Shown here piece by piece: positions 1 through 54,258 of a stretch of DNA of 54,258 bases. Made by a program: the position numbers and the translations under genes. How positions within the stretch are numbered: position 1 is the stretch's first letter; every line of letters begins with the position of its first letter. The notes beneath the pieces were generated by a model that was given only the letters and a program-made list of their open reading frames with translations, searched no databases and was not told the origin of the DNA. Source of the stretch: Clostridia bacterium (GTDB lineage Bacteria; Bacillota; Clostridia; Oscillospirales; Acutalibacteraceae); NCBI GenBank assembly GCA_017410195.1, contig JAFQRF010000007.1:1-54258 (forward strand). Reading direction: 5' to 3'.

Positions 1-32
1 CACTCGACGTACTTTTGTACGCCTTCGGGCAA

Positions 33-60
33 GCATAACAAGGCTAAAGCCTTGTTATGC
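33..60. repeat. 13-bp-arm perfect inverted repeat
   Basis: Arms GCATAACAAGGCT and AGCCTTGTTATGC are separated by two bases. There is no T-run directly after it, so it is a stem-loop of unknown role rather than a convincing terminator. It lies at the window edge and any gene it belongs to is outside. Confidence 0.5.
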
Positions 61-105
61 TCAGTTTGTCCGTTCTGCATCTTTTTTTCCTATCCCCTTC
101 AAAAA

Positions 106-137
106 GGCTGTAAAAAAACCTGCGTTTTTTTACAGCC
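106..137 (-). terminator. Hairpin downstream of XRE gene, possible terminator
   Basis: Arms GGCTGTAAAAAAA and TTTTTTTACAGCC form a perfect stem-loop with a short loop. It sits 60 bases past the stop of the minus-strand XRE regulator. The A/T-rich inner stem could supply the U-tract in either direction, so orientation is uncertain. Confidence 0.45.
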
Positions 138-196
138 TCTTGTTGTTATCAATTTAAATAATTATGATTTCAAATTGAGAATTAAGAATATTGCTG

Positions 197-400
197 TCAA
201 ATTCCAAGAATATAATCGCACGATGTTCCGAAAAAACAGGCAAATTCAATCAAAGCTTCGCATGACATGCTGCGGCTTCCCGTTTCGTATTTGGAATACG
301 TCGTGCGGTCAATATAATATCCTTGTTTTCTGAGTTCACAACAGAGCTTTTCTTGGGTTAAACCTTTTTCAAGTCTTATTTTTTTCAGATTGTTCTTCAT
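197..400 (-). CDS. XRE-family helix-turn-helix regulator (small)
   Basis: This 67-residue protein is almost entirely one Cro/CI-type helix-turn-helix domain. It starts with IRLEKGLTQEKLC, continues with a recognition-helix region (DRTTYSKYETGSR) and ends in the hydrophobic stretch IEFACFFGTSCDYILGI typical of this family. The start is fixed by a strong GGGAGGA ribosome binding site about 405-413. A promoter with TTGTAA and TATAAT boxes lies just upstream. It is divergent from a small ribbon-helix-helix gene, so the two share a 125-bp control region. The domain is clear; the regulated genes are unknown. Such single-domain regulators often belong to mobile or plasmid-like modules, but no such module is visible here. 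Confidence 0.85.
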   Translation of the reverse strand: MKNNLKKIRLEKGLTQEKLCCELRKQGYYIDRTTYSKYETGSRSMSCEALIEFACFFGTSCDYILGI

Positions 401-422
401 TTTCTTCCTCCCTTGTGCATAT

Positions 423-451
423 ATTATATCTCTTTACAAGATTATTTACAA
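423..451 (-). promoter_or_regulatory. Promoter of XRE gene
   Basis: On the minus strand, -35 TTGTAA (451-446) and -10 TATAAT (428-423) are separated by 17 bases. Repeated TTTAC half sites (433-437, 445-449) and an inverted GTAAA (465-469) lie around it, a plausible operator for autoregulation (inference). Confidence 0.6.
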
Positions 452-525
452 TTATTTTTTAAGTGTAAATTATGCGTGTATATAATGCATTAAATTTTTA
501 GTAGAATATACACAGAGGTGATTGT

Positions 526-684
526 TTGTTTAAAGTAGAAAAACCTGAATACGTAAATAAAACATTTCGAATGCCCTCTGAACTTGTTTCACAGCTTGAA
601 GTACTTGCTCAAAACAAACAGGTTTCGTTAAACCGGCTTGTTATTCAATGCTGCAAATATGCATTGGATAATCTTGAAAAATAA
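526..684 (+). CDS. Small ribbon-helix-helix (Arc/CopG-like) DNA-binding protein
   Basis: A 52-residue protein starting at TTG 526, preceded by GAGGTG at 515-520 with a five-base spacer. The sequence reads MFKVEKPEYVNKTFRMPSEL and continues to a second helix, VSLNRLVIQCCKYALDNLEK. This fits the ribbon-helix-helix layout: a short beta strand (NKTFRMP), helix A (SELVSQLEVLAQNK), then helix B after a VSLN turn. Members of the family dimerise and bind DNA through the strand. It is divergent from the XRE gene. The TTG start makes it easy to miss. The target is unknown, and no toxin partner follows, which argues against a classic antitoxin. Confidence 0.72.
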   Translation: MFKVEKPEYVNKTFRMPSELVSQLEVLAQNKQVSLNRLVIQCCKYALDNLEK

Positions 685-725
685 AACCATGATGGTTTTT
701 GATAAGCTGCATAATTTTCAAAAAA

Positions 726-760
726 TACCGCCGCAGGTTCACAGCGAGCCTGCGGCGGTA
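726..760 (-). terminator. Intrinsic terminator of the two-component operon
   Basis: Arms TACCGCCGCAGG and CCTGCGGCGGTA are 12-bp perfect complements with an 11-base loop. On the minus strand they are followed by a run of six T. It lies seven bases past the stop of the sensor kinase gene. Confidence 0.88.
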
Positions 761-766
761 AAATCA

Positions 767-3481
767 TTATGCTTTCGGAAGAATGACGGTTGCCTTGAAA
801 AGGTCGCCGTCGATTTTTATTTCAAGCCTTCCCTTCTGCAGTTCGCAGAGATTTTTGGCAATTGAAAGCCCGAGACCGTTACCCTCGCTTGAACGTGAGG
901 CATCGCCCCTGACGAAGCGCTGGGTCAGCTCGTCTGCGGAAATATCGAGCGCCTGCTTCGAGATGTTTCTGAAAATAACCGAGCAGCTTTCCGTGCCTTC
1001 GGCAACCTCAACATAGGCTCTCGTGCCTTCCATGGCATATTTTCTGATGTTTGAAAAAAGATTTTCCACAATGCGTGAGGTTTTCTGTGAATCCGCCATT
1101 GCCATGACGGGATAATCGGGCATTTTAAGGATGATTTCAATGCTTTTATTCTTCAGCTCATCCTCGTGTTCACCCACAGCCTGAGCCGCAAACTCGCAGA
1201 GATTGATTTTCACGGGATGAATTTCCATTGCGCCCGACGAAGCCTTTGAAGCTTCAACCAAATCCTCAATGAGCTTTTTCATCTTCTGCGCCTTTTCGTC
1301 GAGAATATTAACATATCTGTTGGCATCCTCGCCCTCGATGTTGCACTTTTTGAGCAGGTCAACATAGGTGACGATTGAGGTCAGCGGCGTTTTGAGGTCG
1401 TGAGAAACGTTCGTGATAAGCTCCGCTTTCATCCTCTGGTCACGCACCGCACTTTCAACCGCATTCTGCAGTCCGTCCTGCATCGAGAGAATATCCTCCG
1501 CAAAGCGGCGCATGAACGGCGGCATATATTTCGTATCAATCGTGCGGCTGAGATTGCCGTTTTTGATATCATTGACCGCCTCAAAAATTCTGTCTGCGGA
1601 AACGATAATAAGCAGAGCAAAAAGCAAAATCGCAAAATCTCCGATAATACCGAAAAATAAAAGCAGGAACGCAAGACCTTCATCGCCGGCTCTCATCAGA
1701 TTACCTGCTATAAAATAGTATATAATCGATAAAACAATGAAAAGTATTGCCGAAACGCAGGCGATAATCTTGAATTTCGTGCCCTGTCCCTTTGAATAGT
1801 CGCATTCAAGAATATACTGAATCTTTTCAACCACTCTTTTCGACTTTTTCCACAGATGCCAAAAAAGCTTTCTTACAGGTCTGAAAATAAATTTTATAAG
1901 CTTCCATGCAAGGCTGATAATAAGATAACAAAGCGTGTGCTTTATAAATGTTTTGTTGCGGATATTCCTTGCAAGGCTCATGTTGAGAGCTGTCCATATC
2001 ATAAAGAAGCCCGCAAAGCAGAGGGCGATAAGCTCGCTCGTCATAAGAGCAAGGGTGTTGAGCGCACCCGTCAGGAAGCTTACGCGCGTACCGACAAGGT
2101 CATAGCTCATGCCTACGGGGTCGAATTCACCGATAACAAGGAAGAATGCTCCGCACGCAAGAAGCACCATAACTCCGATGCCGAGAATCCAGTTGATTTC
2201 GGCAGGAACTTTATCGGTAAAATTGATTTTTATTCCGTCTGCGGTTTTGCCTGCAGCGGCAACAAGATAAATGCACGCCGCACACGCAAGCAGGAAGGCT
2301 ATGACAGTCAGCGCAATAAGAACAGACGGAGATGTTATGCTGAATGAGCTGAACGCAAATTCATTGAATGCCTGCTCTGAAATTGAAAAACCGTCAACCG
2401 TCTTGTATTCATCGGGAATTGCAAAATACGCCGCCGCAACGTCTTCATAATAGCCTGAAAGAAAGTTTTTTGTTTCAAGCTCGCTTTTTGTGTAATAATC
2501 GCTGAACATCCAGCTGCGGAGCAGACCGAAAACGCTCTTGCTCTCCTTCGGAGCGGTGCCTCTATATAATGTATATCTGCCGTCCTTCATGCCCTCGGCA
2601 AAGCGTTCGCTGCCGAGCTTTTCGAGAATCTGCGCCTCTGTATCCTTTGCGGTTATTCCGCAGTTCGTGACAACCGCACCCGACTTATAAATCATCGCAT
2701 AGTTGACATTTTTGACCGTGCTGATGAAGCCTTTGTCATTATTGAGTCTGTAGAAAGAGCTTTCAAGCTCACTTATTCTTCTTTCTTCGAGAATTCCGAG
2801 AACGGTTTCCTTGTCCGATTCGCCGTAGCAGGTATATTCATCAATGTTGCAAAGCAATCCGAGCGCATTGCTTATGTCGTTGACATATGCGGGAACATTA
2901 CCCGATTCATAGGGATTATAGGCATGAATTTCAAGCCAAGTTGTATTGACCTCGCCTCTGTCTGTTACCTCGGAAAGCTCTGTTTCATTTACGTGCGAAA
3001 CGGGTACTTCATAAGGAGCAACATATTCAAGGCTGTTGAACTCATCCTCGGGAATAACCCTGCCGTCATAGCTGAAATAAAATGTAACATTATTATAATT
3101 CAGCGAATATCTGTAGCGGTTCTGCGCGTCATGATGCACTTTTATGCCCGATTTATCAAGCAAATCAAATGCCTGCGAAACATTGATAACTTCTTTTTCG
3201 TTATTACTGTTTATCCACTCACCCTCGGAGGTTTTCTGGAAATCATCGATATCCTTTATCGTAAGGAAATACGCCGAATGAAACATCTCGGTGATATACT
3301 GATTCATCTGATAACGGAAAGAAGGAGTCTGAAAATAATCCTTTCCGCTTGCATCACCCGCATAGTGCGCAAAGCTTCTTATGAAAAGACTGCCGAAGAA
3401 GCCCGATGCAAGGAACATCACAACCGCCAGAACGAGAGCGGTGATTTTTATTGCTTTAATATTTTTCGATTTTGTAGCCAA
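767..3481 (-). CDS. Large multi-pass membrane sensor histidine kinase
   Basis: A 904-residue sensor kinase, about twice the usual length. It has an N-terminal membrane helix (about 10-32), a large extracytoplasmic region to about residue 385, and then roughly six more hydrophobic helices up to about 635. The catalytic part is at the C-terminus: H-box ITNVSHDLKTPLTSI with the phospho-accepting histidine near 694, N-box ENLFSNIRKY near 811, and G-box GNGLGLS near 867. It starts at TTG 3481 inside the end of the response regulator gene, overlapping it by 26 bases, so the pair is translationally coupled. It probably autophosphorylates and passes phosphate to that regulator. The signal is unknown; the neighbouring envelope genes suggest a cell-wall stimulus (inference). 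Confidence 0.9.
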   Translation of the reverse strand: MATKSKNIKAIKITALVLAVVMFLASGFFGSLFIRSFAHYAGDASGKDYFQTPSFRYQMNQYITEMFHSAYFLTIKDIDDFQKTSEGEWINSNNEKEVINVSQAFDLLDKSGIKVHHDAQNRYRYSLNYNNVTFYFSYDGRVIPEDEFNSLEYVAPYEVPVSHVNETELSEVTDRGEVNTTWLEIHAYNPYESGNVPAYVNDISNALGLLCNIDEYTCYGESDKETVLGILEERRISELESSFYRLNNDKGFISTVKNVNYAMIYKSGAVVTNCGITAKDTEAQILEKLGSERFAEGMKDGRYTLYRGTAPKESKSVFGLLRSWMFSDYYTKSELETKNFLSGYYEDVAAAYFAIPDEYKTVDGFSISEQAFNEFAFSSFSITSPSVLIALTVIAFLLACAACIYLVAAAGKTADGIKINFTDKVPAEINWILGIGVMVLLACGAFFLVIGEFDPVGMSYDLVGTRVSFLTGALNTLALMTSELIALCFAGFFMIWTALNMSLARNIRNKTFIKHTLCYLIISLAWKLIKFIFRPVRKLFWHLWKKSKRVVEKIQYILECDYSKGQGTKFKIIACVSAILFIVLSIIYYFIAGNLMRAGDEGLAFLLLFFGIIGDFAILLFALLIIVSADRIFEAVNDIKNGNLSRTIDTKYMPPFMRRFAEDILSMQDGLQNAVESAVRDQRMKAELITNVSHDLKTPLTSIVTYVDLLKKCNIEGEDANRYVNILDEKAQKMKKLIEDLVEASKASSGAMEIHPVKINLCEFAAQAVGEHEDELKNKSIEIILKMPDYPVMAMADSQKTSRIVENLFSNIRKYAMEGTRAYVEVAEGTESCSVIFRNISKQALDISADELTQRFVRGDASRSSEGNGLGLSIAKNLCELQKGRLEIKIDGDLFKATVILPKA

Positions 3482-4145
3482 TGCCCCACACCACCTTTAA
3501 ATATTTTGCGTCCTTGGGGTTGATTTCAATTTTATCGCGGATTCGCTTGATGTGTACCGTCACCGTCTTTTTGGAGTCAAACGCAGGCTCATCCCAGACC
3601 GCCTCATAAATCTGGTCGGAGGAAAGAACCCTGCCGAGATTTTCCATAAGCACCTTGATAATTCCGTATTCCGTTGCGGTAAGCTTAACGGGCTCGCCGT
3701 CAAGAGTCAGCTCCTTTGCCAAAACATCGAGCGAGAGTCCCCCCGTTGTTATAACGCCTTCCTTTTTCTCCATTGAGCCGAGAGCGGTGAATCGCCTTAT
3801 CTGCGATTTGACCCTTGCCATAAGCTCCAGAGGATTAAAAGGTTTTGTAACATAGTCATCCGCTCCGAAGGAAAGTCCGGTTATTTTGTCGGTATCCTCA
3901 CTTTTTGCGGAAAGAAGAATGATTGGTATGTTGTGCGCTTCACGGAGCTTGAGCGTTGCCTGAAGTCCGTCAAGACCGGGCATCATTATGTCGAGAATAA
4001 CGCAGTGCACCTCATTATTCTTAACCTGCTCAAGCGCCTGTCTGCCGTTTTCGGCACGAAGCACATTATACCCTTCAAGCTTAAGATAAATTTCAACGGA
4101 ATCAAGAATTGCAATGTCATCATCGCAGACGAGTACGGTATACAT
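3456..4145 (-). CDS. OmpR/PhoB-type response regulator
   Basis: A 229-residue regulator. The receiver domain has the acidic pocket CDDD (8-10), phospho-acceptor D52 in ILDIMMPGLDG, the switch S79 and the conserved K101 in YVTKPF. The C-terminal winged-helix DNA-binding domain ends with VWGIGYKIEKY. I chose the ATG at 4145 because GAGGTG lies six bases upstream; an upstream extension to 4175 has no such site. It partners the overlapping kinase gene. A TATAAT-like -10 lies at 4193-4188 on the minus strand without an obvious -35. Confidence 0.93.
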   Translation of the reverse strand: MYTVLVCDDDIAILDSVEIYLKLEGYNVLRAENGRQALEQVKNNEVHCVILDIMMPGLDGLQATLKLREAHNIPIILLSAKSEDTDKITGLSFGADDYVTKPFNPLELMARVKSQIRRFTALGSMEKKEGVITTGGLSLDVLAKELTLDGEPVKLTATEYGIIKVLMENLGRVLSSDQIYEAVWDEPAFDSKKTVTVHIKRIRDKIEINPKDAKYLKVVWGIGYKIEKY

Positions 4146-4246
4146 CAGTTTCACCTCAAAAAAATTCAATCCCACGGAACAATTATGATTATATCGGGGC
4201 GTAATTACAAAAAAATGAGCAAAAAAGTTACAAGTTTATTAAGATA

Positions 4247-4906
4247 TTACCCGTTTGTCAGATTTCCGTTGCCCTGCACGGGAATTGCTTCGCCGAGATA
4301 GGTCGGCTCGGGCTTGACGATTGAATAAACAAAATCCTTGTTCCTCGCAAGAATTTCACGGATATCTCTGTAAAGCTGACCCGCATAGCTTCTGGGATTG
4401 GACGCAACGCCGTATGCTTCGAGTCCGAGCGCACGGGCATCGTAAATCGCTCTGTAAAGGTGGTAATCCTGAGTTACGATAAGAATTTTTTCGGCTTTGA
4501 AAATCTCCTTCGCACGGTACATGCTTTCGTAGGTCGAAAAACCCGCATGGTCCATGAAAACATCCTCGGAGGAGATGCCCCTTTCGGTTGCAAAATCCTT
4601 CATAACGTTAACTTCGTCGTAGTTTTTCCTGCCGTGGTCACCGCTCATCAGCATTTTTTCGCTTGCACCGTTTTTGAAAAGCTCAATACCCTGCAGAAGT
4701 CTGTCCTCAAGCATGTGGCTCGGTGTCGTGCCGTGAACTCCGCAGCCGAGAACAAGAATGCAATCGTAGCCGCTGCCTGCATTTTCGGGAGTGAGAATAT
4801 ATTTTTCGGTGCTGCTTTTAACGTGGAAATTTATGCCGAAAACCGCAAGAACGCAGATGATGCCGATGCAGAGTACGGCAGATATAATTTTTTTAATTAT
4901 TTTCAT
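4247..4906 (-). CDS. SanA/YdcF-like DUF218 membrane-anchored protein
   Basis: A 219-residue protein with one N-terminal membrane helix (about 5-25) followed by a DUF218 domain. Family hallmarks are DCILVLGCGV near the start of the domain, KMLMSGDHG, STYESMYRAKEIF and ILIVTQDYHLYRAIYDARALG. E. coli SanA is linked to vancomycin exclusion and envelope integrity; the biochemical activity of the family is not settled. It lies three bases downstream of a metallophosphoesterase gene, so they are one operon, and it follows the same orientation as the two-component genes. An envelope role is likely; the substrate is unknown. Confidence 0.85.
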   Translation of the reverse strand: MKIIKKIISAVLCIGIICVLAVFGINFHVKSSTEKYILTPENAGSGYDCILVLGCGVHGTTPSHMLEDRLLQGIELFKNGASEKMLMSGDHGRKNYDEVNVMKDFATERGISSEDVFMDHAGFSTYESMYRAKEIFKAEKILIVTQDYHLYRAIYDARALGLEAYGVASNPRSYAGQLYRDIREILARNKDFVYSIVKPEPTYLGEAIPVQGNGNLTNG

Positions 4907-4909
4907 TAT

Positions 4910-5746
4910 TTACTCCTGTTTCATTAAGTCACATACTGTTATTTCGGGTCTGTTAAAAATTCTGAACGGAAAAAGGCTGTTGCCGAGTCCTCTTGAAACT
5001 ATCATTTCCGTTTTGCCTTTTTTGTAGGTTCCCTCGGAATATTCAGGAAAAAAGCCCTGACCGGGCGAAAGAATTCCGCCGACAAACGGCAGACGTATCT
5101 GACCGCCGTGGGCATGTCCGCTGAATACCAAATCGTATCCCGCTTCTGCATATAAATCAAAAAGCTCGGGACGGTGTGAGAGAAGAATATTCATTTTTTC
5201 GCCCGACTGAACATTCAGCTCGTCAAGCTTTTGAGAAAAAGCAATTCTGTTTTCGTCCATAAGTGAACTGCCGAAAAAGTTAATGTCATTGACACCCGTC
5301 AGCCGGATTTCGTCTCCGTTTCGTTCAATACAAACATTCTCGTTTTCAAGAACATTTACTCCGAGTTTTTTGATTTCAGCTTTAAACTCGGGGTATTCGT
5401 CGATTCTTCTTTCATGGTTGCCCGTCACATAATAAATCGGGGCAACGGAGCGGATTTTCTCAATAAAATCAACAGAAACCCGAGTCCGGGTGTGATAAGA
5501 GTCGATTATGTCGCCCGTGATGACAATGATATCGGGGTTAAGCTTTTGAATTTTTCTTGTCAGCCTTCCGTGAAAATTCTTGTTATGCAAATCCGAAATC
5601 TGAACGATTCTGAAGCCGTCAAATCCGTCGGGCAGGCTTTCGGGGGAAACGGAATAATTGCTGACAGTCAGGCTGTTGTTGCACCAGAAGAGATATACCG
5701 AAAAAACAGCAACAGCCGCAGAAACGATTAAAATGGTTTTTTTCAT
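4910..5746 (-). CDS. Membrane-anchored calcineurin-like metallophosphoesterase (YkuE/YaeI type)
   Basis: A 278-residue protein with an N-terminal signal anchor (about 3-21) and a complete dinuclear metal centre: D52 and H54 in ISDLHN, D79 in ITGDIID, N110-H111 in VTGNHE, H191 in LLSHRPE, and H211/H213 in FSGHAHGGQ. The family hydrolyses phosphoester bonds, and related anchored members act on lipid or envelope phosphodiesters. It is the first gene of a two-gene operon with the SanA-like gene. A 17-bp-arm perfect hairpin lies just upstream in its leader. The active site is intact; the substrate is not inferable. Confidence 0.9.
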   Translation of the reverse strand: MKKTILIVSAAVAVFSVYLFWCNNSLTVSNYSVSPESLPDGFDGFRIVQISDLHNKNFHGRLTRKIQKLNPDIIVITGDIIDSYHTRTRVSVDFIEKIRSVAPIYYVTGNHERRIDEYPEFKAEIKKLGVNVLENENVCIERNGDEIRLTGVNDINFFGSSLMDENRIAFSQKLDELNVQSGEKMNILLSHRPELFDLYAEAGYDLVFSGHAHGGQIRLPFVGGILSPGQGFFPEYSEGTYKKGKTEMIVSRGLGNSLFPFRIFNRPEITVCDLMKQE

Positions 5747-5767
5747 TGTTTATCCTTCCCTCAAAAT

Positions 5768-5810
5768 GATAAAAGACGGAGAACAGGCAAACCGTTCTCC
5801 GTCTTTTATC
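5768..5810. repeat. 17-bp-arm perfect hairpin upstream of metallophosphoesterase gene
   Basis: Arms GATAAAAGACGGAGAAC and GTTCTCCGTCTTTTATC flank a nine-base loop. It lies 21 bases before the start codon of the minus-strand gene. It could be a terminator for an upstream transcript or a leader attenuator; no nearby upstream gene clearly needs it. Confidence 0.6.
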
Positions 5811-6366
5811 GGATGGCTCTGACATTGTTGCTCACAAATGCAGATAGTGGCACTTAAATACCACACTAAATGTAGTATATCCGATTATTTTGCTTCGGTC
5901 AACAGTTTTTTGAAAAATTTTTAAATATTTTTAAATAAATTGCATTCGCATACGGGACGTCGGGTCGCTGTTCCCTACATTGAAAAAACTATTATTTATT
6001 ATCTATTCATTATTCTTTATTATTTAAAATATATCAAACACCCGTATGTTCCCCTACACGCATTGTTCATCGATTTAAAGCGTGAAACAGAAGGTGAGGG
6101 GTAAATCGCCGCCCTGCGAGGTTCAATTTTTTCCGCACCATGTAGGGCGGGATGCCCACATCCCGCCGATAAAATTACCGCAAACCTATAACTATGAATT
6201 TTAATAAAAATTGCCTTACGGCAAATGAAATTGCTGTGCAATGAAATTTTTCAAATGAAATACTTTCGCATACGGGACGATACGGAGGTCGTCGCCTACA
6301 CACATTGTTCATCGATTTAAAGCGCGAAACAGAGTTGAAGGGGGAACATTCGCAAGCAAAAACAGA
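5811..6366. repeat. Intergenic repeat mosaic, no gene
   Basis: No convincing gene was seen. The stretch is built from modules found elsewhere in the window. They are a GGGACG-type hairpin (about 5953-5979 and 6273-6300), a GGCGGGATG/CATCCCGCC hairpin (6141-6168), a block around AACCTATAACTATGAATTT (about 6180-6240), and two copies of CATTGTTCATCGATTTAAAG (about 6060-6090 and 6302-6330). The same modules recur in inverted orientation at 48,554-48,770. Confidence 0.7.
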
Positions 6367-6446
6367 ATTACGCACTACGAACTACGCATTAAAATGTCGC
6401 AGCTCCCTTCACTTTGCACTCTGCACTTTGAACTTTGCACTTAAAA
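6367..6446 (+). repeat. 80-bp perfect direct repeat, copy 1
   Basis: This copy runs from ATTACGCACTACG to TTGCACTTAAAA and is identical to 6594-6673. It contains the TTTGCACTCTGCACTTTG module seen in several other gaps. Confidence 0.85.
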
Positions 6447-6593
6447 AGATTCCGATGAATTCAGACAGCTCTGCAAAACTGTTCTGGCGGTAGGGGTGGC
6501 TATCTGCTGCCCGAAAACCAAGCGTTATTGCCACGGGCGGATAATATCCGCCCCTACCATGCAAAGAACGAAATCACAAAATTATAATTATGC
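6447..6593. repeat. Spacer between direct repeats with REP-like hairpin
   Basis: No gene was seen. It contains the palindrome GGGCGGATAATATCCGCCC (6535-6553), whose flanks (GTAGGGGTGG / CCCCTACC) match the pattern of the other REP-like hairpins here. Confidence 0.6.
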
Positions 6594-6673
6594 ATTACGC
6601 ACTACGAACTACGCATTAAAATGTCGCAGCTCCCTTCACTTTGCACTCTGCACTTTGAACTTTGCACTTAAAA
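6594..6673 (+). repeat. 80-bp perfect direct repeat, copy 2
   Basis: Identical to 6367-6446. It ends two bases before the stop codon of the minus-strand WG/SH3 gene, so this gene's 3' untranslated region is repeat sequence. Confidence 0.85.
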
Positions 6674-6674
6674 G

Positions 6675-7922
6675 TTATACTGTTGTTGACACGGCTTCGG
6701 CTGTTGTTTCGGCAGCTGCATCGGGTGCTGCAACAAGGAAATCGGAGCTGACCCAGCCGCTGAACGAATTGTATTTTGCATATGCCCAGCCGGGAACGGA
6801 TTTTGTAACATTTAGAACGGTGCCGTTCGGGATCTTTGCAACAACCGTTGCCTGAGCATGCGCTTCCGACCTCATGTTGAGAACGCTGCCTGCCGTTTTG
6901 ATTCGGTATGTACCCCTTGCGATAACTTCGCTTCCGCCCTGCGAACCCGATGAGGGTGCAGCAGTTGTTTCGACGGGGAGATATTCTTTTTTGACCGTGA
7001 TTTTGCCCCATTTTCCGTCTTTAAGAGCAAGGTAAACACCGTTTTCGCCCTGGATTATCGACATAAAAATGAAATCAACAACGGTTTCGCCCTTTTTATT
7101 GATGATGCCGAATTTTCCGTTTTTGCAGACGGGTGCAAGTCCGTTTCGGAAGCTGAATGAGCAGTCGTCAGCCATAGCATCCGCATAGGCGCAGGAATCG
7201 AACTCAAAGGGAATGACGGTAACTCCGTTTTCGTTGATATAGCCCCATTTTCCGTCTTTTTTTACTGCGGCAAGCTCATCGGAAAAATCCATTGCCTTTT
7301 CATACATGAGCGCAATTTCAAGCCTGAGAATATGGCTCACATAGCCGTATTTTGCGTCCTCTTTGAGCGAATTCGCAACGGGATAAAGTCCGGGTGAAAG
7401 AGTAACCTCGCTTGTCTTGACTTCGCCTGCATAGCCCGTTTTATCCGTCCATGCAAGATGGCGGACCTTTTCTTCCCAGCAGGGAATGAGTTCGGGTGAT
7501 TTCAGCCCGTGATACTGGCGGCTTGTAACTGTTTTCGTATCCGCATCAACAAGCAGAAGATATTCTGAACGGGGGCTTTCGGCGATGTAGCGATAGTTTC
7601 TCCATGTGTCGCTGATAACGGAGAAGCCGTTATGCTCCGCCTTTTCGGTAATTTCGCCGCCGAGAGTCATAAGCCCCTTTTTGCCGCTCGAATAATCGGT
7701 AAATACCGCCATTTCTTCGTTGAGGCTTCTGATTTCCGAAATGCTTTCAAAGCCCTCGGAAGAGAATGTGTAGGTTTCGGGTACTTCGGGTTTGCTGCTG
7801 TCCGCCGCAAGCTTTATTCCGACAAAAACCGCCGCAACGATAAGCGCCGTTGCGATGATGCAGATAACCGCAATTGCAGATGCGGAAAGCTTCTTTTTCT
7901 TTTTGAATTTTATGTTTTTCAT
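6675..7922 (-). CDS. WG-repeat protein with C-terminal bacterial SH3 domain
   Basis: A 415-residue protein anchored by an N-terminal membrane helix (about 12-35) after a basic KKKKK stretch. It contains WG-type repeats (GKWGYINENG, GKFGIINKKGE, GKWGKI) in the middle. A threonine/alanine/serine-rich linker leads to an SH3-type domain (VLNMRSEAHAQATVVAKIPNG...GWVSSDFL), which in other proteins binds cell-wall peptides. I prefer the ATG at 7922, preceded by GGGGGGAAC; an upstream ATG at 7955 overlaps the predicted -10 box and has no ribosome site. It is probably an extracytoplasmic, wall-associated protein; the specific role is unknown. Confidence 0.82.
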   Translation of the reverse strand: MKNIKFKKKKKLSASAIAVICIIATALIVAAVFVGIKLAADSSKPEVPETYTFSSEGFESISEIRSLNEEMAVFTDYSSGKKGLMTLGGEITEKAEHNGFSVISDTWRNYRYIAESPRSEYLLLVDADTKTVTSRQYHGLKSPELIPCWEEKVRHLAWTDKTGYAGEVKTSEVTLSPGLYPVANSLKEDAKYGYVSHILRLEIALMYEKAMDFSDELAAVKKDGKWGYINENGVTVIPFEFDSCAYADAMADDCSFSFRNGLAPVCKNGKFGIINKKGETVVDFIFMSIIQGENGVYLALKDGKWGKITVKKEYLPVETTAAPSSGSQGGSEVIARGTYRIKTAGSVLNMRSEAHAQATVVAKIPNGTVLNVTKSVPGWAYAKYNSFSGWVSSDFLVAAPDAAAETTAEAVSTTV

Positions 7923-7957
7923 ATGTTCCCCCCACAGGAAATACTTTCTTTTCATTC

Positions 7958-7986
7958 AGTATAGCATATTGAAGCTTACGGCACAA
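7958..7986 (-). promoter_or_regulatory. Promoter of WG/SH3 gene
   Basis: On the minus strand, TTGTGC (7986-7981) and TATACT (7963-7958) are separated by 17 bases, about 36 bases before the chosen ATG. This supports the shorter start. Confidence 0.55.
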
Positions 7987-8050
7987 TTACAAAATTATGA
8001 CAATACGGTTAATTTTTTGTTCATCATTATCTCAAATTTCATTTATTCTC

Positions 8051-8079
8051 TTGACTATTTTTAAAAATAGATATATATT
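8051..8079 (+). promoter_or_regulatory. Promoter of the SDR/oxidoreductase/transporter operon
   Basis: TTGACT (8051-8056) and TATATT (8074-8079) are separated by 17 bases. The first gene starts 44 bases later behind AAGGAGG. Confidence 0.68.
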
Positions 8080-8122
8080 ATAGAGGTATACAAAAGTATA
8101 TTTATTCAAGGAGGAATAACAA

Positions 8123-9142
8123 ATGAAAGTCTTTATGATTGGCGGAACCGGTCTTCTCGGCTGTGAAGCTGCAAGAATCTTCATCGAAAGAGGCCATCAG
8201 GTTAAGAGCGTTGCTCTTCCCCCTCTCCCCGAAGGTGCTCCCATTCCCAAGGAAATGGAAATCGAGCTTTGCAACATCTATGAAAAAACAGATGACGAAA
8301 TCAAGGAAATCATGAAGGGCTGTGACTGCTTCGTTTTCGCAGCAGGTATCGACGAAAGAGTTGAATTTCCTGCTCCCGTTTATGATGCATACTATAAGTA
8401 CAACATCGCTCCCCTCAAGAGAATTCTTCCTCTCTGCAAGGAAATCGGCATGAAGAACGCCGTTATTCTCGGCTCATACTTTGCATACCTTGCAAAGGAA
8501 AGACCCGACATGAAGCTCACAGAGAAGCATCCGTACATCAGAAGCCGTATCGACCAGGAAGAAGTTGCTTTCTCATATGCAGACGAAAACTTCGACGTTG
8601 CTGTTCTTGAGCTTCCCTATATCTTCGGCACTCAGCCCGGCAGAAAGCCCGTTTGGGTTATCCTCATCGAGCAGATCAAGATGATGGATAAGCTTCCCTG
8701 CACAATGTATCCCGGCGGCGGTACAGCAATGCTCACAGTCCGTCAGGTTGGCGAGGTTATCGTCGGTGCAGCAGAAAAATCAAAGGGCGCAAAGGCATGG
8801 CCTATCAGCATGTATAACCAGACCTGGAAAGAATTCCTCAAGATTGTTTATGCTGCAAGAGGCATGGGCAACAACAGAAAGATTATCAGCGTTCCTCCCT
8901 GGATGATGAGAATGGGTCTCGGCAAGGTCAAGAAGGAATATGCCGAAAAGGGCATCGAAAGCGGTATTGACGTTGACGGACTTGCAGATATCATGGCTCT
9001 CAATCTTTTCATCGACAGAAAGTATTCTGTTGAACTCGGCGCAACAGAGGATGATATCAAGGCGGCTATCACAGATTCAATCAAGGTAAGCCAGGCTTCC
9101 TATGACGGTACTGTCAAGCTCCTTGAAATGAAGGGTGAATAA
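8123..9142 (+). CDS. NAD(P)-binding SDR / epimerase-like protein
   Basis: A 339-residue extended short-chain dehydrogenase/epimerase-type protein. The Rossmann motif is MIGGTGLLG (5-13). The usual YxxxK catalytic pair is not clear: the matching region reads HPYIRSR, with Arg where Lys is expected, so catalysis may be altered. It has a strong AAGGAGG site and its own promoter. It is followed by a hairpin terminator, then a GNAT-oxidoreductase fusion and a sugar-type transporter, which suggests a carbohydrate pathway. The substrate is not inferable. Confidence 0.8.
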   Translation: MKVFMIGGTGLLGCEAARIFIERGHQVKSVALPPLPEGAPIPKEMEIELCNIYEKTDDEIKEIMKGCDCFVFAAGIDERVEFPAPVYDAYYKYNIAPLKRILPLCKEIGMKNAVILGSYFAYLAKERPDMKLTEKHPYIRSRIDQEEVAFSYADENFDVAVLELPYIFGTQPGRKPVWVILIEQIKMMDKLPCTMYPGGGTAMLTVRQVGEVIVGAAEKSKGAKAWPISMYNQTWKEFLKIVYAARGMGNNRKIISVPPWMMRMGLGKVKKEYAEKGIESGIDVDGLADIMALNLFIDRKYSVELGATEDDIKAAITDSIKVSQASYDGTVKLLEMKGE

Positions 9143-9150
9143 TTAATATT

Positions 9151-9176
9151 GGGGCTGTTTATAACAGCCCCTTTTT
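9151..9176 (+). terminator. Intrinsic terminator between first and second operon genes
   Basis: Arms GGGGCTGTT and AACAGCCCC, a three-base loop and five T. It sits inside the gene cluster, so it may make downstream genes less expressed than the first (inference). Confidence 0.75.
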
Positions 9177-9197
9177 GAGCGAAAAGAGGTAAAAATT

Positions 9198-11042
9198 ATG
9201 TCACAGTTAAAAATGTACTGGCTCAAAGGCACTCCCGTAAGAGACCTTGATCTTCCCGAAGGCTATTCAATTGTAAACTACAAGGAATGCACCGAAGATA
9301 AAGCAGCTTGGGTTGAATGCTGCAAAAACGGTCTTGTCAGCGATGACACAGCACCCGAATTCTTTGACGAATGCGTTGCAGGTGTTGACGACTGCGTTCC
9401 CGAAAAAGACGTTTTCTTCCTTGATTATGAAGGCGAGCATATCGGTACTATCGCGGCAATTTTCCATCCCGAAAACAAGGTCGGTCAGGTTCACATGGTT
9501 GGCATTAAGACCGAATTCAGAGGCAAGGGTCTCGGAAAATATATCAACAATACCGCTGTTAAAAAGCTTGCGGCTCAGGATGCGGAATATATTTATCTCA
9601 CCACCGATGAGTGGCGCATGGGCGCAGTCAAGAGCTATCTTTCAGAGGGCTTCATCCCTGTTGAATATGACGAGGATATGAAGGCTCGCTGGGAATGGAT
9701 GCTCTGCGAGCTTGATGTTGACAGCGTTGACATGGTTTATGAGGACTGCTCGTTCTGCAGAAAGCTTGAAAAGGCTCCCGTTGTCAGAGTCGGCGTTGTC
9801 GGTGTCGGCAGAGGCAGAACGATGATTAACCATTGCGATAAGGTCAAGGGCGCAAAAACCGTTGCGATCTGCGACAACTACGATATCCTTCTCGACAAGG
9901 CAAAGAAGGACTATGCCGACAGAGATATTACTTTCTATGATAACTATGAGGACTTCCTCAATCACGATATGGACGTTGTTGTTCTTGCAAACTTTGCAAC
10001 AGAGCATGCTCCCTTCGCCGTCAAGGCACTTGAAAAGGGCTTCCATGTTCTCAGCGAGGTTCTTCCCGTTCAGACAATGAAGGAAGCCGTTGAGCTTATC
10101 GAAGCCGTTGAAAGAACCGGCAAAAAATATTTCTACGCAGAGAACTACTGCTACATGGGCGCTCCCAAGAAGATGAGAGAGCTTTATCTTGAAGGTGAGC
10201 TTGGCGAATTTGAATACGGCGAAGGCGAATATATGCACAACTGCGAAAGCATCTGGCATAATATTACCTTCGGCGACCCCGACCATTGGCGCAACAACAT
10301 GCATGCATGCTACTACTGCACGCATTCAATCGGTCCGCTTATTCATATTACCGGTCTTAAACCCGTCAAGGTAACGGGCTTTGAGCTTCCCTTCAACGCA
10401 AGAATGGAAAGAATGGGCGCAAAGGCAGGCCCCGTCGGCATCGAAATGATTACTCTCGAAAACGGCGCTGTTCTCAAGAGCATCCACGGCGTAGGTCCTT
10501 CAAGAAACTCGGTTTGGTACAGCATCTACGGCTCAAAGGGCAGAATGGAATGCGCCCGTGAGGATGCTTGCGAAAGCGACCACGTCAACAAGCTTTACGT
10601 TAACCTTGATGAATATGAAGGTCAGAACATAAACGAACCCGAAGAAAGATCAACCGGCGATGCGTTCTCACGCCTTGCAGCTCCCTCGGGTCACGGCGGT
10701 TCGGACTGGTATGTAATGCACAACGTTGTTGAAACCGTCAGAGGCAGAGACAATATGGATATTATCGATGTTTACGAAGCAATGGATATGTTCCTTCCCG
10801 GCATGTTTGCTTACCGTTCGGTGCTTAAGGGCGGAATTCCCCTTGATGTTCCCGATCTCCGCAACCCCGAAGAGAGAGAAAAGTGGAGAAACGATACGGA
10901 ATGCACCGCAGCAAATATTGCGGGAGATATGCTTGTTCCCAGCTATTCAAAGGGAAATCCCGATATTCCCGAAGAAACCTATAAGGCAATCGAGAAGAAA
11001 TTCGAAGAAGAATGGGCAAAGAAGATTGCAGAAAACAAATAA
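9198..11042 (+). CDS. GNAT acetyltransferase fused to Gfo/Idh/MocA-like oxidoreductase
   Basis: A 614-residue two-domain protein in one uninterrupted frame. Residues about 20-170 form a GNAT fold with the acyl-CoA motif RGKGLG (108-113). From about 195 a Rossmann domain begins, VRVGVVGVGRGR, typical of Gfo/Idh/MocA sugar dehydrogenases. The family's catalytic EKP motif after GFHVL is here EVLP (287-290), so the usual lysine is replaced by valine. An alternative catalyst or lost activity is possible. It lies between the SDR gene and a GPH-family transporter, all on one strand. It may process an amino-sugar-like compound (inference only). Confidence 0.82.
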   Translation: MSQLKMYWLKGTPVRDLDLPEGYSIVNYKECTEDKAAWVECCKNGLVSDDTAPEFFDECVAGVDDCVPEKDVFFLDYEGEHIGTIAAIFHPENKVGQVHMVGIKTEFRGKGLGKYINNTAVKKLAAQDAEYIYLTTDEWRMGAVKSYLSEGFIPVEYDEDMKARWEWMLCELDVDSVDMVYEDCSFCRKLEKAPVVRVGVVGVGRGRTMINHCDKVKGAKTVAICDNYDILLDKAKKDYADRDITFYDNYEDFLNHDMDVVVLANFATEHAPFAVKALEKGFHVLSEVLPVQTMKEAVELIEAVERTGKKYFYAENYCYMGAPKKMRELYLEGELGEFEYGEGEYMHNCESIWHNITFGDPDHWRNNMHACYYCTHSIGPLIHITGLKPVKVTGFELPFNARMERMGAKAGPVGIEMITLENGAVLKSIHGVGPSRNSVWYSIYGSKGRMECAREDACESDHVNKLYVNLDEYEGQNINEPEERSTGDAFSRLAAPSGHGGSDWYVMHNVVETVRGRDNMDIIDVYEAMDMFLPGMFAYRSVLKGGIPLDVPDLRNPEEREKWRNDTECTAANIAGDMLVPSYSKGNPDIPEETYKAIEKKFEEEWAKKIAENK

Positions 11043-11056
11043 AAAGGAGTGTCCTT

Positions 11057-12547
11057 ATGCAAGACAAAAGATATGTCAGCAATAAAGAGCGTTGGATGTA
11101 CGCTCTCGGTGCAGGCGGTCAGGGCATGATTTATGCCATGATGTCGAGCTACATCAGTGACTACTACGTCAACGTTCTTCAGCTTCCCCTTATGTTCGTG
11201 CTTATCCTCATGCTCGGCGCAAGAGTATGGGACGCAATAAATGACCCGATGATGGGTATGATCGTTGACAGAAGAACGATGAAAAACGGCAGAATGAAGC
11301 CTTATATCATTATGGCAACCCCCATTATTGCTATTCTCACACTTCTTATGTATCTCAGCCCCAATCTTGAGCAGATGCCGCTTATGATTTTCTCGGCGGT
11401 TGTTTACATTCTCTGGGGTATGGCATACACTATGGCGGACGTTCCCTTCTGGACTCTCCCCAACGTACTTACTCCCAACTCAAAAGAGAGAAGCGACGTT
11501 ATTTCGTTCACAAAGATTATCAACAGCATCGGTTCGGCTCTTCCCGAAGTTCTTTTCCTTGCAATTCCTCTTATCCTTAATGCGATTTACGCAAAATCAG
11601 GCAACGCGCCCAATCCGCTTGATTTCGAAAAGAGAAAGTATTTCCTCATTGCACTCTTTGCCGTTGTTATCGGCGGAATAATGTATGTCAACTGCTATTT
11701 CCATATCAAGGAAAGAGTTACTCTCCCCAATAAGAAGAAGATTCCCGGTCAGCCCGGCAGCCTTTCAAGAATTTTCCGTTGCAAACCCCTTGTGCTTGTT
11801 GTTGCAATGGGTATCCTTTCAAGCGGCAGATATCTTGTTCAGGCGGCGGCAATCCATGTTGCACGTTATTCCTTCTATATCGGACCCGAAAATCCCACTC
11901 AGGCTGATATCCTCAACAGCATAAGCCTTGTCAAAACCATTTTCCAGGTCTGCACAATCGTCGGCATGTTCGGCACAACTCTCCTTATGCCCATGCTTAT
12001 GAAGAAGTTCGACTATAAGAAAATTGTTATCACAACCTGTCTTGCAGGCTTTGCGGCAAGCCTTGTTACAACCGTTATCGGTTATGCAACAGACCTTGCA
12101 AGCATCTATATTCTCGCACCGTTCATCATTATCCAGTCAATCCCTCTCGGCGTTATCAACGTTATTTCGTATGCGATGATTTGCGACAGCCTTGACTACA
12201 TGGAGCTTACAACAGGCGTGAGAGAAAACGGTCTCGGCTCGGCTTGCCAGGGCTTCATCAACAAAATCGGCAACGCTTTCTCAACCTGCGGCATCATCGT
12301 GCTTTATATGGCAATCGATATGGACCCCGCTGCAATGCTTTCAAAAGAAGCTATCATGGCTGCAACCGATGTTGACCCCGGTCAGAGATTTGCAATGTTT
12401 ACTCTCGTTTCGCTCCTTCCCGGTATCAGCATGCTTCTCTGCTCAATCCCGATGTTCTTCTATAAGATTTCGGGCAAGAACAAAGAAAAAATGCTTGCCG
12501 ATCTCGCTGAAAAGCGCGCAAAGGAAGGCTTTGCGGTTGTTGAATAA
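11057..12547 (+). CDS. GPH-family (MelB-like) sugar:cation symporter
   Basis: A 496-residue membrane transporter with about 12 hydrophobic segments. It shows the early ARVWDAINDPMMGMIVDRR motif characteristic of the glycoside-pentoside-hexuronide symporters. I chose ATG 11057, which has AAGGAG at 11044-11049; a longer frame from 11012 overlaps the previous gene without such a site. It imports a sugar or glycoside with a cation and presumably feeds the two upstream oxidoreductase-like enzymes. The substrate cannot be told from sequence. Confidence 0.88.
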   Translation: MQDKRYVSNKERWMYALGAGGQGMIYAMMSSYISDYYVNVLQLPLMFVLILMLGARVWDAINDPMMGMIVDRRTMKNGRMKPYIIMATPIIAILTLLMYLSPNLEQMPLMIFSAVVYILWGMAYTMADVPFWTLPNVLTPNSKERSDVISFTKIINSIGSALPEVLFLAIPLILNAIYAKSGNAPNPLDFEKRKYFLIALFAVVIGGIMYVNCYFHIKERVTLPNKKKIPGQPGSLSRIFRCKPLVLVVAMGILSSGRYLVQAAAIHVARYSFYIGPENPTQADILNSISLVKTIFQVCTIVGMFGTTLLMPMLMKKFDYKKIVITTCLAGFAASLVTTVIGYATDLASIYILAPFIIIQSIPLGVINVISYAMICDSLDYMELTTGVRENGLGSACQGFINKIGNAFSTCGIIVLYMAIDMDPAAMLSKEAIMAATDVDPGQRFAMFTLVSLLPGISMLLCSIPMFFYKISGKNKEKMLADLAEKRAKEGFAVVE

Positions 12548-12562
12548 TTAAAACGGTTAAAC

Positions 12563-12637
12563 GTAGGGGACGACCTCCGTGTCGTCCCGCGAAATTTCAT
12601 CAAAGCTGACGGCGGGATGTGGGCATCCCGCCCTACA
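12563..12637. repeat. Two REP-like hairpins between transporter and typA
   Basis: The first is a GGGACGAC/GTCGTCCC stem (12563-12589); the second is GGCGGGATG/CATCCCGCC followed by CTACA (12610-12637). Both belong to hairpin families repeated across the window. Confidence 0.75.
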
Positions 12638-12733
12638 CAAAACATGTTCAGGTAAGGACGGAGTCCTTCCGAATCTGTTATATATTGTTTATTCATTATT
12701 CTCTGAAATGCTTTTAAAGAAAAGGTGACACCC

Positions 12734-14554
12734 TTGTCCAACAAAAAAGATTTAAGAAATATAGCTATCATAGCTCACGTTGACCACGGAAAAACAACCC
12801 TTGTTGACGAAATGCTCAAGCAGAGCGGCACTTTCCGCGAAAACGAGCAGGTTGCCGACAGAGTTATGGACTCCAACGACCTTGAGCGTGAGAGAGGAAT
12901 AACAATCCTTTCCAAAAATACTTCTGTCCATTATAAAAATACTAAAATCAATGTTGTCGATACTCCGGGTCATGCCGATTTCGGCGGCGAGGTTGAACGC
13001 ATTCTTATGATGGTTGACGGCGTTCTTCTTCTTGTTGATGCATTTGAAGGCTGTATGCCCCAGACGAGATTCGTTCTCAAAAAGGCTCTCGGTCTCAAAA
13101 AGAAGGTTCTCGTTGTCATCAATAAGATTGACCGTCCCAATGCTCGCCCCTATGAGGTTGTCGATGAAGTTCTTGATTTGTTCATCGATCTCGGTGCGGA
13201 CGAAGATCAGCTTGAATTCCCCGTTGTATATGCCAGTGCAAGAGACGGCTATTCGAGCCTTGACCCGAGCGACCGCAGCGGCAATATGCAGCCCCTCTTT
13301 GATGCGATTCTCGAAAATATCGCTCCGCCCGAAGGTGACCCCGATGAGCCTCTCCAGGTGCTTTTTTCAAGCCTTGACTACGACGATTACGTCGGCAGAA
13401 TCGGTGTCGGCAGAGTCGAAAGAGGCAGAATCAAGAAAAATCAGCAGATTACACTCTGTAAAGCTGACGGTACAACCGAGAATGTCAAGGTTTCGCGCCT
13501 TTATCAGTTTGAAGGTCTTGCAAGAGTTGAATGCGAAGAAGCCGAGGCAGGTGATATCATCTGCGTTTCAGGCATTGAAGGCATCAACATCGGCGAAACT
13601 GCCTGCCATCCCGACCACGTTGAGGCTCTGCCCTTTATCAAAATAGACGAGCCTACCATTTCGATGAATTTCATCGTCAACGACAGCCCGTTTGCAGGCA
13701 AGGAAGGCAAGTTTGTAACAACGAGAAATATCCGTGACAGACTCTTCAAAGAAGTTGAAACAAACGTAAGCATGCGAGTTGAAGAAACCGAATCAACCGA
13801 CACCTTCAAGGTTTCGGGCAGAGGCGAGCTTCATCTTTCAATCCTTATCGAAACAATGCGCCGCCAGGGTTATGAATTCCAGGTTTCAAGACCCAAGGTT
13901 ATCTTCAAGGAAATCGACGGTCAGCTCATGGAGCCGATGGAGCTTCTTATTGTTGAAGTACCCGAGCAGTATGTCGGCGCGGTTATCGAAAAACTCGGCT
14001 CACGCAAGGGCGAGCTTGAGAATATGGGTTCCCGTGAAGGCGGCTCAACCCACCTTGAGTTCAAGATTCCGTCAAGGGGTCTTATCGGCTACCGTGCCGA
14101 ATTCCTCACCGACACCAACGGAAACGGTATTATGAATCAGCTTTTCGACGGCTATGCACCTTATAAGGGCGATATTCAGACCCGTGAAAGAGGTTCAATC
14201 GTTGTTCACGAAACGGGTATGAGTACCGCTTACGGACTTTTCAATACTCAGGACAGAGGACGTCTTTTCATTCCTGCAGGTGTTGAGGTTTATGAGGGTA
14301 TGATTGTCGGCGAATGCGCAAAAAATGAAGATATAGTATGTAATGTATGTAAAACAAAGCATCTTACAAACACCCGTGCATCAGGCTCGGACGATGCGCT
14401 CAGGCTTGTGCCTCACAGCGTACTCAGCCTTGAGCAGTGCATGGAATTCATAAAGGATGACGAGCTTCTTGAGGTAACCCCCACCTCGCTCAGACTCCGC
14501 AAGCGTATACTTTCAAAAGAACTTCGCATGAAGCAGCAGTTCAAGAAGAAATAA
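12734..14554 (+). CDS. typA: TypA/BipA ribosome-associated GTPase
   Basis: A 606-residue translational GTPase related to EF-G. It shows the P-loop AHVDHGKTT (14-22), switch region RGITI, DTPGHADFGGE, NKIDRP, and a full C-terminal region specific to TypA (GRGELHLSILIETMRRQGYEF; RGLIGYRAEFLTDTNG). TypA helps 50S ribosome assembly, especially under stress. I chose TTG 12734 because AAGGTG ends six bases upstream; GTG 12725 is an in-frame alternative. It is followed one base later by ribF. Confidence 0.95.
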   Translation: MSNKKDLRNIAIIAHVDHGKTTLVDEMLKQSGTFRENEQVADRVMDSNDLERERGITILSKNTSVHYKNTKINVVDTPGHADFGGEVERILMMVDGVLLLVDAFEGCMPQTRFVLKKALGLKKKVLVVINKIDRPNARPYEVVDEVLDLFIDLGADEDQLEFPVVYASARDGYSSLDPSDRSGNMQPLFDAILENIAPPEGDPDEPLQVLFSSLDYDDYVGRIGVGRVERGRIKKNQQITLCKADGTTENVKVSRLYQFEGLARVECEEAEAGDIICVSGIEGINIGETACHPDHVEALPFIKIDEPTISMNFIVNDSPFAGKEGKFVTTRNIRDRLFKEVETNVSMRVEETESTDTFKVSGRGELHLSILIETMRRQGYEFQVSRPKVIFKEIDGQLMEPMELLIVEVPEQYVGAVIEKLGSRKGELENMGSREGGSTHLEFKIPSRGLIGYRAEFLTDTNGNGIMNQLFDGYAPYKGDIQTRERGSIVVHETGMSTAYGLFNTQDRGRLFIPAGVEVYEGMIVGECAKNEDIVCNVCKTKHLTNTRASGSDDALRLVPHSVLSLEQCMEFIKDDELLEVTPTSLRLRKRILSKELRMKQQFKKK

Positions 14555-14555
14555 T

Positions 14556-15461
14556 ATGACAGAAACAAAAACCGCCGTAACTCTCGGCAGCTTTGACGGA
14601 CTCCATAAAGGACATATTGCGGTTATTGCCTGTGCTTTCGAAATGCAGAAGAAGCACGGGCTTCTGCCTTTGGTACTCCTTTTTGACAGACATCCTATGC
14701 TCACCGTTTCGGGCAAAGCGCCGGACATGATACTCCAGCCGACCCTGCGTGACGGGCTTATTGCAAAAACAGGAGCAGGAAAAAGAATTGTTTCTTTCAG
14801 AGAAGTGCGGAATATGACGTGCCGTGAATTTTTTGAGAAAATTCTTATCGGAAAGCTAAACGCAGGCGGTATTTGCTGCGGCTGGAATTATCGATTCGGC
14901 AAAAACAACGAGGGCGGAACCGAAGAATTAAAAGCTCTCTGCGAGGAATACGGCGTAGAGCTAAAAATAACTCCGCCTGTCGATTTCGGCGGCTTTCCCG
15001 TCAGCTCAACGAGAATAAGGCAAGCGGTTGAAAACGGCGATATTGCTCTTGCAAACGCAATGCTCGGCAGAGAATTCCGATATAAGCTGACTGTTGTTGA
15101 CGGTCAGCACCGAGGCAGACTTATCGGCTCACCGACCATAAACCAGCGTTTTGAAGAAGGTTTTGTGAGACCGAAAAAAGGTGTTTATGCATCCGTCACC
15201 GTTGTTGACGGCAAAGAATATCCGTCGGTTACCAATATCGGTCTGCGCCCCTCATTTGAGAATGAGGATTTCCGAAGCGAAACCTGCATTCTCGGCTTCA
15301 GCGGCAACCTTTACGGGCAGGAGATTGAAGTCAGACTTCTTGAATATCTGCGTGACGAAATAAAATTTGACTCAATCGACGAGCTTTCGGCACAGATTAA
15401 TGCGGATGCCGAAACATCGGAAGAAATATTCAAAAACAGAGGTGAATTGGGCGATGTATGA
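14556..15461 (+). CDS. ribF: Bifunctional riboflavin kinase / FAD synthetase
   Basis: A 301-residue enzyme converting riboflavin to FMN and then FAD. The N-terminal nucleotidyltransferase has GSFDGLHKGH (the HxGH class motif). The C-terminal flavokinase part has HRGRLIGSPTINQRF and VTNIGLRPSFE. The length matches family members. The start ATG follows the typA stop by one base, and the last eight bases overlap the next gene, so typA-ribF-udg is one operon. No FMN riboswitch is upstream. Confidence 0.95.
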   Translation: MTETKTAVTLGSFDGLHKGHIAVIACAFEMQKKHGLLPLVLLFDRHPMLTVSGKAPDMILQPTLRDGLIAKTGAGKRIVSFREVRNMTCREFFEKILIGKLNAGGICCGWNYRFGKNNEGGTEELKALCEEYGVELKITPPVDFGGFPVSSTRIRQAVENGDIALANAMLGREFRYKLTVVDGQHRGRLIGSPTINQRFEEGFVRPKKGVYASVTVVDGKEYPSVTNIGLRPSFENEDFRSETCILGFSGNLYGQEIEVRLLEYLRDEIKFDSIDELSAQINADAETSEEIFKNRGELGDV

Positions 15462-16026
15462 GAATTGGGAACAGCTCAAAAATGACTGCATGCAATGCAG
15501 AAAGTGCGGTCTTTGCGAAACGAGAACAAATCTTGTTTTCGGCGTAGGCAACGAGAATGCCGAGGTTATGTTTATCGGCGAGGGTCCGGGCGAAAATGAG
15601 GATTTGCAGGGCGAGCCTTTTGTCGGCAGAGGCGGAAAGCTTCTCGACAAATATCTTGAAGTGATAGACCTTGACCGCAAAAAAAATATCTATATTGCGA
15701 ATATGGTGAAATGCCGTCCGCCCAAAAACCGTGACCCTCTTCCCGAGGAGCAGGATATGTGCATTGACTGGCTTCGTGAGCAGACAAGGCTCATCCGCCC
15801 GAAAATCATCGTCTGTCTCGGAAGAATTTCGGCGCAGAGGCTCATTTCAAAGGATTTCAAGGTTACAAAGCAGCACGGCGATTTCATCGAAAAAGGCGGC
15901 ATCCTCTTTATGGGAACGTTCCACCCTGCCGCACTTCTGAGAAATCCCAATCAAAAGCCCGATGCGCTTGAGGATTTTCTCGCTCTCCAAAGAAAAATCA
16001 AGGAAGTTTGTGAACACACATATTAA
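15454..16026 (+). CDS. Uracil-DNA glycosylase, family 4 type (Fe-S cluster)
   Basis: A 190-residue enzyme that removes uracil from DNA to start base excision repair. Motif A is GEGPGENEDLQGEPFVGRGG and motif B FHPAALLRNP. Several cysteines lie near the N-terminus (CMQCRKCGLC) and in MVKCRPPKNRDP, where the family binds a 4Fe-4S cluster. A longer frame upstream exists, but AGAGGTG before ATG 15454 fixes this start, which overlaps the end of ribF by eight bases. Confidence 0.93.
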   Translation: MYENWEQLKNDCMQCRKCGLCETRTNLVFGVGNENAEVMFIGEGPGENEDLQGEPFVGRGGKLLDKYLEVIDLDRKKNIYIANMVKCRPPKNRDPLPEEQDMCIDWLREQTRLIRPKIIVCLGRISAQRLISKDFKVTKQHGDFIEKGGILFMGTFHPAALLRNPNQKPDALEDFLALQRKIKEVCEHTY

Positions 16027-16071
16027 ACAATAATCATATTTTATGATTATTTGGAATAATGGTAAAAATTC

Positions 16072-16102
16072 AACCCGCCGTTTCATTGCGAAACAGCGGG
16101 TT
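16072..16102. terminator. Hairpin between udg and GH4 gene
   Basis: Arms AACCCGC and GCGGGTT enclose a second stem, GTTTC/GAAAC. It is followed by an A/T-rich stretch with only a short T-run. It may serve the convergent udg and GH4 genes in both directions. Confidence 0.55.
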
Positions 16103-16248
16103 ATTTAAATTATTAAAACTGTAGGGGTTGTGATGCCTCGACAACCCGACAAATAATGCATGCGGGACGACACGGAGGTCGTCCCCTACGATAAATTTGC
16201 AATAATTACGCATTAAAACTTTAAGCGCAGCTCCCATTAACTTTGCAC
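16103..16248. repeat. Repeat-filled gap after the udg terminator
   Basis: No gene was seen. It holds a GTAGGGGTTGT/ACAACCC hairpin (16122-16149), a GGGACGAC/GTCGTCCC hairpin (16163-16190) and a fragment of the ACTTTGCACTT module up to the end of the GH4 gene. Confidence 0.65.
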
Positions 16249-17571
16249 TTAATTATAGTCCTTCATATATTCCCCGTGGGCTTCGATAAGCTCGTCAACC
16301 ATAGCCTTGATATCGTCAATCGAAAGCTCGGCGGCGGTATGAGGTTCAAGCATTGCAGCCATGTAGATATCCTCTCTCTTCTTTGTGACTGCAGCATTGA
16401 TTGTCAGAAGCTGTGCGTTGATATTGGTCATATTCATTGCCGCAAGCTGAACGGGAAGCTTGCCGACATGGCAGGGATGAATTCCGTTGCCGTCAATAAG
16501 GCAGGGTACTTCAACGCAAGCATCGGCAGGGAGATTGTCAATAAGACCCGTGTTGAGTACGTTGCCGCCGATTTTGTAAGGTCCGCCGGTAACGAGAGCT
16601 TCCATGATGTAGGATGCATATTCGCCCGAACGCTCATGGGTAATCTGTCCGTTGTCAAGAATTCTTTCCTTCTCAGCCTTCCAGCCGGCAATCTGATTTA
16701 CGCAGCGGCGGGGATATTCGTCAAGAGGAATGTTGTATCTCTCGATAAGCTCGGGATACTTATCCTTGATGTAGAAGCAGTTGTATTCTGCGTTATGCTC
16801 GCTGGACTCCGTACAGTAATATCCGAAGTTTCTGATATATTCAAATCTTACCATATCGCTGTGTTTTTCTCTGTCATTCATTTCAACGGCTCTTCTGCGG
16901 ATTTCGGGATAGAGGTCATTGCCGTCCTTATCCTGAATTTCAAGCAGCCAGCCCATGTGATTGATACCGGCGATAAGCTCTTTTCTGCCTTCAAGCTTAT
17001 CTTCCATACCGAGACGGTTAAGAAGATCCTTTGAACAGCTCTGAACGCTGTGGCAAAGACCGATTGTCTTTATCTTGGTGTATCTCTGCATATATCCGGA
17101 AAGGATTGCCATGGGGTTTGTATAATTGAGGAACCATGCATCGGGGCAGACTTCTTCCATATCGTTTGCAAAATCCTGAAGAACGGGAATTGTTCTGAGA
17201 CCTCTCATGATGCCGCCGATGCCGAGAGTATCGGCAATGGTCTGGCGCAGACCGTACTTCTTGGGAACCTCAAAGTCGATAATTGTGCAGGGGTCATAAA
17301 GACCGACCTGAATCGCATTAACAACAAATGTTGCTCCTCTGAGCGCATCCTTTCTGTTTTCAACGCCGCAGTATTTTTCAATCTTTGCTCTGCCTTCGTT
17401 AATGTTTTTGTTCATTGCGCTGAGAATTATATAACTGTCCTCGAGTCTTTCTTCGTCGATATCATAAAGTGCTATTGTGCTGTCACGAAGTGCAGGAGTA
17501 CACATACAGTCTCCGAGAACGTTTCGGGCAAAAACGGTGCTGCCCGCACCCATGAAAGTAATTTTTGGCAT
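16249..17571 (-). CDS. Glycoside hydrolase family 4 (alpha-galactosidase MelA-like)
   Basis: A 440-residue enzyme of the NAD- and Mn-dependent GH4 family. It shows the dinucleotide motif GAGSTVFARNVLGD (8-21), the metal/active-site region LCHSVQ with adjacent Cys and His, and NHMGW. Overall similarity in the N-terminal half is best to alpha-galactosidase and alpha-glucosidase members, but the exact sugar is uncertain. It has a strong AAGGAGG site and its own promoter with an inverted-repeat operator. It lies opposite an FGGY sugar kinase, suggesting a sugar-use locus. Confidence 0.85.
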   Translation of the reverse strand: MPKITFMGAGSTVFARNVLGDCMCTPALRDSTIALYDIDEERLEDSYIILSAMNKNINEGRAKIEKYCGVENRKDALRGATFVVNAIQVGLYDPCTIIDFEVPKKYGLRQTIADTLGIGGIMRGLRTIPVLQDFANDMEEVCPDAWFLNYTNPMAILSGYMQRYTKIKTIGLCHSVQSCSKDLLNRLGMEDKLEGRKELIAGINHMGWLLEIQDKDGNDLYPEIRRRAVEMNDREKHSDMVRFEYIRNFGYYCTESSEHNAEYNCFYIKDKYPELIERYNIPLDEYPRRCVNQIAGWKAEKERILDNGQITHERSGEYASYIMEALVTGGPYKIGGNVLNTGLIDNLPADACVEVPCLIDGNGIHPCHVGKLPVQLAAMNMTNINAQLLTINAAVTKKREDIYMAAMLEPHTAAELSIDDIKAMVDELIEAHGEYMKDYN

Positions 17572-17596
17572 TGTTAATTCCTCCTTATCGAGTGTT

Positions 17597-17624
17597 AACT
17601 TTAATATATCACACCGTTAAAGTT
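17597..17624. promoter_or_regulatory. Operator-like inverted repeat over GH4 promoter
   Basis: AACTTTAA (17597-17604) and TTAAAGTT (17617-17624) form an eight-base perfect inverted repeat with 12 bases between. It covers the -10 box of the GH4 promoter. No regulator gene is adjacent. Confidence 0.5.
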
Positions 17625-17631
17625 TTGACAA
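17603..17631 (-). promoter_or_regulatory. Promoter of GH4 gene
   Basis: On the minus strand, TTGTCA (17631-17626) and TATATT (17608-17603) are separated by 17 bases, just before the ribosome site. Confidence 0.65.
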
Positions 17632-17746
17632 TAGGAAAATCAATTATTTTAATGTAATAAAATTATAAATAATACTTGTAATTTGCATACAAAGTATTTA
17701 TAATAATAGTGTTATAATAGGATAGTTATGGTCGGGCAGTATTTTT

Positions 17747-17932
17747 TAAATGCAAAATGCAAAGTGCAGAATGCAGAGTTAAGGATAGGCTCCGCCTATG
17801 ACCGAATTTATAACAACTATTCTTCCGTTTTTGCGGAGCAATATATAATCGGAGCGAAGCGACCCTTCGTTCTGCATTCTGCGTTCTGAACTCTGCACTC
17901 AAAAATCGTTCCTTAATTTTGCACTTAAAAGT
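17747..17932. repeat. Palindromic repeat mosaic upstream of FGGY kinase
   Basis: The gap 17572-18022 has no gene apart from the GH4 promoter. The left part (AAAATGCAAAGTGCAGAATG) and right part (CTGCATTCTGCGTTCTGAAC) are approximate inverted copies around a core with GGAGCGAAGCGACCC. This is the same module as at 36.6 kb and 48.5 kb. A TATAAT at 17979-17984 may be the -10 of the kinase gene. Confidence 0.6.
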
Positions 17933-18022
17933 TTACTTTTTCTTAAAATTCCGTTAATTAAATCAGTTTCAAACAATATATAATTAAAATGATGCTTTGC
18001 ATCTCAATTCAGGAGGGAAATC

Positions 18023-19621
18023 ATGACAAAAAAATACGTTATTTCCTACGACATAGGAACTACGGGCGTTAAAACCTGCCTTTTCGGTATCGGCGACGAA
18101 ATAACCCTCATAAGTGCGGCAATGGAGGGCTATAAGCTCTATATTCTGCCCGACGGCGGAGCAGAGCAGGACCCCGACGAATGGTGGGCAGCTCTCTGCT
18201 CAACAACAAAGACCGTCTTTGAAAAGTGCGACATCAAACCCTCTCAGGTTGAAGGCATATCCTTCTGCTCACAGATGCAGGGTCTTGTTCTTGTTGATAA
18301 AGACGGCAAGCCCGTCCACAGAGCCTTCAGCTACATGGACCAGCGTGCAAAGAAGCAGATCAAAGACGGCATTGCAAACGGAATTCAGATTGCGGGCGCC
18401 AACATCTTCAAGCTCATTCCCTCGCTCATCATCACCGGCGCTGTTTCCGCAAGCGTTAAGGACCCCGTCTGGAAATATAACTGGGTCAAGGAAAACGAAC
18501 CCGAAAACTTCAAAAGAGTACATAAATGGCTCGACGTTAAGGAATACTTAATCAGCCGCATGACCGACCGATTCGTTATGACAAGAGATTCTGCCTTCGG
18601 CACTCTTCTCTATGACCTTCGCAAGGGACATGAGGACTGGAGTAAGACAATCTGCAAACTTCTCGGCGTTAATCCCGACCATCTTGCCGAAATCGTTGAC
18701 TGCACGGATAAGGTCGGCGGTCTGACGGTCAAGGCGGCATCTGAGCTCGGGCTTGAACCCGGAACTGCCGTTTTCGGCGGCGGCGGCGATGCATCGCTCA
18801 TCGGTGTCGGTGCAGGCAGCGTTGAGCTTGGCGAAACACATATCTACAACGGTACCTCGGGCTGGGTTTCAACCGTCTGCGAAAAGAGCGTTGTTGATGC
18901 ATCGGCAATGATTGCCGCCATCATCGGCGCACAGAAGGACAGCTTCAACTACTTTGCCGAGCTTGAAACCGCTGGCAAGTGCCTTGAATGGGTTAAAGAC
19001 CATCTCGCACTTGACGAAATCGGTATTTTCCTCGAAAAAACCGACGTTGTTCAGTCCACCGAAACCGTTTACACCAGCCTTTACGACTACCTTTCAAAGG
19101 TTGTTGACGAAATCCCCGCAGGCAGCGGCGGTGTTATCTTCACCCCATGGCTTCACGGCAACCGCTGCCCGTTTGAAGACCCCAACGCAAGGGGAATGTT
19201 CTTCAATATGAGCCTCGATACCGGCAAAACCGAGCTTATCCGCTCCGTTCTCGAAGGCGTTTGCATGCACATGCGCTGGTTCCTCGAAACGCAGGATAAG
19301 AAGGTCAAAACCTCAAGCGTTGTACGCTTTGTCGGCGGCGGTGCGCTCTCCGACGTAACATGTCAGATTCTTGCCGACGTTACCGGCAGAACCGTTGAAA
19401 CCGTTGACAGTCCTCAGAACGTAGGCGCAGTCGGTGCGGCGGTTATTATGGCAGTCGGTCTCGGTATTATTGACGATGTTTCCCACGCAAAACGACTCAT
19501 CCCCGCAAAGAAAACCTTCATTCCCAACGAGAAAAATAAAGAGGTTTACGACCGCAACTACGAGGTTTATAAAACTCTTTACAAAAATAACAAAAAAGCG
19601 TTCGCTGCCCTCAACGGCTGA
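18023..19621 (+). CDS. FGGY-family carbohydrate kinase (xylulokinase-like)
   Basis: A 532-residue ATP-dependent sugar kinase of the FGGY family. The N-terminal phosphate motif is SYDIGTTGVKTCLF, followed by EQDPDEWW and SFCSQMQGLV. The C-terminal half has NGTSGWVS, RFVGGGALSDV and TVDSPQNVGAVGAA, all typical of this family. Length is close to xylulokinase. It phosphorylates a pentose or related sugar, precise substrate unknown. It is preceded by AGGAGGG at a good spacing and a TATAAT box. It may work with the nearby GH4 and transporter genes (inference). Confidence 0.87.
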   Translation: MTKKYVISYDIGTTGVKTCLFGIGDEITLISAAMEGYKLYILPDGGAEQDPDEWWAALCSTTKTVFEKCDIKPSQVEGISFCSQMQGLVLVDKDGKPVHRAFSYMDQRAKKQIKDGIANGIQIAGANIFKLIPSLIITGAVSASVKDPVWKYNWVKENEPENFKRVHKWLDVKEYLISRMTDRFVMTRDSAFGTLLYDLRKGHEDWSKTICKLLGVNPDHLAEIVDCTDKVGGLTVKAASELGLEPGTAVFGGGGDASLIGVGAGSVELGETHIYNGTSGWVSTVCEKSVVDASAMIAAIIGAQKDSFNYFAELETAGKCLEWVKDHLALDEIGIFLEKTDVVQSTETVYTSLYDYLSKVVDEIPAGSGGVIFTPWLHGNRCPFEDPNARGMFFNMSLDTGKTELIRSVLEGVCMHMRWFLETQDKKVKTSSVVRFVGGGALSDVTCQILADVTGRTVETVDSPQNVGAVGAAVIMAVGLGIIDDVSHAKRLIPAKKTFIPNEKNKEVYDRNYEVYKTLYKNNKKAFAALNG

Positions 19622-19650
19622 GATACGCAAACATGAAAGGACTATTCACC

Positions 19651-20337
19651 ATGAAAAAATATCTTGCTCTCATTCTCACATTCGTTCTCATTCTCACCTG
19701 TTTTGCAGCCTGCAAGCCCTCGGTTAAGGACGGCACGGTTGTTACCGAATTCGGCGGCAAGCAGCATGCAGCCGTAACCGAAGCTGACGGCGGAGTCAAG
19801 AGAGATGAAGCCGGCAACCTTATTGTTCTCGTTACAGATGAGGACGGCAGAAACGTTAAGGGTGATAACGGCGAATATAAGACAAATCCCGTTGCTATCG
19901 ACCATGCACTTGTTATCGGCAACACAATCGAAATGCCCGAATATTCAATTCAGATTCCCGAAGGCTGGTCAAACAGCGTAAGCTTCGAAAGCCTTGTTAT
20001 CAAAAGAGATAACACCGCAGATACACTCACAATTTCTGTTGTTAAGGATAAAACTCTTGCCGAGGTTTCAAAAGAGCGTTCATCTGTTATTTCTCTGACC
20101 AATTCAAACTATGAAAACGTTGTTACCGAAACAAAATCCGTCACCATCGGCGAAAAGGAAGCAACCCTCTTCTCGGCATTCGTTCCAGATGCAAACGGCG
20201 CACAGGTTTACCTTTGCTACATTCTTTTTGAACACGCAGGCAATGTTTATTCCTGCATGCTCAACTCAAACACAGATATTTCAGCAACAATTCCCGAAAT
20301 CACCGAAATCCTCGGCACAATCAAATTTGTCAGATAA
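19651..20337 (+). CDS. Lipoprotein with PsbP/DcrB-like domain
   Basis: A 228-residue protein with a lipoprotein signal peptide: MKKYLALILTFVLILTCFAAC, cleavage before the cysteine at about residue 21. After a short polar linker the domain around MPEYSIQIPEGWSNS to the end resembles the PsbP/DcrB-like fold seen in many secreted lipoproteins. I prefer ATG 19651, preceded by AAAGGA; an upstream ATG at 19633 lacks a ribosome site. It lies between the FGGY kinase and mreB on the same strand. Role unknown. Confidence 0.8.
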   Translation: MKKYLALILTFVLILTCFAACKPSVKDGTVVTEFGGKQHAAVTEADGGVKRDEAGNLIVLVTDEDGRNVKGDNGEYKTNPVAIDHALVIGNTIEMPEYSIQIPEGWSNSVSFESLVIKRDNTADTLTISVVKDKTLAEVSKERSSVISLTNSNYENVVTETKSVTIGEKEATLFSAFVPDANGAQVYLCYILFEHAGNVYSCMLNSNTDISATIPEITEILGTIKFVR

Positions 20338-20359
20338 ATGTTTCTAAGGAGATAAAAAA

Positions 20360-21376
20360 ATGCTTTTTACACAAGATATCGGTATAGATTTAGGCACTGC
20401 CAACACCCTTGTTTTCGTCAAGGGCAAGGGCATAGTTATCCGCGAGCCTTCCGTTGTTGCGGTTGACCAGAAAAGCAATCCGCCCAGAGTTGTTGCAGTC
20501 GGAAGCGAAGCGAAGGAAATGATAGGCAGAACTCCCGGCTCAATCACGGCTGTACGTCCTCTCAAGGACGGCGTTATTGCCGATTTCGAAATTACAGCCG
20601 AAATGATTGCCGCTTTCATCAAAAGAACAACCAAAAGGTCGCCCTTCTCGAGAATCAGAGTTCTTATCTGCATTCCTTCGGGCGTTACCGAGGTTGAAAG
20701 AAAGGCTGTTTATGATGCAGCAAAAAGCGCAGGCGCAAAATACGTCAGCCTCATTGAAGAACCCATGGCAGCAGCTATCGGTGCGGGTCTTCCCGTAAGC
20801 GAAGCGACCGGAAGCATGGTTGTTGACATCGGCGGCGGTACGGCAGAGGTTGCCGTTATCTCGCTCGGCGATGTTGTTACCGCAAACTCCGCAAGGGTTG
20901 CAGGCGATAATTTTGATGAAGCCATTATTTCTTACATTAAGAAAAAATATAATCTTCTTATCGGTGAAAGAACTGCTGAGGATATCAAAATCAAAATCGG
21001 CTCGGCTTATCCTTACGAGGGCGAAGGCACAATCAACATCAAGGGCAGAAACCTCATGGACGGTCTTCCCAAGAATGTTGATATCACAAGCGAAGAAATC
21101 CGCGAAGCACTTGCAGACCCCGTTTCACAGATTGTTGACTCGGTTAAATCCACTCTCGAAAAGACTCCCCCCGAGCTTGCCGCAGATATCATCGACCACG
21201 GCATAATGCTCACAGGCGGCGGCGCTCTTCTCAGAGGTCTTGACAAGCTTATTTCCGCAGAAACAAAAATCCCCGTTCTCATCGCAACCAATCCTCTTGA
21301 CTGCGTTGCCGACGGCACAGGCATCTGCCTTGAAAACGACAGCCTTAACATCACGGGCAATAAGAAATATATCTAA
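20360..21376 (+). CDS. mreB: Rod shape-determining protein MreB
   Basis: A 338-residue actin homologue that forms membrane-associated filaments and directs lateral wall synthesis. It has the phosphate-1 motif [15 protein letters not shown], the phosphate-2 motif [14 protein letters not shown], and the adenosine motif [12 protein letters not shown]. Length fits the family. It starts at ATG 20360 behind AAGGAG and is the first of mreB-mreC-mreD-mrdA-minD. Confidence 0.96.
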
Positions 21377-21398
21377 TTCACCTTAAAGGAGTTATACG

Positions 21399-22241
21399 AT
21401 GATCCGCTTTCTGAAAAGCACGGCATTCAAAATATTTGCGGTTGTTGCCGCAGCGCTTCTTGCAGGCTCGGTTTTTGCCGTTCTTTCAAGGAGCGGTTCG
21501 TCGCCGCTGACGAGCGTAACAAGCTTCGTTTTCGGTCCTGTATCAAGGCTGTCATCTTATGTTGCATCGGAATTTTCAAAAATTCCCGTTTCATTCAAGT
21601 CCTCGTCAACCCTTACAAAAGAGGTTGATGCTCTTAAAAAGCAGGTTGATACACTCACCGAACAGCTTGTTGAGCTTGAACAGCTCCGCAACAAAAACGC
21701 TCTTTATCAGGAATTCCTCGGAATAAAGGAAGAACATACCGACTATGTTTTTGCCGAAGCGGCAATTATCGGCAGGGATGCTGCGGATAATCTCGGCACC
21801 TTCACCCTCAACAAAGGCTCGCTGAATGATATCAGCGTCAACGATCCCGTTATTTACGGCAAATATATCGTCGGTGTTGTTGCATCCGTAACTCCGACTC
21901 AATGCACAGTCAATACGATTCTCAATCCCAAGGTCAATGTCAGCGCTTATGAGGTCAGAACACGTGACCTCGGCTTTGTGACATCGACGGTCGCTCTTGC
22001 AAAAGAGGGTCATTGCCACATGCCGGGTCTTTCGTCCTCAACTGCCGTCACCGCAGGCGGAATTGTCTGCACTTCGGGCGTCGGAGGTATTTTTCCGCGT
22101 GACCTGATTATCGGCAATATCGTTGATGTTGTTGACGGCTCGGTCGATATCTCCGCAAGTGCGATTATCGAACCCGGCATTGATTTCGGCGAAATCACCG
22201 ATGTTTTCATCATCACATCCTTTGACGGACAGACAGAGTAA
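21399..22241 (+). CDS. mreC: Rod shape-determining protein MreC
   Basis: A 280-residue MreC. It has one membrane helix (about 9-28), a coiled-coil (about 65-110: EVDALKKQVDTLTEQLVELEQ), and the extracytoplasmic beta domain (GTFTLNKGSLNDISVNDPVI, VCTSGVGGIFPRDLIIG). MreC links MreB to the elongation enzymes. It begins behind AAAGGAG. It is separated from mreD by a repeat element rather than the usual close spacing. Confidence 0.93.
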   Translation: MIRFLKSTAFKIFAVVAAALLAGSVFAVLSRSGSSPLTSVTSFVFGPVSRLSSYVASEFSKIPVSFKSSSTLTKEVDALKKQVDTLTEQLVELEQLRNKNALYQEFLGIKEEHTDYVFAEAAIIGRDAADNLGTFTLNKGSLNDISVNDPVIYGKYIVGVVASVTPTQCTVNTILNPKVNVSAYEVRTRDLGFVTSTVALAKEGHCHMPGLSSSTAVTAGGIVCTSGVGGIFPRDLIIGNIVDVVDGSVDISASAIIEPGIDFGEITDVFIITSFDGQTE

Positions 22242-22245
22242 AATA

Positions 22246-22352
22246 AAGAATTAAAAATGAATAATGAATAATTACGGGCACAAAGTGCGAGGGGTTCTTA
22301 TATTTTAGCGTCGCAGACCCTTTATTTTTCATTCTTCATTCTTCATTTTTCA
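22246..22352. repeat. AT-rich inverted-repeat element between mreC and mreD
   Basis: Imperfect complementary arms (AAAAATGAATAATGAATAAT and ATTTTTCATTCTTCATTC) flank a core containing GCGTCGCAGACCCTTT. Similar elements with the same GTCGCAGACCC core lie at 41386-41500 and 43155-43465. Confidence 0.72.
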
Positions 22353-22364
22353 TTTGAAAAAATT

Positions 22365-22883
22365 ATGACACTTGAATCACACCGCAAAAAGTTGATATTG
22401 CGCAGGATATGCCTTGCACTGATTCTGCTGCTGATTTCCGTTATTCAGAATACCGACGGATTTTTTCCGCAGATTTTCGGCGTCAGGGCTTTGTTGCTTA
22501 TACCCTTCGTTGTCTGCATATCAATGTTTGAGCGTGATATCGTCGGATTGCTTCTCGGTCTTTTTGCCGGCGCACTCTGGGATATTTTTGCCTCGGGCGG
22601 CAGCTTCAATGCTCTGTTTTTAACCGCCGTCGGCTTTATCTGCGGCACGCTTATCAATACCATCATGCGCAATAACGTTGTTACGGCATTTATTCTTTCG
22701 TTCATTTCAACCGTTATTTATAATATTTGTTACTGGCTTTTCCATTATATTTTCGACGGACTGGACAGCGCAGCCTACATGCTCCTGCGCTATTATCTGC
22801 CCTCAATTGCTTACACGGTCGTTCTTGTTCCGCTTATTTTTATAATTGTCCGCTCGGTTGAGAAAAAATTCTCGGAGGAGTAA
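22365..22883 (+). CDS. mreD: Rod shape-determining protein MreD
   Basis: A 172-residue very hydrophobic protein with about five membrane segments, in the expected position between mreC and the PBP2 gene. Sequence is poorly conserved in this family, so the call rests mainly on context, length and hydrophobicity. No strong ribosome site is seen before ATG 22365, perhaps because a repeat element abuts the gene. It would interact with MreC and the PBP2/RodA synthase. Confidence 0.85.
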   Translation: MTLESHRKKLILRRICLALILLLISVIQNTDGFFPQIFGVRALLLIPFVVCISMFERDIVGLLLGLFAGALWDIFASGGSFNALFLTAVGFICGTLINTIMRNNVVTAFILSFISTVIYNICYWLFHYIFDGLDSAAYMLLRYYLPSIAYTVVLVPLIFIIVRSVEKKFSEE

Positions 22884-22909
22884 TAAAACATTCAAAAGGA
22901 GGTAATTTC

Positions 22910-24961
22910 ATGCACACTAAAATAACCGCAAAAAGGCGGATTATTTCCGTTGTTGCACTTCTTGCCTTCCTTGTTTTTTTTGCCTTCGACCTTGTTAAAA
23001 TCCAGATAATCGACGGCGAAAAATATGATGCCGCAAGCTCTTCCGTATCGGCAAGCACCGCTCCGATTTCCGCTGCAAGAGGTGAAATCGTTGATGAGCA
23101 GGGCAAGCCGCTTGTTTATAACGACCAGGGCTACTCAGTCATTTTTGATGCGGCTTATTTTCCTTCTTCGAACGATAACGCACGCAGAAACGAGATAATC
23201 CACTCACTTATTCAGCTTTTCGAGGGAAATTCTCTTGAATGGACCGATAATCTTCCCCTTATATTTGACGAAAACGGCGCAATTGCCTTCAAGGCGGACA
23301 GTGAAAAAGAAATCAAAGAGATGAAGAGCAGGGACATGCTCAGGCTCAATGACTACGCAACCGCTCAGAACTGCTTTGATGCGCTGATTGACCGCTATGA
23401 GCTTGAAAATTACTCAGCTCAGGACGCAAGAAAGATTTCTTCCGTGCGTTATGAGATGGAGAGAATATATTTTCGTATAGGAAACCCCTATACCTTTGCG
23501 CTTGACGTACCCGAAGAAATAATCGCCAAAATCAAGGAAAACAGCGGCTATTTTCAGGGCGTTGACGTTCAGGTTGTACCCGTTCGCAAATATGCGGACG
23601 GGATGCTTGCCCCTCATATTCTCGGCAGAATCGGCGCAATTGATGCGGATGAATACGCCGAAAAGAAGGATGAAGGCTATAAAATCACCGATTCAATCGG
23701 CAAAAGCGGAATTGAATCCGCCATGGAAGAATATCTTAAGGGCATTGACGGTGAGGCAACCATTTACACCGACGGTGACGGCAACCGCACTACCGAGGTG
23801 ACAACCGAGCCTATTCACGGCAACACCGTTGTGCTTACGATAAATGCAGGTCTGCAGGAGGTCACCAACCGCGCACTTGAGCAGGCTCTCTGGGATTACG
23901 CAGGAACTCAGGGCAACATGGTTGAAAGTGCAGGTGCTGCGGTTGTTATCAACTGTAAAACGGGCGCAATCCTCGCCAGCACAACCTACCCGACCTACGA
24001 TATTTCAACCTACAGCGAAAATGTTGAAGCGCTCAACACCGCACCGGGTTCGCCTCTCTGGAACAGAGCGCTTCTCTCAACCTATGCAACGGGTTCAACA
24101 ATGAAGCCTTCCGTTGCAATCGCCGCTCTCGAAGAGGATATTATTGACACCGAATACACCTTTTACTGCAGCGGTTCTTATAATTATCTCGGTCAGCACT
24201 TCAAATGCGAGCAGTCGCACGACAGCAGATTTGTTGACGTTGTTCACGCAATCGATGAATCCTGCAACACCTTCTTCTACGAAGTCGGCAAAATGCTCGG
24301 AATTGAAAAAATGAACGAATACCGTACCCTTTTCGGTCTTGGTTCAAAGACGGGATGCGAGCTTGGCGAGGCTGCCGGAGTTCTTGACAGCCCTGAATAC
24401 CGTTCATCTCTCGGTCAGAGCTGGCTGCCGGGCTATACAATTCAGTCTGCCATCGGTCAGGCAGGCAATCTTTTCACTCCCATTCAGCTTGCAAACTACT
24501 GCGCCACCATTGCAAACGGCGGCATCAGATATAAAACTCACTTTGTCAAGTGCATCAAAAACTACGATTATTCGGGTACGGTTCTTGAAACAAAGCCCGA
24601 AATCGTTGCAGATACGGGCGTTTCAGCCGAAACACTCAATACCGTGAAGCAGGGCATGCTCGAAGTCGGTACAACGGGCTACTGCGCAAGATATTTTGCG
24701 CATCTTCCCGTTAAGGTTGCCGCAAAAACCGGTACTTCCCAGGAAATCCGTAAGCTTGACGGCGTTTCCGTTAAGATTAACAACGGCTTCCTTATTGCAT
24801 TTGCACCCTATGAAAATCCCGAAATTGCCGTTGCCGTCGTTGGCGAAGGCATGACCTCGGGTGCATTTGTCGCTCCCGTCGTTGCCGAAATTGTTGACTA
24901 CTACTTCGGTCAGAGCGATTCAATGGAGCTTTATCAGGCGGAAAATACTCTTATTCCTTAA
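22910..24961 (+). CDS. mrdA: Penicillin-binding protein 2 (elongation transpeptidase)
   Basis: A 683-residue class B PBP that cross-links peptidoglycan during elongation. It has a membrane anchor (about 11-30), a dimerisation domain, and a transpeptidase domain with SxxK S396-T-M-K399, SxN S451-C-N453 and KTG K606-T-G608. It starts behind AAAGGAGG. It follows mreBCD, but no rodA partner is in the window; rodA must be elsewhere. Confidence 0.93.
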   Translation: MHTKITAKRRIISVVALLAFLVFFAFDLVKIQIIDGEKYDAASSSVSASTAPISAARGEIVDEQGKPLVYNDQGYSVIFDAAYFPSSNDNARRNEIIHSLIQLFEGNSLEWTDNLPLIFDENGAIAFKADSEKEIKEMKSRDMLRLNDYATAQNCFDALIDRYELENYSAQDARKISSVRYEMERIYFRIGNPYTFALDVPEEIIAKIKENSGYFQGVDVQVVPVRKYADGMLAPHILGRIGAIDADEYAEKKDEGYKITDSIGKSGIESAMEEYLKGIDGEATIYTDGDGNRTTEVTTEPIHGNTVVLTINAGLQEVTNRALEQALWDYAGTQGNMVESAGAAVVINCKTGAILASTTYPTYDISTYSENVEALNTAPGSPLWNRALLSTYATGSTMKPSVAIAALEEDIIDTEYTFYCSGSYNYLGQHFKCEQSHDSRFVDVVHAIDESCNTFFYEVGKMLGIEKMNEYRTLFGLGSKTGCELGEAAGVLDSPEYRSSLGQSWLPGYTIQSAIGQAGNLFTPIQLANYCATIANGGIRYKTHFVKCIKNYDYSGTVLETKPEIVADTGVSAETLNTVKQGMLEVGTTGYCARYFAHLPVKVAAKTGTSQEIRKLDGVSVKINNGFLIAFAPYENPEIAVAVVGEGMTSGAFVAPVVAEIVDYYFGQSDSMELYQAENTLIP

Positions 24962-24976
24962 TTATAATCTATAATA

Positions 24977-25052
24977 TGTAGGGCGGCTTGCCCACAAGCC
25001 GCCGCGGATTCTGGTTGATTTTACGGCGGGATGTGGGCATCCCGCCCTACAC
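24977..25052. repeat. Pair of REP-like hairpins between mrdA and minD
   Basis: GGCGGCTTG/CAAGCCGCC (24977-25003) and GGCGGGATG/CATCCCGCC (25025-25052) flank about 20 bases. The same tandem pair occurs at 45218-45289. Confidence 0.8.
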
Positions 25053-25083
25053 AAAATCTTCATTTTCCAAAAGGAGAAACTAC

Positions 25084-25806
25084 ATGGTAGAAATCATTCT
25101 CATCGCCTCGGGTAAAGGCGGCTCGGGAAAATCAACATTCGTCAACGGAATATCGAATGCACTTGCCGACCTCGGCAAGAAAGTGCTTGCGGCTGATTGC
25201 GATATCGGTCTGCGTTCGCTTGACCTCATGTTCGGCGTGACCGAAAATGTTGTTTTTGACTGGGGCGACCTTCTGCTTGAAAGATGCAGCCGCGAGCAGG
25301 CTGTTATCAAGGGAAAAGTTGATTTTCTTGCCGCTCCCCGAAGCTTTGACGATGGCTTCACCCCCGAAAGTGTTTCGGAGCTTTTCCGTTCACTTGCGGA
25401 TGACTATGATTACATAATTCTTGATGCACCTGCAGGAATCGACAGGGGAATGCGTCTTGCCGCAAGCGCCGCAGACCGTGCAATCGTTGTTTCAACGGCG
25501 GACAGCATCTGCGTGAGAAGCTGTGCGAGAGCCTTTGACGAGCTTCGCAGACTCAACATTGAAGATACCCGACTTGTCATAAATATGTTTGAGGTCAAGC
25601 CTGCCTGCAAGCATAAGCTGCTCAACATTGACCAATGTATTGACGAAACAGGAGTTCAGCTTATCGGTGTTATTCCCAGGGATATCAACATCGGCTTCAG
25701 CTCCGTGACGGGCAAAGCTCCCGATGCCGATGCACCCTCATCGCTCGCATTCAACCGCATTGCCATGCGCATCACGGGCAAGCGAGTGCCGCTTATCTGC
25801 GAATAG
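25084..25806 (+). CDS. minD: MinD-like ParA/SIMIBI ATPase
   Basis: A 240-residue ATPase with the deviant Walker A SGKGGSGKSTF (K11 to S17), Walker A' region AADCDIGLRSLDLMFG and DYIILDAPAGIDRGM. These match MinD, which positions the division inhibitor at the membrane. ATG 25084 follows AAGGAG 25071-25076. MinC and MinE are not in this window. It directly precedes mnmE by nine bases, a junction between the shape operon and the mnm/par operon. The ending ITGKRVPLICE is not a convincing MinD amphipathic helix, so a related ParA-type function remains possible. Confidence 0.82.
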   Translation: MVEIILIASGKGGSGKSTFVNGISNALADLGKKVLAADCDIGLRSLDLMFGVTENVVFDWGDLLLERCSREQAVIKGKVDFLAAPRSFDDGFTPESVSELFRSLADDYDYIILDAPAGIDRGMRLAASAADRAIVVSTADSICVRSCARAFDELRRLNIEDTRLVINMFEVKPACKHKLLNIDQCIDETGVQLIGVIPRDINIGFSSVTGKAPDADAPSSLAFNRIAMRITGKRVPLICE

Positions 25807-25815
25807 GAGGCTGCC

Positions 25816-27183
25816 ATGGATAACAGAACAATTGCCGCCATTGCGACTCCGAATGCACCGGGCGGAATCGGCGTAATCCGAATTTCGGGCGAAAACGCAG
25901 TTGAAATTGCTGACAGAATTTTCAAGCCCGTCAGCGGAAAATCTCTTACCGAAAGCAAGGGCTACCGTGCGCATTTCGGCGATGTTTATTATAATAATGG
26001 AAAAATTGACGAGGCTGTCTGCCTCGTTTTTCGTGCACCCGCAAGCTATACGGGTGAGGATGTCGCCGAGATTTCGTGTCACGGCGGTCTGTTTGTAACA
26101 AAGCAGGTGCTTCGTGCCGTACTCGATGCAGGTGCAGCTCCTGCCGAAGCAGGCGAATTCACCAAGCGTGCCTTCCTCAACGGAAAAATTGACCTTGCCG
26201 CCGCAGAAAGCGTTATGTCGCTCATCGGCGCATCGGGCAAGCAGGCAGCAGCAGCCGCGCTCAACACTCTTGACGGCAACCTCAGCCGTGAAATCAGGGG
26301 AGTAGCGGATTCGATTATCGCAATCTGCGCATCTCTTGCCGCATGGGTTGACTATCCGGACGAGGATATTGAAGACACAAGCGCATCGGATATGCTTCCC
26401 GTTTTTGAATCTGCACAAAATTCTCTTAAGGAAATAATACGCCGCTACGACTGCGGTCGAGCTGTCACCGATGGAATTGATGCCGTCATCGTCGGCAGAC
26501 CCAACGTTGGCAAATCAACGCTGATGAACCTTCTTTCGGGATTTGAACGCTCAATCGTGACCGATATTGCGGGTACAACCCGTGACGTTGTTGAAGAAAA
26601 AATTGTTCTCGGTGAAATCATTATGAGGGTTGCCGATACGGCTGGAATCCGTGAAACCGAGAATGTTGTTGAGAATATAGGCGTCAATCTTGCGAAGCGA
26701 AGACTTGAACGTGCGGAGCTTGTGCTTGCCGTTTTTGACGGAAGCGAACCGCTGACCGACGACGACCTCGACATTATCAGCCAATGCGAATCAAAAAGAG
26801 CGGTTGCTCTTCTCAATAAATCCGACCTGCCTCTTGCGGCAGACAGAAAAATTATCGAAAATGCCTTTGCTCATTGCGTTGAGCTTTCAGCTTCAACGGG
26901 AGAGGGCAGGGGAGAACTTGAAAAGGCGGTTGCCGAAATTTTCAGAACCAACGAGTTCAACCCGAATGCTGCTTGTCTGACGAGCGAACGTCAGCGCCAA
27001 TGCTGTGTGAACGCACTCGCAAGCATCGAAGAGGCGATTAACGCAATTAACTGCGGAGTGACGCTTGATGCGGTCAACGTCTGCGCCGACTGCGCAATTG
27101 ATGCGCTCCTTCAACTTACGGGCGAAAAAGCAACCTCGGCAGTTGTTGATGAAGTTTTCTCCCGTTTCTGCGTTGGAAAATAA
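25816..27183 (+). CDS. mnmE: tRNA modification GTPase MnmE
   Basis: A 455-residue enzyme that with MnmG adds carboxymethylaminomethyl at the wobble uridine of some tRNAs. It has an N-terminal folate-binding domain and a G domain with GRPNVGKST (227-235), DIAGTTRD, DTAGIRETE and NKSD. The C-terminal CVGK matches the catalytic CxGK. It has the expected length. It is followed, unusually, by an inserted repeat and a secreted-protein gene before mnmG. Confidence 0.96.
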   Translation: MDNRTIAAIATPNAPGGIGVIRISGENAVEIADRIFKPVSGKSLTESKGYRAHFGDVYYNNGKIDEAVCLVFRAPASYTGEDVAEISCHGGLFVTKQVLRAVLDAGAAPAEAGEFTKRAFLNGKIDLAAAESVMSLIGASGKQAAAAALNTLDGNLSREIRGVADSIIAICASLAAWVDYPDEDIEDTSASDMLPVFESAQNSLKEIIRRYDCGRAVTDGIDAVIVGRPNVGKSTLMNLLSGFERSIVTDIAGTTRDVVEEKIVLGEIIMRVADTAGIRETENVVENIGVNLAKRRLERAELVLAVFDGSEPLTDDDLDIISQCESKRAVALLNKSDLPLAADRKIIENAFAHCVELSASTGEGRGELEKAVAEIFRTNEFNPNAACLTSERQRQCCVNALASIEEAINAINCGVTLDAVNVCADCAIDALLQLTGEKATSAVVDEVFSRFCVGK

Positions 27184-27238
27184 AAATTAAACATTTTTGT
27201 AGGAGCGATTCACGAATCGCCCGAATGCTGCGCATTCT

Positions 27239-27475
27239 CAATCCTCAGTCTCGCTTACACTCGACAGCTCCTTTGCCAAAGGAGCTCATTTATCAAATGA
27301 AATCAACAGCAACAGCAGCCTCCTTGGAGAAGGGCGAAGCAGCGAAACGCCGCCGGTGGCGGATGAAGTGAGCTGCTGAGGTGAAGAAACAAGGAGCAAT
27401 GCCGACGCTCCAAGGATGGCAGTGCGACTGTGTTTCTGAGGGCGTTACCACGGCTTCAGCCGTGACGGAGAATTG
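27239..27475 (-). repeat. MITE-like element, inverted copy of the 37.9 kb element
   Basis: A 237-bp element with ends CAATCCTCAGTC and GACGGAGAATTG, forming terminal inverted repeats. By eye, most of its right half is nearly identical to the reverse complement of 37850-38076. It has no coding capacity. A small GCGATTC/GAATCGC hairpin (27205-27220) precedes it. Confidence 0.82.
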
Positions 27476-27595
27476 ATAATATGTAAGGAAAAACGGAACG
27501 GATATTATCTGCCCGTCAAAATAACCTGTTATTTAAAATTTCGCCCCCTAACCGCTGTTTCACGCTTTAAATCAACGAACAGGAGGTTGAATTCA

Positions 27596-28261
27596 ATGAG
27601 GCATAAAAAATTTTTTATTGCAACAATCTGTTTGCTTGCTGTAATTATTGCTGCTTTTGCAAGCGGTGTTATTGTCACCGACCGTTCCGCCGTCTATTCT
27701 GCCGAAGGATTGAACTGGAACGGCACATTCTATAAACCCTGCTCGGGTTTTTACGAAGAAGGCAAAACAATCGCAAAAACATCCGACGGAAATTGGAATA
27801 TCAACGAAGTCAAAGGTGACACGGAACACAATTTTGTTGTTGTTCGCTCAGGACTTGACGATTCTCTTCTGGTTCGTGAAGATTACAAAATTCCCGAAAG
27901 CGGAATTACCAATACGGTTTATCTCGGAACAATAAAGATTTCGGATCGGGAAAAGTGCAAAATTATCTCCGACATCTTTCTGAATGACAGCGAAACTTTT
28001 TCCGTTTCTGCTACCCATGAAGATGTCAATAATTGGCAGTCTGTATCAATCGGCTTTGACGGTTGCCCCGTTGCTGTTTTCAGAGGATACATCGGTTTTG
28101 CTGACGGAAACTACTTTTTCACCGTTGACCTCACCGATATGAAAGAGAAAGACGACGGAAGCGGCGAACCGTTTACCGTTCTGTGCAAATCCGTAGATAA
28201 AAGCTGTTATGCGATGCTCAATGAATATTTTGCATATTATTTTTCCTATTTAGCATCATAA
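27596..28261 (+). CDS. Membrane-anchored secreted protein, function unknown
   Basis: A 221-residue protein with one N-terminal helix (about 7-27: FFIATICLLAVIIAAFASGVIV), then a polar extracytoplasmic part with many charged residues and several cysteines. ATG 27596 is preceded by AGGAGG (27581-27586), which fixes the start; the longer frame from 27473 runs into repeat sequence. I do not recognise a domain. It interrupts the common mnmE-mnmG order and may be an inserted gene. Confidence 0.72.
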   Translation: MRHKKFFIATICLLAVIIAAFASGVIVTDRSAVYSAEGLNWNGTFYKPCSGFYEEGKTIAKTSDGNWNINEVKGDTEHNFVVVRSGLDDSLLVREDYKIPESGITNTVYLGTIKISDREKCKIISDIFLNDSETFSVSATHEDVNNWQSVSIGFDGCPVAVFRGYIGFADGNYFFTVDLTDMKEKDDGSGEPFTVLCKSVDKSCYAMLNEYFAYYFSYLAS

Positions 28262-28408
28262 TGGCTGTTTTTAATTCTTATTCAGCATCAAAACAGTGAT
28301 TTTCGATTACAGCCGATTGTGTGAATCGAAACGAGCTGAGCATCGTTTCAAAAATTTCTATTGGCTGTAAACGAGAGGTTTTTTCATACTATAAATTGGA
28401 GTTTTTCT
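28262..28408 (+). promoter_or_regulatory. Structured leader upstream of mnmG
   Basis: The gap contains CTGTTTT/AAAACAG (28265-28271, 28290-28296), TTTCGATT/AATCGAAA (28301-28308, 28324-28331), GAAACGA/TCGTTTC (28328-28334, 28343-28349) and TTACAGCC/GGCTGTAA (28307-28314, 28363-28370). The second and third stems share bases and exclude each other. It may be an attenuator or just terminator plus spacing. Confidence 0.45.
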
Positions 28409-30283
28409 ATGGAGTACATTTCTGAAAATTTTGATATTGCGGTTATCGGTGCAGGTCACGCAGGAATTGAAGCGGGTCTTGCTGCCGCACGTCTCGGATG
28501 CAAAACCGCCGTTTTCACTATCAATCTCGACTGGGTGGGCAACATGCCGTGCAACCCGTCAATCGGCGGCACATCGAAGGGTCACCTTGTGCGTGAGATT
28601 GACGCGCTCGGCGGCGAGATGGGTATTGCCGCTGACCGCAACACTCTGCAAAACAGAATGCTCAATCTCGGCAAAGGCCCTGCCGTACACAGTCTGCGTG
28701 CGCAGATTGACCGCCGAGGCTACTGCGACTATATGAAATATGTACTCGAAAAGCAGGAAAATCTCTATCTCCGTCAGGCTGAAATCATCGATATCCGCCG
28801 TGACGGCAACGAATGGATTCTCAAAACCCGTCTTGAAGCGCTCCACAGAGTAAAAGCAGTTATTATCGCAACGGGTACCTTCCTTGCAGGCAAAATTTTT
28901 ATCGGTGATATTTCCTATGAAAGCGGACCCGACGGAATGTTCCCGTCAGTTGAGCTTGCGGAATCGCTTAAAAAACTCGGTGTGATGACCCGCCGTTTCA
29001 AAACGGGTACTCCGCCGAGAATCAACCGCAGAAGCGTTGACCTTGAAAGCCTTGAGCCGCAGTACGGCGATGAAAAAATCACCCATTTTTCCTATGTTAC
29101 CGACTTTGAGGTTCGCAACACCGAGCCTTGCTACATCACATACACGGGCGAAGAAACCAAGAAAATCATTCTTGACAATCTTCACCGTTCACCCCTCTAT
29201 TCGGGCAAAATTGACGGTGTCGGACCCCGTTACTGCCCCAGCATCGAGGATAAAATTGTGCGTTTCTCCGAAAAAGAACGCCACCAGATATTCGTTGAGC
29301 CGTGCGGCGCAAACACGGATGAAATGTATCTTCAAGGACTTTCATCATCACTTCCCGAGGATGTTCAGCTCAAAATTGTCAGAAGCATCCCCGGACTCGA
29401 GAATGCTGAATTCCTCCGCACCGCATATGCGATTGAATATGACTGCGTTGACCCGCTTTCACTTCGCCAGACCCTTGAATTCAAGGATTTTGAAGGTCTT
29501 TACGGCGCAGGACAGTTCAACGGCTCGAGCGGTTATGAAGAAGCCGCCGCCCAGGGACTTGTTGCGGGAATGAACGCCGCCCTTAAAATTCAGGGTAAAG
29601 AACCCGTAATTCTTGACCGCACAACCTCTTATATCGGCACTCTTATTGACGACCTTGTGACCAAAGGCTGCTCCGACCCGTACAGAATGATGACATCACG
29701 CTCCGAATACAGACTCATTCTCCGCCAGGATAATGCCGACCGAAGGCTCACCGAAATAGGCTACAAGGCAGGTCTTATCAGCGAGGAAAGATATCAAAAC
29801 TTCCTTAAAAAGCTTGAACTTATCGCAAAAGAGCGTGAAAGAATAGAAAATCTCTCCATTCCCAAGACCGACGAGATTGATGCAATGCTTGTTTCACGTG
29901 GAACATCGGCACTCGAAAAGGGTCTTAAGATGATTGAGCTTCTGCGCAGACCCCAGGTAAATTATGAAGCGCTCACTCCCTTTGACAAAACCCGACCCGA
30001 CCTGCCCGACGATGTTTTTGAGCAGGTTGAGATTGACATAAAATATGAGGGATATCTCAAACGTCAGCAGATGCAGATTAACGATTTGCGCCGCCTTGAG
30101 GTAAAACGTCTGCCGAATGACCTTAATTATAAGGATATAACGGGTCTGAGACTTGAAGCGATTGAAAAGCTCGGTAAAATCCGACCCGAAACAGTCGGTC
30201 AGGCTTCGAGAATTTCAGGCGTTTCCCCTGCCGATATCTCGGTTTTACTTATCTATCTTGAGAGGAATAATATAAATGTATAA
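28409..30283 (+). CDS. mnmG: tRNA uridine-5-carboxymethylaminomethyl modification enzyme MnmG
   Basis: A 624-residue FAD-dependent partner of MnmE. It has [10 protein letters not shown] (14-23), [19 protein letters not shown], the catalytic-Cys region [14 protein letters not shown], and the tRNA-binding C-terminal domain. ATG 28409 is preceded by TTGGAG; a longer frame from 28361 has no site. It overlaps rsmG by eight bases. A perfect parS-like palindrome lies inside its 3' half. Confidence 0.95.
29890..29905. other. parS: parS-like centromere site inside mnmG
   Basis: TGTTTCACGTGGAACA differs from the B. subtilis-type consensus TGTTTCACGTGAAACA by one base. It is a likely ParB loading site in the coding region, about 3.2 kb upstream of parB. 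Confidence 0.85.
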
Positions 30284-30986
30284 CACCTCACTCCTGCTTT
30301 CTGATGCCGAAAAGCTCGGTATTTCAATAAATGACGAGCAGATAAAGCTCTTTGAGAAGCTTTCAGACCTGCTCGTTGAGCAAAATAAAACAATGAACTT
30401 AACTGCCATAACCGACCCCGACGGTATCGCCGTCAAGCATTTTGCGGACAGCATCTCCGTGCTTTCGGCTATTGATATTCCGCAAGGTGCAAGAGTTACG
30501 GATATCGGCACGGGCGCGGGTTTCCCCGGCATTCCCCTTCTCATTATGCGACCTGATATCGATCTGACTATGATTGACAGTACGGCAAAAAAGCTGAAAT
30601 ATGTTCAGTCAACGGTTGATTCGCTCGGTCTTATCGCAACAACGCTCCATACAAGAGCCGAAGAAGCGGGTCAGAGCAAGGAATACCGTGAAAAATCAGA
30701 TATAGTCTGCTCACGTGCGGTTGCGGCACTCAATGTTCTTTGCGAATACTGCCTGCCGTTTGTCAGAGTCGGCGGACTGTTCATAGCAATGAAGGCAGCC
30801 AAAGCGCAGGAAGAAATCGCCGATGCAAAAGCGGCAATCAAGCTCCTCGGCGGCGAAATTATCGATGAAAAGTCGTTCACCCTCTCCGACGGCGGCGAAA
30901 GAACACTTGTTATCATCAAAAAGATATCGCATATTCCGCCCAAATACCCCAGACCCTCCGCACAGATTGCTAAAAAACCTCTTTAA
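30276..30986 (+). CDS. rsmG: 16S rRNA (guanine-527-N7)-methyltransferase RsmG
   Basis: A 236-residue SAM-dependent methyltransferase that methylates G527 of 16S rRNA. Motif I is [16 protein letters not shown], and [27 protein letters not shown] precedes it. It overlaps the end of mnmG. It ends before a 107-base gap with the noc promoter. Confidence 0.95.
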
Positions 30987-31035
30987 ATTTAATATGAATT
31001 GCAGATTTGCGCCGCTTTTTGGCGATTGAATTTGC

Positions 31036-31064
31036 TGGACAATCCCCTCTTTCGGTGTTAGAAT
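31036..31064 (+). promoter_or_regulatory. Promoter of noc
   Basis: TGGACA (31036-31041) and TAGAAT (31059-31064) are separated by 17 bases, so noc has its own start point apart from mnmG-rsmG. Confidence 0.6.
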
Positions 31065-31093
31065 TAACTCAACGAACGGAGGGGATTTGATTT

Positions 31094-31924
31094 TTGAAGA
31101 ACGGAAAATACAAAATCGGCGGACAGATAATTCTTGTGCCGCAGGAAGAAATTTATCCGAATCCCAATCAGCCGAGAAAACGGTTTGATTTTGATGAGCT
31201 TGAAGGTCTTGCCCAAAGCATCAGACAGAACGGCATCATTCAGCCGATTGCAGTGAGAATCAACGGTAAGGGCGAATATGAACTCATTTCGGGTGAACGC
31301 CGCCTGAGAGCATCACGGCTTGTCGGCATAACGCAGATTCCGTGCATCATCATGGATGCTACCGATGAAAAATCCGCACTCTTTGCTCTTCTTGAAAACA
31401 TACAGCGCAGCGACCTCGGATTCTTTGAGGAAGCGCAGGCGATTGAAAAACTTATAATCGATTACGGAATGAGCCGCGATGAGGTCTGCAAAAAGCTCGG
31501 CAAAGCTCCCCCGACAGTTTCAAACAAGCTTCGCCTGCTCCGTCTGCCCGAAGAAATCAGACTTAAAATAATTCAGGAAGACCTGACAGAACGACACGCA
31601 AGAGCGCTTTTGAAATTAACTTCAATCAGTCAGATGGAGCGTGCAATGTCCATCATTGCGGAGAAAAGACTGAACGTCGCCGAATCAGAAAGACTGATTG
31701 CTCAGATAATGACCAATGACAGCCGCCGCAGACAGCCGCCCGTAAAGCTTTTCAAGGATGTAAGAATTTTTGTAAACACCCTTAACCATGCGGTTGATAC
31801 CATGCGAAAGGCAGGAATAGAAGCGGACTCGGCAAAAAGCGAAACCGACGAATATATCGAATATATTGTTCGTATTCCAAAAACGGGCAATTGCGTTATC
31901 AAGGCAAAACGCACGTCGGCATAA
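31094..31924 (+). CDS. noc: ParB-family nucleoid occlusion protein Noc
   Basis: A 276-residue ParB-like protein: N-terminal NPNQPRKRFD and GERRLRASRLVGITQIPCI (the ParB clamp fold), and a helix-turn-helix in SRDEVCKKLGKAPPTVSNKLRLLRLP. It lies just upstream of parA-parB and is a paralogue of the ParB below. Noc marks the nucleoid and blocks division over it. It starts at TTG with GGAGGGG nine bases upstream. Calling it Noc rather than ParB rests on this gene order. Confidence 0.85.
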   Translation: MKNGKYKIGGQIILVPQEEIYPNPNQPRKRFDFDELEGLAQSIRQNGIIQPIAVRINGKGEYELISGERRLRASRLVGITQIPCIIMDATDEKSALFALLENIQRSDLGFFEEAQAIEKLIIDYGMSRDEVCKKLGKAPPTVSNKLRLLRLPEEIRLKIIQEDLTERHARALLKLTSISQMERAMSIIAEKRLNVAESERLIAQIMTNDSRRRQPPVKLFKDVRIFVNTLNHAVDTMRKAGIEADSAKSETDEYIEYIVRIPKTGNCVIKAKRTSA

Positions 31925-31982
31925 CATTGACATCCTCTAACTTACCATATCTTTCTCTTTCACACCCACATCCAAGCGGAAG

Positions 31983-32006
31983 GAGCAGGCTTCGTGCCTG
32001 CTCTTT
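31983..32006 (+). terminator. Weak terminator after noc
   Basis: GAGCAGGC (31983-31990) and GCCTGCTC (31996-32003) form a hairpin followed by TTTCT. It would separate noc from parA. Confidence 0.5.
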
Positions 32007-32028
32007 CTGCTTTGTCTGCTGATAATGA

Positions 32029-32056
32029 CGGCGGGATGTGGGCATCCCGCCCTACA
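32029..32056. repeat. REP-like hairpin (GGCGGGATG type) in the noc-parA gap
   Basis: The same hairpin family as at 12.6, 25.0 and 45.3 kb, with the usual CTACA after it. Confidence 0.8.
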
Positions 32057-32110
32057 ATATCTTTTTATGAAAAATATTATTTTTCAATATTCTTTAAAAT
32101 CTGCGGATAA

Positions 32111-32128
32111 TTGTTCCACGTGGAACAA
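32111..32128. other. parS: parS centromere site upstream of parA
   Basis: TTGTTCCACGTGGAACAA is an 18-base perfect palindrome. Its 16-base core TGTTCCACGTGGAACA matches the ParB/Spo0J parS consensus apart from the symmetric C/G change. It lies about 200 bases before parA, as expected for a ParB loading site. Confidence 0.92.
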
Positions 32129-32144
32129 TATTACAAAATTACAT

Positions 32145-32219
32145 CGTAGGGACAGTTCTCCGTGTCTGTCCGTGTGTGCTTTGAGTTGTTTCGGGACGAT
32201 ACAGAGGTCGTCCCCTACG
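32145..32219. repeat. REP-like hairpins in the parA leader
   Basis: A degenerate GTAGGGACAG/CTGTCC hairpin (32145-32171) and GGGACGAT/GTCGTCCC (32193-32219). The gap 31925-32320 holds these, parS, the preceding hairpins and a TATAAT (32281-32286) near parA, and no gene. Confidence 0.7.
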
Positions 32220-32320
32220 TTTTTTATTATATGTGGAGTAATAATATTATTTTTTTCTTTTCTTTTTATAAAATCTATGATATAATAAGATTTAATGTAA
32301 TTAATATAGGAGAGATTAAT

Positions 32321-33094
32321 TTGGGAAAGACAATTGCAATTGTTAACCAAAAAGGCGGAGTCGGAAAAACAACCTCTGCCGTTAACCTTACAGCCGCACT
32401 TGGCAGCAAAGGATATAAAATTCTGCTTGTTGACATTGACCCTCAGGGAAACTCGACCAGCGGACTCGGAATAAACAAAAGAGGGCTTAAGATTTCATCA
32501 TATAATGTTCTTATCGGTGATTCCCCTGCTGAAAGTGCAATAGTTGAAACTCCGTATGCCAACGTTTTTGTTTTACCGTCAAGCATGGACCTCGCCGGCG
32601 CAGAGCTTGAGCTTGTTGATATTCAGAAAAGAGAATCAAAGCTTAAAAATGCTCTTGCACTCATTAAAGATGATTTTGATTTTATTTTTCTTGACTGTCC
32701 GCCGTCGCTCGGTCTCATTACTCTCAACGGACTTTGCGCCGCAGATACTCTGATTGTTCCCATTCAGTGTGAATTCTTTGCTCTTGAAGGACTTTCACAG
32801 CTTATCGCAACAGTCAGAAACGTAAAAAGACTTTATAATCCCTACATAGAAATCGAAGGCGTGCTTCTGACGATGTATAACGGTCAGCTCAACCTTACTC
32901 AGCAGGTTGTTGAGGAAGTAAAAAGATGCTTCCCGAAAAAGGTTTATTCAACCGTTATTCCGAGAAATGTCAGGCTTTCCGAAGCACCCAGCTACGGTCA
33001 GCCGGTTATGTATTACGATAAATCCTCCAAGGGCGCTCACGCTTACAGCGACCTTGCAGATGAATTTTTAAGATTGAACGGAAAGGAGAAATAA
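32321..33094 (+). CDS. parA: Chromosome-partitioning ATPase ParA (Soj)
   Basis: A 257-residue ATPase with NQKGGVGKTTSAVNL, LVDIDPQGNSTSGLG and DFIFLDCPPSLGLITLNGL. ParA dimers bind DNA and work with ParB-parS to organise and separate chromosome origins. The start is TTG 32321, behind AGGAG (32308-32312). A longer frame upstream runs through repeats and is not credible. parB follows one base after its stop. Confidence 0.95.
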   Translation: MGKTIAIVNQKGGVGKTTSAVNLTAALGSKGYKILLVDIDPQGNSTSGLGINKRGLKISSYNVLIGDSPAESAIVETPYANVFVLPSSMDLAGAELELVDIQKRESKLKNALALIKDDFDFIFLDCPPSLGLITLNGLCAADTLIVPIQCEFFALEGLSQLIATVRNVKRLYNPYIEIEGVLLTMYNGQLNLTQQVVEEVKRCFPKKVYSTVIPRNVRLSEAPSYGQPVMYYDKSSKGAHAYSDLADEFLRLNGKEK

Positions 33095-33095
33095 T

Positions 33096-33962
33096 ATGGC
33101 GCCTAAAAAAAGCGGTCTCGGCAGAGGACTCGGCTCTCTGCTTGCAGATAATTCTTTAGAAGAAACAAGCGGAGCTCAATCCGTAAAGCTGAATCTTATG
33201 GATATTGAGCCAAATAAAGACCAGGCAAGAAAGATTTTTGACGATGCGTCTCTTTCTGAGCTTGCAGATTCAATTGCCAAGCACGGCGTTTTGCAGCCGC
33301 TTCTTGTCCGCCCGATGATTGGCGGCGGATATCAGCTCGTTGCAGGTGAAAGACGTTGGAGAGCAAGCCGCATTGCAGGGCTGACACAAGTTCCCGTAGT
33401 TATAAAAGAACTCAGCGATACAGAAGCTGCCGTTATTTCCTTAATAGAAAATTTACAGCGTGAAGACCTCAACCCTGTTGAAGAAGCTCTCGGCTATGCA
33501 AGCCTTATCAGAGACTTTAATCTTACTCAGGAGGAAGCTGCGGAAAAGGTCGGCAAATCAAGACCTGCAGTTGCAAACGCGCTCCGTCTGCTCAAGCTAC
33601 CCGAAGCGGTGCTTGACATGATTCGCGAAAACAAGCTTTCCGCAGGTCACGCAAAGACTCTCGTTGCCTTAGATGATGAAAAGCTCATAATCTCAACGGC
33701 AGAATTCATTGTTGAAAAAGGTCTTTCAGTCAGAGGAACAGAAAAGCTCGTCAAATCCCTGACTGCAGAAAAGAAAGAGCCGAAAAAAGCTCCTTCCCGT
33801 CACACCTTCTTTGATGAGGTTGAGCTTTCGTTGAATAATTCTCTCGGCAGAAAAGCAAAGGTAATCACCAAAAACGGAAAAGAAAGCGGTACTCTTGAAA
33901 TCGCTTTTTATGATAAAGACGACCTTGCAAGAATTGCAAAAATACTTGAAGCATTGGAATGA
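33096..33962 (+). CDS. parB: Chromosome-partitioning protein ParB (Spo0J)
   Basis: A 288-residue CTPase/DNA-binding protein: LNLMDIEPNKDQARKIFDD, VAGERRWRASRIAGLTQVPV (clamp motifs), NLQREDLNPVEEA and a helix-turn-helix TQEEAAEKVGKSRPAVANALRLL. It loads at parS and spreads. The C-terminal dimer region is lysine-rich. Two parS sites lie close upstream, at 29.9 and 32.1 kb. Confidence 0.95.
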   Translation: MAPKKSGLGRGLGSLLADNSLEETSGAQSVKLNLMDIEPNKDQARKIFDDASLSELADSIAKHGVLQPLLVRPMIGGGYQLVAGERRWRASRIAGLTQVPVVIKELSDTEAAVISLIENLQREDLNPVEEALGYASLIRDFNLTQEEAAEKVGKSRPAVANALRLLKLPEAVLDMIRENKLSAGHAKTLVALDDEKLIISTAEFIVEKGLSVRGTEKLVKSLTAEKKEPKKAPSRHTFFDEVELSLNNSLGRKAKVITKNGKESGTLEIAFYDKDDLARIAKILEALE

Positions 33963-33972
33963 GGTATAAAAG

Positions 33973-34923
33973 ATGAAAGATTATAAGCACGCACTCCTCG
34001 TTATGGATAAACAGGATTATCCCGCAGACGCAAGAGAAGTTATCATCAGAACGAACGAAAAAATCCTTGCAGATGAAAAAGCAAACAAGATTTATGACTA
34101 CATGTATCGCATGTACTGGGTAAAGAAGAAGAATTTCGACTGCTTCCGTGACAAAGCAAAAGAGCTTGCCGAATTAATCGGCGAAAACGTTTATACCGTT
34201 TATCTTGTTCTTCTTATCAACTGCACAAAGCCGCTCAAAGCCGCTTATAAGAAAGCAGGCATCAGCGAGGATGTTTATTGGAATACAATCATCGACCTCA
34301 AGGTCAAGATGCTCGAATGCAAAGAGAATTTTGACGTTTACGGCACCTTCGTTGAAGGCTGGTTCAGAGCATTCTATACTCTCGAACGCTTCGGTCTCGG
34401 CAGACTCCAGTTTGAACTTTCCGACTTTGGCGAAGAATTCTACGACGATAACGGAGTTTTCATCAAGGACAGCGAATTCTGCCTCGGTCTCCACATCCCC
34501 TCTCATCTCGGACCTCTCACCTATGAGGCAAGAATGGATTCCTACAAAAAGGCGTTTGAGATGTTCAAGGACAGATTCGGCGGAAAGTATATCGTCATCT
34601 GCTGCAACTCATGGCTTCTTTACCCCGACAATCTCAACATTCTCCCCGAAAATTCAAATGCAGCAGATTTCATTCTTGACTTTGAGCCGCTCGATATCAG
34701 ACGTACATATGATTTCGGCGATTGCTGGAGAATCTTCGGTCAGGGCAAAAGCTGCCTCAGACCTGCAGAGCTTCAGAGAGATACAACCATGCAGAGAGCT
34801 TTTGCCGAGTGGTTTGACCAAGGCAAAAAAGCAGGCTCAGCATACTCAATGGTAATCTTCGACGGCGAAAAAATTGTTACCAGAAGAACAAGAGAAGAAT
34901 TCAGAGAACAATACGGATATTAA
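33973..34923 (+). CDS. Acyltransferase-like protein (NAT_N/GNAT_C type)
   Basis: A 316-residue protein without membrane segments. The C-terminal half (LGLHIPSHLGPLTYEARMDSY... YIVICCNSWLLYPD...) resembles the GNAT-like C-terminal domain that pairs with a divergent N-terminal domain in clostridial acyltransferase-like proteins. The first half has no motif I recognise. It begins 10 bases after parB behind GAGGT, so it may be co-transcribed with parA-parB. Function is not established. Confidence 0.68.
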   Translation: MKDYKHALLVMDKQDYPADAREVIIRTNEKILADEKANKIYDYMYRMYWVKKKNFDCFRDKAKELAELIGENVYTVYLVLLINCTKPLKAAYKKAGISEDVYWNTIIDLKVKMLECKENFDVYGTFVEGWFRAFYTLERFGLGRLQFELSDFGEEFYDDNGVFIKDSEFCLGLHIPSHLGPLTYEARMDSYKKAFEMFKDRFGGKYIVICCNSWLLYPDNLNILPENSNAADFILDFEPLDIRRTYDFGDCWRIFGQGKSCLRPAELQRDTTMQRAFAEWFDQGKKAGSAYSMVIFDGEKIVTRRTREEFREQYGY

Positions 34924-34927
34924 AAAA

Positions 34928-34950
34928 AGGGTGCTTAGCGGCACCCTGTT
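34928..34950. terminator. Terminator between convergent genes
   Basis: AGGGTGC / GCACCCT with a six-base loop (34928-34947), flanked by A-run and T-rich sequence. It serves the acyltransferase-like gene and possibly hlyIII. Confidence 0.75.
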
Positions 34951-34953
34951 TCT

Positions 34954-35613
34954 CTATTTCAAAACAATATATTCATAAATAACAAGATAATGAGTCAGGC
35001 TTGCGAGAATGCAGAAGACATGAAACACAACATGCATAGTCGGTCTTTTTATTCCCAATCCGCAAAAAGCGGCACCGATAAGATAAAACACGCAGCCGAG
35101 AAGTATTCCGAAAAAAGCTTCGGTATCAATATCTCCCAATAGCGGCAGCGCACAGCCAATCATCAATGCACACGAAATTATGTAAACCGCAACGGTAACT
35201 TTTCTGAGCTTTTCAAAAAAGAAAACCTTTGAAACAAGTCCGAAAACAGCGCAGAACCATGCAAGAAGAAGAACTGCAAGGCTGTGTGGAATGCTTATTT
35301 CATAAAGCGTTACCAATGCGCACGGAGTTGCAGTACCCGCAATCAGAAACGGAATTGCGGAATGGTCTGCAAGCTTTGCAATTCTTTTTGCTTCGCCGTT
35401 TTTCAGCCCGTGATAAACCGCTGAAACTGTGTAAACCGTAATCATCGATATACCGAAAAGAACAGCGGAAATAATTTTTCTTGCACCGTCGGCATTAAAA
35501 ACCATAACCGCAAATCCGATAACCGAAAGAACCGCACCGACTGCGTGAGTCACGCAGTTAAAAAAATCAACTCTTTCCGAATATTCAATCAGCCTGACCT
35601 TCTCCGCAACCAT
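34954..35613 (-). CDS. Hemolysin III / PAQR-family membrane protein
   Basis: A 219-residue seven-helix membrane protein of the HlyIII/PAQR family. Family features are the HGLKNGEAKRIAKLADHSAIPFLIAGTATPCALVTLYE region and the C-terminal HVVFHVFCILASLTHY, whose histidines are the likely zinc ligands. Some relatives are linked to membrane fluidity, and the name reflects haemolysis by one member only. ATG 35613 is set by GGAGG seven bases upstream; a GTG six bases earlier is in frame. Confidence 0.9.
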   Translation of the reverse strand: MVAEKVRLIEYSERVDFFNCVTHAVGAVLSVIGFAVMVFNADGARKIISAVLFGISMITVYTVSAVYHGLKNGEAKRIAKLADHSAIPFLIAGTATPCALVTLYEISIPHSLAVLLLAWFCAVFGLVSKVFFFEKLRKVTVAVYIISCALMIGCALPLLGDIDTEAFFGILLGCVFYLIGAAFCGLGIKRPTMHVVFHVFCILASLTHYLVIYEYIVLK

Positions 35614-35759
35614 CTTCACACCTCCGAAACAGTTTTATCATCTGTAATTAAAGTATAATTAAAATACAGTTAATTTCAAGAGGTAATTTTCGGAACCAAA
35701 GGTTGACATCACATTTTTTCAGGAGTATTCTAAATAAAAAAGGCAAGGAGAATTTTATT

Positions 35760-36560
35760 ATGTCCGATTTATACAGCTCAATCTGCATTTCATCCGTCAA
35801 GGCTTCGGCGCTTGAAATTGCAGGTATTGAAACCCCCGAAAATATTGAAAATCCAAACCCCGTTCTGACGGCACTCGCAGAAAAAAAGCTCGGCACCGAG
35901 AAGGCTGACAGAGTTGTTATCTATAATCCCGATGCCGTTGCGCTCTGGGTTTATCAAAAGTATACTTCGATGTTCACAAAGGCGGCACTCTGCTCAGACG
36001 TTGCGTTGCCGATGCTTTCGGTTATGCCAAGCGTTACTCCCGTCTGCTTTGCGTCGATGTATTCGGGAGTTATGCCCGATGTCCACGGCATAAAGAAATA
36101 TGAGAAACCCGTTCTAACCGTCAACACAATCTTCGACAGCTTTATTAAAGCGGGCAAAAAGGCGGCTATTGTTTCAACCGCAAAGGACAGCATATCGATG
36201 ATTTTCCTTAACAGAAATATGGAATATTTTATCTATGATACTCCCGAGGAGGTCAACAAAAAGGCACTTTCACTCATTGATGAGGACAGATTTGACCTTA
36301 TCGTAATCTATAACGGCAACTATGACGGAACAATGCATAAGCACGGACCTGAAGCTCCCGAATCCCTTGCCGCGCTTGAAATGAATATTAATTTTTATTC
36401 AGAGCTTGTTGAAAAAATCAACCGTCAGTGGAAAGACCATAAGGTTTTCTACGGCTTCTGCCCCGACCACGGCTGCCACGAAATCGACGGCGGCTGCGGC
36501 TCTCACGGTCTGGATATGCAGGAAGATATGAACGTTATACACTTTTACGGGGTAAAATAA
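35760..36560 (+). CDS. Type I phosphodiesterase / nucleotide-pyrophosphatase-like protein
   Basis: A 266-residue protein with the alkaline-phosphatase-like phosphodiesterase pattern: PSVTPVCFASMYSGVMPDVHGIKKYEKP, DLIVIYNGNYDGTMHKHGP, and C-terminal FCPDHGCHE...GSHG metal ligands. It is shorter than most family members, so a reduced domain is likely. ATG 35760 follows AAGGAG (35745-35750). The substrate is unknown. It stands alone between convergent or divergent neighbours. Confidence 0.78.
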   Translation: MSDLYSSICISSVKASALEIAGIETPENIENPNPVLTALAEKKLGTEKADRVVIYNPDAVALWVYQKYTSMFTKAALCSDVALPMLSVMPSVTPVCFASMYSGVMPDVHGIKKYEKPVLTVNTIFDSFIKAGKKAAIVSTAKDSISMIFLNRNMEYFIYDTPEEVNKKALSLIDEDRFDLIVIYNGNYDGTMHKHGPEAPESLAALEMNINFYSELVEKINRQWKDHKVFYGFCPDHGCHEIDGGCGSHGLDMQEDMNVIHFYGVK

Positions 36561-36574
36561 GTGCAGAGTGAACT

Positions 36575-36711
36575 CTGTTTCAAATGTGACGGGACTACAC
36601 AAAAATTAATTCCGAATTAAAACATCGGAGCGAAGCTCCCCTTAACTTTGCACTTTACATTTTGAACTTTGCACTTAATAACTCTGCATTCTGCACTCTG
36701 AATTCTGCATT
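36575..36711. repeat. Repeat mosaic after phosphodiesterase gene
   Basis: The block from about 36609 to 36675, starting TCCGAATTAAAACATCGGAG, is nearly identical to the reverse complement of 48487-48553 (about two differences in 66 by eye). The rest is the CTGCATTCTGCACTCTG module. No gene. Confidence 0.75.
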
Positions 36712-37797
36712 CTATTCGCTCCACCACTCACTTTTCCAAATCCGTTCAATGAGTTCTTCCGCAATTTTTGTGTGCTTTCCGAAGTTCATTGCTTCAACGT
36801 AGCAGGCTTCAAGTTCGTCATGCTCATCCTTAGCCATTCTCAGCGCACAAATCGCTTCGTTCATCAGCTCCTTTGATGCTTTTTTTGAAAACATCAGCCT
36901 TGCACGGTGCAAAGAAAGCTCAGCTGAGGAATAAAAACGGCGCAGAGAAACGGTTTTTGTCGGTATAATATCAGGTTCACAGAGCTTGTCGCAGGTGAAA
37001 AATCCGAGCGCAAGCTCTTTTATTATTATGTGACGGAGCTGTTTTTCGTTGCCGACAAACGGACTTGAAATAACCGAAAATCCGCTTGCAAGAGCATATG
37101 AACGAAGCTCGCCGATAAGCATTGATGCCGCAATTCCGAAATCATCCTCAAACATAACCGTTGTATCGCACATTTCATTGACTGTATCGGAAAGAAAATA
37201 ATATCCTTTTGGCGTTATCGCATCGAGCAGACGGATTTTTTCAAGACCGATTCTTCCGCTCGGTTTTTTGAAATAACGGTTAGAAACCCTTGATGCATAA
37301 CGCATCAGCCTTTCTTTATCAACGCATTCACGGCAGATTTTTTCACCGTCGCCATAGATTGAAAATGCCGAATCAACAAAACGTCTGCACCGCTGATGGC
37401 AGGCTTTGTTTTTATCGGTCAGAGCAATTATTTTTTCTTTATTTTCAAAAAGCTTTTGCTTATCCCAACAGTCACCGAGGTTGATTATTTCTCCTGTTGC
37501 TCCGGGATAATCGGGGTCAAGTGTATGCGGTGAAGTACCGTCGGCAATGCTGACTCTCAGCGACGGAAAGATAACCGCATCAAGCGAATCCGGGTCGGAT
37601 GAGCAGTAAATTCTTTCGCAATCAATGTCACGCCTTTCCATTTCGTCCGCAATTTTTTTCATCAGCGAGGATTTTCCCGTACCGGGTCCCCCTTTAATTA
37701 TATATGTATACTGTCCTTCAATTTTCGGAGTAAGCTGTGAAAAGCATGAGAAAAATCCGTTTCTTCCGCTTGAACCGAGAAAATATGATTGATTCAT
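36712..37797 (-). CDS. P-loop ATPase-like protein (PRK06851-type)
   Basis: A 361-residue protein with a Walker A motif YIIKGGPGTGKSSLMKKIA near residue 36 and no membrane segment. The layout fits the uncharacterised family with two nucleotide-binding halves found in many Firmicutes. The second half contains CSSDP-like and C-terminal helical regions of unknown role. It starts at ATG 37797 behind a GGAGG-like site in the reverse sense. Function unknown. Confidence 0.7.
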   Translation of the reverse strand: MNQSYFLGSSGRNGFFSCFSQLTPKIEGQYTYIIKGGPGTGKSSLMKKIADEMERRDIDCERIYCSSDPDSLDAVIFPSLRVSIADGTSPHTLDPDYPGATGEIINLGDCWDKQKLFENKEKIIALTDKNKACHQRCRRFVDSAFSIYGDGEKICRECVDKERLMRYASRVSNRYFKKPSGRIGLEKIRLLDAITPKGYYFLSDTVNEMCDTTVMFEDDFGIAASMLIGELRSYALASGFSVISSPFVGNEKQLRHIIIKELALGFFTCDKLCEPDIIPTKTVSLRRFYSSAELSLHRARLMFSKKASKELMNEAICALRMAKDEHDELEACYVEAMNFGKHTKIAEELIERIWKSEWWSE

Positions 37798-37849
37798 AAT
37801 TTACCTCCATATTTTAAATTAATAATTAAAAAAGGTCGCAATTTATATT

Positions 37850-38076
37850 CAATCCTCCGTCACGGCTAACCGCCGTGGTAACTCCCTCAGAAACACAGTC
37901 GCACTGCCTTCCTTGAAGCGTCGGCATTGCTCCTTGTTTCTTCACCTCAGCAGCTCACTTCATCCGCCACCGGCGGCGTTTCGCTGCTTCGCCCTTTGCC
38001 AAAGGAGGCTGATTTTACATGAAACTTTCTGCTATAGGCTCCTTAGAAAAGGAGCTGTCCGTAGGACTGAGGATTG
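37850..38076 (+). repeat. MITE-like element with CAATCCTC termini
   Basis: A 227-bp element, terminal inverted repeats CAATCCTCCGTC and GGACTGAGGATTG. It is the same as 27239-27475 in opposite orientation, and its ends match the shorter element 40225-40343. No ORF. The gap 37798-38316 holds it plus the SRP RNA promoter. Confidence 0.85.
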
Positions 38077-38277
38077 ATTAAATTATTTGTTAAACATTAA
38101 AAATTTTTCTCAACCACTTCAAATGATTTTTCTTTCTTCAAGGAGACGGTGTTTTTCGGTATGCACGTAAACCATCCCTTATGTTATCAAATTATTCAAA
38201 ACTTCAAAAAATGTGAAAAACAGGCATAGTTTCTTATGTTTTCTTTAAAAAATGAAGCAAAAAATCAAAAATTCCAC

Positions 38278-38306
38278 TTGATATTATTATAAATATAATA
38301 TATAAT
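38278..38306 (+). promoter_or_regulatory. Promoter of SRP RNA gene
   Basis: TTGATA (38278-38283) and TATAAT (38301-38306) are separated by 17 bases. Confidence 0.75.
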
Positions 38307-38316
38307 AGTACGGTAC

Positions 38317-38460
38317 AGAGTTTTGTTTTGGTCATGTGGCGTGTGGGTCCTGTGCGACAGGGCACCGTGAACCATGTCAGGCGGGTGAACCGAGCAGCAT
38401 TAAGCGGACAGTCTTGTGCGCCACAGTCCGCCTACCGCCATATGACCAAGATAAAACTCT
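38317..38460 (+). ncRNA. ffs: Signal recognition particle RNA (small bacterial type)
   Basis: The gene upstream of dnaX carries the SRP domain IV motif GUCAGG...AGCAGC (about 38377-38399), with a closing stem from TGGTCATGTGGCG to CGCCATATGACCA. The outer AGAGTTTT and AAAACTCT (38317-38324, 38453-38460) also pair. A T-run (38459-38466) ends it. The apical loop reads CGG-GUGAA-CCG instead of the common GGAA tetraloop. The position next to dnaX-ybaB-recR is the usual one in Firmicutes. Boundaries are approximate. Confidence 0.9.
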
Positions 38461-38499
38461 TTTTTTAATAAAAAGATTATTGATGAAGGAGTGAAAAGA

Positions 38500-40182
38500 A
38501 TGTATCAGGCGCTTTACAGAAAATGGAGACCGAAGGATTTCAGCGACGTTTACGGTCAGCCCCATGTAACCAGAACTCTCCGCAGCCAGCTTGAAAGCGG
38601 AAGAATCTCCCATGCATATCTTTTCACGGGTTCAAGAGGTACGGGTAAAACAACCTGCGCAAAAATTCTTTCAAAGGCGGTCAACTGCCTGAATCCCGTT
38701 GACGGCAACCCCTGCAACGAGTGCGAAATCTGCAGAGGAATAGAAAACGGCTCAATTCTTGACGTTATCGAAATCGATGCCGCCAGCAACAACGGTGTTG
38801 ACAATATCCGTGATTTGCGCGAGGAGGCAAACTTCACTCCTGCAAACGCAAAATACAGAGTATATATCATCGACGAGGTTCACATGCTCTCAATCGGAGC
38901 ATTCAATGCTCTTCTCAAAACCCTTGAAGAGCCGCCCTCACACGTTATTTTTATCCTCGCAACAACCGAAATCCACAAACTGCCGTCAACCATTCTTTCA
39001 AGATGTCAGCGTTTCGATTTCAAGAGAATTGCTCCCGAAGATATTACGGCAAGGCTTATGTATGTTGCGGAAAAAGAAAATGTTAACCTTACCTCAAACG
39101 CCGCAAGTCTTATTGCGAGAATTGCAGACGGCGGAATGCGAGATGCTCTTTCTCTGCTCGACCGATGCTTTGCAATGGGAACGGATATTGACGAAAACAC
39201 AGTCAGCGATGCTGCAGGCATTGCAGGCACGGTTCATCTTTTTTCTTTCTCGGAATTTGTTGCAAACGGCGATTTTACAAGCTCGCTCAGGCTTGTTTCA
39301 AAGCTCCACAGCGAAAGCTGCGACATCGACAGTCTTTGCACGGAATTGACTCTTCATTTCCGTAATCTCATGGTTGCAAAAACCGTCGGTGACTGCGAAG
39401 GACTGATTGTCTGTTCAAAGGATGAGCTTGCAAAAACAAAAGAAAGAGCTTCACAGCTCAAGCTTTCAAAAATCCTTTCGTGCATTGAAATTCTCGAACA
39501 GACGGCTAAAAACATAAAGAACGCCGCAAACAAAAAAATCCAGCTTGAAGCGGCTGTAATCAAGATGTGCGCTCCGTCATCATCATCGGGAGAAGGATTT
39601 TCCGCAGACCTTGAAGAAAGAATCAGCAAAATTGAAGAAAAGCTCCTTTCTCTCGCTTCGGGTGCAGTCATAAATCCCGCACAGGTTCAGAGAAACACAC
39701 AGCCTGAAACTGTTCCTTACGTACCCGAAGAAAAACCGGCAGAAGCTCCAAAACCTGCTTTCCAGCCTGCTCCCGTACCTAAGGAAGAACCGAAAGCAAA
39801 AGAATATGAAGCTCCGCCTGTTCCGGAAACTCCGTCAGTACCCCCCGCTCCTGCGGAAATTTCCGATATTCCCGACGGAAACTTTGACAACTGGGCGGAC
39901 GTTCTTGACAAACTGATGAAATATGATATACCGCTTTTCGGAATTCTTTCGAATTCCAGCGCATCAATTAAAAACGGCAGAGTCATAATTCATTCCGATA
40001 ATTCTACTCTCTTTGATTTTATCTGCACCGATACCCATTCAAAAGAGCTTGCAAGAGCCGTTTATGAGGTTATGGGCAGAAAAATGAAAATTGCGGTTTC
40101 AAACAGCGATAAACCCAAGGCGGATAAAAGTCCGCTCGAAAATTTAAAGGCTAAAATTAATCAATTTAATTCAAATAACTGA
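38500..40182 (+). CDS. dnaX: DNA polymerase III subunits gamma/tau
   Basis: A 560-residue clamp-loader subunit. ATPase domain: SRGTGKTTCAKIL (near 44-56), a Cys4-type zinc cluster in NCLNPVDGNPCNECEICRG, IDAASNNGVDNIRDLREEANF and HMLSIGAFNALLKTLEEPP. A Pro/Glu-rich linker (about 400-470) leads to the C-terminal tau-type tail. ATG 38500 is set by AAGGAG (38486-38491); GTG 38491 is an alternative. No clear slippery site for gamma production. Confidence 0.94.
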   Translation: MYQALYRKWRPKDFSDVYGQPHVTRTLRSQLESGRISHAYLFTGSRGTGKTTCAKILSKAVNCLNPVDGNPCNECEICRGIENGSILDVIEIDAASNNGVDNIRDLREEANFTPANAKYRVYIIDEVHMLSIGAFNALLKTLEEPPSHVIFILATTEIHKLPSTILSRCQRFDFKRIAPEDITARLMYVAEKENVNLTSNAASLIARIADGGMRDALSLLDRCFAMGTDIDENTVSDAAGIAGTVHLFSFSEFVANGDFTSSLRLVSKLHSESCDIDSLCTELTLHFRNLMVAKTVGDCEGLIVCSKDELAKTKERASQLKLSKILSCIEILEQTAKNIKNAANKKIQLEAAVIKMCAPSSSSGEGFSADLEERISKIEEKLLSLASGAVINPAQVQRNTQPETVPYVPEEKPAEAPKPAFQPAPVPKEEPKAKEYEAPPVPETPSVPPAPAEISDIPDGNFDNWADVLDKLMKYDIPLFGILSNSSASIKNGRVIIHSDNSTLFDFICTDTHSKELARAVYEVMGRKMKIAVSNSDKPKADKSPLENLKAKINQFNSNN

Positions 40183-40224
40183 TGTATCGGCAGCTTGACT
40201 TCAAGCCACCGCAAAAATTAAATT

Positions 40225-40343
40225 CAATCCTCCGTCATTTTCTTACGAAAATGCCACCTCCTTTGCCAAAGGAGGCTATTGTTACATGAAGATTTCTGCT
40301 ATAGGCTCCTTAGAAAAGGAGCTGTCCGTAGGACTGAGGATTG
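40225..40343 (+). repeat. Short MITE-like element with CAATCCTC ends
   Basis: 119 bp, ends CAATCCTCCGTC and GGACTGAGGATTG, with the inner CCTTAGAAAAGGAGCTGTCC shared with the 37.9 kb copy. It looks like an internally deleted version of the longer element. Confidence 0.85.
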
Positions 40344-40452
40344 ATTATAAATCAGCCATAGGTTTAGCCTATCATTAATGTTACAAATTAACACTTCATG
40401 CTCCAACGGAGCAATTCATTTCAAAAATATAAAATTTCGGAGGATATATAAA

Positions 40453-40785
40453 ATGAAAGCAAGAATTCCCGGCGCTCCCCAGGGCGGCAACATGATGAAA
40501 AAAATTCAGGAAATGCAGGAAAATATGACAAGAATTCAGCAGGAAGTTGAAGCAACAGAATTTTCATCCTCAGTCGGCGGCGGTGCAGTTGAGGTTGTTG
40601 TCAACGGCGCACACGAAGTAACCGCAGTCAATCTCAAGCCCGAGGTTGTTGACCCCGAAGATGTTGAAATGCTTCAGGATCTCATCATTTCCGCATTCAA
40701 TGAAAGCATCCGCAAGGCTAATGAAGCCATGGAGCAGGGCATGGAAAAGGCTAAGGGCGGTCTTTCAATCCCCGGTCTGTTCTGA
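40453..40785 (+). CDS. ybaB: YbaB/EbfC nucleoid-associated protein
   Basis: A 110-residue DNA-binding protein: MMKKIQEMQENMTRIQQEVEATEF, VEVVVNGAHEVTAVNLKPEVVDPED and LQDLIISAFNESIRKANE. ATG 40453 lies behind CGGAGGA; the longer frame includes a repeat-like region. It is coupled to recR by a one-base overlap, in the standard dnaX-ybaB-recR order. Confidence 0.95.
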   Translation: MKARIPGAPQGGNMMKKIQEMQENMTRIQQEVEATEFSSSVGGGAVEVVVNGAHEVTAVNLKPEVVDPEDVEMLQDLIISAFNESIRKANEAMEQGMEKAKGGLSIPGLF

Positions 40786-41384
40786 TGAGCGGATTTACTC
40801 CTTCTCTCGAGCAGCTTATTGAGCAGTTTGCCCGGCTCCCGTCCGTCGGTAAAAAAAGTGCGCAAAGGCTCGCTTTTCATGTTCTCAACATGAGCGATGC
40901 CGATGCACAGAAATTCACGGATACAATTCTCAATGCCCGAAAATCAATCAGCCGATGCAAAATATGCTGCAATCTCACCGACGGCGAGATATGCGGCATC
41001 TGCTCGTCACAGTCGAGGGATAAATCGACAATCTGTGTTGTTGAAGATCCCCGTGACGTTATCGCAATTGAGAGAACCCACGAATATAACGGGCTTTATC
41101 ACGTTCTTCACGGAGTAATTTCACCGATGAACGACATAAATCCCGAAGATATCTGCATAAAAGAGCTGATTTACCGCCTTGAAGACGATACCGTCAAGGA
41201 AGTTATCATGGCAACAAATCCGACCGTTGAGGGCGAAGCAACCTCAATGTATATTTCAAGGCTGATAAAGCCTATCGGAGTCAATGTCAGCAGGCTTGCT
41301 TACGGCGTACCCGTCGGCGCAGACCTCGAATATGCGGATGAATTTACCCTTATCAGAGCAATTGAGGGAAGAAATAATCTTTAA
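40785..41384 (+). CDS. recR: Recombination mediator RecR
   Basis: A 199-residue protein of the RecFOR pathway. It has a helix-hairpin-helix region (LPSVGKKSAQRLAFHVLN), the Cys4 zinc finger CKICCNLTDGEICGICSS, and the Toprim domain (VVEDPRDVIAIE...). The ATG uses TGATG overlap with ybaB. Confidence 0.95.
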   Translation: MSGFTPSLEQLIEQFARLPSVGKKSAQRLAFHVLNMSDADAQKFTDTILNARKSISRCKICCNLTDGEICGICSSQSRDKSTICVVEDPRDVIAIERTHEYNGLYHVLHGVISPMNDINPEDICIKELIYRLEDDTVKEVIMATNPTVEGEATSMYISRLIKPIGVNVSRLAYGVPVGADLEYADEFTLIRAIEGRNNL

Positions 41385-41385
41385 T

Positions 41386-41500
41386 AATGAAAAATGAATA
41401 ATTAATAATGAATAATTTCGGGCGGGTTTCACCCGCATCCAATATAATAAGCGTCGCAGACCCATAATTTTTCATTCTTCATTTTTAATTATTCATTCAA
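41386..41500. repeat. AT-rich inverted-repeat element between recR and the oriC region
   Basis: Outer arms of AATGAATAAT / ATTATTCATT type with core GCGGGTTTCACCCGC and GCGTCGCAGACCC. Matches the elements at 22246-22352 and 43155-43465. Confidence 0.75.
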
Positions 41501-41760
41501 AAAGTTTTCCACATATTTATCCTTTTCCACATCCGAGTTTTCCACTTATTAACATTGACATAAAATGACAAGTGTAAAACTCAAAGTTTTCCACAAAAAA
41601 AAGTTAATCTTTTCCGATTGATTTTCTATATTTTTCAAGGGCTTCTGGAGTTATACCATATTTCCACGCCCCCTACTATTACTACTATAATAAAGATAAG
41701 CTATGCATTCTATATATACGGCGAAAAACAAAAATTTCTTTTTTCCGCCGTCAGCTTTGC
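41501..41760 (+). other. oriC: oriC-like replication origin region upstream of dnaN
   Basis: Seen in sequence: DnaA-box-like TTTTCCACA at 41505-41513, 41523-41531, 41587-41595 and TTTTCCACT at 41538-41546. Farther right are a weaker box (ATTTCCACG, 41660-41668), a C-rich patch, and then CTACTATTACTACTATAA (41673-41690), which reads as repeated 3'-GAT-5' DnaA-trios. An AT-rich stretch follows. This order (boxes, GC patch, trios, AT-rich) matches the basal unwinding unit of the B. subtilis oriC, which also lies upstream of dnaN. Whether it fires is inference. No dnaA gene is next to it. Confidence 0.68.
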
Positions 41761-41813
41761 AGAAAGTGAGTGAATAACTTTTTCTGCCATTTCCAACCAA
41801 GGAGGAACACCAA

Positions 41814-42923
41814 ATGAAAATAATCTGCAACACACTTGAGCTTTCAGAGGCTTGCCAGAATGTTCAGAGAGCAGCTTCAACAAAAACAGCCATCCCTGCA
41901 ATTGAGGGTATTCTCATGGTTGCAAAGGAAGGAACTCTGACCCTTACCGGCTATGACCTTGAAATGGGAATAACAACTTCAATTTCTGCAAGAGTTGAGG
42001 AGGAGGGCGAGCTTGTTCTCAATGCCCATATGTTCAGTGAAACTCTCAGAAAGCTGCCCGATGTCAATGTCAGTATTGACAGCGATGCAAGACACATTGC
42101 GACAATTTCATGCGGTGAGTTTGAATCAACTCTTATCGGAATCTCCGCAGAAGAATATCCCGACCTTCCTTCGGTTTCGGGCGGATATCCTATTTCCGTA
42201 AAGCAGGAAATTCTCAAGGATATGATAAGAAAAACAATTTTCTCCGCCGCAATCAAGGACAGCAAGATTGTTCACACGGGAATAAAGTTTGAAATTGAAG
42301 ATAATCATATCAGGCTCATTGCCGTTGACGGCGTGCGCCTTGCAATCAGAAACGAAAACATTGCCTATGAGGGCGAAAATCTTTCATTCGTTGTTCCTGC
42401 AAAAACTCTTTCGGAAGTAACAAAGCTTATGAACGATGACGATGCGGATGTTACTCTCGGAGTAGGCAAAAGACACATTATTTTCGAAGTCAACGGCTAT
42501 AACATAATTTCACGTCTGCTTGACGGTGAATTTCTTAATTATAAGGCTGCAATTCCCTCTGCAACAAAGACGGTTATCAACGTTAACACAAGAAATCTTA
42601 TCGACAGTATTGACAGAACATCGCTGATTATCACGGATAAAATAAAAAGCCCTGTCAAATGCATTTTCGGTGATAATCTGATAAAAATTTCAAGCATTAC
42701 CTCTCTCGGTACTGCAAACGACAGAATTTCCGCAGCTATCAGCGGTGAAAACTGCACAATCGGCTTTAATAATAAGTATATGCTCGATGCGCTCAAGGTT
42801 TGTGACACAGACGAAGTGAGAATCATGCTCAACGGACCCGTTGCGCCCATACTTATCGTACCCAACGAGGGTGACAGTTTCATATTCCTTATTCTTCCCG
42901 TGAGGCTGAAAAATGAAGATTAA
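41814..42923 (+). CDS. dnaN: DNA polymerase III beta subunit (sliding clamp)
   Basis: A 369-residue clamp forming a dimeric ring. It matches the family across its length, with the final MLNGPVAPILIVP...FIFLILPVRL typical of the C-terminus. It begins at ATG 41814 behind AAGGAGG. It is usually preceded by dnaA; here it is preceded by the oriC-like region and recR. It overlaps the S4 gene by 11 bases. Confidence 0.96.
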   Translation: MKIICNTLELSEACQNVQRAASTKTAIPAIEGILMVAKEGTLTLTGYDLEMGITTSISARVEEEGELVLNAHMFSETLRKLPDVNVSIDSDARHIATISCGEFESTLIGISAEEYPDLPSVSGGYPISVKQEILKDMIRKTIFSAAIKDSKIVHTGIKFEIEDNHIRLIAVDGVRLAIRNENIAYEGENLSFVVPAKTLSEVTKLMNDDDADVTLGVGKRHIIFEVNGYNIISRLLDGEFLNYKAAIPSATKTVINVNTRNLIDSIDRTSLIITDKIKSPVKCIFGDNLIKISSITSLGTANDRISAAISGENCTIGFNNKYMLDALKVCDTDEVRIMLNGPVAPILIVPNEGDSFIFLILPVRLKNED

Positions 42924-43152
42924 AGTTAAGGTTGCCGAAAAAAGGCAGGTTACAAAAAAAATAGATACAGATTTTATCAGACTTGATGCTTTTCTGAAGA
43001 TGTGCGACGCTGTTCAGACGGGCGGCCACGCAAAGATTGTTATTCAGGAAGGCGAAGTCAGAGTTAACGGCGAAATTTGTACTCAAAGAGGCAAAAAGCT
43101 CCGTTCAGGCGACAAAGCAGAGTTTGAAAACGTTGTGTATAGCGTGGAATAA
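42913..43152 (+). CDS. S4-domain RNA-binding protein (YaaA/RlbA type)
   Basis: A 79-residue protein of the S4-like family: FIRLDAFLKMCDAVQTGGHAKIVIQEGEVRVNGEICTQRGKKLRSGD. Related proteins bind ribosomal RNA. Its position between dnaN and recF is conserved in Firmicutes. Confidence 0.92.
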   Translation: MKIKVKVAEKRQVTKKIDTDFIRLDAFLKMCDAVQTGGHAKIVIQEGEVRVNGEICTQRGKKLRSGDKAEFENVVYSVE

Positions 43153-43154
43153 AA

Positions 43155-43465
43155 TTTAAATTAAAAATTAAAAATGAATAATGAAAAATTGATGGTCGCT
43201 ACGCTCCGAATTATATATTGCTCCGCAAAAGCTGATTAAATCATTCCGTCATTTTCTTACGAAATTGCCACCGATTTGCCTCCCCTTTAGGGGAGGTGCT
43301 GAGCATAAGCGAAGCGGAGGGGTTTCAAAAAGTGAGGCAAATATAAAAATGAGCTTTCTGTTAATGCTCCTTAAAGAGGGAGATGTCCGCAGGACTGAGG
43401 GAGTTTATAAAAAATGTGTCGCAGACCCTTAATTTTTCATTATTAATTATTCATTTTTCATTAAA
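43155..43465. repeat. Composite repeat between S4 gene and recF
   Basis: An outer AT-rich inverted-repeat element (AATTAAAAATGAATAATG / TTAATTTTTCATTATTAATT, GTCGCAGACCC core) is interrupted by a MITE-like segment (about 43245-43402, CCGTCATTTTCTTACG to GGACTGAGGGAG). The gap 43153-43483 has no gene. It breaks the usually tight S4-recF spacing. Confidence 0.75.
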
Positions 43466-43483
43466 AGAAAGGAATGGTAAAAG

Positions 43484-44578
43484 TTGATAATTAAATACCA
43501 TTCCGCAAAGAATTTCAGAAATCTTGATTCAATTGAATTCGAGCCGCACCCCGAAATGAACGTTATCTACGGTGAAAACGGTCAGGGAAAGACAAATATT
43601 ATTGAAAGCATCTGGCTTCTGACGGGATTTTACAGCTTCCGTGCAAGAAAAAATGCTCAGCTCATTCGGCAGGGAAATGATGAAGCCGAAATTGTCAACA
43701 GATTTTATTCACACATGCGTGAACAAAATGCTGTTATGAAAATCAACAAGAAAAAAGAAATAACCCTCAACGGAATCAAAGAAGAATCCCCGAGAGTTAT
43801 GATGGGCAAATATTATGCCGTTGTTTTTTCGCCCGCAACGCTCGGAATAGTCCAGGACGGACCGGGCGAAAGAAGAAAGATGCTCGATATTGCGCTGAGC
43901 CTTATCAAGCCGAACTATGCGGTGATTATGTCAAGATATCTGCGTGTGCTTGACCAGAGAAATGCTCTTCTGAAAAAAATGGGCGAGCGTAGCTTTGAAA
44001 ACGATTATATTATGCCGTGGAATACCGAGCTTGCAAATCTCGGCTCAAAAATAATCAAATACCGCCTCGATTATATCGAAATGCTTTCAGATATTTCGAC
44101 GGAAATATATAAAGGCATCAGCTCGGGCAGAGAAGAATTTTCTTTTTATTATGATTTTTCCCCGGAAAATATAAGCGAAGAAGAAATAAGAGAAAAGCTT
44201 ATTGCTGATATAGAAAAATCAAAAGAGGCTGACCTGAAAAGGCTTTATACAAACGCAGGTCCCCACACTCACGACCTTGTTCTGAATCTGAACGGCAGAG
44301 ATGCCCGTGTTTTCGGCTCTCAGGGTCAGCAGAGGTCATGCGCACTTGCGTTAAAGCTTGGTGAAGCGTCAATTATCGAAACCGTTACGGGTGAAAGCCC
44401 CGTTGTGCTTCTCGACGATGTTATGAGCGAGCTTGACGAAGGCAGGCAAACCTTCATTCTTAATTATCTTGATAATTGGCAGGTTTTTATCACATGCTGC
44501 GACCCGTCAACGCTTTTGCGTTCAAAAAAAGGCAAGGCATTTGAGGTTATTGAGGGCAAAATAAAAGAAATGGAGTAA
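43484..44578 (+). CDS. recF: DNA replication and repair protein RecF
   Basis: A 364-residue SMC-like ATPase: Walker A YGENGQGKTNIIESIW (30-37), signature SQGQQRSCALALKLGEA and Walker B PVVLLDDVMSELDEGRQ. It loads RecA at gaps with RecO and RecR. It starts at TTG 43484 behind AAAGGA. Family length is normal. Confidence 0.95.
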   Translation: MIIKYHSAKNFRNLDSIEFEPHPEMNVIYGENGQGKTNIIESIWLLTGFYSFRARKNAQLIRQGNDEAEIVNRFYSHMREQNAVMKINKKKEITLNGIKEESPRVMMGKYYAVVFSPATLGIVQDGPGERRKMLDIALSLIKPNYAVIMSRYLRVLDQRNALLKKMGERSFENDYIMPWNTELANLGSKIIKYRLDYIEMLSDISTEIYKGISSGREEFSFYYDFSPENISEEEIREKLIADIEKSKEADLKRLYTNAGPHTHDLVLNLNGRDARVFGSQGQQRSCALALKLGEASIIETVTGESPVVLLDDVMSELDEGRQTFILNYLDNWQVFITCCDPSTLLRSKKGKAFEVIEGKIKEME

Positions 44579-44582
44579 AAAT

Positions 44583-44855
44583 ATGTATCTTCATCTCGGA
44601 ATGGATAAGGTTATTACCTTTGATGAAATAATCGGCATTTTTGACCTTGATACAACTACCGTTTCCAAGCGCACAAGAGATTATCTTGCCAAGGCGGAGA
44701 AAGCGGGGATAGTTGAAAATGTCTGCTACGATATCCCAAAGTCATTTATAGTCTGCAGAGATAAAAACGGCAACGAAAAGGTTTATATTTCGCAGATTTC
44801 GTCCTCAACTCTTCTCAAGAGAACGGGATATGTTGATTCACTTAATAATGTATGA
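44583..44855 (+). CDS. remB: RemB/DUF370 regulator
   Basis: A 90-residue protein of the family with B. subtilis RemB, near recF in its usual place. It opens MYLHLGMDKVITFDEIIGIFD. The RemA/RemB family is linked to biofilm-matrix control. It is followed by a strong hairpin. Confidence 0.88.
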   Translation: MYLHLGMDKVITFDEIIGIFDLDTTTVSKRTRDYLAKAEKAGIVENVCYDIPKSFIVCRDKNGNEKVYISQISSSTLLKRTGYVDSLNNV

Positions 44856-44856
44856 A

Positions 44857-44883
44857 AAGGGGCTGTAAAAAAAACAGCCCCTT
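44857..44883 (+). terminator. Terminator of dnaN-recF-remB operon
   Basis: Arms AAGGGGCTGT (44857-44866) and ACAGCCCCTT (44874-44883) around an A-run, with moderate T afterwards. The A-rich loop is odd for a terminator, but the place fits. Confidence 0.7.
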
Positions 44884-44925
44884 ATTGCTTGCATACACAA
44901 TTTTTACTTTTAAAAAGAATTTTAC

Positions 44926-45086
44926 AAATAAAGGCTCCCTCTGATGAGGGAGCTGGGTCATAGACCCTGAGGGAGAGATTGATTTTGCGAAAATCCATTG
45001 ATATATAAGGTTTTTTGCAATTCTCTCCCTCCGTCTTTTGCTTCGCAAAATCCACCTCCCTCGTCAGAGGGAGGCGTAAATGTTAT
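44926..45086. repeat. Inverted-repeat element (GGCTCCCTCTGATGAGGG type)
   Basis: The ends GGCTCCCTCTGATGAGGGAG and CTCCCTCGTCAGAGGGAGG are near-perfect reverse complements, with the middle GACCCTGAGGGAGAGATTG also partly complementary to CAATTCTCTCCCTCCGTC. It resembles the clostridial CAATCC...TCC repeat family. The gap 44856-45339 contains no gene. Confidence 0.72.
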
Positions 45087-45126
45087 ACGAACCTTTTCTG
45101 TTTATTTATACCTTTACAAAATTTTT

Positions 45127-45147
45127 GGACTGTTTTTTTACAGTCCC
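45127..45147. repeat. Small GGACTGT/ACAGTCC hairpin
   Basis: GGACTG with a T-run and CAGTCC. Similar to the ctgt-A-run-acag hairpins at 106-137, 44857-44883 and 54.05 kb. Confidence 0.5.
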
Positions 45148-45159
45148 TTTTAAATGTAA

Positions 45160-45290
45160 AATTCAAAATACAGAATGCAAAATGCAGGGGAGTTTTGCTC
45201 CGACTTTATAAAGGTATGGCGGCTTGCCCACAAGCCGCCGCAAACTTCGATTTAATTTTAACGGCGGGATGTAGGCATCCCGCCCTACAT
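45160..45290. repeat. REP-like mosaic upstream of lipase terminator
   Basis: A TGCAAAATGCAG module, then GGCGGCTTG/CAAGCCGCC (45218-45239) and GGCGGGATG/CATCCCGCC (45262-45289), the same tandem as at 25.0 kb. Confidence 0.75.
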
Positions 45291-45304
45291 ATGCTTTTTA
45301 TAAA

Positions 45305-45337
45305 AATCAAGGGACGGTGCAGAACCGTCCCTTGATT
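45305..45337 (-). terminator. Terminator of lipase-like gene
   Basis: AATCAAGGGACGGT / ACCGTCCCTTGATT 14-base arms with a short loop, three bases past the stop codon. On the minus strand it is followed by T-rich sequence. Confidence 0.8.
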
Positions 45338-45339
45338 GT

Positions 45340-47241
45340 TTAAAATATGTAATTGAACCAATAGTCAATAACCGTAAATATCATTGCGAGGAATTCTTTG
45401 AGACCGAGGGATTTGAGGAAGCTGTCAAATTCTTCGGTAAGAATGATTTTATTGAGCGGGGTTTTTGCTTCGGCACTGATAATTTCATCGCTCTTCTCAA
45501 CGGGGTCGCCGTTATCGAGCATAAAATACTGCGTTCTGTAGCCGACGGGTGTAACCGTACCCATCGTGTAGCAGATTGTGAGGGTAACCGCCTTTGCGCT
45601 GACCTCGGGAATATCACCCGTCACGGGTATTTCAATGCTCTCGCCGGGTGCAAGCTCAACCGAAGGATCAATTCTGAATTCAATGTCTGCACCGTCGCAG
45701 TAGATTGCCGAAAGCTTAAGAGAATTCTGCCAGCAGCAGTTTGTGACAACGAGTGTATCCGTTTCAGCGAGAATACCCGCCTGACAGCCCTTGAACTGAG
45801 CAAAAACAGAGGATGAGGGATTGGTTGTGTCCCTGAACTGAGGATAATCGGGGTCGCTGTAAACGTTGGTGATTCTGTCGGTGAAAAGAGTTGTCATCAT
45901 AAGGGAGCGTGTGTAGTAATCCCAGTATGTCATTCCGTGGAAAAGACCGTTGACAAAGAAAGTGTTATCGGGCAGATAAGCTGTTGAAGCGTCAATTGTC
46001 ATTGCAGGCGAAATCTTGTATTTGCCGTCACACGGATTTTTCTGAACGTAACCGTCAGCAAATCTCTTGCCGTAGGGAGCGCAGGTTGCGCCCGTTGAAG
46101 CGGCGGTTGTGATTATGCCGTCGGAATCCTCGTTAAGACCCGAAACTATTCTGTTGCCCGTGCCGGCGATAATAGTAATATTCATGCCGTTTTCGATGCA
46201 TTCGGTAAGCTTTTCGCCGACCTTGGGAAGAATCTCATAGTGGAAACGGTCGCTCTTTTCAATCAGAGGAGCGCTTTCTTCATATTTAAGAGCTGTATTC
46301 TTTGCATATTCATATTTATCGGCGGGAATGAAGTCCCATATGCTGCCCCAGTAGCCGATTGTCGGAAAAACAACGGGGAAAAGTTCCTCAAGAATGAGGT
46401 CAATGAAGCCAAGCTGCTGAGCTTTTACAAGCCAGTTGTAATCCTCTTCAGTGCGTGTTCCGTGTTCAATAAAACGAATGAGGCATTCTTCGTCAAAATC
46501 GAAATCATTGACAACCGCATCATATGCAATGCCTGCGCCGCCGATTGCGGGAACGGTAAGAACAGCGTTATCAACATCATTCTTCCAGCCGTAAAGGGTG
46601 AGATATGTTGCGGTTACCTGACCGCCGTGGCTGACTGCAAGAAGATTAACTTTATCCTTGCCCGAATGCTTTTTGACATCCTGAATCAGCTCGTCGAGCA
46701 TACCTGCGCAGACCTCGGAACCCATTCTGAAATCGCAGGTGAAATTGTATATATTTTCATGTCCGATGTATTCCGCAAATTCTGCAGCCATGTCCTGTTC
46801 CTGGCGGTGTTCGCCGTTAGGATGGGTAATCATAAGATTTGCGTTGTTGAGTTCTTCAGCGGTTGAAACGGTGCGTTCAATGGGATAAACGCTTGTACCG
46901 TCAGGGTTGCAGCGGAGTTTTTCAAAAAGACCGTTGATTTCTTCACCGACGGTCTGACCGATATATTCGGCGTTGCCCATCGTGAGTGCGCCGAGACCGA
47001 TGCCGAGGTCAATAATTCTGTCCATAACACGCTCAAGAACATAGTCCCAGTCAAGACCCCATACAACCTTGTCCTCAACGGGGTCATAGAGGGAAGATGA
47101 GCTGTATCCGGGTACGATAATGAGCGGATAATCGGAAATTTCGCTTTCGTCAAGCTCAACGGAAGCCGAAAAAGCAACCGCGCAGGTTGAGAAAACAAGC
47201 AGTAAAGAAATCAGAACAGAAATAATTTTTTTCATAATCAT
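45340..47241 (-). CDS. Secreted alpha/beta-hydrolase (lipase/LCAT-like)
   Basis: A 633-residue protein with a signal peptide (MKKIISVLISLLLVFSTCAVAFSA) and an alpha/beta-hydrolase domain. The oxyanion region is YPLIIVPGYSSSSLYDP; the nucleophile elbow is LLAVSHGGQVTATYL, with Ser in the SHGG variant. This pattern fits the LCAT/PGAP1-like lipase family. The C-terminal 180 residues are an extra domain of unknown role. The ATG is behind AAGG, a second in-frame ATG two codons later being possible. Substrate unknown; exported. Confidence 0.78.
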   Translation of the reverse strand: MIMKKIISVLISLLLVFSTCAVAFSASVELDESEISDYPLIIVPGYSSSSLYDPVEDKVVWGLDWDYVLERVMDRIIDLGIGLGALTMGNAEYIGQTVGEEINGLFEKLRCNPDGTSVYPIERTVSTAEELNNANLMITHPNGEHRQEQDMAAEFAEYIGHENIYNFTCDFRMGSEVCAGMLDELIQDVKKHSGKDKVNLLAVSHGGQVTATYLTLYGWKNDVDNAVLTVPAIGGAGIAYDAVVNDFDFDEECLIRFIEHGTRTEEDYNWLVKAQQLGFIDLILEELFPVVFPTIGYWGSIWDFIPADKYEYAKNTALKYEESAPLIEKSDRFHYEILPKVGEKLTECIENGMNITIIAGTGNRIVSGLNEDSDGIITTAASTGATCAPYGKRFADGYVQKNPCDGKYKISPAMTIDASTAYLPDNTFFVNGLFHGMTYWDYYTRSLMMTTLFTDRITNVYSDPDYPQFRDTTNPSSSVFAQFKGCQAGILAETDTLVVTNCCWQNSLKLSAIYCDGADIEFRIDPSVELAPGESIEIPVTGDIPEVSAKAVTLTICYTMGTVTPVGYRTQYFMLDNGDPVEKSDEIISAEAKTPLNKIILTEEFDSFLKSLGLKEFLAMIFTVIDYWFNYIF

Positions 47242-47266
47242 CAGCCTTTCCTTTATTTATAAACAA

Positions 47267-47295
47267 ATCATAACATATAATATATAAAAATACAA
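47267..47295 (-). promoter_or_regulatory. Promoter of lipase-like gene
   Basis: On the minus strand TTGTAT (47295-47290) and TATGAT (47272-47267) are separated by 17 bases. Confidence 0.6.
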
Positions 47296-47323
47296 TATAT
47301 TAAGAATTTAATATATAAAACAA

Positions 47324-47875
47324 TTACGCATTAATCTTCCTGCAAACTTCCGCAACGGGCAGACCGACTATATTGAAATAATCGCCCTCAATTCTCTCAA
47401 CGAGGGTGCATCCTCTGCCCTGGATTCCATATGAGCCTGCTTTATCCATAGGCTCACCTGTGGCAACATATGCTTCAATCTCTTCATCGGTCAGTTCATA
47501 GAATTTGACCTTGCTCGTGACCGCAAAATTATCAATTTTTTCGCCGCTTGCAATGCATACTCCCGTGATAACCTCGTGTTCAATGCCCGAAAGCATACGG
47601 AGCATTCTGCACGCATCCTCTTTATCGACAGGCTTTCCGAGAATTTTTCCGTCTGTTACAACGATAGTGTCTGCACCGATAACGGTGCAATTTTCAAAGT
47701 CCTTTGCAACGGCAAGGGCTTTTTTCTTTGCCGTCATTTTAGCCGCGTCAACGGGAGAAGTACCGTCGGGAATGCTTTCGTCAACTTCCTTAACGATAAT
47801 TTCAAAATCCAGTCCTGCCGTTGACATCAGCTCTTTGCGTCGGGGTGAAGATGATGCAAGAATTATTTTTTTCAT
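47324..47875 (-). CDS. maf: Maf-family nucleoside triphosphate pyrophosphatase
   Basis: A 183-residue Maf protein: LASSSPRRKELMSTAGLDFEI, ADTIVVTDGKILGKPVDKEDACRMLRMLSG, and EIEAYVATGEPMDKAGSYGIQGRG. The family hydrolyses dTTP/UTP or modified nucleotides and prevents their incorporation. It overlaps the NUDIX gene by four bases and is in one operon with it. Confidence 0.94.
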   Translation of the reverse strand: MKKIILASSSPRRKELMSTAGLDFEIIVKEVDESIPDGTSPVDAAKMTAKKKALAVAKDFENCTVIGADTIVVTDGKILGKPVDKEDACRMLRMLSGIEHEVITGVCIASGEKIDNFAVTSKVKFYELTDEEIEAYVATGEPMDKAGSYGIQGRGCTLVERIEGDYFNIVGLPVAEVCRKINA

Positions 47876-48420
47876 CCGATAATACCTCTGCGCTTCATTT
47901 CGGCAACACGCATGACGAGTGCCTGAGTTTTTCCGTCTTTAATCTCTCCCGAGAGAACCATATCCACCGCTTTTTCAAGGGGAATTCTCTCAACCTCGAG
48001 ATATTCGTCGTCATCAAGATTCATATGGGTTTCGGTCAGATTTTCAGCGGCATAGAGATAGATAATTTCTCCGCAGTAGCCGGGAGTGGGATAAAATTTG
48101 CCGAGTGTGTGGTATTTTGCGGCAATGCAGCCTGTTTCCTCCTCAAGCTCACGTTTGCCGGCTTCAAACGGGTCCTCGCCCTTTTCAAGCTTGCCTGCAG
48201 GAAGTTCAAGAACAACCTCCGAATAGGGATATCTGAACTGGCGGACAAACATCAGCTCATTCTTATCCGTCAGCGCCGCAACGCAGACTCCGCCGTTATG
48301 CTCAACAACTTCGCGCACGCTCAGCTTGCCGTCAGGCATTTCAGCCAAGTCACGTCTGACATTGATTATTTTTCCGTTGTAGATATAATTTTTTTCTGCT
48401 GTTTTTTCAAAAAGTTCCAT
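47872..48420 (-). CDS. NUDIX hydrolase (ADP-ribose pyrophosphatase-like)
   Basis: A 182-residue enzyme with the Nudix box GKLEKGEDPFEAGKRELEEETG, followed by the ADP-ribose-pyrophosphatase-like LGKFYPTPGYCGEIIYLYAA. It hydrolyses nucleoside diphosphate derivatives, probably ADP-ribose. It is first in an operon with maf, with GGAGGAATAATC before its ATG. Confidence 0.9.
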   Translation of the reverse strand: MELFEKTAEKNYIYNGKIINVRRDLAEMPDGKLSVREVVEHNGGVCVAALTDKNELMFVRQFRYPYSEVVLELPAGKLEKGEDPFEAGKRELEEETGCIAAKYHTLGKFYPTPGYCGEIIYLYAAENLTETHMNLDDDEYLEVERIPLEKAVDMVLSGEIKDGKTQALVMRVAEMKRRGIIG

Positions 48421-48481
48421 GATTATTCCTCCGTGGGTATGGTTTTATTTGCAGTGTATTATGAATATATTTAAATGTAAA

Positions 48482-48835
48482 GCCTTTTAAGTGCAAAGTT
48501 TAAAATGCAAAGTGCAAAGTTAAGGGGAGCTTCGCTCCGATGTTTTAATTCGGATTTATTTTTGGAGTTTGTAAATGCCCACCTTCAGCTCTTTTTCACG
48601 CTTTAAATCGATGGATAATGTGTGCGTAGGGAATGCCATGGAATTATAGCAAATTCAAAATTTCAACGCAGGGGAAAACCTCCGTGTCGTCCTGCATGCG
48701 AATGCATTTCATTTGCTGTAAGGTAATTTTTATTAAAATTCATGGCTGTAGGTTTGCGATGATTCTACCGGACAACTCAAAATAATTACATTTAAAAACT
48801 CTGCGTTCTGCGCTCTGAATTCTGCACTTAATTAA
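48482..48835. repeat. Repeat mosaic, inverted relative to the 6 kb mosaic
   Basis: No gene in 48421-48851. 48487-48553 matches the reverse complement of 36609-36675; 48590-48770 carries the CGCTTTAAATCGATG, GGGGAAAACCTCCGTG and AATTTTTATTAAAATTCATG modules, inverse order of those at 6.17-6.35 kb; the end has the TTCTGCGCTCTGAATTCTG module. Confidence 0.78.
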
Positions 48836-48851
48836 CGATTGGAGATAACAT

Positions 48852-49748
48852 ATGGATTATATCACAAAACCCTGCGTAATGACAGCCGAAAACCAAAGAA
48901 AAATGATTTTTTCTTTAAAAAAAGCATATTCCTGCCTCGGAGTACAGCTCATCGGCAGATCATTATGCCAAAGAGGAATTTACGCTCTCAGAATCGGCAG
49001 GAGCGATAACCCTCTGCTGATTGCGGCAGGCTTTCACGGTCAGGAATGGCTGACGAGTCTTCTTGCGCTTCGTTTTGCTGAAATGCTTCTGCGTTCAAAA
49101 GCACACTCAAACCCGATTTTCGGCATTGATGCCGCCTGCATTCGCCGTGAAGTAATAATTATTCCCTGTATCAACCCCGACGGAGTTCAGATTGCGATTA
49201 ACGGCATCGACGGCGCGTGGAAATTTGCTGAAAACGTTGAAAAAATCATGCATTCTTCAACCGAAAAATGGAACGCAAATGCTCACGGGGTTGACATCAA
49301 CCACAATTTTGATGCGGGCTGGAACGAGCTTCGGAGCATGGAGATAGAATCGGGAATTGTTGCTCCGTCACCGAGAAGATACGGCGGCTATATGCCCGAA
49401 AGTGAGCCTGAAACCCTTGCGCTTGTAAATTATACGAAACTCAGAAAACCGCGTACCGCAATTGCGCTTCACAGCCAGGGCGAGGAGATTTTCTGGGAAT
49501 ACGGCGCAAAAAAACCGCCCGAAAGCGAACGGTTTGCACGCATTTTTGCCGCTGCGAGCGGCTATAAGCTTGTTGAAAACGGCGGACTTGCATCCCATGG
49601 CGGCTATAAGGACTGGTTTATTGAATATTTCAACCGTCCCGGCTTCACAGTTGAAATCGGAAAGGGTGAAAATCCGCTTCCGCTTTCGGATTTTAATAAA
49701 ATTATTTATGATACCGTTCCCATGCTGACTCTCGCAGCGGTGATTTAG
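48852..49748 (+). CDS. M14-family zinc carboxypeptidase (gamma-D-glutamyl-DAP peptidase-like)
   Basis: A 298-residue peptidase without a signal peptide. Zinc ligands: H62 and E65 in FHGQEW, H207 in ALHSQGEE; the substrate site is near N150-H151 in DINHNF; catalytic E268 in TVEIGKGENPL. These match the M14 clan, best for MpaA-like peptidases that release meso-diaminopimelate from cell-wall peptides. It probably recycles wall peptide in the cytoplasm. Upstream is repeat sequence; ATG is behind TGGAG. Confidence 0.88.
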   Translation: MDYITKPCVMTAENQRKMIFSLKKAYSCLGVQLIGRSLCQRGIYALRIGRSDNPLLIAAGFHGQEWLTSLLALRFAEMLLRSKAHSNPIFGIDAACIRREVIIIPCINPDGVQIAINGIDGAWKFAENVEKIMHSSTEKWNANAHGVDINHNFDAGWNELRSMEIESGIVAPSPRRYGGYMPESEPETLALVNYTKLRKPRTAIALHSQGEEIFWEYGAKKPPESERFARIFAAASGYKLVENGGLASHGGYKDWFIEYFNRPGFTVEIGKGENPLPLSDFNKIIYDTVPMLTLAAVI

Positions 49749-49787
49749 AAACATTCAGGATTATTTTAAAAAAATCTTAAATAACTC

Positions 49788-49816
49788 TTGACAATTGTGG
49801 TTTACTCTGCTATAAT
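49788..49816 (+). promoter_or_regulatory. Consensus promoter of tRNA-Gly
   Basis: TTGACA (49788-49793) and TATAAT (49811-49816), both full consensus, are separated by 17 bases: very strong. Confidence 0.92.
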
Positions 49817-49829
49817 CTCTCTTGCAGTT

Positions 49830-49905
49830 GCGGATGTAGCTCATCTGGTAGAGCGCCACCTTGCCAAGGTGGAGGTAGCGAGTTCGAGCCTCGTCATCCG
49901 CTCCA
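49830..49905 (+). tRNA. tRNA-Gly (GCC anticodon)
   Basis: A 76-base cloverleaf. The acceptor GCGGATG pairs with CATCCGC; the anticodon loop TTGCCAA contains GCC, reading GGC/GGU; the T-arm has GTTCGAGCC. A discriminator T and encoded CCA (49903-49905) end it. A terminator follows within a few bases. Confidence 0.96.
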
Positions 49906-49910
49906 TAATA

Positions 49911-49939
49911 AAAACCTCGTCTTTAAGGCGAGGTTTTTT
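49911..49939 (+). terminator. Terminator of tRNA-Gly
   Basis: AAAACCTCG / CGAGGTTTT stem (49911-49919, 49929-49937) with the closing T-run. Confidence 0.85.
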
Positions 49940-50028
49940 GTTTGCCGTAAAAGTTGCTGAAAATAATATATTGATTATCAAGCGAATATATGTTAATATG
50001 ATTTTATCAACGAAAGGAGATTATAATT

Positions 50029-50343
50029 ATGATCGGTTTAGGCAAATGGGCTTGCAACGTTAACACAATGTTTTTCTCGGGCGAAGTAAAAATCAATATT
50101 TTCGATAATAACGGCAAATACGGCTTTGACATTGATATTCCCGGAATTCAGGTTCCCGATATCACCGTCAAGAGTGTTGAAGAGGATGACGACACAGTCA
50201 ACGCTGTAGTTGAAACATCTCTCCTTCCCGGAAAGGATATCGAACTTACCGTTACTTTTGATGAGGATGAATTTGACGGATTCCTCAAAATACCCTTCAT
50301 CGGTAAGGTCAAGTTCAAGGACGGACACAGAGTAGAAGAATAA
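50029..50343 (+). CDS. Small acidic protein of unknown function
   Basis: A 104-residue acidic protein, no membrane segments. It has an alternating beta-type pattern: VKINIFDNNGKYGFDIDIPG, then VEEDDDTVNAVVETS. I do not recognise a family. AAAGGAGATTATAATT before the ATG and a bounded terminator show it is a real gene. It is alone between the tRNA and the ybaK gene. Confidence 0.8.
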   Translation: MIGLGKWACNVNTMFFSGEVKINIFDNNGKYGFDIDIPGIQVPDITVKSVEEDDDTVNAVVETSLLPGKDIELTVTFDEDEFDGFLKIPFIGKVKFKDGHRVEE

Positions 50344-50353
50344 AACGAAAAAA

Positions 50354-50376
50354 GCCTCCCTTTCAAAAAGGGAGGC
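50354..50376. terminator. Bidirectional terminator
   Basis: GCCTCCCTTTCAAAAAGGGAGGC hairpin with T-run after and A-run before; it serves the small protein gene and the opposite ybaK gene. Confidence 0.85.
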
Positions 50377-50381
50377 AATTT

Positions 50382-50858
50382 TTATTCCACAAACGTAACA
50401 TCTGTAAATTCTGCGCCGATATATTCCGCAAGTGCGTTCGGCTCGATGCCGAGCATCGTTCCCCTGACACCTGCGCTGACATAGATTTTATCAAAAAGAG
50501 TTGCGGTTTCGTCGATGACGGTTGCAAACTGCTTTTTCATTCCGACGGGTGAGCATCCGCCGCGGATATAGCCCGTTGTTTTCAGCAAATCCTTGACGTG
50601 GAGCATCTCAACCTTCTTTTCGCCGAAGGCTTTTGCCGTTTTTTTGAGGTCAAGCTCTTCACAAGCGGGAATGCAGCATACTCCGAAGCCGTTCTTATCT
50701 CCGCAGAAAACAAGAGTTTTGAATATCTGTGACGGGTCTTTGCCCGTTTTTCTTGCGGTGCTGATGCCCGAAAGGTCGTTTTCGTCAACGGGATATTCCA
50801 TTATTTCAAACGGAATTTTTGCTCCCTCGAGCAGCCGCATTGCATTGGTTTTGGTCAT
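50382..50858 (-). CDS. ybaK: YbaK/EbsC-type Cys-tRNA(Pro)/Ala-tRNA deacylase
   Basis: A 158-residue trans-editing enzyme that clears mischarged tRNA. Its pattern is TNAMRLLEGAKIPFEIMEYP, SQIFKTLVFCGD, CEELDLKKTAKAFG and TTGYIRGGCSPVGMKKQ, all typical of YbaK. ATG 50858 starts within five bases of the lacZ stop, so the two genes are one operon. A longer frame would run into lacZ and is unlikely. Confidence 0.9.
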   Translation of the reverse strand: MTKTNAMRLLEGAKIPFEIMEYPVDENDLSGISTARKTGKDPSQIFKTLVFCGDKNGFGVCCIPACEELDLKKTAKAFGEKKVEMLHVKDLLKTTGYIRGGCSPVGMKKQFATVIDETATLFDKIYVSAGVRGTMLGIEPNALAEYIGAEFTDVTFVE

Positions 50859-50862
50859 ATAA

Positions 50863-53958
<3,096 letters not shown>

Positions 53959-53996
53959 TCATCTTCCTTTCTGTGAAAATGATATATACATTAAAT

Positions 53997-54025
53997 ATAA
54001 TATCATAAAGGGGATAAACGGTCAA
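53997..54025 (-). promoter_or_regulatory. Promoter of lacZ-ybaK
   Basis: On the minus strand, TTGACC (54025-54020) and TATTAT (54002-53997) are separated by 17 bases. Confidence 0.7.
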
Positions 54026-54064
54026 GAAAATTCGGATAATATCTCCCTGCCTGTAAAAAAAACA

Positions 54065-54122
54065 GCCGCTCCTCTTCTAAAAAGGAGGGCGGCAAAAAAA
54101 ATAGCCGCCCTTTTGGGCAGCT
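54065..54122 (-). terminator. Tandem terminators after 5S rRNA
   Basis: The first hairpin AGCCGCCC/GGGCAGCT (54103-54122) is followed on the minus strand by eight T; the second, GCCGCTCCT/AGGAGGGCGGC (54065-54093), is also followed by a T-run. Typical of rRNA operon ends. Confidence 0.85.
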
Positions 54123-54131
54123 AAATTAAAA

Positions 54132-54249
<118 letters not shown>

Positions 54250-54258
54250 TAAAAAACG

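Follow-up and report, generated by a model that had tools for sequence, protein, structure and literature searches.

Across bacteria, the linkage of dnaA, oriC and dnaN is broadly conserved. In Bacillus subtilis the origin is bipartite, with a second cluster of DnaA boxes located between rpmH and dnaA. In the cyanobacterium Synechococcus elongatus dnaA is remote from the origin. The elements of the B. subtilis incC region, or basal unwinding system (BUS), are presented in PMC6669920 and PMC8287927. The latter gives a search rule of at least three trio triplets with a DnaA box (two mismatches or fewer) within 16 bases of the trios, and a 13-base spacer between box and trios is the commonest in its survey. 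According to PMC7198777, the oriC of S. elongatus PCC 7942 is found near dnaN at the shift point of the GC skew and is bound by DnaA; the same paper states that origin finders rely on the dnaA-oriC-dnaN linkage. Origins on the dnaN side are already known in cyanobacteria. Searches of one open-licence library turned up no previous description of dnaA having been separated from oriC in the group considered here; the papers returned, PMC1193525 and PMC6669920, appear to deal with other matters.

The sequence belongs to Clostridia bacterium (assembly GCA_017410195.1, contig JAFQRF010000007.1), a draft genome of 2.36 Mb in 88 contigs (G000). The window, that is, the whole stretch of DNA analysed, consists of 54,258 nt. 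It contains, all on the forward strand, four TTTTCCAC boxes, then two weaker boxes abutting one another, a C-rich patch, DnaA-trios, AT-rich DNA and dnaN, and the elements named in the original prediction are all borne out by the sequence. Boxes 1 (TTTTCCACA, 41505-41513), 2 (TTTTCCACA, 41523-41531), 3 (TTTTCCACT, 41538-41546) and 4 (TTTTCCACA, 41587-41595) are located 168, 150, 135 and 86 bases 5' of the trio, respectively. The two degenerate trio-proximal boxes are TTATACCAT (41651-41659), in the place of B. subtilis box 6 with a 13-base spacer to the trio and four mismatches to TTATCCACA, and ATTTCCACG (41660-41668), in the place of box 7; mismatches were counted by hand. The GC cluster CCCC (41669-41672) follows, and then the five triplets CTA CTA TTA CTA CTA (41673-41687), which on the other strand are of the 3'-GAT-5' type and form the 15-base core of an 18-base run, CTACTATTACTACTATAA (41673-41690). 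The stretch 3' of the trios (41688-41727) is 72% AT by base composition and is likely to be the first DNA to unwind.

This arrangement can be compared with the rule of PMC8287927. Five triplets are present where at least three are asked for, and the upstream cluster expected of a BUS-type oriC consists of four boxes. The box nearest to the trio, ATTTCCACG, has two mismatches to the local box TTTTCCACA and three to TTATCCACA, where that rule allows two within 16 bases; at its position a poorer match, ATTTTCAC, occurs in 20 of the 38 nearer loci described below (among the best 80 of 322 loci). The motif TTTTCCACW has six copies in the window, four of them in the origin region, with an expected mean of 1.5, and none of 100 whole-window shuffles reaches six. 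The 18-base trio run has one match in the window at up to three mismatches and none in 100 shuffles, and the 15-base core has a single match across the 2.36-Mb genome at up to one mismatch. The genome has three pairs of TTTTCCAC boxes with a spacing of 3-30 bases, two of them at the origin and one on contig C75. Judged by its elements, the segment 41505-41690 is a putative unwinding module of the B. subtilis type. The pair on C75 (L202, G000:C75:27089-27116) consists of two TTTTCCACA boxes 19 bases apart from start to start, and is perhaps a DnaA-titrating or DnaA-regulated site.

The side normally held by dnaA is occupied by recR (40785-41384, forward strand; TIGR00615, 270 bits against a cut-off of 162.55) and a dispersed repeat (41385-41500) lying between recR and box 1, outside the origin, which agrees with the original prediction. 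Further upstream are dnaX (38491-40182, by profile match) and a gene which, from its sequence and place, we take to be ybaB (40453-40785), giving the order dnaX-ybaB-recR-repeat-boxes. On the other side dnaN, coding for the sliding clamp (41814-42923, forward strand, ATG at 41814; TIGR00663), is followed by a gene starting at 42913, presumably for an S4-domain protein judging from sequence and gene order, and by recF (43484-44578; TIGR00611). A search of its own genome with the repeat gives 44 match rows that differ in length, a count that includes itself and both-strand duplicates; within the window it recurs at 22242-22354 and as pieces inside 43156-43465. Its ends match one another in reverse, and it looks like a miniature inverted-repeat element. 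The repeat was not found in the 308-base gap of locus L068, while the gaps of L066 and L067 are longer. The mnmE-mnmG-rsmG-noc-parA-parB block of the window (25816-33962) is head-on, transcribed toward the origin. In L067, L069, L076, L082 and L100 parts of the mnmE-parB block lie on the opposite side of the origin and still face it, and in L095, L097 and L102 mnmG-rsmG is directed away from the origin, as in those outgroups that show these genes.

The original prediction held that dnaA is absent and had either moved away from this site or been lost. The absence is true of the origin site, where recR stands in the position canonical for dnaA in Bacillota; it is not true of the genome. An intact, full-length dnaA (one gene; TIGR00362, 475.5 bits) is located on contig C86, a contig other than that of dnaN, at G000:C86:2774-4090 on the reverse strand. 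Loss is therefore rejected, and removal from the site is the part of the prediction that stands. Two weaker PF00308 matches, on C14 and C82, resemble ATPases of the helicase-loader type in length and score. On the 190-kb contig C14 a second dnaN-like gene, of 28% identity, and a DnaA-family ATPase match with a 282-residue frame are separated by about 4.5 kb (56776-57807 and 62265-62741; L002), and the two perhaps belong to a mobile element.

On C86 the genes jag-yidC-yidD-rnpA-rpmH are divergent from dnaA-ftsY-rdgB-yhbY-smpB, with 31 bases between dnaA and ftsY (TIGR00064); the other neighbours are presumably as named, from their sequences. The whole block from jag to smpB is also present in the dnaA stretches L209, L211, L212, L213 and L214. 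In L210 a distance of 1.8 kb separates ftsY from dnaA, and smpB is unmatched; L189 and L195 start within the block. Among 30 dnaA loci of the clade, which are short, ftsY is inside 29 and rpmH inside 25. The flanking rpmH-rnpA-yidD-yidC-jag genes suggest that the classic rpmH-dnaA half of the region went with dnaA, while the dnaN-recF half kept the origin. In two relatives with dnaN on another contig, the distance from dnaA to either end of its contig is no less than 209 kb (G017) or 267 kb (G021). These distances give the combination of an oriC beside dnaN and a remote dnaA, as in cyanobacteria, with no cyanobacterial descent implied.

Residues I193 and K222 of B. subtilis DnaA have functional roles. 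In the DnaA coded on C86, V181, I184 and K213 align opposite B. subtilis I190, I193 and K222, by a hand count on the alignment. A role of I190 is described in PMC8287927.

Between rpmH and dnaA, the 25 clade loci have 13 boxes of the form TTWTNVACW where 9.8 are expected, with no clear excess, and 23 outgroup loci have 38 where 20.4 are expected, a modest excess. The second box cluster of a bipartite origin is accordingly not seen there in the clade. A loss of DnaA feedback on dnaA would fit this little or no excess. Taken together with the putative dnaA-ftsY-rdgB-yhbY-smpB operon, it permits a tentative reading, which we consider rather doubtful, that dnaA has left autorepression as well as the origin and that its supply would be set by a growth- or secretion-linked operon. 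If so, the supply of the initiator would no longer be tied to the gene dosage of the origin or to DnaA feedback.

The separation of the two genes is not confined to this genome. A search of 36 genomes of the same genus gave dnaN in 34, a strong dnaA match in 33 and both in 31, and in all 31 the two genes are on different contigs. In a scan of named genomes the best 80 of 322 loci were kept, the relatives' records being labelled Clostridia, Clostridiales, Ruminococcaceae, Oscillospiraceae or Clostridiaceae bacterium. Among these 80, the 38 nearer loci (L066-L102 and L126) all have dnaX before the origin and dnaN, without dnaA, and ybaB-recR directly before the origin in all except L101. The 42 farther loci of the same 80 have dnaA directly before dnaN, at up to about 1.1 kb, in 40 of 40 that could be evaluated; L109 and L135 begin at a contig edge and were left out. 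In a tree built on DnaN alone, the window and 37 separated loci form one clade (100/100). L100, which is separated too, falls at a fork left without resolution. The tree also contains G042, G043 and G047, whose branches are long and whose placement the program marks as unsure.

For the wider family, 118 other genera were drawn evenly from a larger group, one genome each, and the gene places were sorted by hand. Both genes are present in 111; they are within about 1 kb of each other in 101, apart in 8, and near contig ends in 2 (G074 and G143). In five of the eight, recR is located 230-315 bases 5' of dnaN with a trio-like match between them, having no mismatch in G123, one in G075 and G147, and two in G162 and G108. 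At two mismatches the trio search gives up to 13 matches per genome, which is below its reversed control, so it is the position that makes these five genera convincing candidates for the recR-trio-dnaN arrangement. In the other three no trio match is found at dnaN, and recR is elsewhere (G062, G101) or without a match (G093); in these three the genes seem to have come apart in other ways. Among 23 genomes from the remaining families of the order, 21 have both genes, and in 18 the two are adjacent. The dnaN gap of G042 has one box of 8/9 and a best trio of 10/15. G043 has a best trio of 8/15 and no box, and its dnaN and dnaA are both near contig ends. G047 (L207, L208) has five boxes 5' of dnaN, a best trio of 9/15, and dnaA behind dnaX-ybaB-recR, possibly an independent, mirror-like separation. 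These three breaks may be leads only.

The module is conserved among the relatives. Loss of the trio pattern in close relatives would have spoken against the original prediction; at least 12 of 15 positions match CTAx5 in all 38 nearer loci (among the best 80 of 322), and the best trios of 8-10 in G042, G043 and G047 provide a rough yardstick for these scores of 12-15. In an alignment of 39 rows the trio columns are conserved at 0.56-1.00, with 13 of the 15 columns at 0.82 or more. The trio-proximal element in the same 39 rows has the consensus TTATACCATATTTTCACG (0.56-1.00 per column), which is a poor DnaA box, while in the outgroups TTTTCAACA or TTTTCGACA is found at -22 or -21 in 13 of 40 loci (of the best 80 of 322); the box specificity of DnaA may have drifted. 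The box offsets -168/-150/-135/-86/-22/-13 are mostly common to the 18 nearest loci (L066-L082 and L126, of the best 80 of 322). The outgroup locus L141, with dnaA in place, has -170/-151/-137/-87/-22, within 1-2 bases; L143 and L145 are nearly the same, and other outgroups differ. Offsets shared with some outgroup dnaA-dnaN gaps suggest direct descent, the locus being the ancestral origin minus dnaA. In total, the recR-dnaN gaps of the 38 loci contain 152 boxes against 23.4 expected, or 12.6 against 1.9 per kb. Matches to the box motif are sparser in the more distant clade members, L083-L102, and are absent from L083 and L098. TTCAC-type motifs are often present in these gaps instead, so the box sequence may have drifted in L083-L102.

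The place where replication starts was assessed by cumulative GC skew, with plain and detrended minima, on contigs picked chiefly by length before their own skew was known; depth was compared with 2000 bin permutations. The plain minimum, given relative to the site, is at +1.2 kb in G023 (350 kb; 0/2000 as deep), +1.2 kb in G061 (300 kb; 3/2000), -1.3 kb in G022 (112 kb; 10/2000, with the detrended minimum 37 kb away), +6.4 kb in G017 (240 kb; 0/2000) and -10.8 kb in G025 (a 117-kb part; 3/2000). Five of six clade contigs therefore have their plain minimum no more than 11 kb from the site, and three of them no more than 1.3 kb. The contrary case is G020, with its minimum at +75 kb of 264 kb (0/2000); a recent inversion is our guess. 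In all six contigs, third-position G skew is greater on the strand inferred to be leading (p from 1.4e-8 to 0.065). The skews are weak overall, which, like the head-on mnmE-parB block of the window, speaks against an origin at the site; the dip in the window, which alone is too short to decide, is non-significant (730/2000 permutations). The skew check suggested with the original prediction comes out for the site in five of the six clade contigs by the plain minimum, and against it in G020. In G060, an outgroup control with dnaA-dnaN, the minimum is where it is expected, at -3.5 kb within a 400-kb part (p 3.3e-13).

A skew minimum and box cluster beside dnaA itself would also have contradicted the original prediction. 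The dnaA contig of G017 (C12) shows no skew switch over 444 kb: 20 of its 22 bins, each 20 kb wide, have a positive skew, and leading genes are no different from lagging ones (p 0.72). Leading and lagging genes are alike in a 200-kb part of the dnaA stretch G021:C27 as well (p 0.32). There the plain minimum and dnaA are 72 kb apart, but the detrended minimum is only 7.9 kb away (86/2000), which makes this case equivocal.

These observations allow us to propose, with a probability of nearly nine in ten, that the site is the chromosomal origin of the organism, derived from an ancestor with the order rpmH-dnaA-oriC-dnaN-recF by a rearrangement that moved dnaA off. The break in the chromosome would have come after the stop codon of dnaA and before box 1. 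On one side dnaA would have departed with rpmH-rnpA-yidD-yidC-jag and become joined to ftsY; on the other, the origin would have remained before dnaN and become joined to dnaX-ybaB-recR. By analogy with B. subtilis, the DnaA protein from the remote gene would bind to the upstream boxes and to both of the weak boxes next to the trios and would then be loaded past CCCC onto the CTA triplets, and the AT-rich stretch would be opened and the helicase loaded there.

Boxes beside a gene can regulate that gene, and the cluster might accordingly be only a DnaA-controlled promoter of dnaN, with replication starting at some other place, such as one carried along when dnaA moved. The weakness of the trio-proximal boxes would suit such a promoter, as would the remote minimum of G020 and the detrended minimum of G021 near dnaA. 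We nevertheless regard it as improbable: the trio is kept in every nearer locus of the 80, we know of no promoter role for DnaA-trios, the plain skew minimum is close to the site in five of six contigs and missing from the 444-kb dnaA contig, and the rpmH-dnaA gap of the clade has no clear box enrichment. It is less probable still that the site is a degenerating relic of the old origin in a cell whose replication is DnaA-independent or uses many origins, as in some cyanobacteria. The weak skew, the drifted trio-proximal boxes, the fewer box matches in farther clade members and the lost linkage to dnaA could be read in this way, but the high conservation of the trio columns and a full-length dnaA argue against decay.

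An error of assembly or binning, with dnaA really adjacent and the contig chimeric, can hardly be credited. The genome is indeed a draft in many contigs, and in L101 the contig ends oddly, ybaB being matched on both strands. Nevertheless 38 contig records (of the best 80 of 322 loci) repeat this join in front of the origin and dnaN, ftsY recurs at 29 and rpmH at 25 of the 30 short dnaA loci of the clade, and dnaA and dnaN are on separate contigs in every same-genus genome with both.

Tools that look for oriC beside dnaA would put it in the wrong place in these genomes. This group of gut bacteria also provides a natural test of why dnaA and the origin normally sit together. Both states are found in one Bacillota family with the module little changed, so that the value of the linkage for gene dosage, autoregulation and bipartite looping could be tested by comparison.

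The upstream boxes, two trio-proximal positions, short GC-rich spacer, 3'-GAT-5' trios and dnaN are arranged as in the B. subtilis BUS, and the 13 bases from the -22 box to the trios agree with the commonest spacer in the survey of PMC8287927. Unlike the BUS, dnaA is elsewhere and the trio-proximal boxes are degenerate, and unlike the bipartite layout named in PMC6669920, there is no clear box cluster 5' of dnaA. With the outgroup oriCs L141, L145 and L104 the locus shares trios 5' of dnaN, and in L141, L143 and L145 the boxes also stand at almost identical offsets; however, the outgroups have dnaA directly upstream of the origin. The position on the dnaN side is that of the cyanobacterial origins in PMC7198777. 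The cyanobacteria belong to another phylum and the rearrangement was presumably independent; here it is a derived state inside one Bacillota family.
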